From NCBI GenBank assembly GCA_021845465.1, contig JAKBRL010000015.1, forward strand, positions 1-28,193: a stretch of DNA of 28,193 nucleotides. The letters run 5' to 3'. The notes below the pieces were generated by a model. The model searched no databases, was not told the DNA's origin, and was given only the letters and a program-made list of their open reading frames with translations. Of the stretch, positions 1-28,193 are shown piece after piece (position 1 is the stretch's first letter; every line of letters starts with the position of its first letter). The stretch comes from Microcaldota archaeon (lineage in GTDB: Archaea > Micrarchaeota > Micrarchaeia > Micrarchaeales > CABMGC01). The position numbers and the translations under genes are program-made.

Positions 1-983
1 TGAAGTTTCTCAAACTCTCCGATCATTATCTTCAAGGCCGTACTATAATTTTTCGGTTCTATTCCTGCCACTCCCGCTATGAAACCGAATGTGCTATAAG
101 AGTTATAAGAAGCCATCGGATCATAAGAAAGGCCTTTTTTCTCCCTGATCTCCTCAAAGAGTTTATCTCCGATATAACGCTCCGCCAGATTAAGCGCGAT
201 AAACTCGTCAATATCCCTTTCAGAATACTCCTTGCACAAAAATCCCACACCAATTCGGGCCTGGCGTATTCCTCTTCTCTCTATGGTTATGGATCTTTTA
301 ACTGGTTTTTCCACTGCTGCCCTTCTTTTGAGGCCTCTGTATTTTCTATCCATAACTCCAAAATATCTCTCTGCAAGCGATAAGGCATCCTTGCTGCTTA
401 TTCCTCCGTATATGGAGAGCACGCAATTCTTAGGAGTATAATATCTTTCATATATGCGGGCAAGATCGTCTCTTGTAGTGTTTCTTATAGTCTTTTCATT
501 GTCTCCTCCCACTGACATCTTTGCAGGATGTTTTCTGTAAAGAACCCTTGGTATATAGTCAGATATCATATACCTTGGGTTATCGTGGTGCATCATATTC
601 TCATTAATGATGGGCCCTCTCTCAAGTTCAAACTCATTTTCAGGAATTGTGGAATTATTTACCATATCTGAAAGTATCTCCATAGTCTTGCCAAAATAAT
701 CCTTAAACGACTGCATAAAATAGAGGGTGGTTTCATGGTCTGTGGTTGCATTATATCTTACCCCAAGCTCCTTAAGCTGGTCATCTATTTCCTTCCAAGT
801 TCTCTTCTTTGTTCCCTTGAAGAGCATATGCTCCAGAAAATGCGCAGCTCCGTTTATCCTAGGTTCTTCGTCTATAGAACCAAACCTAACCCCAAGGCAG
901 ACGGCCGTTGTCTCAAGCCCTGGAAACGGATGCACGCTTACTTTAAGCCCATTATCAAGCGTTTTAGATACCGTATTCTCCAT
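1..983 (-). CDS. M16-family zinc metallopeptidase (insulinase/processing-peptidase like), C-terminus cut by window edge
   Basis: Reading leftwards from the ATG at 983, the frame stays open for 327 codons and runs off the window at base 1. The protein begins MENTVSKTLDNGLKV and carries the inverted zinc motif HFLEH at residues 48-52 followed by MLFKG, the signature of M16 peptidases: two His bind zinc and the Glu is the base. A downstream segment with FELERGPIINEN fits the region that supplies the third zinc ligand. The later part (IGDKLFEEIREKKGLSYD) matches the second, non-catalytic half typical of the family. M16 enzymes degrade peptides or process precursors; the substrate here is unknown. 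No signal peptide is seen, so it is probably cytosolic. A TATA-like AATTTATAC lies near 1003-1011, about 25 nt before the start, which suggests a leaderless transcript. The family call is firm; the specific role is open. Confidence 0.9.
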   Translation of the reverse strand, partial: MENTVSKTLDNGLKVSVHPFPGLETTAVCLGVRFGSIDEEPRINGAAHFLEHMLFKGTKKRTWKEIDDQLKELGVRYNATTDHETTLYFMQSFKDYFGKTMEILSDMVNNSTIPENEFELERGPIINENMMHHDNPRYMISDYIPRVLYRKHPAKMSVGGDNEKTIRNTTRDDLARIYERYYTPKNCVLSIYGGISSKDALSLAERYFGVMDRKYRGLKRRAAVEKPVKRSITIERRGIRQARIGVGFLCKEYSERDIDEFIALNLAERYIGDKLFEEIREKKGLSYDPMASYNSYSTFGFIAGVAGIEPKNYSTALKIMIGEFEKL

Positions 984-1156
984 AATTTTCTTACTTACGG
1001 CAAAGTATAAATTAACAAGGCAGCGACAGACACAAGCAATAATCCACTATTACGGGAATACAAACTTCTACAAAGAATAAAAACCGGTTTAGCCGGAATG
1101 CGATAAGCACAAACTACGGCTTAAGCCCCAGAGGAGCAGATTGAATGATTATCTTG

Positions 1157-1381
1157 CTAAGCCTTTTTAGCAGAATGTCGCCCAGCCTGCCGAGCAGTTT
1201 GCGCAGGGCGTGTTAAATACTCCGCTCCCTTCGCCACAGCAACTATCAGGGTTATCGCTATCGCTTGTACAAACTCCACAAATGTATAGGTTATTCCAAG
1301 AAGCACAAGCACCCACAGCACAAGCACAACAGCCCACCACCATTGGCTCCTTACTAAACTCCTCAGCGACATCAGCATCAT
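1157..1381 (-). CDS. small hydrophobic membrane protein, unknown function
   Basis: A 74-codon frame whose product starts MMLMSLRSLVRSQWWW. It then has one long or two close hydrophobic stretches (about residues 14-32 and 36-52) and ends in a basic tail (RPAQTARQAGRHSAKKA). This is the layout of a small membrane protein with a positively charged end. ATA-rich isoleucine codons agree with neighbouring genes. A TATA-like CTATAATAG lies near 1408-1417, about 30 nt before the start. Longer overlapping frames exist on both strands here, but they are Cys-rich or low-complexity and lack a sensible fold. I do not recognise the family. The gene could be spurious. Confidence 0.45.
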   Translation of the reverse strand: MMLMSLRSLVRSQWWWAVVLVLWVLVLLGITYTFVEFVQAIAITLIVAVAKGAEYLTRPAQTARQAGRHSAKKA

Positions 1382-1486
1382 CTTTCATGAACAATAACTT
1401 ACCACAATCTATTATAGCATTCTGGTAAATCAAGCTTCCAGGTTGGGACTTTTCCAGAACTCCAACAACATCCAAAAAAGCCAAAG

Positions 1487-1496
1487 GATATAAATA
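1487..1496 (+). promoter_or_regulatory. TATA box for the TPR-AAA gene
   Basis: GATATAAATA is centred about 27 nt before the ATG at 1519 and is preceded by a purine-rich stretch that could be a BRE. The spacing places the transcription start at or next to the ATG, so the mRNA is probably leaderless. Confidence 0.6.
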
Positions 1497-1518
1497 TGAA
1501 ATTTTCCATAATCTAATC

Positions 1519-3075
1519 ATGGCCGACAAGCAGACAGGGACAGAACAGCAAGAATCAAGTCCTGGCAATAAACCAAAAGCTGAAGGTACAAAGAATCCCA
1601 AGGCAAAAGAATTCTATACTCAGGGAGGCAAAGCATTCGAAGAAAACAAGTTCGAAGAAGCCATAATGATGTATTCCAGGGCCATAAACGAAGATCCTGA
1701 CTACGCAAGCGCATACTTCAACAGGGCACTATCGTATGCAATATTAAACAACTATACTGACGCTACAAGAGATGCCGAGCATGTGCTTGACATGGAGCCT
1801 GACAGCTACGATGCACCATATGTTATGGGCATAATAGCAGAATATCAGAATGACCTCCAAGGCGCAAAGGAATGGTATGAAAAGTCATTGAGCAAGAATC
1901 CAGACTATGAACAGGCAAAGACCAGGCTCGACCAGGTAAACGCAAGATTGGCCTCCCCTCCAGCAGGCGCAGCATCGCCACAACAGCAGGTCCAGATATC
2001 TTCCACATCTACAAACAATGGCGCCATATCTTCCGATAAGACGGAGATTCAGGAAGGCCAGATAAAGAAGGTACGTTTCCACAAATCTAAGATAACCTTC
2101 AATGATGTAGTCGGAATGGAAGAACAGAAAAAGCTTATCTATGAAAATATAATATTGGCTATAAGAAAGCCAGAACTCCTGAAAGTCTACGGAAAGAAAT
2201 TAGGCCTGGGCGTAATATTCTACGGCCCGCCTGGAAATGGGAAAACATATCTTGTAAATGCAATAGCCGGAGAGACTAAATCTAATGTCATAATAGCAAG
2301 AATAAACGAGATAGTTGACATGTATGCTGGAAATACTGAAAAAAACATGCATGCCATATTCGAGCAGGCAAGAGCAAATACGCCTGTAATAATCTTCTTC
2401 GACGAGATAGATGCCTTGGGAATGAAAAGGAGCGGCGGCGGAGGCGGAGGCGAGCAATCAAGCACAATGAGAATGGCTGTAAACCAATTCCTTCAGGAAC
2501 TTGACGGTGTAGAAAAAAATCCTGAAGGCATATTCGTTATAGGTGCAACAAACCAGCCTTGGGATATAGACTCAGCGTTAAAGAGGAGCAAACGTTTCGG
2601 CGAGTCAATATATGTTCCACCACCAGATTTCAAATCAAGAAGGCAGGCATTCATATACAATACCAGGAAGATGCCGATAAAAAACATAAATTTCGGCAGG
2701 CTCGCAAGGGCAACAGCCGGATTCTCGCAGGCAGACATTGAAGAAATATGCGACAAGGCAGCTCTGATTCCGGCAGCAGAGGAAGACCGTACCGGGAAGA
2801 GAAGAAGCATAGTAATGAAAGACTTCTTAAGAATGATAAAAAAACACGGTAACAGCCTTGACGAATGGTACGCACAGATGAAGAAAGAAGTCATAAGCAA
2901 AACAGAGACAAGCATAGTGGATGGAAAGAAGCAGACTGTAGTAAAAGAGGGCAAGCTTACAGCAGAGGAAAAGGCAAGATATAAACCAATGATAAAAGAC
3001 GTCAAGAGGAATACTAACTCTTTCTTCATACGCACAAAAAAATTTATCAGATGGACTGCACTCAATATAATGTAG
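1519..3075 (+). CDS. TPR-repeat / AAA+ ATPase fusion protein
   Basis: The product has 518 residues. A polar N-terminus is followed by about three tetratricopeptide repeats (residues 28-130; for example FEEAIMMYSRAINEDPDYASAYFNRA in outline). A Gln/Ser-rich linker (about 135-180) leads to one classical AAA module opening with FNDVVGMEEQK. Walker A is GPPGNGKT at 236-243, Walker B is IIFFDEID with D295/E296, a glycine run (six G) follows Walker B, and the second region of homology has GATNQPWDID and arginines in ALKRSKRF. A helical lid (SQADIEEICDKAA) and a basic tail complete it. AAA proteins of this class (Vps4, katanin, CDC48 or proteasomal-ATPase style) form hexamers that remodel proteins; the TPRs probably recruit the client. 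The single ATPase domain with N-terminal TPRs is unlike standard archaeal PAN or CDC48. Fold certain, client unknown. Confidence 0.9.
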   Translation: MADKQTGTEQQESSPGNKPKAEGTKNPKAKEFYTQGGKAFEENKFEEAIMMYSRAINEDPDYASAYFNRALSYAILNNYTDATRDAEHVLDMEPDSYDAPYVMGIIAEYQNDLQGAKEWYEKSLSKNPDYEQAKTRLDQVNARLASPPAGAASPQQQVQISSTSTNNGAISSDKTEIQEGQIKKVRFHKSKITFNDVVGMEEQKKLIYENIILAIRKPELLKVYGKKLGLGVIFYGPPGNGKTYLVNAIAGETKSNVIIARINEIVDMYAGNTEKNMHAIFEQARANTPVIIFFDEIDALGMKRSGGGGGGEQSSTMRMAVNQFLQELDGVEKNPEGIFVIGATNQPWDIDSALKRSKRFGESIYVPPPDFKSRRQAFIYNTRKMPIKNINFGRLARATAGFSQADIEEICDKAALIPAAEEDRTGKRRSIVMKDFLRMIKKHGNSLDEWYAQMKKEVISKTETSIVDGKKQTVVKEGKLTAEEKARYKPMIKDVKRNTNSFFIRTKKFIRWTALNIM

Positions 3076-3123
3076 TATGGCAGCAGTTCAGGATTATTCA
3101 CAAAAGATTCATACAAAATAAAA

Positions 3124-3219
3124 AGAAAGGCGCATACCTAAAAATAAGCAATGTTAAGATATATGCAATATATTAGAACTAACATTTCCGAATATACTAC
3201 TTCGGACATGCGTCTTTCT
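3124..3219. ncRNA. putative structured RNA (three-way junction) or cruciform
   Basis: The segment folds on paper into a closed three-way junction. The outer stem is AGAAAGGCGCAT (3124-3135) with ATGCGTCTTTCT (3208-3219), 12 pairs including one G-T. The first inner hairpin pairs AATGTTA (3150-3156) with TAACATT (3180-3186) and continues inward as ATATAT (3159-3164) with ATATAT (3168-3173). The second inner hairpin is CCGAA (3188-3192) with TTCGG (3201-3205). It lies between the 3' ends of the TPR-AAA gene and the acidic micropeptide gene, so it could be a small RNA, a bidirectional 3'-end structure or a DNA cruciform. It is too short for RNase P or 7S RNA, and no C/D boxes are seen. Confidence 0.45.
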
Positions 3220-3257
3220 CTTCTATAAAACAAAATAAAGAATAAAATCAGAAACGA

Positions 3258-3374
3258 CTACTCATCACTGTCCATGTCTTCGTCCCAATCCTCTTCATCA
3301 TCCATATCTTCATCGAAGTCTTCGTCATCTTCCTCTTCTTCATCTTCTTCTTTATTCTCTTCTTTTTTTGCCAT
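3258..3374 (-). CDS. 38-residue highly acidic micropeptide
   Basis: ATG at 3374 to TAG at 3258 encodes 38 residues beginning MAKKEENKEED and ending DEDMDSDE; 27 of the 38 are Asp or Glu. A Shine-Dalgarno-like GGTGA lies 5 nt before the ATG (AAGGTGAAAGA-ATG), one of few clear ribosome-binding sites in the window, and a TATA-like TATTTAAATA lies about 45-50 nt upstream, so this transcript has a short leader. Codon choice mixes GAA/GAG and GAT/GAC as real genes do. Such polyanionic tails mimic nucleic acid or bind basic proteins such as histone-like or ribosomal proteins, or chelate metal; which applies here is unknown. Confidence 0.65.
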   Translation of the reverse strand: MAKKEENKEEDEEEEDDEDFDEDMDDEEDWDEDMDSDE

Positions 3375-3592
3375 TCTTTCACCTTCTTGTTTTACCAATT
3401 ACCTATATAGGATAACTATTTAAATATATCTAAGAATTAAGGCAAACTCAAGGTATAACTGGATTTCAAGCCAGGATGCCCTTCAGGAAAGGTGAGCATG
3501 CCTTCAAACAAAGACTATTTTATACTTTATCTGTATATAACTCTAATCACAGTGTACATAATCTACAGCATCAGATGTAAAACTGTATTAAT

Positions 3593-3664
3593 GGGCTTGT
3601 AGCGCAACGGCAGCGCGCCCGCTTTGCATGCGGAAGGTTGCGGGTTCAAATCCCGCCAAGTCCA
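3593..3664 (+). tRNA. tRNA-Ala (anticodon TGC)
   Basis: The acceptor stem GGGCTTG pairs with CAAGTCC and includes the G3-T70 wobble that marks alanine tRNAs. The D stem is GCGC/GCGC with GG in the loop. The anticodon loop is TTTGCAT with TGC at 3625-3627; its stem has four good pairs and one C27-A43 mismatch. The T arm is GCGGG-TTCAAAT-CCCGC. The discriminator is A3664, CCA is not encoded, and there is no intron. A T6 tract just after the gene (3666-3671) is a likely terminator. A TATA-like GTATATAAC lies near 3533-3541. Confidence 0.95.
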
Positions 3665-3683
3665 CATTTTTTCCAAGCAGGGA

Positions 3684-3887
3684 TTACGGCGGCAAAAAGA
3701 TGATAAAGTTTCTGGACACCAGTAACATATGTGGGATTATATGGGAATTCTGAATAATATCCAGCTCTATTAATTTTTCGAACAATTTGTTTTTCTGAAA
3801 TGTGCCAATTAACTCGTAGTGTTTGCTCAGGTTCGTGAATATGCTTGCGCCTACATACCCGCTTGCTCCTGTAACTAAAATCTTCAT
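3684..3887 (-). pseudogene. truncated NAD(P)-dependent epimerase/dTDP-4-dehydrorhamnose reductase-like remnant
   Basis: The first ~45 residues begin MKILVTGASGYVGASIF and have the Rossmann GxxGxxG loop and the beta-alpha-beta start of an extended short-chain dehydrogenase (RmlD/GalE type), reaching the LDI that normally ends the second strand. After that the frame (QNSHIIPHMLLVS...) no longer resembles the family and stops at residue 67, whereas intact members have about 280-320 residues. It starts one base after the stop codon of the exonuclease gene, so the two were probably co-transcribed. The break lies about 20 bp from the 3' end of tRNA-Ala, which suggests a deletion or recombination there. 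A non-functional remnant is the most likely reading. Confidence 0.6.
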
Positions 3888-3888
3888 T

Positions 3889-4749
3889 TTAAAACTTTGT
3901 TTGATTTATATCTATGACAATCGGTGCGTGGTCACTCGGAGGCTCAAGACTTTCTATAGGGATACGTTCTTCTTTGTCTACCCATATTCGATTCACCAGA
4001 CCCAGAGTATCTTTATCCCCTAAGACTAAATCAAAACGCAGACCTTCGTCACGGTTAAATCCACCTCGCATGTAAGGCCACCACGTGAAAACGCGTTCTT
4101 GAGTTTTCGTTCGGAGTATGTCCTGAAGCCGTTTTCCTTGAAGTTTCTTTAGCCAGGCCCTTTCTTCAGGTGTACAATGGATTCGGTCCTTAAGTCCTTT
4201 CGGATCCCACACATCACAATCATCCGGAGCAACATTAAAATCACCCACAACAAGAAGAGGAGGAGTTTGCGGGAGGTTTTGCAGCCAGTTCCCAAAAGCC
4301 TCCATCCAACGACCTTTAAGCAGGAATTTATCACTAATTCTGCTCTCTCCATTTATCACATAAGCATTAACCAATCGCAGTCCTCCAATACGCGCTGATA
4401 TTACCCTGGCTTCATTAGACGAAGGATCTTTTGGAAAACCATGCAAAACTTCAGAAAATCCTAGATTGTTTTTCATTTCGGCCATTATGGAAATCTTGTT
4501 TTTAGGAAAAGTCATTAAATTGCGTTGTTTCGCTTGACCACGAATCAGGATTGCCACACCATTATAGCTAGTTTGGCCGTAAAGTATTGAATAGTAACCT
4601 GCAGTGCTCAATTGGGCTTCAGGAAAATCTTTGTTGGCTACCTTAGTTTCTTGCAGGCACACTACGTCAGGTCTATGGCGTTTGACTAATGCCAAAAGTC
4701 GAGGTAGTCGTGCTCGGATAGAATTTATGTTCCAAGAGATAATACGCAT
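3889..4749 (-). CDS. xth: exodeoxyribonuclease III / AP endonuclease
   Basis: The 286-residue protein has the full ExoIII order of motifs: SWNINSIRARL (Asn near 8), CLQETK (metal-binding Glu), GDFNVAPDDCDVWDP (catalytic Asp/Asn) and a C-terminal SDHAPIV (Asp-His dyad). It should cleave abasic sites and remove 3' blocks in base-excision repair in the cytosol. The length matches bacterial ExoIII (about 260-290). The first six Arg codons are CGT, CGA, CGA, CGA, CGC and AGA, whereas neighbouring genes use AGA/AGG almost only, and ATA is less dominant for Ile. Together with the adjacent gene remnant and tRNA-Ala this suggests transfer from another lineage. A TATA-like TTTATTTAAA (4771-4780) lies about 26 nt before the ATG, so it appears to have a native-style promoter. 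Confidence 0.93.
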   Translation of the reverse strand: MRIISWNINSIRARLPRLLALVKRHRPDVVCLQETKVANKDFPEAQLSTAGYYSILYGQTSYNGVAILIRGQAKQRNLMTFPKNKISIMAEMKNNLGFSEVLHGFPKDPSSNEARVISARIGGLRLVNAYVINGESRISDKFLLKGRWMEAFGNWLQNLPQTPPLLVVGDFNVAPDDCDVWDPKGLKDRIHCTPEERAWLKKLQGKRLQDILRTKTQERVFTWWPYMRGGFNRDEGLRFDLVLGDKDTLGLVNRIWVDKEERIPIESLEPPSDHAPIVIDINQTKF

Positions 4750-4770
4750 AAGTAGTACCTGCAGTAATTA

Positions 4771-4780
4771 TTTATTTAAA
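4771..4780 (-). promoter_or_regulatory. TATA box for the exonuclease III gene
   Basis: On the minus strand this reads TTTAAATAAA and is centred about 26 nt before the ATG at 4749, which fits leaderless transcription. Confidence 0.55.
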
Positions 4781-4961
4781 GGTTGATTGCTGAATCTCGC
4801 GTCTTCGTGCTTATGGATGGGACATGCCAACTCTCACCCATTTTTCTTCCGATTCCCTTACTGATGTATCCAAACAATTTATTTTACAAATTTGAACAGG
4901 CCTTATAAAGAAGCCGAATACTGAAGGCTTGATTTTGGCTCAAAACCCCCCATCCAGCAAT

Positions 4962-4972
4962 AACTATAAACC
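4962..4972 (+). promoter_or_regulatory. TATA box that supports the ATG at 4998
   Basis: AACTATAAACC is centred about 31 nt before ATG 4998. It lies downstream of the alternative TTG at 4929, which argues against that longer start. Confidence 0.5.
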
Positions 4973-4997
4973 TTTACTTGTTAATGTAGACGGTTGT

Positions 4998-5759
4998 ATG
5001 GCTAAGACAAATGCGAATGTTCAGAAGAAAGGGAAGGGATCGCGCAGTCGGATTATATTGGCACTGTTTGCACTGATCATCATCGCAGGCGCATACCTGT
5101 TCTTCACGTATGGTTCGCTGCCTTACGCAGTTATTACAGCAAAAAACCTCAATTCAAGCACACTTATCCAAATAATGGCACAGAAAATCAATTCCACAGC
5201 CATTGTAAACCTTTCATATTCGGGATCTATAATGATAAATAATACCGATCCGCAGCTTAGCTTCTTTTACAACAAGAATGGCAGTCAGTCGTGGTCCAGC
5301 CTTGAATTGACTGGAATACCAAATGTCGGGGATATCCAAGCAAAGACGCATCTGAACCAGACTTATGGATCGGGGTACGGCTGTGTGATATACAACTTCA
5401 CAAGCCAGAACTCCATTGCCACTCCTTGCGGGAATATGGCTTATCCATACTCAATTTACACAAATGTCCTCGGTTACCTATTTAATCTGACAAGCATTGG
5501 CAATGTAAGCACGGAATCCTACGGGTTGGCGGCTGTTGGCGGTCAGCCTTGTTATTCGGTATCCGGATCCGGAACCGTTATGGTTAACGAGGACCTATTT
5601 AACAAGACTGGATACGCTCCGGCAAAATTTACTTTCGATACATGCCTTTCAGCCAAATACAATGTGCCGCTCAATGTAGAGGTGCATGCCATGCTGAATA
5701 ATGGGGCTTCCATCAGCTTTAACGTAAAGAATTATGGCATGGTATGGTATAGCACCTGA
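4998..5759 (+). CDS. membrane-anchored extracellular protein, unknown family
   Basis: From ATG 4998 the product has 253 residues: a basic N-terminus (MAKTNANVQKKGKGSRSR), one transmembrane helix at about residues 20-38 (LALFALIIIAGAYLFF), then a large polar domain. The domain has many N-x-S/T sites and four cysteines (in GYGCV, TPCGN, QPCYS and DTCLS) that could form two disulfides outside the cell. The frame is open to a TTG at 4929, but the TATA box at 4962-4972 and the better N-terminus favour the ATG. No enzymatic motif is visible and I do not recognise the family. A surface or cell-envelope role is inferred from the topology only. Confidence 0.75.
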   Translation: MAKTNANVQKKGKGSRSRIILALFALIIIAGAYLFFTYGSLPYAVITAKNLNSSTLIQIMAQKINSTAIVNLSYSGSIMINNTDPQLSFFYNKNGSQSWSSLELTGIPNVGDIQAKTHLNQTYGSGYGCVIYNFTSQNSIATPCGNMAYPYSIYTNVLGYLFNLTSIGNVSTESYGLAAVGGQPCYSVSGSGTVMVNEDLFNKTGYAPAKFTFDTCLSAKYNVPLNVEVHAMLNNGASISFNVKNYGMVWYST

Positions 5760-6040
5760 AAAGTGCAGGCATCTCTAACCCCGCCACTTTAAACCTTAAA
5801 AGGTAGGAGGTCACGACTTCTTCTGCCTGTTCGCAACGGCGAGGCCTCCGATGCGTTTATTGCCAATTCCATTAAACTTCATAGAAGAAGTTTAACCAGG
5901 AAACCATATCAAATACTAAAACAAAGACAGGAATGGATACAAAGGCAATGCAGATGCAAAAATACCGGCAGTCTTTCCATTCCGAATAATCTCTCTAGCA
6001 TTATTAAATATTGTTTACCAATAGATTCTGAGATATTCTA
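5760..6040. other. 281-bp intergenic region with a perfect hairpin and a promoter
   Basis: No convincing gene on either strand. It contains CCTTAAAAGG near 5794-5803, GAGGCCTC at 5841-5848, and a perfect 8-bp inverted repeat TAAACTTC (5873-5880) / GAAGTTTA (5887-5894) with a 6-nt loop. A weaker 8-bp repeat, GGAATGGA (5930-5937) / TCCATTCC (5976-5983), is close to chance expectation for a region this size. TTATTAAATA (6001-6010) is the likely TATA box of the ABC exporter operon starting at 6041. Confidence 0.4.
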
Positions 6041-6964
6041 ATGGAAGGGCTAAAGATAAGAAAAATATCAAAGACCTACGACGGCAAAAAGTATGTCCTA
6101 AAAAATGTAAGCATGGACTTCATGCAGAAAGGGATACTTGCAATAATAGGCAGGAACGGCGCGGGAAAGACCACGCTGATCCGCATATTGGCAACAGAGC
6201 TCATGCCAACTAAAGGATCTGCATATGTTGAAGGAATAGACATAGTAAAGGAGCCCACGCGTGCAAGGGAACTGATGGCCATAGTTCCTCAGGAGGCACG
6301 AACTATACCCTGGATGAATCCAAAGCAGCAGATACTCTCCTATCTACTATATCGAGGATTTTCATATAAAGAAGCATCATCACTTGCATTATCCTCTATA
6401 AAAAAATTAAATCTGGAGCAGTATGCCAATAAACTAAGCAGAACTCTCTCCGGAGGAACAAAAAGGAAGGTAATGGTGGCAACTGTTCTAGCTTCAGAAG
6501 CAAGAATCATATTTCTTGATGAACCTACAACAGGCCTAGATCCTATCTCAAGAAGAGAGCTCTGGGTTCTTCTGGAAAAGTTAAAAAAAGATTACCTTAT
6601 TGTATTAACAACGCATTATCTTGAAGAAGCAGAATATCTGGCAGACAAAATAGCAATAATAGATAACGGCAGGTTGATAATCTCAGGCAGCATAGGTGAA
6701 CTAAGAAAGAAAGCAGGTCATGAATACAGTATAAGGATAGAAGGCGACAAGGAATTGAAGATGCCAAAAGTAGCCAACATCTCAAAAATAGAAAAAGGTT
6801 ACCAGATACTCACAAGCCAGAAAGAGGCATTTGCCATATCCGAAAAGTTAATGGCACAGAAAATAAAATTTTCAACAAATCCAGTCTCCCTTGAAGATCT
6901 ATTCTACTATTTTGCAAAACGCTCAATAAATGACGAAGAGGAAAGTGACGAGGGGGAATGGTGA
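6041..6964 (+). CDS. ABC-2 type exporter, ATP-binding subunit
   Basis: The 307-residue protein has one ABC ATPase domain: Walker A GRNGAGKTT at about 37-45, a Q-loop around VPQEARTIP, the signature LSGGTKRK at 136-143, Walker B IIFLDEPTTG with D160/E161, and the switch His in LTTHYLEEAEYLADK. The order and the C-terminal extension (to about residue 300) match the drug/polysaccharide/NodI branch (CcmA-like). The stop codon overlaps the start of the permease gene, so the two are translationally coupled and should form a heteromeric exporter at the cytoplasmic membrane. The substrate cannot be read from the sequence. A TATA-like element at 6001-6010 supports the ATG at 6041. Confidence 0.93.
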   Translation: MEGLKIRKISKTYDGKKYVLKNVSMDFMQKGILAIIGRNGAGKTTLIRILATELMPTKGSAYVEGIDIVKEPTRARELMAIVPQEARTIPWMNPKQQILSYLLYRGFSYKEASSLALSSIKKLNLEQYANKLSRTLSGGTKRKVMVATVLASEARIIFLDEPTTGLDPISRRELWVLLEKLKKDYLIVLTTHYLEEAEYLADKIAIIDNGRLIISGSIGELRKKAGHEYSIRIEGDKELKMPKVANISKIEKGYQILTSQKEAFAISEKLMAQKIKFSTNPVSLEDLFYYFAKRSINDEEESDEGEW

Positions 6965-7710
6965 TGAAACACAGAAGCATTATAAGCCAGGTGCTGGCTT
7001 CAATTCTCATAAATGCAATATACGCCATGCAGAACTATCCTATAATGTTCATCAATACCCTGCTTGCTCCAATCTCAATACTTGTGGTTATAACCTTCGT
7101 AAGCCATGGTGCCCTTGTAGGGATGGGCATAGAAGGAGCCCTGATAATGACTGCAGTAATGTCAGGCGTAAGCATGCAGGGCGACATATCGCATCTTAAG
7201 AATGACCTGAAGCTTCAGGATATGGTAGTTACCTCTCCCACAGGACCAATGGCATATGTCGCAGGAATGGGTATATCAGAAGTAGTATTCTCTATACCTG
7301 TGCTAATACTGCTCATAATCCTGGCTTCCATATATCTACATCCCACGCTTCTCCAATCCCTTACAATAATTGCCATAATGGCGGTTATGTTCGTCTTCTC
7401 AGTCTCACTGGGCTTCTTCCTTTCCACACTTACAACCGATATAATACAGAGCTGGGGCTTCTCCGGCATAGTCACAGTATTATTAAGCACAATACCTCCG
7501 GTATACTATCCATTAAGCTACATACCCCTGCCTTTCAGATACATAGCCTATATCTCTCCTACAACATACGCTGCGCAGATAGCACAGGCAGCAATGGGCT
7601 ATGTCAATATAAATATGACCAGCCTTGCAATAGACTGGAGTGTAATAATTGCAGTATGCATTGCACTCTTTATAATAGGATACAAAAAAGCCAGGTGGAG
7701 AGAACCATAA
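6958..7710 (+). CDS. ABC-2 type exporter, permease subunit
   Basis: The 250-residue integral membrane protein has about six transmembrane segments (about 22-45, 55-75, 102-130, 133-165, 170-190, 220-242) and the ABC-2 pattern near SPTTYAAQIAQAAMGY before the last helix. It overlaps the ATPase gene by 7 nt. Two starts are possible: ATG 6958 (used here, preceded by GAGGGGGA) or ATG 6964, embedded in TGATG with the ATPase stop. Only the first two residues differ. It forms the transmembrane pore of the exporter with the upstream ATPase. Confidence 0.9.
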   Translation: MVMKHRSIISQVLASILINAIYAMQNYPIMFINTLLAPISILVVITFVSHGALVGMGIEGALIMTAVMSGVSMQGDISHLKNDLKLQDMVVTSPTGPMAYVAGMGISEVVFSIPVLILLIILASIYLHPTLLQSLTIIAIMAVMFVFSVSLGFFLSTLTTDIIQSWGFSGIVTVLLSTIPPVYYPLSYIPLPFRYIAYISPTTYAAQIAQAAMGYVNINMTSLAIDWSVIIAVCIALFIIGYKKARWREP

Positions 7711-7752
7711 ATCCAATGCTTTTCTCTTCAAATCCTATATAAAACAGAAACG

Positions 7753-8175
7753 CTAATGCAGCTCCAGCCTGCGCTTGTAGTGTTCTTTAAACATGCATCT
7801 GTTCATTACGAAAAGAAGGCCGTTATCCTCTGCTATTTTTCTTGCATCTTCGCTGACTATTCCCTCCTGTAGCCAGAGAGCCTTCGCATGTACTGAAACT
7901 GCCTCCCTCGCTATCTCAGCAGCTTCAGCAGAAGGCCTGAAAACATCTACAACATCTATCTCTTCCTTCACATCAGTAAGCTTCGCATACGCCTTCTCTC
8001 CAAGAATCTCATTAGCAAAAGGGTTTATCGGTATTATTCTGTATCCTACTTTCTGCAGATACATGGGTATATTATGGCTATCCTTTCCTTCTTCCCTGGA
8101 ACAGCCTACTACTGCTATTGTCTTAGACTCGCGGAGTATTTTCCATATTATCGAATCTTCTTCACTTCCATCCAT
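7753..8175 (-). CDS. CoA-binding domain protein (YccU type)
   Basis: From ATG 8175 the protein has 140 residues, the usual length for the stand-alone CoA_binding_2 family. It opens with a Rossmann-like beta strand and loop (KTIAVVGCSREEGKDSHN, about 18-35), continues with YRIIPINPFANEILGEKAYAKL and IDVVDVFRP, and ends with LWLQEGIVSEDARKIAEDNG and VMNRCMFKEHYKR, all typical of the family that resembles the CoA-binding domain of succinyl-CoA synthetase. The frame extends upstream to 8346, but the promoter at 8198-8205 and family length fix the start at 8175. The cellular role of the family is not established. The gene diverges from the CDGSH gene. Confidence 0.9.
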   Translation of the reverse strand: MDGSEEDSIIWKILRESKTIAVVGCSREEGKDSHNIPMYLQKVGYRIIPINPFANEILGEKAYAKLTDVKEEIDVVDVFRPSAEAAEIAREAVSVHAKALWLQEGIVSEDARKIAEDNGLLFVMNRCMFKEHYKRRLELH

Positions 8176-8197
8176 GCTTAATAAATGACTGAAAAAG

Positions 8198-8205
8198 TTT
8201 ATATT
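8198..8205. promoter_or_regulatory. single TATA box shared by two divergent genes
   Basis: The octamer TTTATATT reads AATATAAA on the other strand. Its midpoint lies 26.5 nt from both flanking start codons (ATG at 8175 on minus, ATG at 8228 on plus). No second TATA-like element is seen in the 52-bp gap, so one box probably serves both leaderless transcripts. Confidence 0.6.
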
Positions 8206-8227
8206 CACGCTCAAGGAAGAAGGATAA

Positions 8228-8461
8228 ATGAATAAACCAGATAAGGATAAAAAAGATATAATCAAATTAAATCCAGGTAATATAATGGAGAAAATAGAAT
8301 TCGAGTTTGCAAAGGATGGACCTATACTGGTAAAGAAAGACGCCAAGGTAGAGTATGCACTATGCAGATGCGGTCATTCAACAAAGAAGCCATTCTGCAG
8401 CGGAGCCCACATGAGTTCAGGATTCAAAGCCGATTCCTCCACCCTTGAACTAAAAGGTTAA
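8228..8461 (+). CDS. CDGSH-type iron-sulfur protein
   Basis: The 77-residue protein contains YALCRCGHSTKKPFCSGAH, the three-Cys one-His motif that binds a [2Fe-2S] cluster (C46, C48, C57, H61). The family core is C-x-C-x2-(S/T)-x3-P-x-C-D-G-(S/A/T)-H; here the usual Asp after the third Cys is Ser (CSGAH). The preceding strand region (EFEFAKDGPILVKKDAKVEY) is normal. Members are small redox or Fe-S transfer proteins. ATG 8228 is chosen because the shared TATA box is 26.5 nt upstream; an internal ATG at 8285 would give a 58-residue protein that starts where many relatives start. Confidence 0.88.
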   Translation: MNKPDKDKKDIIKLNPGNIMEKIEFEFAKDGPILVKKDAKVEYALCRCGHSTKKPFCSGAHMSSGFKADSSTLELKG

Positions 8462-8477
8462 TTATTCCTTATAAAAA

Positions 8478-8513
8478 GCATGGCTTTTATTGCCATGCCT
8501 TTAATTTTTTTTA
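8478..8513. terminator. hairpin plus T-tract between convergent genes
   Basis: GCATGGC (8478-8484) and GCCATGC (8492-8498) form a perfect 7-bp stem around a 7-nt loop. The stem is preceded by AAAAA and followed by a long T-rich run (8500-8513). It looks like an intrinsic terminator and sits between the CDGSH gene and the oppositely oriented methyltransferase gene. Confidence 0.6.
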
Positions 8514-8528
8514 TTCTATTCTGCGACC

Positions 8529-9137
8529 TTACAAAATCCTGCACACAAGCCCATAATGATGTGGGCCGGCGTATATCTCCCGCTCTGTCCTGAAACCTTT
8601 TCTTTCAAGAAAATCTTTCGCTTCGTTTTTGCTTATTATTATGCTGTCAGGAGGCCCTCTTCTCGGTTTCCCATCTGATTTCTCCCAGTCAACATCGACA
8701 AAAACAGCATCCTTTCTCCCTATTCTCTTTATCTCTTCAAAGAACAAATCCTTATCTTCTATATCATGAAGGACATTTGCGAAGAAGACAAGATCTACGG
8801 AGTCATCCGGAATGCCTGTATCCGATACATCAGAGTTAACTGCCTTTATGATTTTTCTCAAGCGCCTATCCGCTCCGATTCTGCCTTTAAGGTATTCAAT
8901 GGCCTTTTTTTCCATATCTACCGCATATACCACTCCATCTTCTCCAGTAAGCCTTGCCATCTCAAGAGTAAAGAAACCCGGGCCACATCCCAGGTCAGCT
9001 ATCTTCATGCCTTTAGAGATCCCAATGCTCTTCAATATCTCTTCAGGATTCTGCCATTCCTTACGTGACTCCGAAGCCAGATTTGAGAGCCACTCATCAA
9101 TGTTCTGCCTTGATTCATTTTTCCTATTTTCATGCAT
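8529..9137 (-). CDS. class I SAM-dependent methyltransferase
   Basis: The 202-residue protein has SAM-binding motif I IADLGCGPGFF (DLGCGPG at 48-54), an acidic end of strand 2 in VVYAVDMEKKA, NSDVSD, and a motif IV-like VDLVFFANVLHDIED. This is the UbiE/COQ5-like small-molecule methyltransferase pattern; arsenite methyltransferases are related but no diagnostic cysteines are seen. The substrate is unknown. A TATA-like TTTTTATAAC (9156-9165, plus-strand reading) lies about 27 nt before the start. The CDS ends facing the CDGSH gene across the hairpin terminator. Confidence 0.88.
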   Translation of the reverse strand: MHENRKNESRQNIDEWLSNLASESRKEWQNPEEILKSIGISKGMKIADLGCGPGFFTLEMARLTGEDGVVYAVDMEKKAIEYLKGRIGADRRLRKIIKAVNSDVSDTGIPDDSVDLVFFANVLHDIEDKDLFFEEIKRIGRKDAVFVDVDWEKSDGKPRRGPPDSIIISKNEAKDFLERKGFRTEREIYAGPHHYGLVCRIL

Positions 9138-9155
9138 TCAAATCACTATCCAAAA

Positions 9156-9165
9156 TTTTTATAAC
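9156..9165 (-). promoter_or_regulatory. TATA box for the methyltransferase gene
   Basis: On the minus strand it reads GTTATAAAAA, centred about 24-27 nt before the ATG at 9137, which suggests a leaderless mRNA. Confidence 0.5.
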
Positions 9166-9244
9166 ATAGCTGTTTTTATCATTATCGAAGGTAATCTAGA
9201 TAGTTATTTATAGATACCAATTTTATTAAAGTCAGGTAAATCCG

Positions 9245-12064
9245 ATGAAAGCCGTAGTATTCACGATAGATGCCATATTCGCAATGATAATTGCAGGAGT
9301 GGCAATTACTATGCTTATATATTTTTCATATACCCCTCAAACACCTTTCCTAGCTTCGTATTCCGATACGCACTCAATACTTAATATTCTATCTTCAACG
9401 ACAGTGGCTCAAATAGCAGTTACTAATAACAATACTGCAAGCCAGATGGTTAATCAATATAATTCAAAAAGCAATTCTTGGCAAGAATACGCAGACAATT
9501 CAGAAAGAAGCAGTTACTCCGGATCGGGTCCCCAATCACAATCGATATCCTTCATATACAATCTGCCTTCACAGCAAAACGCGCAGCCTGTAGCTGGTCA
9601 TGGAAACATTTATCTCGCTTCCGGAAACTACCTGATAGCACTAAATGCAAGCTCAGGGGTAACATCATGGAAAACGGAAATGCCTACCCAAGCGGAGAGT
9701 CTAGCGCTTTACAACAACATGCTAATATACTGGAACGCCTCTTCATGGATAGTTGCACGATCCGCAGTAACAGGAACAACGCTATGGCAAACGCATTCAG
9801 ATTCCAACTTCATATCCCAAATACTTATCAATGGGAAGTATGGGGTTGTCGGAACATCTTCAAACTCTATAAATTTCTACAACCTGGATAACGGCAGCCT
9901 TGCGAATCCATACGCCGCTTCAGAAAGCCAGAACTCAATATCCCTGGCAGTTATCTACGGCTCAATAGCATCAAGGACTTCATACAACGGAATCCAGATC
10001 TCAGGGATTTCAGTAGAGGGGAAGTCAGCAGGATTGCCAATACTTATAGAGCCATCGCCTATCCATCTTCCTGCGACTACAAACATCACTGTCTCACAAG
10101 GCTTAATAGCATTCGGTAGCAATAATCAAGAGTGCGCAACATACTCGAATACCATGGAAGCATTCTGTTTTTCTACGGGACTCGGCAGCGTCTCTTCAGT
10201 ATCCTCATCAGGAAGCATGTTCATATATCAGACGTCAAACTCAATAATAGGCGTATCAACTTCAGGTTCACTTATATGGCAGGTTCCTTTTGATCTAAAG
10301 TCTTCTCCGAATTTAGCCCCAGTTGTCTCATCAGGTGTCGTCTATTCGGGATGGTCTAATGGTGAGATAATAGCACAGCGAATATCTACAGGAAGTCCAA
10401 TATGGATGACACAATCCATATATGGCCCTATAACCGAGATGATACTTGCTTATGGAAGGCTCTATGCAATTTCTGGGGAAAAGCTTATAGCATATGGAAG
10501 CTGCCAGGGAGACAGCCAATCCTCGATACTTCTCAACGCAGCGAATCTATATGCAAATGGGGATGGCTCATGTGCGGCATATCTCTTAAACAGCGTATAC
10601 CAGCTATCAAACTATACCTTAACCTTAAACAATACCCTGCAGGGAGCTGAACGGATTCCTTACTTTAACGGCACAAACAGCTACATGATAGGTAACATAA
10701 CCTCCCTTCCTACGGAGCCCCAGCTTACCATAACTGCATGGGTAGATCCATCCGGATACCAGCCATCAGGTTGCGGTTCAGAGTGCGGAATAGTCGCATT
10801 TGGAAACAGGGAATGTCCTGGCCTCGGAAGAATGTTAGGCCTAAATGACCCAAATCCAAGCCCTACTGCAAGCAATGACATGATGTATGTAAGCATGAGT
10901 GCATGGTGCCAGAATTATGCACCTGAACCAGGACCGACAGTCAATGACAACCAATGGAATTTCATAGCAATGGTAATGAATGGAGCTTCTATCACCCTGT
11001 ATGCAAACAGCAACAGCATATCCGGAAATATTATAACAATGCCAGGAAGCATCAATTCTGAAAACCTCTCCATAGGAATGGAGGGATACCCCGGATCCTT
11101 ATTTCCCTCAAACACATTCAACGGAAGCATAGCGAATGTGCAGATATACAATACACCATTCCAGCCAAACCAAATCTCCGAATTATATGAGGAAGGGCTT
11201 AACGGAGGACCCGTATCAGGCCTTGGGATTGTATCATGGTATCCTCTTGATGGAAATACAAACGATTACGGGCCTTACAATAACACTCTATATCCTGTGA
11301 ATATAATATACCAAGATTCTGGTTATAGGCCTTCAAGCTATCTCAATTCTTTCTCAACTTCCAAATCATCAGTGGTCGTTCCGGTTTCTTCGTATGTCGC
11401 AGATTTCAACGGCACAACCAGTTATATCTCCACAAATGCCTTGGGCCTGCCTCTGGGCAGCTCTGGAAGATCTGTTTTCGCATGGGTATATTTCAGAGGT
11501 CCGAGCGGATCATGCACTACAACATCACCAAAATACTCCATATATGGATTTGGAACTCCAGCAACAACCAACCAGTTCTCAGGGCTTTTGCTATGTGGCA
11601 GCCAGCTTTATTTTGCAGGATGGAACAATGATGCAAAAAGCACTTTTTCGTTAACTCCAGACACATGGAATTTTGTAGGATATGCTTATACAAAAGGCTC
11701 ATCATCTGTAACTCTATATCTGAACGGATCTTTCCAGATACTTCCTCTTTCCTCCTCTCTCAATACTCAGCCTTATGTATCTGACATCGGCGGCATAATC
11801 AGTCCAGGATTCCAGGGATATTATTTCAACGGAAGCATAGCGAATGTCCAGGTATACAATCTTACCGTGTCTTCCCCATCTGCAGCTGATCTCTATTCCG
11901 AGGGTGTCTCCGGACTTCCTCTAAACGGATACAACCTAGTGGGATGGTGGCCTCTCAATGGACATTCGACAGGATATGCCATCGCGCCCCAAGCTGTTTC
12001 AAACGATATTAATTATTCTTATGTTCCAAATCTATACAATGTGGGAATAGTATCATGGAGATAA
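9245..12064 (+). CDS. giant surface protein: N-terminal anchor, beta-propeller and two LamG domains
   Basis: The product has 939 residues. The N-terminus MKAVVFTIDAIFAMIIAG followed by a hydrophobic helix to about residue 28 resembles archaeal pilin-like or membrane-anchor segments. Residues ~100-430 hold repeated strands such as GNYLIALNASSGVTSWKTEM and VTGTTLWQT, typical of a PQQ-type beta-propeller. Two ConA-like (LamG) jellyrolls follow, near 465-650 (YFNGTNSYM ... NGSIANVQIYN) and 715-895 (DFNGTTSYI ... NGSIANVQVYN), each closed by a W-x-PL-(D/N)-G segment. The protein is Ser/Asn/Thr-rich with many N-x-S/T sites. Such domains bind sugars or proteins, so a cell-surface adhesin is likely. 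The last 10 nt overlap the next gene. A TATA-like TTATTTATAG near 9203-9213 and a weak AGGT before the ATG support the start. Confidence 0.85.
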   Translation: MKAVVFTIDAIFAMIIAGVAITMLIYFSYTPQTPFLASYSDTHSILNILSSTTVAQIAVTNNNTASQMVNQYNSKSNSWQEYADNSERSSYSGSGPQSQSISFIYNLPSQQNAQPVAGHGNIYLASGNYLIALNASSGVTSWKTEMPTQAESLALYNNMLIYWNASSWIVARSAVTGTTLWQTHSDSNFISQILINGKYGVVGTSSNSINFYNLDNGSLANPYAASESQNSISLAVIYGSIASRTSYNGIQISGISVEGKSAGLPILIEPSPIHLPATTNITVSQGLIAFGSNNQECATYSNTMEAFCFSTGLGSVSSVSSSGSMFIYQTSNSIIGVSTSGSLIWQVPFDLKSSPNLAPVVSSGVVYSGWSNGEIIAQRISTGSPIWMTQSIYGPITEMILAYGRLYAISGEKLIAYGSCQGDSQSSILLNAANLYANGDGSCAAYLLNSVYQLSNYTLTLNNTLQGAERIPYFNGTNSYMIGNITSLPTEPQLTITAWVDPSGYQPSGCGSECGIVAFGNRECPGLGRMLGLNDPNPSPTASNDMMYVSMSAWCQNYAPEPGPTVNDNQWNFIAMVMNGASITLYANSNSISGNIITMPGSINSENLSIGMEGYPGSLFPSNTFNGSIANVQIYNTPFQPNQISELYEEGLNGGPVSGLGIVSWYPLDGNTNDYGPYNNTLYPVNIIYQDSGYRPSSYLNSFSTSKSSVVVPVSSYVADFNGTTSYISTNALGLPLGSSGRSVFAWVYFRGPSGSCTTTSPKYSIYGFGTPATTNQFSGLLLCGSQLYFAGWNNDAKSTFSLTPDTWNFVGYAYTKGSSSVTLYLNGSFQILPLSSSLNTQPYVSDIGGIISPGFQGYYFNGSIANVQVYNLTVSSPSAADLYSEGVSGLPLNGYNLVGWWPLNGHSTGYAIAPQAVSNDINYSYVPNLYNVGIVSWR
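11123..11139 (+). repeat. LamG repeat core, copy 1
   Basis: The 17-mer GGAAGCATAGCGAATGT encodes the GSIANV of NGSIANVQIYN and is identical at DNA level in four LamG copies of the two surface-protein genes. Confidence 0.8.
11831..11847 (+). repeat. LamG repeat core, copy 2
   Basis: Identical 17-mer, exactly 708 nt (236 codons) downstream of copy 1, in the same frame. Confidence 0.8.
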
Positions 12065-15000
12065 AAAATTTTCTCAAGACAAAGAAGGCACAGATGATGT
12101 CAACCGCTGTGCTCCTGATGTTCATGCTTATGCTTGCGGAGCTCTTCGCTTTCCTGATAATGAGCTCAAACTATAGCCAACTTTCCACTTCAAGGATTAT
12201 ATCTACGGGATCCGAGTCAATAGGCTCCTCATTAGCATCAAGCTCAGGCCAGTTTGCAAAATCAAGCCTCAAAGCCGCAATACTAACCCTGTCCGAATAT
12301 GAATATAATCCCTCTTTGAGAAAGGGAAATTTCATAACTAACTTCTCATATGATGTATCCAATCTAATGATATCGGGGACGATCCCAAATGCCACCTCTT
12401 ATGCGCAGAACTCAATATCACAAGATATGGAAGGGCTAACCCTCTCTTCATATAACCAGAGCGTATTTAAGACATTTGATCTGGGAGAGAGTGTCAAATT
12501 AAATGAGAGCAGGCCACACATCTACCAGTCAAGCCCATATTCAATATCTGTAAGTTATATAGAAAATGTAAAACTAAATACCTCAACAGGCGAATATTCC
12601 TTCGGGATTCCCGTAAATGCAACTCTAAACCTCACAGGCCTGCCTGATCCTTACTATGCAGAGTCAGGCATCTGGAAGGATGTTAAATTTGGGAACATAT
12701 TCAATCAGGTTCAAAGGATAGGCGGCATTCAGGCAGACCTTGCAAACCAATACTCCTTCTCATATGGCACAGTATACTATCTGGGTTCTGGATCTTCATG
12801 CCCTGCAAACATGAATCCTCTTCTCGCAAATTCAACTATACTTGTAACTGAGAATGCAATGCCCATAATCACTTCAAGCTGTGAAAACAATTTCGGAGGC
12901 CTTATAACCGAGTCAAACACCATACCAACAAATTCCAAAATAATGGTACCTTACCTGGGTTATACTCCTGGCATACTTCTCTCAAAACTCTTCCAAACCG
13001 GGCAGGGAGTGCTTATTTATGGGCCTAGCTACTCCGCATATAACATACAGAATCTCCAAAAATCAGTTGTAGGCGGATATTATTTTGCATCTCCTGCTAC
13101 AGCCTCATATATCGACAGGGCAAATGGAAATCCCGGAACAAGCTCCACGCAAGGCATATTCACATTCTCAGGATATAACAGGCAATCAGTTCTATTCAAT
13201 GGAGTTTCAAGTTATTTAATTGCAGGAAATCCGGCCTCTAACTCGCTTCTAAGCCCCTTTGTAAATAATCAGATAACACTTTCTGCTTGGGTATTCCCAG
13301 AAGAAGGCCCCTACCAGCAACAGACAGTACTCGATTTTGGCACTACAGGCAACTCATACTGCCATGCAGCAAGGCTGGTAGTGCTAGACGGAAACCAATG
13401 GTATGGCACAGTCCAAAACCTCAACAACGGCCAATCATCCCTCACAGTAAGCGGTCTAATTCCATTCTCATGGAATTATATAGCAATGACATTCTCCGAT
13501 TCCGGAAGCCTAAATCTGTATCTAAACGGCCAGCTTGAAGGAAGTGCACCGGCAACTGTCCCACTCAATAATCCAAACCAGGTAAACAATCTGGTGATCG
13601 GTTCAAATCTAGGCACAGCCACATCAGGCACGTCAATATGCGGAGGAAGCCCAAAACCATTCAACGGAAGCATAGCGAATGTGCAGGTATACAACTCTAC
13701 GCTTACCTCATCACAGATATACTCAATTTACCAGCAGGGTTACTCTGGAAGGCCGATTTCAGGCAACAGCCTTGTTGCTTGGTATCCTCTAAATGGGAAC
13801 GCTAACGACTACAGCGGCAACGGCAATAATGCAAATACAGTCAACACCATCTTTACAGATGCACCTTCAGGCGTTCCTTCCAGATACGCATCAACATTCA
13901 ATGGCACTTCATACATAGATTCCAACATCACTTCCTATTTTGGCACAAACAATGCATTCACCGCAGCAGTCTGGGCGTACATCACTCCAAAAACAACAGG
14001 CCCGGTATTCGGAATAACCGGAGCACAATACTTCGGAGTATCATATCCTACCTACAACAGCATGCCCCTGCTCTTTCCTGTAGGGCTTACACTATATAAC
14101 TTTATAACTGGTAATGGGCCTACAAATCCTCCATGCTATGGTGGGTGGTGCCAAGCAAGTTATACTCTTCCCGCTTCTGGATGGTATTCACTAGCAGTCA
14201 CATACGTCCCATCCGGTTCAGGCGGAACAGAGACATTATATATAGACGGAAAAGCGACAAACCAGCTAATTCTGTCCGAGTATAATCCCGCGAACTCGGT
14301 AATAGGTCCAACCGACTTTTTCACTACCGATGTACAGACAATATTACCTGGTTATTCTCCATATCATAATCTCACCGGAAGCATAGCGAATGTCCAGGCA
14401 TACAATACCTCGCTCTCTCCAAGCCAGATAATGAAGATATATACTGAAGGTATATCTGGAGCGCCAGTCCAAGACAAGAATCTTGTGACGTGGCTTCCGC
14501 TTGGTGGGAATGCTAATGACTATAGTGGAAACACACATCCTGGAATACCTACAGGAGGAGTTCCACAGAAGACCTCTCTTGGCCAGAATGACTACGTCTT
14601 CGGACCTAATCATGGCATAGAGTATCCTCTTCCAGGAATAGGCGATTGTGTAAATATCTCCTCCTGCTCCAATGCCTCCTCACATAACATATACGCAAGC
14701 AGCTTTCCAATACTTCCCATGGGTTCCCTGCAGGCTGCCTCATTCTCAGGAACTACAGATTTATACGAGAACATTTCCTCGTACTTATATACTGACAATT
14801 CATTTTCAATTTCGATGTGGGCATATATAAAACCTGATACAAACGGCCCCTTGTTCGGTGTCACTGACTCATATCCTCTTGAAATCGGTCCTGGGAACGG
14901 ATATAACGGAATTCCATGGGATGATCCAATTCTCAGCACTGCAGATACGAATGTATATGCATCGGTATCCGGAGTGGATCAAAACAATCCTATAGTAGCG

Positions 15001-15513
15001 GATATTGGGCAATCAGGATGGCAGTATATAACTCTCACATACAACTCATTAAACGGCGGACAGACATATCTATACATAAACGGACAGCCTACTACAACAA
15101 CTCCTGCGACAGGCGAATATACCGGAGCAACACCTCCGTCTTCAGGCTCCAGTGCCCTCCCCGCATCACTACCTGTCTACTGGACTACAAACATATCAGT
15201 CTATTCAGGAGTGCCTCTGCCACAAGGAGTAAATGGCTTACTTCAAGGAGAAATATCCAATGTGCAGTTATACAATACTTCATTGTCACAGAATCAGATA
15301 ACCTCAATGTATAAGGGCGGAATTTACAGTGTGCCTATAAGCTACTCAAACCTAATTGGCTGGTGGCCCCTTCAAGGGAACGCAAACGATTACAGCGGCA
15401 ACGGATACACAACAATAACAGACCAGAATGTAACATTTCCATACATCTCGCAGAATACCTCTGTCACTGCGAGTATATGGCAGGCGCTGGGTTTTGAAGT
15501 CTCCCCCAAATAA
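12055..15513 (+). CDS. giant surface protein with prepilin-like N-terminus and three LamG domains
   Basis: The product has 1152 residues. The N-terminus MEIKNFLKTKKAQMMST is followed at once by a long hydrophobic segment (AVLLMFMLMLAELFAFLIM). This resembles archaeal class III (type IV prepilin) signals, which are cut just before the hydrophobic stretch (here perhaps after KKA or KKAQ). Residues ~40-360 form a Ser/Asn-rich domain with paired cysteines that I do not recognise. LamG-like jellyrolls then lie near 370-590, 605-800 and 890-1090. Each ends with a motif like GSIANVQ(V/A)YN (changed to GEISNVQLYN in the last) and then W-x-PL-x-GNANDYSGN. The ATG overlaps the end of the preceding gene (ATGGAGATAA), so translation is coupled. 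Probably a secreted or pilus-associated adhesin partnering the upstream protein. Confidence 0.85.
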   Translation: MEIKNFLKTKKAQMMSTAVLLMFMLMLAELFAFLIMSSNYSQLSTSRIISTGSESIGSSLASSSGQFAKSSLKAAILTLSEYEYNPSLRKGNFITNFSYDVSNLMISGTIPNATSYAQNSISQDMEGLTLSSYNQSVFKTFDLGESVKLNESRPHIYQSSPYSISVSYIENVKLNTSTGEYSFGIPVNATLNLTGLPDPYYAESGIWKDVKFGNIFNQVQRIGGIQADLANQYSFSYGTVYYLGSGSSCPANMNPLLANSTILVTENAMPIITSSCENNFGGLITESNTIPTNSKIMVPYLGYTPGILLSKLFQTGQGVLIYGPSYSAYNIQNLQKSVVGGYYFASPATASYIDRANGNPGTSSTQGIFTFSGYNRQSVLFNGVSSYLIAGNPASNSLLSPFVNNQITLSAWVFPEEGPYQQQTVLDFGTTGNSYCHAARLVVLDGNQWYGTVQNLNNGQSSLTVSGLIPFSWNYIAMTFSDSGSLNLYLNGQLEGSAPATVPLNNPNQVNNLVIGSNLGTATSGTSICGGSPKPFNGSIANVQVYNSTLTSSQIYSIYQQGYSGRPISGNSLVAWYPLNGNANDYSGNGNNANTVNTIFTDAPSGVPSRYASTFNGTSYIDSNITSYFGTNNAFTAAVWAYITPKTTGPVFGITGAQYFGVSYPTYNSMPLLFPVGLTLYNFITGNGPTNPPCYGGWCQASYTLPASGWYSLAVTYVPSGSGGTETLYIDGKATNQLILSEYNPANSVIGPTDFFTTDVQTILPGYSPYHNLTGSIANVQAYNTSLSPSQIMKIYTEGISGAPVQDKNLVTWLPLGGNANDYSGNTHPGIPTGGVPQKTSLGQNDYVFGPNHGIEYPLPGIGDCVNISSCSNASSHNIYASSFPILPMGSLQAASFSGTTDLYENISSYLYTDNSFSISMWAYIKPDTNGPLFGVTDSYPLEIGPGNGYNGIPWDDPILSTADTNVYASVSGVDQNNPIVADIGQSGWQYITLTYNSLNGGQTYLYINGQPTTTTPATGEYTGATPPSSGSSALPASLPVYWTTNISVYSGVPLPQGVNGLLQGEISNVQLYNTSLSQNQITSMYKGGIYSVPISYSNLIGWWPLQGNANDYSGNGYTTITDQNVTFPYISQNTSVTASIWQALGFEVSPK
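13666..13682 (+). repeat. LamG repeat core, copy 3
   Basis: Identical 17-mer in the second surface-protein gene; the flanking TTCAAC before it and GCAGGTATACAA after it are also shared with copies 1 and 2 with few changes. Confidence 0.8.
14377..14393 (+). repeat. LamG repeat core, copy 4
   Basis: Identical 17-mer, 711 nt (237 codons) after copy 3. A fifth, diverged version (GEISNV) lies at 15248-15264. Confidence 0.8.
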
Positions 15514-15684
15514 TACAATTCGATCTAAACTAATCTTAAGGGGGAATGTCACTAAGACCAAATAAAAATCATCCAAGAAGATAAAAGGCAAAACAGGAAA
15601 AAATGACCGCGCAGAGATATCCGCGCAGATTCAATTCCCGATAGGTTTTTGTAAACCAACTACTAAAAATAAAGAGTGCAGAAA

Positions 15685-16566
15685 ATGGATAATCAAAGAT
15701 TGCCATCCTGGATGACTATAAAACCTTCAAGCTCCTCCAAATACTCAGAGATAAAATCCGAGATACTTTCAAGAGGATTGCATACTGTATGTGCAGAAGC
15801 ACACTGCCCAAACATAACAGAATGCTGGAGTGGCGGCACTGCAACTTTCATGGTCTTAGGAGACCTCTGCACAAGAGGATGCAGGTTCTGTTCTGTGCAA
15901 AAAAGTGCAAAGGGAAGAATTCCAAATCCCAAGGAGCCTGAAAACCTCTCTGAAGTTGTAAGGAAATGGGGGCTTAAATATGTGGTAATCACCTCCGTAT
16001 GCAGGGATGACTTAGAAGACCAGGGGTCAGAGCATTTTGCAAGATGCGTAGAGGAGATAAGGAAGCGATCTCCAGACACAACTATCGAGCTCCTAATACC
16101 TGATTTTAGAAATGAAGACTCATGCATAGAACGCATAATCAAATCAAAGCCAGATGTGATAGGGCATAATCTTGAAACTGTAGAAAGCATAACCCCAAAG
16201 ATAAGAGATAAGCGCGCAACATACTACCAATCCCTTGAAATTCTCTCAAAAATAAAGAAAGCTGAAAAGGGCATATATACAAAATCTGCAATTATGCTCG
16301 GATTAGGGGAAAGAGAGGCAGAGATCGAAAGAGCAATGGATGATCTTCGCCATGCCGGCGTGGATTTTCTTGCAATGGGGCAGTATCTAAGACCAAGCAA
16401 CCTTCATGCAGAGGTAAAAGAATTCATAGCCCCTGAGAAGTTTTCAGATCTAAAGGAAAGGGCAATCAGAAAGGGATTCATGTATGTTGCGTCAGGTCCT
16501 TTTGTAAGAAGCTCCTATCGTGCCGACGAAGTGAATAATCTCATAAAGAGAACTGTTATCTGCTGA
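15685..16566 (+). CDS. lipA: lipoyl synthase (radical SAM)
   Basis: Counting from ATG 15685 (293 residues), the auxiliary cluster motif is C36-x4-C41-x5-C47 (CAEAHCPNITEC) and the radical-SAM motif is C62-x3-C66-x2-C69 (CTRGCRFC). The closing motif RSSY is present in VRSSYRADE. All three are diagnostic for LipA, which inserts two sulfurs into octanoyl groups on carrier proteins of 2-oxoacid dehydrogenases or GcvH. The length is normal (about 290-320). A GTG at 15676 could add three residues. The gene converges on and overlaps lplA by 11 nt, so lipoyl synthesis and ligation genes are adjacent. Confidence 0.96.
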   Translation: MDNQRLPSWMTIKPSSSSKYSEIKSEILSRGLHTVCAEAHCPNITECWSGGTATFMVLGDLCTRGCRFCSVQKSAKGRIPNPKEPENLSEVVRKWGLKYVVITSVCRDDLEDQGSEHFARCVEEIRKRSPDTTIELLIPDFRNEDSCIERIIKSKPDVIGHNLETVESITPKIRDKRATYYQSLEILSKIKKAEKGIYTKSAIMLGLGEREAEIERAMDDLRHAGVDFLAMGQYLRPSNLHAEVKEFIAPEKFSDLKERAIRKGFMYVASGPFVRSSYRADEVNNLIKRTVIC

Positions 16567-17302
16567 AATTCCATTTTCTTGTACCGTATACACCTATCCT
16601 CAATTTTTCTGCGGCTTCTATCTCTTCCCTGCTCCACATTCCAAAATCGTATTCTCTCCCTTCTGTAAAACCTTCAAGCAACGCACCATACAGGTCATTA
16701 AGTGAGAAATTTCCAAAAGCAGATACCGAAGTAACCCTTTCCTCTACGTTTTTTATCATCTTGTCTGATATCTTCTCCTTGCTCACATTCAAAAGGGAAA
16801 ACATGCGTTTTATATCAAGGGAATAGAGTATTGTGCCATGCTGTAGGAGTACGCCTTTTCTTCTTGTCTGCGCATTCCCAGATATCTTTTTCCCATTTGC
16901 AACTATATCATTGACTGGCATGAATTCTGTCTTTATACCGAGAAGAGCAAGCCCTGAGATTATGGACCTGCAGATGTCCTTATAGCTCTCCCCGATTCCC
17001 GAAGGAAATTCAGCCTCAGGAGCCACAAGGCTATACGTTATCTCTCCACCATTATCATGGTAGACAGCACCTCCTCCGGTTATCCTTCTCACATAATCCA
17101 CCCCGGTTTCCCTGCATCTTTCGACATTGACTTCTTCTTCCATAGACTGGAACCTTCCTATTGAGACAGCACTCGGAGACCATCTATAAAACCTTATTGT
17201 AGGAGGCGAGAGCTTCTCAGAGACCCTTTCGAGCAATACTTCATCTATGGCCATATTGAAATACGCATCATGGGTTTCCAAACCTACAATTCGCCATCTC
17301 AT
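16556..17302 (-). CDS. lplA: lipoate-protein ligase A, catalytic (N-terminal) subunit
   Basis: The 248-residue protein has the biotin/lipoate-ligase fold markers RRITGGGAVYHD (residues 72-83) and NGKKISGNAQ (K138/K139, the adenylate-contacting Lys). It stops before the accessory C-terminal domain that bacterial LplA carries on the same chain. That domain is encoded just upstream as lplB, as in Thermoplasma. The ATG overlaps the lplB stop as ATGA (17299-17302), so the subunits are coupled. It activates lipoate (or octanoate) with ATP and transfers it to carrier-protein lysines. The 3' end overlaps lipA by 11 nt. Confidence 0.94.
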   Translation of the reverse strand: MRWRIVGLETHDAYFNMAIDEVLLERVSEKLSPPTIRFYRWSPSAVSIGRFQSMEEEVNVERCRETGVDYVRRITGGGAVYHDNGGEITYSLVAPEAEFPSGIGESYKDICRSIISGLALLGIKTEFMPVNDIVANGKKISGNAQTRRKGVLLQHGTILYSLDIKRMFSLLNVSKEKISDKMIKNVEERVTSVSAFGNFSLNDLYGALLEGFTEGREYDFGMWSREEIEAAEKLRIGVYGTRKWNFSR

Positions 17303-17586
17303 GAATTCACCGCCATCTTAACTGCCTTTGCTATTGATGCAGGATCTATTCCTACCATCTCGATTTTTTCTTTAGAAACCACTTCGGCTATGTTAGAAGC
17401 AATATCTTTCTCATCAGCGTCTATCTTGAAGCCTTCAACAGATCTCTCAATCAGGCCCAGTTTTTCCTCAGGCAGCAAGAAAAAATCACCTATTATCTCC
17501 AACGATTCTATGGTTCCGTTCTTATGTACCAAACGTATCTCTATGAGTTTTCCCCCCGGCACCTTGTACTTTGAATGACATTCCAT
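17299..17586 (-). CDS. lplB: lipoate-protein ligase accessory subunit LplB
   Basis: From ATG 17586 the protein has 95 residues (MECHSKYKVPGGKLIEIR...). It contains KVPGGKLI and ESLEIIGDFFLLPEE, the hallmarks of the separate LplB/CTD subunit required by the archaeal two-chain lipoate ligase. The frame also opens from a TTG at 17604, but the TATA octamer at 17611-17618 is 28.5 nt from the ATG and only about 10 from the TTG, so the ATG is preferred. First gene of an lplB-lplA operon; diverges from the NAC gene. Confidence 0.9.
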   Translation of the reverse strand: MECHSKYKVPGGKLIEIRLVHKNGTIESLEIIGDFFLLPEEKLGLIERSVEGFKIDADEKDIASNIAEVVSKEKIEMVGIDPASIAKAVKMAVNS

Positions 17587-17610
17587 GAAAGAGATATGCT
17601 GCAAATCGTA

Positions 17611-17618
17611 TTTATATT
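17611..17618. promoter_or_regulatory. single TATA box shared by lplB and the NAC gene
   Basis: Another TTTATATT octamer, identical to the one at 8198-8205. Its midpoint is 28.5 nt from the lplB ATG (17586) and 32.5 nt from the first NAC ATG (17647). No other TATA-like element is evident in the 60-bp gap. Confidence 0.55.
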
Positions 17619-17646
17619 TTGGGCAGGAAATACTTATTGTGTTTAC

Positions 17647-17997
17647 ATGATGCCAAATATGGATCCCAGATCGCTAAAGCGAATGATGGACAGTATGGGG
17701 ATGAAGACAATGGAGATACCCGCACTCAGGGTCATAATAGAAGGAAAGAACAAAAGCTTCATAATCGATGAGCCGAATGTTACTATGATAGAGATGCAGG
17801 GCAATAAAAGTTTTCAGATAACCGGAAGGATATCTGAAGCTGAACGTGATCTGCCTCCTCCGGAGATAACCGAAGATGACATATCTATGGTAAAGGAGAA
17901 AACAGGAGCTACAGAAGAAGCGGCGAAGAAAGCCTTGGAAGAAACCAATGGAAACATAGCAGAGGCTATAATGAAGCTGAACGGAAATCCATCTTAA
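17647..17997 (+). CDS. nascent polypeptide-associated complex protein (archaeal NAC)
   Basis: The 116-residue protein has a Met-rich basic start (MMPNMDPRSLKRMMDSMGM), a NAC beta-barrel domain (about 20-70; RVIIEGKNKSFIIDEPNVTMIEMQG and SFQITG) and a C-terminal UBA-like bundle (about 78-113; SMVKEKTGATEEAAKKALEETNGNIAEAI). Archaeal NAC forms a homodimer on the ribosome and binds emerging chains. Two adjacent ATGs (17647, 17650) are possible. The frame is open upstream to 17575, but promoter position and family length exclude that. The 3' end overlaps the DUF424 gene on the other strand by 32 nt. Confidence 0.94.
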   Translation: MMPNMDPRSLKRMMDSMGMKTMEIPALRVIIEGKNKSFIIDEPNVTMIEMQGNKSFQITGRISEAERDLPPPEITEDDISMVKEKTGATEEAAKKALEETNGNIAEAIMKLNGNPS

Positions 17998-18349
17998 AGA
18001 GGTAAAGGCAGGGAACTCTTCCTATCTTCCTAATATCTGAAGCCTCTGCCATCTTCCTTTCTATGAATATTCCTACAGATGCCTCCCCAACTATATTGGC
18101 AGTATAAAAATCAATCTCGCCGACTAATGCACCGGCGTCCTCAGGCTTCATAAGATCTCCAATATAAAAACCAGCGTAGCTCTCAAGATCCAACTCACTC
18201 TTTCCTTCACTGTGCTTGCTCCCTATGAGTTCTCCATCACACATTGCTATTATGCTGCCTTCCGGAGTATCATGTATCTTTACATATATCCTGCCAGCAA
18301 GTTCAGCCTTGCCATCTTCCTTACTATTGTCTGCCTGAAGGCCAGCCAT
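17966..18349 (-). CDS. DUF424 family protein
   Basis: The 127-residue protein has RIYVKIHDTPEGSIIAMCDGELIGSKHSEGKSELDLESYAGFYIG and later EIDFYTANIVGEASVGIFIE, the conserved pattern of archaeal DUF424 proteins. The family is widespread in archaea and its role is not settled. The first ~15 residues are an extra polar tail. It starts 5 nt after the glycosyltransferase stop codon, so it may be in the same operon. The last ~10 residues (KMDFRSASL) are encoded inside the overlap with the NAC gene. Confidence 0.85.
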   Translation of the reverse strand: MAGLQADNSKEDGKAELAGRIYVKIHDTPEGSIIAMCDGELIGSKHSEGKSELDLESYAGFYIGDLMKPEDAGALVGEIDFYTANIVGEASVGIFIERKMAEASDIRKIGRVPCLYLFKMDFRSASL

Positions 18350-18354
18350 CTAAT

Positions 18355-19905
18355 CTACCTGTATCTATAAAACATGTATGCTGTCGAGATGTAGAAGATT
18401 CCGTATCCTATAAGCCAGAGACCACCATACAGGTTATTTATCATCACTGCAACAATTCCCAAGAGAAAGAGTATGCCTGAAAAGGCGGTTTCTACAATTG
18501 AGTTCTTAAGCGCAAATATTATGTTCTTTTCAGATTTAAGGAAAGATATTCCTGTCCACGAATTCTTCACTGTCTTGCTGAATACCGCAAAAAGAGCAGC
18601 CTTGGCCCTTATAAACGCAAGCGCAAAATTAAGAAGCAGCATCATAAACCCTTTCTTCAGTGATCCGAAATAAAGTTTTGTTACTATAACTGGTGCCATA
18701 AGGGATAACACGAAAGCAAGAACCCCAAGCGTCTCGAATATCATCTCAGGGCTGCCCAGAAGGAAGCCGCCAGGTATGATCATGTTTGGTACTACAGTAA
18801 GGCCCGAGAAGACTATTGCAACAGAAACAATAGTGAAAATTATCAATACTACCGATATGTAATTCAGTCCGAAGCCGTGTGTGACATAATCAACAAGGAG
18901 CCATTTTGATTTAGGCTTCTTGTTACTCTTTCCAAGCAACTTCCCTACAAAATATCCTAGAAACTGTGTATCTCCATAGTTGTATCTCCACTGCTGCTTT
19001 GCAAGATGGCTGAATTTAGTTATAGGCGCTCCAAGAGCATAATGCCTTGGTATGTAAATGCTCTCGTATCCATTTGCATCCGACTCAAAGCTGAAGAAAG
19101 TATCTTCAGTGACATATTCCGGAAAGCCTCCTATCTTCTTCAGGTATGATGTCCTTATAATGCCACATGACCCTGCGAATATTCCTGTATTATTCAGGGC
19201 TCTAGAAGGCTGTATGAACTTGAAGAAAAATCCATGGAATATGTCTACCGTGTCAGAAAAGAAGGTCCCTTTCTGGAATCTCTTTTCTGTCTGTGCATAA
19301 GATAATTTTTTGTTGTTGAAATATGGGAGCAGGTCCAGAATGAATCTGGTATCGACAAGATACTCGTCGTAATCAAAGATGGCAAGGAATTCCTCCTTAG
19401 CATTCATTGCAAAATTGTTAAGCGCGCCTGCCTTGAAATTCCTTCTGTCATCCCTATGTATGTATCTCACATTGTGCTTTCTCGAGAACCTCTCAAGTTC
19501 TTTCCTTATTGCAGGATCTGTAGAATCATCCAGAAGGTAGAAGTTGACCCTGTCCTTGGGATAGTCAACCTCCATCAACCTGAGAAAGTTCCTCTCGGTC
19601 ATTGCTGTGTCTTCATTGTATACTGGCACCGCTACCGCTACAAGAGGAAATCCTTTCATAGGCTTAAGTTTTTTCTGTATCTTCTCAAGATGCTTGTCAT
19701 AAAGATATGATCTGTAGTAACTGTACGATGTGAATGTGTTGAAGAACCCTGATACCGCGGAAAGTATAAGGAAGGCTAAGGCAACAACTCTGCCGAGAAT
19801 AGTATTTGTTGCTACTATCAAGTATACCGAAAATCCTATCCCAAGTATTGTAAGAACCGAAAACAGAAAGATCGAAATTCCTCTCATTGCAAGATTCTTA
19901 TCCAT
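18355..19905 (-). CDS. membrane GT2 glycosyltransferase (cellulose/hyaluronan-synthase like)
   Basis: From ATG 19905 the protein has 516 residues: two N-terminal transmembrane helices (about 8-30, 36-55), a cytosolic GT2 domain, and about four to five C-terminal helices (about 325-500). Catalytic marks are LLDDSTD (D116/D117), FDYDEY (DxD at 168-170), TED (256-258) and QQWRY (294-298, a QxxRW-like motif). This is the layout of processive GT2 synthases that build a polysaccharide and thread it through the membrane. The donor sugar cannot be assigned. ATGs at 19914 and 19917 are alternatives; a TATA element near 19935-19942 best suits 19905. The frame extends upstream through tRNA-Ser but that part is not coding. 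Confidence 0.9.
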   Translation of the reverse strand: MDKNLAMRGISIFLFSVLTILGIGFSVYLIVATNTILGRVVALAFLILSAVSGFFNTFTSYSYYRSYLYDKHLEKIQKKLKPMKGFPLVAVAVPVYNEDTAMTERNFLRLMEVDYPKDRVNFYLLDDSTDPAIRKELERFSRKHNVRYIHRDDRRNFKAGALNNFAMNAKEEFLAIFDYDEYLVDTRFILDLLPYFNNKKLSYAQTEKRFQKGTFFSDTVDIFHGFFFKFIQPSRALNNTGIFAGSCGIIRTSYLKKIGGFPEYVTEDTFFSFESDANGYESIYIPRHYALGAPITKFSHLAKQQWRYNYGDTQFLGYFVGKLLGKSNKKPKSKWLLVDYVTHGFGLNYISVVLIIFTIVSVAIVFSGLTVVPNMIIPGGFLLGSPEMIFETLGVLAFVLSLMAPVIVTKLYFGSLKKGFMMLLLNFALAFIRAKAALFAVFSKTVKNSWTGISFLKSEKNIIFALKNSIVETAFSGILFLLGIVAVMINNLYGGLWLIGYGIFYISTAYMFYRYR

Positions 19906-19931
19906 TTTAAACATCATTCTACTTTGTAATA

Positions 19932-19942
19932 CATTATAAATG
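19932..19942 (-). promoter_or_regulatory. TATA box for the glycosyltransferase gene
   Basis: On the minus strand it contains TTTATAAT. It lies about 32 nt before ATG 19905 and 20-23 nt before the upstream ATGs, so it favours 19905 as start. Confidence 0.5.
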
Positions 19943-20021
19943 AAAGACGAATAAGAATATAACCTTACATATTTAAATAAACAAGCATGTGCCGGGATGG
20001 CAGAATCCGGTATCGCGCCAG

Positions 20022-20035
20022 AACAAATAGGCGAA
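20022..20035 (+). other. tRNA-Ser intron 1 (14 nt, position 30/31)
   Basis: CGCC (20016-20019) pairs with GGCG (20030-20033). The 3-nt bulges AGA (20020-20022) and AAA (20034-20036) follow each strand, and cutting after the second bulge base restores the stem CCAGA. The outer helix is only one pair, so this is a relaxed bulge-helix-bulge. Because of flanking A residues a 31/32 register gives the same product. Confidence 0.75.
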
Positions 20036-20074
20036 ACTCGAGATCTGGTGGCCTTCGGGCTTTTTGGGTTCAAA

Positions 20075-20104
20075 AACAGCTCCCTCTGGCAGGAGCAATG
20101 AAAA
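20075..20104 (+). other. tRNA-Ser intron 2 (30 nt, T-loop position 59/60)
   Basis: TTCA (20069-20072) pairs with TGAA (20099-20102), flanked by 3-nt bulges AAA (20073-20075) and AAT (20103-20105). The T stem itself is the outer helix and GCTCC/GGAGC (20079-20083, 20092-20096) is an inner helix. Cutting after the second base of each bulge leaves the standard T loop TTCAAAT. This is a full canonical splice motif. Confidence 0.85.
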
Positions 20105-20121
20105 TCCCAATCCCGGCGCAT

Positions 20122-21204
20122 CTATCTTGTCACAAGATAGCTCTTCACAGCCTCGTAAAGCTCCCTAGCTTTCCTATTTTCCTCAAAATGCTTCCTTATA
20201 GGCATTATCTTTTCTTCAAGCTTTCCTGAAACAAACGACTTGATGTCCATCGGGTGTATCTTTCCGTCTATGTAAAGCCTTCTCAATTCATTATAATTCT
20301 CTGCAACTATATCTCCTCCGAATTTCTGGGACCTGGCTATGGTTATAGGGCTCTCCCTATTCTCTATTATTATCTTATCTATATAATCAAAGACAGGATT
20401 GCCATCACATATCCTCTCAGGGCAGTATGCAGAGTTTATCTTTTTGGCTATATCTTCACTGCTATCATGTATGGTTATGGAATTTTTCGGATCCGATTTA
20501 GACATCTTAAATTCCATAAGCTTACTTTCATCATCTGTTTTGAGGTCCGGAGGTGCACCCTTAAGCCCCAGAAGAAGCGGATGGCTTACAACTATCGGTA
20601 TCTTCCATCCAAATTTCTGCGCAGCTTCCCTTGCAAGTATGTTTGCTTTCCTCTGGTCTATCCCCAGTTGGCATATGTCTATATCCATCTCGAAGATATC
20701 CGTAGCCTGCATTATTGGATAAAATATCTGCGCCGATGAAAGCGATTCTCCCTCTTTTCTTCCCATTATGGTTATGGCCCTCCTTACTCTATCAAGCGAT
20801 GTTATCCTGCCTATCTTAAGGAACCTCTCCCAGTAATCGAAGCTATGCATAAGGTCCTTGTTCCATATTATCTCGACCTTCTCTGTATTCACCCCTGCCG
20901 CTTTCCATACCTCAACAAAATACATCCCCGCAGTATGTATATGCTCAAGATCTCCACCAAGCTTGTTGTTTATATAAGCAAAATAATCTGCAAGATAGAG
21001 TTTGAAGTTTATTCCTATATCCATGAGCCTCTTAATGTTCTTTGAGCGCATAAGCCCAAAATGTATGCCCGCCAGTCCGGAAGGCTCAAACCCATCATAT
21101 GCAACCGGATGTTCGTTACTCTCAAACAGCATCTTCAGTTCTTCTTCTGTAACTATCTCAGCGGCAAACTCCTTTATTACAGCTATCTTGCCTTCAGTAT
21201 CCAT
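20122..21204 (-). CDS. tyrS: tyrosyl-tRNA synthetase
   Basis: The 360-residue class I synthetase is of archaeal/eukaryal type. The HIGH-equivalent is GLAGIHFG (43-50) after the Tyr-binding YDGFEPSG, and the KMSKS loop is FKMSKSDPKN (KMSKS at 233-237). MQATDIFEMDIDICQLGIDQRK is the conserved TyrRS segment lining the tyrosine pocket and dimer core. The length is normal for archaea. It charges tRNA-Tyr in the cytosol. A TATA-like TTATAAAC (minus strand, 21231-21238) lies about 30 nt before the ATG. It ends 3 nt from the 3' end of tRNA-Ser, tail to tail. Confidence 0.95.
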   Translation of the reverse strand: MDTEGKIAVIKEFAAEIVTEEELKMLFESNEHPVAYDGFEPSGLAGIHFGLMRSKNIKRLMDIGINFKLYLADYFAYINNKLGGDLEHIHTAGMYFVEVWKAAGVNTEKVEIIWNKDLMHSFDYWERFLKIGRITSLDRVRRAITIMGRKEGESLSSAQIFYPIMQATDIFEMDIDICQLGIDQRKANILAREAAQKFGWKIPIVVSHPLLLGLKGAPPDLKTDDESKLMEFKMSKSDPKNSITIHDSSEDIAKKINSAYCPERICDGNPVFDYIDKIIIENRESPITIARSQKFGGDIVAENYNELRRLYIDGKIHPMDIKSFVSGKLEEKIMPIRKHFEENRKARELYEAVKSYLVTR

Positions 21205-21230
21205 TTAACCCATTATACTATTGCCATGCA

Positions 21231-21238
21231 AGTTTATA
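21231..21238 (-). promoter_or_regulatory. TATA box for tyrS
   Basis: GTTTATAA on the plus strand, TTATAAAC on minus, about 30 nt before the ATG at 21204. Confidence 0.5.
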
Positions 21239-21402
21239 ACGATTATTCTTCAGCCCGGCCAATTGCAAAGACTCCGCAACCTGGAAAACAGAAAAACCGT
21301 ACAAGTTCTCCTATCAGATACCAGCCACCTAAAACCTGAAGATACGTGATTTTCCTACAAATCTTTTTATGTTTTAACATCTATCTACTACTCGGCGACT
21401 TA

Positions 21403-22488
21403 ATGACGGACAATGCACCAATGCTATCACCTGACGATGAAGAATTGCTGAAATTCATAGAGGCGGCAAAGCCAAAAATCTACATTATAGGTGCCGGAGG
21501 CAGCGGCTCAAACACGGTGGCAAGAATCTCCGAAGTGAATATAGACGGGGTTACCCTCGTAGCAGCAAACACCGACGCATCGCATCTTGCAAAGATAAGA
21601 TCCAACAGAAAGATACTCATAGGCAAAAAAATTACCAGGGGCCTGGGAGCAGGAAGCGATCCTAAGATAGGGGAAGAATCAGCCATAGAGAGCAAGGAGG
21701 AGATAAAGAACATAATAAACGATGCACAACTAGTATTCATAACCTGTGGGATGGGCGGAGGAACAGGCACAGGCTCAGCACCAGTAATAGCACACCAGGC
21801 AAAGGAATCCGGAGCTCTTACTATAGGCATAGTAACACTCCCATTCACAAGCGAGGGAAGGATAAGAATGAGAAATGCCCTTGAAGGGCTCTCAAAGCTG
21901 AAACGGTCAACCGATACCACCATAATAATACCAAACGACAAGCTCCTCTCAGTAGCGCCTGACCTGCCGCTCAATATGGCATTCAGGATAAGCGACGAGG
22001 TACTATCAAATGCAACAAAGGGAATCATAGAGATGGTAACTAAACCCGGAATGGTAAACCTAGACTTCGCAGACCTGAGAAGCGTATTAAAGGATTCCGG
22101 CTATGCTGTAATAGGCATAGGCGAGGCTAATTCCTCGAATTCAAAAGACAGGGCAATGATAGCAGTTGAGAATACTCTCAAAAGCCCTCTCCTAGATGTC
22201 AATCTATCAAGTGCAAAGAAAGCCCTAGTCAATATAGTTGGAGGCGAGGACCTTACTCTCCGCGAAGCCGAAAGGATATTCCAGGAGGTATCAGGAAGAA
22301 TAAGCCCAGATGCAATGCTAAAATGGGGAGCGCGCATAGATCCCAACCTTCAGAAAAGCGAAGTAAAGATAATGGTAGTGATGGGCGGCGTCGAATTCGC
22401 AGAGTATACTGAAACAGGAATAAAGAACAAGATAGATGCAAACAGCGATCTTGACCTTGACATGATATTCGATGACGAAAATTCCTGA
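21403..22488 (+). CDS. ftsZ: cell-division GTPase FtsZ
   Basis: From ATG 21403 the protein has 361 residues. The tubulin signature is GMGGGTGTG (about 116-124), the first nucleotide loop is IIGAGGSGSNTV, and the catalytic T7 loop NLDFADLRSVL keeps both acidic residues (D221, D224). The C-terminal tail DSDLDLDMIFDDENS is short and acidic and could serve as an adaptor-binding peptide. FtsZ polymerises into the division ring. The frame extends upstream to 21346 with a hydrophobic stretch atypical of FtsZ, so that part is not used; TTTTTATG at 21364-21371 is a likely TATA box about 35 nt before the ATG. Followed by secE. Confidence 0.96.
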   Translation: MTDNAPMLSPDDEELLKFIEAAKPKIYIIGAGGSGSNTVARISEVNIDGVTLVAANTDASHLAKIRSNRKILIGKKITRGLGAGSDPKIGEESAIESKEEIKNIINDAQLVFITCGMGGGTGTGSAPVIAHQAKESGALTIGIVTLPFTSEGRIRMRNALEGLSKLKRSTDTTIIIPNDKLLSVAPDLPLNMAFRISDEVLSNATKGIIEMVTKPGMVNLDFADLRSVLKDSGYAVIGIGEANSSNSKDRAMIAVENTLKSPLLDVNLSSAKKALVNIVGGEDLTLREAERIFQEVSGRISPDAMLKWGARIDPNLQKSEVKIMVVMGGVEFAEYTETGIKNKIDANSDLDLDMIFDDENS

Positions 22489-22527
22489 ATACTATCTTTG
22501 GAAAGATGCAGAACTGGTGTATCTAAA

Positions 22528-22537
22528 GTTATTTATC
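22528..22537 (+). promoter_or_regulatory. TATA box for secE
   Basis: GTTATTTATC is centred about 32 nt before the TTG start at 22565. Confidence 0.45.
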
Positions 22538-22564
22538 TTTTAATGCTCAATTCTGGATGATTAA

Positions 22565-22741
22565 TTGGATATAATAAAGAGCCTTAAGAACTTCATAGCC
22601 GACTCGAAAAGAGTGCTATCAATAAGCTACAAGCCTGACAGGGCTTCTTTCAACAGAACTTTCAAAATAGTGCTTATTGCAACCCTGATAGTAGGCATAC
22701 TCGGTTTTATAGTTGTCACTATCATAGGATTTGTTACCTGA
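22565..22741 (+). CDS. secE: preprotein translocase subunit SecE (Sec61 gamma)
   Basis: A short 58-residue protein starting at TTG 22565: MDIIKSLKNFIADSKRVLS, then SYKPDRASFNRTFKI and a single C-terminal transmembrane helix (about 33-56, IVLIATLIVGILGFIVVTIIG). This is the archaeal SecE/Sec61-gamma layout: an amphipathic helix, the conserved (K/R)P-x-(R/K)xxF-type hinge and one membrane span clamping SecY. An in-frame TAA lies immediately before the TTG, so no longer start exists. In many archaea secE is followed by spt5 and ribosomal protein genes; here the next gene is an NFACT-R protein. Confidence 0.88.
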   Translation: MDIIKSLKNFIADSKRVLSISYKPDRASFNRTFKIVLIATLIVGILGFIVVTIIGFVT

Positions 22742-22810
22742 CCTGTCTTCATCTGCCGTGTTTGGGCCATTCAGAATGGAGGATAGCAAAACCAGACTAG
22801 ACAAAAAACA

Positions 22811-23620
22811 ATGAGGCCCAAGGCAGAATTAGGCATATGCATGGAAATCGAAATAGACTTCAACAAATCCGCACAGAAAAATGCAGAAGATTACTTTGAG
22901 AAGAGCAAAAAATCCAGAAGAAAGGCGGCAGGAGCTGAAAAAGCAGTTTCAGACCTTGAAGCATCTCTTGCAAAGATAGGCTACAACACAACAGAGAAAA
23001 AACAATTCCGCGAGATAGAGAAAAAAGAATGGTATGAAAAATTCAACTGGTTCTTCACAAGTGAGAAGGATCTTGCCATAGGAGGCAGAAGCGCAGATCA
23101 GAACGAAGAAATATACTCGAAATATCTGGAAAAGAATGACCTATTCTTTCACTCTGACATATTCGGCGCTTCGGTGGTTGTGCTTAAGAACGGAACCTCG
23201 GCATCTGCAAAATCAAGGGAGGAAGCTGCGCAGTTCGCCGGATGCTTTTCAAGCGCATGGGAGAACCTGCAGACAACTGTGGATGTATACTCATTGAGAA
23301 AGGAACAGGTCTCAAAGTCAAAAAACGAGGGTTCCATAAGCAAGGGCAGCTTCACACTCAGCGGCGAACGAGAATGGTACAAGAACATGCCCCTAGAGAT
23401 GGGAGCATTCCTAAATGAAGAGATAAACAAGGCAGAGATCGCGCCCATGAAGACCATTTCGGAGACAAAGCCTAAGAAAGCAATCCTGATAAAGGTCGGC
23501 AAGACAAAAAAATCAGATGCAGCCAAATATATAAGCAAAGAATTAGGATACCCGAATATAGACTACATAATGCAGCATCTGCCTACCGGCCCATTCTCCA
23601 TATCCGAATACAAATCATGA
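22811..23620 (+). CDS. stand-alone NFACT-R (DUF814) RNA-binding domain protein
   Basis: The 269-residue protein starts with a charged helical region (about 12-72; FNKSAQKNAEDYFEKSKKSRRK) that probably forms a coiled coil. The NFACT-R domain follows: EWYEKFNWFFTSEKDLAIGGR (73-93), NDLFFHSDIFGASVVVLKNG (109-128) and AAQFAGCFSSAW. These match the C-terminal half of RqcH/Rqc2/NEMF, which binds tRNA and the 60S/50S subunit in ribosome quality control. The N-terminal NFACT-N and helix-hairpin-helix parts (about 350-400 residues in full-length archaeal homologues) are absent. ATG 22841 (MEIEIDFNKS) is an alternative start that matches where the conserved region begins. It lies 69 nt after secE and may be co-transcribed. 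Confidence 0.88.
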   Translation: MRPKAELGICMEIEIDFNKSAQKNAEDYFEKSKKSRRKAAGAEKAVSDLEASLAKIGYNTTEKKQFREIEKKEWYEKFNWFFTSEKDLAIGGRSADQNEEIYSKYLEKNDLFFHSDIFGASVVVLKNGTSASAKSREEAAQFAGCFSSAWENLQTTVDVYSLRKEQVSKSKNEGSISKGSFTLSGEREWYKNMPLEMGAFLNEEINKAEIAPMKTISETKPKKAILIKVGKTKKSDAAKYISKELGYPNIDYIMQHLPTGPFSISEYKS

Positions 23621-23733
23621 ATCCGCATATGCCCGCATTCCGGCAGAGGCATGCAGGTCCTAACTTATGGCTTGTATCTTTGAATAGTTTTTATTGCATA
23701 TTATTTTTTAATGGTTTTTATTAAATACTCTTC

Positions 23734-25353
23734 ATGCAAACGAAATACATTGTTGTTCTGGGTTCAATGATGAGCGGCCTGGGCAAGGGAGTCGTGACCT
23801 CATCCCTCCTCAAGATGCTCGATTTCTACGACTATAAAGCACTGCCAATTAAATTCGACGGATATCTAAATTATGATTGCGGGACAATGAATCCATACAG
23901 GCACGGAGAGGTCTTCGTGCTTGACGACAAAAGCGAAGTCGACATGGATTTCGGAATATACGAACGCTTCAGCAATCTAAATCTCACCGGAGATCTCTCC
24001 ATAACAGGAGGAAAACTCTTCGGATCTGTAATATCAAAGGAACGCAGGGGCGAATATCTGGGCGAGGACGTACAGATAATTCCCCATCTCACAAACGAGG
24101 CTATCTCCATGATAGAGAATGTCGAGAAAAAGAGAAAGCCCGATGTGATAATAATAGAGGTAGGGGGCACAGTGGGCGATATAGAAAACAGCTATTTCAT
24201 AGAGGCAGTAAGGCAGCTTGCATTGAAGCACCCGACATTATTCATAAACCTGACCTATGCACCATCACTCGAAGTTGTAGGAGAGCAAAAGACAAAGCCG
24301 GCACAAGTTGGGTACAGGCTCCTCCTCCAGGCAGGCATAAGGCCGGATTTCGTGATATGCAGGAGCAGGGATCCCCTGAACGGCAAGGCACGATCAAAGC
24401 TGGCAATGTTTGCAAACATAAGCGAAGATAAAGTAATAGACGATTCTGACACAGATACCATCTATGAACTGCCTCTTCATTTCATGCAGCAGAATTTCGA
24501 TAAGAAATTACTTAAGGCACTCGGTTTTTCCAAGAGGTTGAACCGCAGGAAATACAACTCATGGAAGAGCAGTGTAGGCAGGATAAAGAACCCTAAGAAC
24601 TCGGTAGACATAGGCATACTTGGCAAGTATACTGACCTGAAAGATTCATACGCGAGCGTAAAAGAGGCATTGGTCCATGCTGGCGCATCACTCGACACAG
24701 GAGTAAAGATACACTGGATAGAATCTTCAGATCTAGAGCGGGAGAGTTCAAAGAATCAATTTGAAGGATTGAACGGAATACTTGTTCCCGGAGGCTTCGG
24801 AAACCGCGGCACCGAAGGCATGATAAGGGGGATAGAGCAAGCAAGGGAGAATCAAATTCCTTACCTGGGGTTATGCTTGGGAATGCAGCTGATGGCAGTG
24901 GAGTATGCCAGAAACGTGGCGAATCTTAATGGGGCAAATTCCACAGAGTTTGACCCGAAGACAAAATACGATATAATCCACCTGCTTCTTTCGCAGAAGG
25001 GAATCGAGAGCAAGGGAGGCACAATGAGGCTCGGCCTCTGGAAGTGCAGGCTCTCAAATAATTCAAGATCCAGAACCTTATACGGTTCAAATATCGCAAG
25101 CGAGAGGCATAGGCATAGATATGAATTCAACAACAAATACAGGAAAAAGCTTGAAGCCAAGGGACTTCTCGTTGCAGGCACAACGCTGGACGGAAAGCTT
25201 GTAGAATTCATAGAATGGAAGGATTCCTTCGGAATAGCAACCCAGTCTCATCCGGAGCTGCGGTCAAGGCTTGAAGTTCCCGCACCTCTATTCAAAGGTT
25301 TCATCGAAGCTGCGCTTTCATATAAACGCTCTCAGAGAAAGATCTCCGCATAG
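23734..25353 (+). CDS. pyrG: CTP synthase
   Basis: The 539-residue protein has both halves. The amidoligase half has the P-loop SGLGKG (K18), D70/D72 and E141 (IIIEVGG) for Mg-ATP and the KTKP segment. The class I glutaminase half has the nucleophile C381 in GLCLGMQ and H506/E508 in SHPE. It makes CTP from UTP, ATP and glutamine. The usually near-invariant UTP-site stretch DPYxNxDPGTMSPxxHGEVFV reads DGYLNYDCGTMNPYRHGEVFV, and the tail of the glutaminase triad reads QSHPELRS rather than QFHPEFTS; the protein is therefore divergent but all catalytic residues are kept. The length is typical. The last 22 nt overlap the flippase gene on the other strand. Confidence 0.95.
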   Translation: MQTKYIVVLGSMMSGLGKGVVTSSLLKMLDFYDYKALPIKFDGYLNYDCGTMNPYRHGEVFVLDDKSEVDMDFGIYERFSNLNLTGDLSITGGKLFGSVISKERRGEYLGEDVQIIPHLTNEAISMIENVEKKRKPDVIIIEVGGTVGDIENSYFIEAVRQLALKHPTLFINLTYAPSLEVVGEQKTKPAQVGYRLLLQAGIRPDFVICRSRDPLNGKARSKLAMFANISEDKVIDDSDTDTIYELPLHFMQQNFDKKLLKALGFSKRLNRRKYNSWKSSVGRIKNPKNSVDIGILGKYTDLKDSYASVKEALVHAGASLDTGVKIHWIESSDLERESSKNQFEGLNGILVPGGFGNRGTEGMIRGIEQARENQIPYLGLCLGMQLMAVEYARNVANLNGANSTEFDPKTKYDIIHLLLSQKGIESKGGTMRLGLWKCRLSNNSRSRTLYGSNIASERHRHRYEFNNKYRKKLEAKGLLVAGTTLDGKLVEFIEWKDSFGIATQSHPELRSRLEVPAPLFKGFIEAALSYKRSQRKISA

Positions 25354-26963
25354 CCTATTATCATATTCAGGATTCTCCCTACAAGAGGAACGCCGCCGCC
25401 TATCTTTCTAAGAAGTTTCATCTCTTCATCAGCAACAGCGCCTATCTTTACAAGTATTGGTGGATACGCTACCAATATCACGAGTATCCCTGCAGCAAGC
25501 ATTATCTCCGGATTTCCTACCAAAAAGAGAAGCGCAAGAAAAACTCCCAGTATTATATTGGCAAGAAGTATTCTGAGGTCTTTGCCAAAACTTATCCTTA
25601 TTCCCTTCTTCTTAAGGTATCGCATGAAAAGTATGTCTGTAGCCAAGCCTCCTACGTAGAGCATAGCGGCAATCAATCCTACCACATGGAATATCGGCAC
25701 AAGAACCAGAAGCGCAAGGAATTCTACTATTCCCACATAGAGCGAGTATTTGAAGACAACCTTTGTCTCGCGTGTGCTTATAACCAGTTGAGTGGCAAAG
25801 CTCCCCAATATCCCTATGAGCATTCCTATCCCCACCAGCTGCATGTAGAATGTAGAACCATTATAATACGAAGAAAATAATGTATTCATGAGCGCATGTG
25901 CAAAGACCGTAACATAGAGGACCATAGGCGTAGTAAAGAGCAGACCGAAATATACCGAGTAATAAAAGAACCTGTCTATCTTTCCAGATATGCCTTTGCT
26001 GTTTATAGCTTCAGCAAACATAGGTATCAGGACAGTCGCCATGGTTCCTGCAACTACATCTATGAGGGTGCCTATCCTGGATGCCACTCCATAATATCCT
26101 ACAAAAGAGGGCAAGACAAAAATCCCCAGAAATATGACTGAGAAATTAGTCACTATGGTCCCTATTATGTTTGAGTATGTCAGGGGCATTGAGAATCTAA
26201 GCATTTCTCCTATCCTTTTTCTCATGCCTTTTATCTCAAATGATATGCCGTAAGGTTTAGAAGATGCAAATATCTGGAAGAGAGACGCAGCAAAGAGTGC
26301 AATTATATATCCTGCGATGGCTCCCTCTATCTTTCCCTGCAGTGTTCCTGCAAGATATACCAGAAGTATGCTGAATACAGCCTGCACAACAGAATAGAGT
26401 ATCATGCCTATTCCGCTGCTCTTCCCATCATGGAATCCTACAAGGATAAGGTTGAATGAGTTGTAGATGAAACTAAAGGCTATTGTAGCCATTGCTATTA
26501 TTATTACCGGATAAAGCGCAACAGAATGAAGCACATATTCTGCTATGGGAACACTAAGCGCTATGCCGATTAATGAGAGCGCCACACCCGGGAGTACTAT
26601 CGCAATAGCAGCATCACCGAGGGCATTTTTTATCTGGTGGGTTTTTTTCTTGGCTATGAGGAAAGGTATTCTTTCATTAAGGTATGTCCCTATGTTGAGG
26701 CTTCCGACAGCGCTGGCAAATCCGGCAGTGCTCAATGCAAGCGTATAAATTCCATATCCTTTAGGGAGGAGGAGCCTTGCTACGACCACAAACATGAACA
26801 CCTGGATAAGCATTGAGACTACTTTTCCAGATACCAGGAAAGATGCCGATTTTGCCGTCTTCCTGGCAAGTTCTGCTGTTGTTTTGTAATTGCCTTCTTC
26901 ATTAATATCCAGATGTATCACCTTCGCACGTTTGAAGTGAAACTTCAGTTTCACATAATGCAA
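25332..26963 (-). CDS. polysaccharide flippase (Wzx/MATE-like, MOP superfamily)
   Basis: The protein has up to 543 residues and 12-14 hydrophobic segments. The first (ASFLVSGKVVSMLIQVFMFVVVARLLLPKGYGIYTLAL) is the classic opening of O-antigen/lipid-linked oligosaccharide flippases, and a basic cytosolic loop separates the halves. It should move lipid-linked glycans across the cytoplasmic membrane. The start is uncertain: TTG 26963 is the longest; GTG 26954 and GTG 26930 are in frame, and no ATG precedes the conserved region. It lies 27 nt downstream of a second flippase gene in the same direction. Its 3' end overlaps pyrG by 22 nt. Confidence 0.88.
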   Translation of the reverse strand: MHYVKLKFHFKRAKVIHLDINEEGNYKTTAELARKTAKSASFLVSGKVVSMLIQVFMFVVVARLLLPKGYGIYTLALSTAGFASAVGSLNIGTYLNERIPFLIAKKKTHQIKNALGDAAIAIVLPGVALSLIGIALSVPIAEYVLHSVALYPVIIIAMATIAFSFIYNSFNLILVGFHDGKSSGIGMILYSVVQAVFSILLVYLAGTLQGKIEGAIAGYIIALFAASLFQIFASSKPYGISFEIKGMRKRIGEMLRFSMPLTYSNIIGTIVTNFSVIFLGIFVLPSFVGYYGVASRIGTLIDVVAGTMATVLIPMFAEAINSKGISGKIDRFFYYSVYFGLLFTTPMVLYVTVFAHALMNTLFSSYYNGSTFYMQLVGIGMLIGILGSFATQLVISTRETKVVFKYSLYVGIVEFLALLVLVPIFHVVGLIAAMLYVGGLATDILFMRYLKKKGIRISFGKDLRILLANIILGVFLALLFLVGNPEIMLAAGILVILVAYPPILVKIGAVADEEMKLLRKIGGGVPLVGRILNMIIGYAEIFL

Positions 26964-26968
26964 TTATG
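26937..26968. promoter_or_regulatory. two adjacent palindromes at the flippase start
   Basis: GTGAAACT (26937-26944), a 2-nt spacer and AGTTTCAC (26947-26954) form a perfect 8-bp inverted repeat. CATAAT (26954-26959), GCA and ATTATG (26963-26968) form a second one. They span the alternative start codons of the downstream flippase and may fold in the mRNA or bind a regulator. Confidence 0.35.
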
Positions 26969-26990
26969 CGAACGCATCTCAATACTTCCA

Positions 26991-28193
26991 TCAGAATACC
27001 TCCCTGACATTAATCAGGAATGCCATATATTTAGATAGCAGCTCCGCCGGTTTTTTTATTATGGGTATTTTCTTGTATATGCCTTCCGCCATATCGAGAT
27101 CACCGCGTTGCACGAGTCCAAAGAAGACCGCAAGAGCCGGATACGCCACAAGAAGTATCACAACACCAGCAATCATCGATTCGATAGAGCTACTCAAGAG
27201 GAGCGAACCTGAGAGAGGAAGCATCAATACTATATTGCATGCAAATACAATTCCTATCCTTTCCGAGTCTATCCTGAAGTCTATAATTCTTCTGGCCATT
27301 CTCACAAAAAGTATGCTTTCAACTGCCGGCCCTACAAAGAACAGCCCAATTATGGCGCCTATGGCTCCAAACTTCGGAACAAGCAGCAATACGACAGCAA
27401 GCTGAACTATGTTAGAGAAGAGAAGCACCTTCACCAGAGGCATTGTAACTCCTCTCGATATCAGAAGGTTTGAGATATAATACTGGAAGGCCTCTATCAT
27501 GCTGCCCAATGCTATCAATGTTAGGTATTCTCCAGCCTGAGAGTAACCCGAAGAGAGAAGGAGCTCCACTCCGGGCTTTGCAAGCACAGCCACAAAAGCT
27601 ATGAAAGGAAGTGTCAGCATAAGCGAGTAAAAGAATATCCTGTTGTACGTGGCATTAATCTCCTCATTCTTTTTAGAGGCCATCGCCTTTGAAAAGAGCG
27701 GAAGGAGCGCAGTGCTCATTGTGCTGTAAAAGACAGCTATGAAATTAAGCCCTTTCAGAGAAGCCCCGTAATTTCCAAGGACAGCCTTCAAGACAAAGAG
27801 ACTCATATACAGAGTTGCAAAATTCGCCATGGTTATATTGAAGATATTGGTAAGGCTCATAGGCACAACATATCTAAGCGCCTCAAACATTCTCTTCCTG
27901 TCAGGCAGGCGCGCCTTGAACTTATTCCCCTTTCCTATCAGCTTTACAAGGAATGCGAATGCAAGCACTGCACCTACCGCATATCCTATCAGCATGCCTC
28001 CTATGGCTCCATTGACCCCGTATCCTGCGAGAAGAAGCGCTATAGCGGCTATCATCTGCACCGTATCCACTACCACATTTGAAATAGAGGCCAGCTTTCC
28101 CTTTGTAAATCCTACCAGGGCATGCACTGCCGTGCTCTCAGAGGTCGAGAAGAAGATTATGCATGATACAAGCATCAATGTCAAAGGAGAGAT
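26991..28193 (-). CDS. second polysaccharide flippase, N-terminus beyond the window
   Basis: The frame is open to the right edge (28193), so the start is missing; 401 codons are visible. It has about 11 hydrophobic segments with the MOP-superfamily flippase pattern (ALVGFTKGKLASISNVVVDTVQ, YVVPMSLTNIFNITMANFATLYMS, SGYSQAGEYLTLIALGS). It ends KYMAFLINVREVF. It resembles the downstream flippase in layout and is probably an old tandem paralogue; the two may be co-transcribed. The transported lipid-linked glycan is unknown. Confidence 0.88.
   Translation of the reverse strand: MSPLTLMLVSCIIFFSTSESTAVHALVGFTKGKLASISNVVVDTVQMIAAIALLLAGYGVNGAIGGMLIGYAVGAVLAFAFLVKLIGKGNKFKARLPDRKRMFEALRYVVPMSLTNIFNITMANFATLYMSLFVLKAVLGNYGASLKGLNFIAVFYSTMSTALLPLFSKAMASKKNEEINATYNRIFFYSLMLTLPFIAFVAVLAKPGVELLLSSGYSQAGEYLTLIALGSMIEAFQYYISNLLISRGVTMPLVKVLLFSNIVQLAVVLLLVPKFGAIGAIIGLFFVGPAVESILFVRMARRIIDFRIDSERIGIVFACNIVLMLPLSGSLLLSSSIESMIAGVVILLVAYPALAVFFGLVQRGDLDMAEGIYKKIPIIKKPAELLSKYMAFLINVREVF

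What the first reader, a model, noticed from the sequence alone, without database searches (positions are those of the whole stretch)
19991..20118. tRNA-Ser(CGA) with two non-canonical introns, one in the T-loop
The acceptor, anticodon and T stems become perfect only after removing 14 nt at position 30/31 and 30 nt at 59/60. Both insertions show splice-site logic: 4-bp helices CGCC/GGCG and TTCA/TGAA with 3-nt bulges, where cutting after the second bulge base restores the mature tRNA in both cases. The T-loop intron uses the tRNA's own T stem as outer helix. Multiple non-canonical introns are known from Thermoproteales; in a lineage like this one they are unexpected and imply a splicing endonuclease with broad specificity.
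Basis: partly seen in the sequence, partly recalled or inferred. Interest (0 to 1): 0.8.

Follow-up and report, generated by a model that had tools for sequence, protein, structure and literature searches.

The report
Twice-interrupted serine tRNA gene
This is a real serine tRNA gene of a tiny archaeon, interrupted by two short introns at unusual places, and it is the kind of gene expected in this group, whose splicing enzyme is already known to remove such introns.

Summary
Window 19991-20118 (+) is tRNA-Ser(CGA) with a 14-nt intron at 30/31 (20022-20035) and a 30-nt intron at 59/60 in the T-loop (20075-20104). ARAGORN finds it only after splicing. Relatives settle the junctions: among 47 genomes of the order with a readable gene, 24 have both introns, 16 only 30/31, 4 a 37/38 intron and 3 none, exons joined where predicted. 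The 4-bp exon-intron helices keep register in 40/40 and 22/24 introns; shuffles average 0.23 and 0.47. Strict 3-nt double bulges are absent: both motifs are relaxed. The claim that this is unexpected in the lineage is wrong. The host belongs to the Micrarchaeota; the nearest genome encodes an ARMAN-2-type (epsilon2) splicing endonuclease with catalytic and ASL residues intact, and RtcB. That enzyme is known for broad specificity, and both intron positions are on a published list (PMC4090602). New member of a known kind. No RNA data exist here. In passing: 37/38 introns of tRNA-Ser in relatives carry a C/D-box-like guide aimed at their own wobble base.

The parts
19970..19979 (+). TATA-box-like element TATTTAAATA, 12-21 nt before the tRNA 5' end
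   Evidence: sequence; the role is inference from archaeal promoter spacing, not tested
19991..20021 (+). tRNA-Ser(CGA) exon 1: acceptor 5' strand, D arm, anticodon-stem 5' strand up to base 30
   Evidence: conserved in relatives
20022..20035 (+). intron 1, 14 nt, position 30/31; its GGCG (20030-20033) pairs with exon CGCC (20016-20019)
   Evidence: empty sites in 3 genomes
20036..20074 (+). exon 2: base 31, anticodon loop CTCGAGA with anticodon CGA (20039-20041), long variable arm, T-stem 5' strand, T-loop bases 54-59
20075..20104 (+). intron 2, 30 nt, position 59/60 in the T-loop; its TGAA (20099-20102) pairs with exon TTCA (20069-20072); inner hairpin GCTCC/GGAGC
   Evidence: absent in 23 of 47 relatives' tRNA-Ser(CGA)
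20105..20118 (+). exon 3: base 60, T-stem 3' strand, acceptor 3' strand, discriminator G73; no CCA encoded
20122..21204 (-). convergent tyrosyl-tRNA synthetase-like gene, 3 nt beyond the tRNA; same neighbour in two named relatives
   Evidence: ORF; the same pair of genes in L006 and L007; the name is my reading of the ORF, no family scan was run on it

Best explanation
A functional tRNA-Ser(CGA) gene of a Micrarchaeota archaeon, with two introns of the archaeal relaxed bulge-helix-bulge kind. The pre-tRNA forms a 4-bp helix between exon and intron at each site (C25-C28 with GGCG; T54-A57 with TGAA); the epsilon2-type splicing endonuclease cuts two bases after each helix strand, helped by its ARMAN-specific loop; an RtcB-type ligase joins the exons to an 84-nt tRNA, and CCA is added afterwards. 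In the unspliced RNA the intron-1 helix occupies bases 25-28, which belong to the D and anticodon stems of the mature tRNA, so excision of intron 1 should precede the mature fold. Shown: exon and intron boundaries (by relatives lacking the introns), helix conservation, presence of both enzymes in the nearest genome. Inferred: cleavage, ligation and CCA addition in the cell. The 30/31 intron is the more widespread one (both families of the order); the 59/60 intron in this gene is seen in one family only.
For: ARAGORN finds tRNA-Ser(cga) only after splicing. Of 47 readable tRNA-Ser(CGA) genes, 24 carry 30/31+59/60, 16 carry 30/31 alone, 4 a 37/38 intron, 3 none, exons contiguous at the predicted junctions. 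Two congeneric genomes (G011, G035) have identical 84-nt exons, one with and one without a 13-nt 30/31 intron. Exon-intron helices in register in 40/40 and 22/24, shuffles 0.23 and 0.47. In 145 distinct T-loop-intron-like strings from the capped listing, exon base 57 covaries with its intron partner: A57 with T 95, with C 4; G57 with T 4, with C 14; 28 of 145 have another base there (Fisher p about 2e-11 on the 117, relatedness ignored). Nearest genome: endonuclease matched to PDB 4fz2 (ARMAN-2) over residues 3-386 of 386, E 1e-143; Y160, K161, Y236, H251, K282 kept in 34 of 34 sequences fetched, ARMAN-2's own genome and G001 among them; RtcB, E 3.5e-163. Nearest genome holds the same 141 bases at 100% and shows no second copy. 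The ARMAN-2 enzyme cleaves BHB and BHL substrates in vitro (PMC12397907, introduction and section 13 read).
Against: No RNA data. The window's own assembly is not held; enzymes and copy number are from the nearest genome (91% of sampled 31-mers, 82% complete). The lowest-energy fold of the whole pre-tRNA forms neither central helix as drawn. Two of 24 59/60 introns break the helix (G016 2/4 pairs, G026 3/4), and 28 of 145 phylum-wide strings have a non-pairing-type base opposite base 57 (some of these strings are not introns). The D stem has an A12-C23 mismatch.
Confidence: 0.94

Rival explanations
1. A decaying tRNA pseudogene with two chance insertions, not spliced.
For: tRNA finders do not recognise the gene; D-stem mismatch A12-C23.
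Against: Exons are conserved while introns vary: 39 distinct sequences among 40 30/31 introns, ending GGCGAA (39) or GGCGAG (1); five genomes labelled as one genus, G001 among them, have 84-nt exons identical to the window's (score 150); no other tRNA-Ser(CGA) copy seen in the nearest genome, which is 82% complete.
Confidence: 0.03
2. A real gene, but the insertions stay in the mature tRNA (expanded anticodon stem and T-loop) or are removed by something other than the BHB endonuclease.
For: Splice motifs are relaxed and folding energy alone does not favour the central helices.
Against: The 4-bp helices hold one register relative to the junctions and exon base 57 covaries with its partner; matches to the broad-specificity endonuclease in 154 of 164 genomes of the order.
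Confidence: 0.02
3. Assembly or chimera artefact.
For: The named relatives are metagenome-assembled (titles), and the window's own assembly could not be examined.
Against: The same gene beside the same synthetase-like gene occurs in JAKBPE010000015.1 (intron 1 identical, intron 2 different) and DAHVAM010000007.1 (both introns different).
Confidence: 0.01

Closest known systems
Non-canonical and multiple tRNA introns of Thermoproteales and other archaea with broad-specificity endonucleases
   Same: 30/31 and 59/60 are both named among known non-canonical positions (PMC4090602, passages seen); several introns per gene; relaxed motifs (hBH, HBh', BHL; PMC6379350, section 5 read).
   Different: Different lineage and endonuclease type (epsilon2 instead of (alpha-beta)2).
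tRNA introns of ARMAN-1 and ARMAN-2 (Candidatus Micrarchaeum acidiphilum) with the epsilon2 endonuclease (Fujishima 2011, not held; Hirata 2012, seen only as cited; Miyata 2025, PMC12397907)
   Same: Same order by the tool's kinship labels; multiple-intron tRNAs listed for ARMAN-1 and 2 (PMC4033280, passages seen). Genome G044, taken as ARMAN-2 because its endonuclease is 100% identical to the 4fz2 chain over 384 residues, has the same kind of 30/31 intron in tRNA-Ser(CGA).
   Different: G044's tRNA-Ser(CGA) lacks the 59/60 intron.
Archaeal tRNA-Trp intron with box C/D guide (Haloferax volcanii)
   Same: Comparable to the 37/38 introns of tRNA-Ser in relatives (PMC4090602, passage), not to the two introns in the window.
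   Different: I see no such boxes in the window's two introns (by eye); see Noticed in passing.

Membership tests
Archaeal relaxed bulge-helix-bulge (BHB-type) tRNA intron | Removal restores a full cloverleaf tRNA | tested here: met
   tRNA-Ser(cga) only after splicing; empty sites in relatives
Archaeal relaxed bulge-helix-bulge (BHB-type) tRNA intron | 4-bp central helix between 5' exon and intron 3' end, cut two bases after each strand | tested here: met
   40/40 and 22/24 in register; covariation at base 57; not the lowest-energy fold
Archaeal relaxed bulge-helix-bulge (BHB-type) tRNA intron | Host encodes an endonuclease of broad specificity | tested here: met
   in the nearest genome G001; own assembly not held
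Archaeal relaxed bulge-helix-bulge (BHB-type) tRNA intron | RNA is cleaved and ligated in the cell | not testable with these tools
   no RNA data; RtcB present in G001
Strict (canonical) BHB intron | Two 3-nt bulges on opposite strands, closed by inner and outer helices | tested here: not met
   sequence, folds: intron 1 lacks an inner helix; intron 2 has a 6 x 2 internal loop at the 5' site
tRNA-Ser(CGA) | CGA anticodon in a 7-nt loop, long variable arm, G73 | tested here: met
epsilon2 (ARMAN-type) splicing endonuclease | One chain with the three-unit arrangement, full-length match to ARMAN-2 EndA | tested here: met
   3-386 of 386 aa matched to 4-387 of the 395-residue 4fz2 chain; PF02778 and PF01974 over cut-off
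epsilon2 (ARMAN-type) splicing endonuclease | Catalytic Y236, H251, K282 and ASL residues Y160, K161 | tested here: met
   all five in 34 of 34 sequences fetched (one is G044/ARMAN-2, one is G001)
epsilon2 (ARMAN-type) splicing endonuclease | Forms a homodimer | not tested
   no complex modelled

The most novel reading that the evidence does not exclude
In this archaeal order the T-loop (59/60) is an intron hot spot under active turnover, served by the epsilon2 endonuclease: tRNA-Ser(CGA) gained its 59/60 intron after the two families split (24 of 30 readable genes in one, 0 of 17 in the other), while the more widespread 30/31 intron is still being lost or regained between congeneric species with identical exons, and in other genomes the gene is replaced by a Ser(UGA)-like version whose 37/38 intron carries a wobble-base methylation guide.
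Probability: 0.6. Interest if true: 0.45.

Novelty: new member of a known kind. Interest (0 to 1): 0.3.

Why it matters
ARAGORN and Rfam missed this gene, so genomes of this group can look short of tRNAs that they have. The comparative set (same gene with two, one or no introns, exons identical in one pair of congeners) is a clean system for studying how tRNA introns come and go together with a broad-specificity splicing endonuclease. It does not change what is known about the mechanism.

Tried and rejected
Pseudogene: rejected by conserved exons and single copy in the nearest genome. Strict BHB: rejected (sequence). Thermodynamics: the lowest-energy fold shows neither central helix as drawn, and my attempt to impose the intron-2 helix did not take (the output was unchanged), so comparative evidence was used. 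A first spliced-alignment run read minus-strand loci in the wrong orientation and gave nonsense for those rows; it was redone on both strands. Row L113 (G014, gene cut by a contig end) was dropped from the 47; its 30/31 intron is seen. Eleven other genomes of the 60 gave no tRNA-Ser(CGA) (G003, G008, G013, G023, G024, G034, G041, G050, G051, G052, G055), and G060 gave only tRNA-Ser(UGA) there; G041, G051, G052 and G060 were later seen to have a tRNA-Ser(CGA) with a 37/38 intron, so the 4 of 47 is an undercount of that type. T-loop pattern scans include rows that are intact T arms followed by chance matches (for example G008:C3 and G007:C11), so genome counts from them are upper estimates; the reversed control matched in 0 of 60 genomes and, by my count of the table, in 11 of 196. 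The listing was capped; one search used 150 strings from it (145 distinct). Fujishima 2011 was not held, so its intron map could not be compared; that paper is known to me by recall and from the reviews cited, and I make no claim that these particular introns are unpublished. Literature searches made. No structure was predicted and no gain/loss tree was built.

Full report
What is there. At 19991-20118 on the + strand the window encodes a serine tRNA with anticodon CGA, interrupted twice. ARAGORN and Rfam report only tRNA-Ala at 3593-3665 in the window. ARAGORN finds nothing in the unspliced stretch, also with introns allowed, and tRNA-Ser(cga) once 20022-20035 and 20075-20104 are taken out. 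The mature product is 84 nt with perfect acceptor, anticodon and T stems, a long variable arm, G73, and an A12-C23 mismatch in the D stem (read from the sequence).

Are the introns real? Relatives answer this. The nearest held genome, G001 (91% of sampled 31-mers, 82% complete; the window's own assembly is not held), has the same 141 bases at 100%. A pattern for the anticodon arm with 0-30 inserted bases matched in 42 of 60 relatives: 39 have 11-15 inserted bases at 30/31, and 3 (G035, G049, G054) have none, with the exons joined at the predicted junction. Spliced alignment of the fetched loci classified tRNA-Ser(CGA) in 47 of the 60 genomes: 24 with 30/31 and 59/60, 16 with 30/31 only, 4 with an intron of about 40 nt that I assign to 37/38, 3 with none (G014 dropped because its gene is cut by a contig end, 12 others without a CGA gene in that call). 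Among the 40 30/31 introns 38 are 11-15 nt and two are 44-45 nt. Genomes G011 and G035, of one genus, have identical 84-nt exons, one with and one without a 13-nt intron.

Are the splice motifs real? In 40 of 40 30/31 introns the exon CGCC pairs fully with the four bases that end two before the intron end; in 22 of 24 59/60 introns TTCA does (exceptions G016 and G026). Shuffled introns average 0.23 and 0.47 full helices, and other registers from -4 to +2 give 0, or 1 in one case. The 40 introns hold 39 distinct sequences yet end in GGCGAA (39) or GGCGAG (1). These counts include shared descent. A broader test used 145 distinct T-loop-intron-like strings (150 taken from the capped listing): when exon base 57 is A its intron partner is T in 95 and C in 4; when it is G the partner is C in 14 and T in 4; 28 of 145 have A or G there. 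Not every string in that list is a tRNA.

Form of the motifs. Neither is a strict bulge-helix-bulge. Intron 1 has no inner helix, its 5' site sits in a 10-nt loop, and beside its 3' bulge only one outer pair (G24-C32) follows; it is closest to the bulge-helix-loop form. The lowest-energy fold of the whole pre-tRNA (-46.1 kcal/mol) uses a shifted helix for intron 1; the fold with CGCC/GGCG is at -45.3, and the intron-2 helix does not appear; the anticodon arm alone forms CGCC/GGCG. The intron-1 helix takes bases 25-28 that belong to the D and anticodon stems in the mature tRNA, so splicing of intron 1 should come before the mature fold (inference).

The enzymes. G001 encodes a 386-aa endonuclease matching the ARMAN-2 epsilon2 enzyme (PDB 4fz2, 9w2k) from residue 3 to 386, E 1e-143; Pfam sees the N-terminal and the catalytic domain. 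Residues Y160, K161 (ARMAN-specific loop), Y236, H251 and K282 are kept in 34 of 34 fetched sequences, which include G044 (ARMAN-2) and G001. Matches to the ARMAN-2 chain occur in 154 of 164 genomes of the order, some of them partial. RtcB is present in G001. Published work on the ARMAN-2 enzyme shows cleavage of BHB and BHL substrates and dependence on Y160 and K161 (PMC12397907; abstract, introduction, section 13 and passages seen).

Is it unexpected? No. Relatives of the window's TyrRS-like gene with the highest identity are in JAKBPE010000015.1 (93%; record titled 'bacterium') and DAHVAM010000007.1 (77%; Candidatus Micrarchaeota), and both carry the twice-interrupted tRNA beside it. G044, whose endonuclease is 100% identical to the ARMAN-2 chain, has a 14-nt 30/31 intron in this tRNA, though not the 59/60 one. 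A review lists ARMAN-1 and 2 among archaea with multiple-intron tRNAs (PMC4033280, passages), and another names 30/31 and 59/60 among known positions (PMC4090602, passages). G001 itself is rich in introns: besides this gene, a T-loop intron in tRNA-Arg(UCU) (spliced form recognised) and, by eye, in tRNA-Leu(CAA) and tRNA-Ala(GGC); ARAGORN reports introns in 6 further loci (some of its identities there look wrong).

Age. The 30/31 intron is in both families of the order (28 of 30 readable genes in f1, 12 of 17 in f2). The 59/60 intron of this gene is in 24 of 30 f1 genomes and 0 of 17 f2 genomes (counted), although f2 genomes have T-loop-intron matches elsewhere. So the 59/60 intron of tRNA-Ser(CGA) probably entered in family f1; no tree was built to count events.

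Verdict. Real, functional by the comparative signs, and ordinary for its lineage: a new member of a known kind. The side finding on guide-bearing tRNA-Ser introns (Noticed in passing) may deserve more attention than the finding itself.

Noticed in passing
L192 (G001 C40:5925-6048), L203-L252; not in the window: tRNA-Ser(UGA), and in some genomes tRNA-Ser(CGA), has a 37/38 intron with CUGA-N-UGAUG boxes like a D'/C' pair and, directly before CUGA, a stretch complementary to bases 31-36 of its own tRNA; the fifth base upstream of the box faces position 34. The pattern (both guide types allowed) matches in 137 of 164 genomes of the order, reversed control in 0. I looked at 50 of its matches (30 given by the tool, 20 G-type ones that I picked): the guide base fits the wobble base in 47 of 47 that the script could read (27 A with U34, 20 G with C34); the 3 lost to a position filter look like tRNA-Ser(UGA) introns. 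Against: G040 (L154) has CGA with the A-type guide. Known precedent: the archaeal tRNA-Trp intron (PMC4090602, passage). Suggests intron-guided 2'-O-methylation of the tRNA-Ser wobble base; box names and the fifth-base rule are recalled.
   Followed up: partly
L110 1500-1600, L194, L193 (G001): Further T-loop introns in the nearest genome: tRNA-Leu(CAA), tRNA-Ala(GGC) (by eye) and tRNA-Arg(UCU) (spliced form called by ARAGORN).
   Followed up: partly
L196 (G001 C36:14900-15200): A tRNA-Leu-like gene with what looks like an insertion in the D-loop region, a possible further non-canonical intron.
   Followed up: no
window 20118-20122: The tRNA 3' end and the end of the convergent TyrRS-like gene are 3 nt apart, so the tRNA transcript may run antisense into that gene. 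Same neighbours in L006 and L007.
   Followed up: no
window 18355-20121 (-): The mechanical ORF of a glycosyltransferase-like gene (my reading of the ORF) runs through the antisense of the tRNA; the real start is probably a later ATG, leaving the tRNA and its promoter in the intergenic region (inference).
   Followed up: no
G014 C54, C40, C42: One genome shows three near-full-length copies (query 9-386) of the epsilon2 endonuclease gene, perhaps strain mixture in the bin (5% contamination listed).
   Followed up: no
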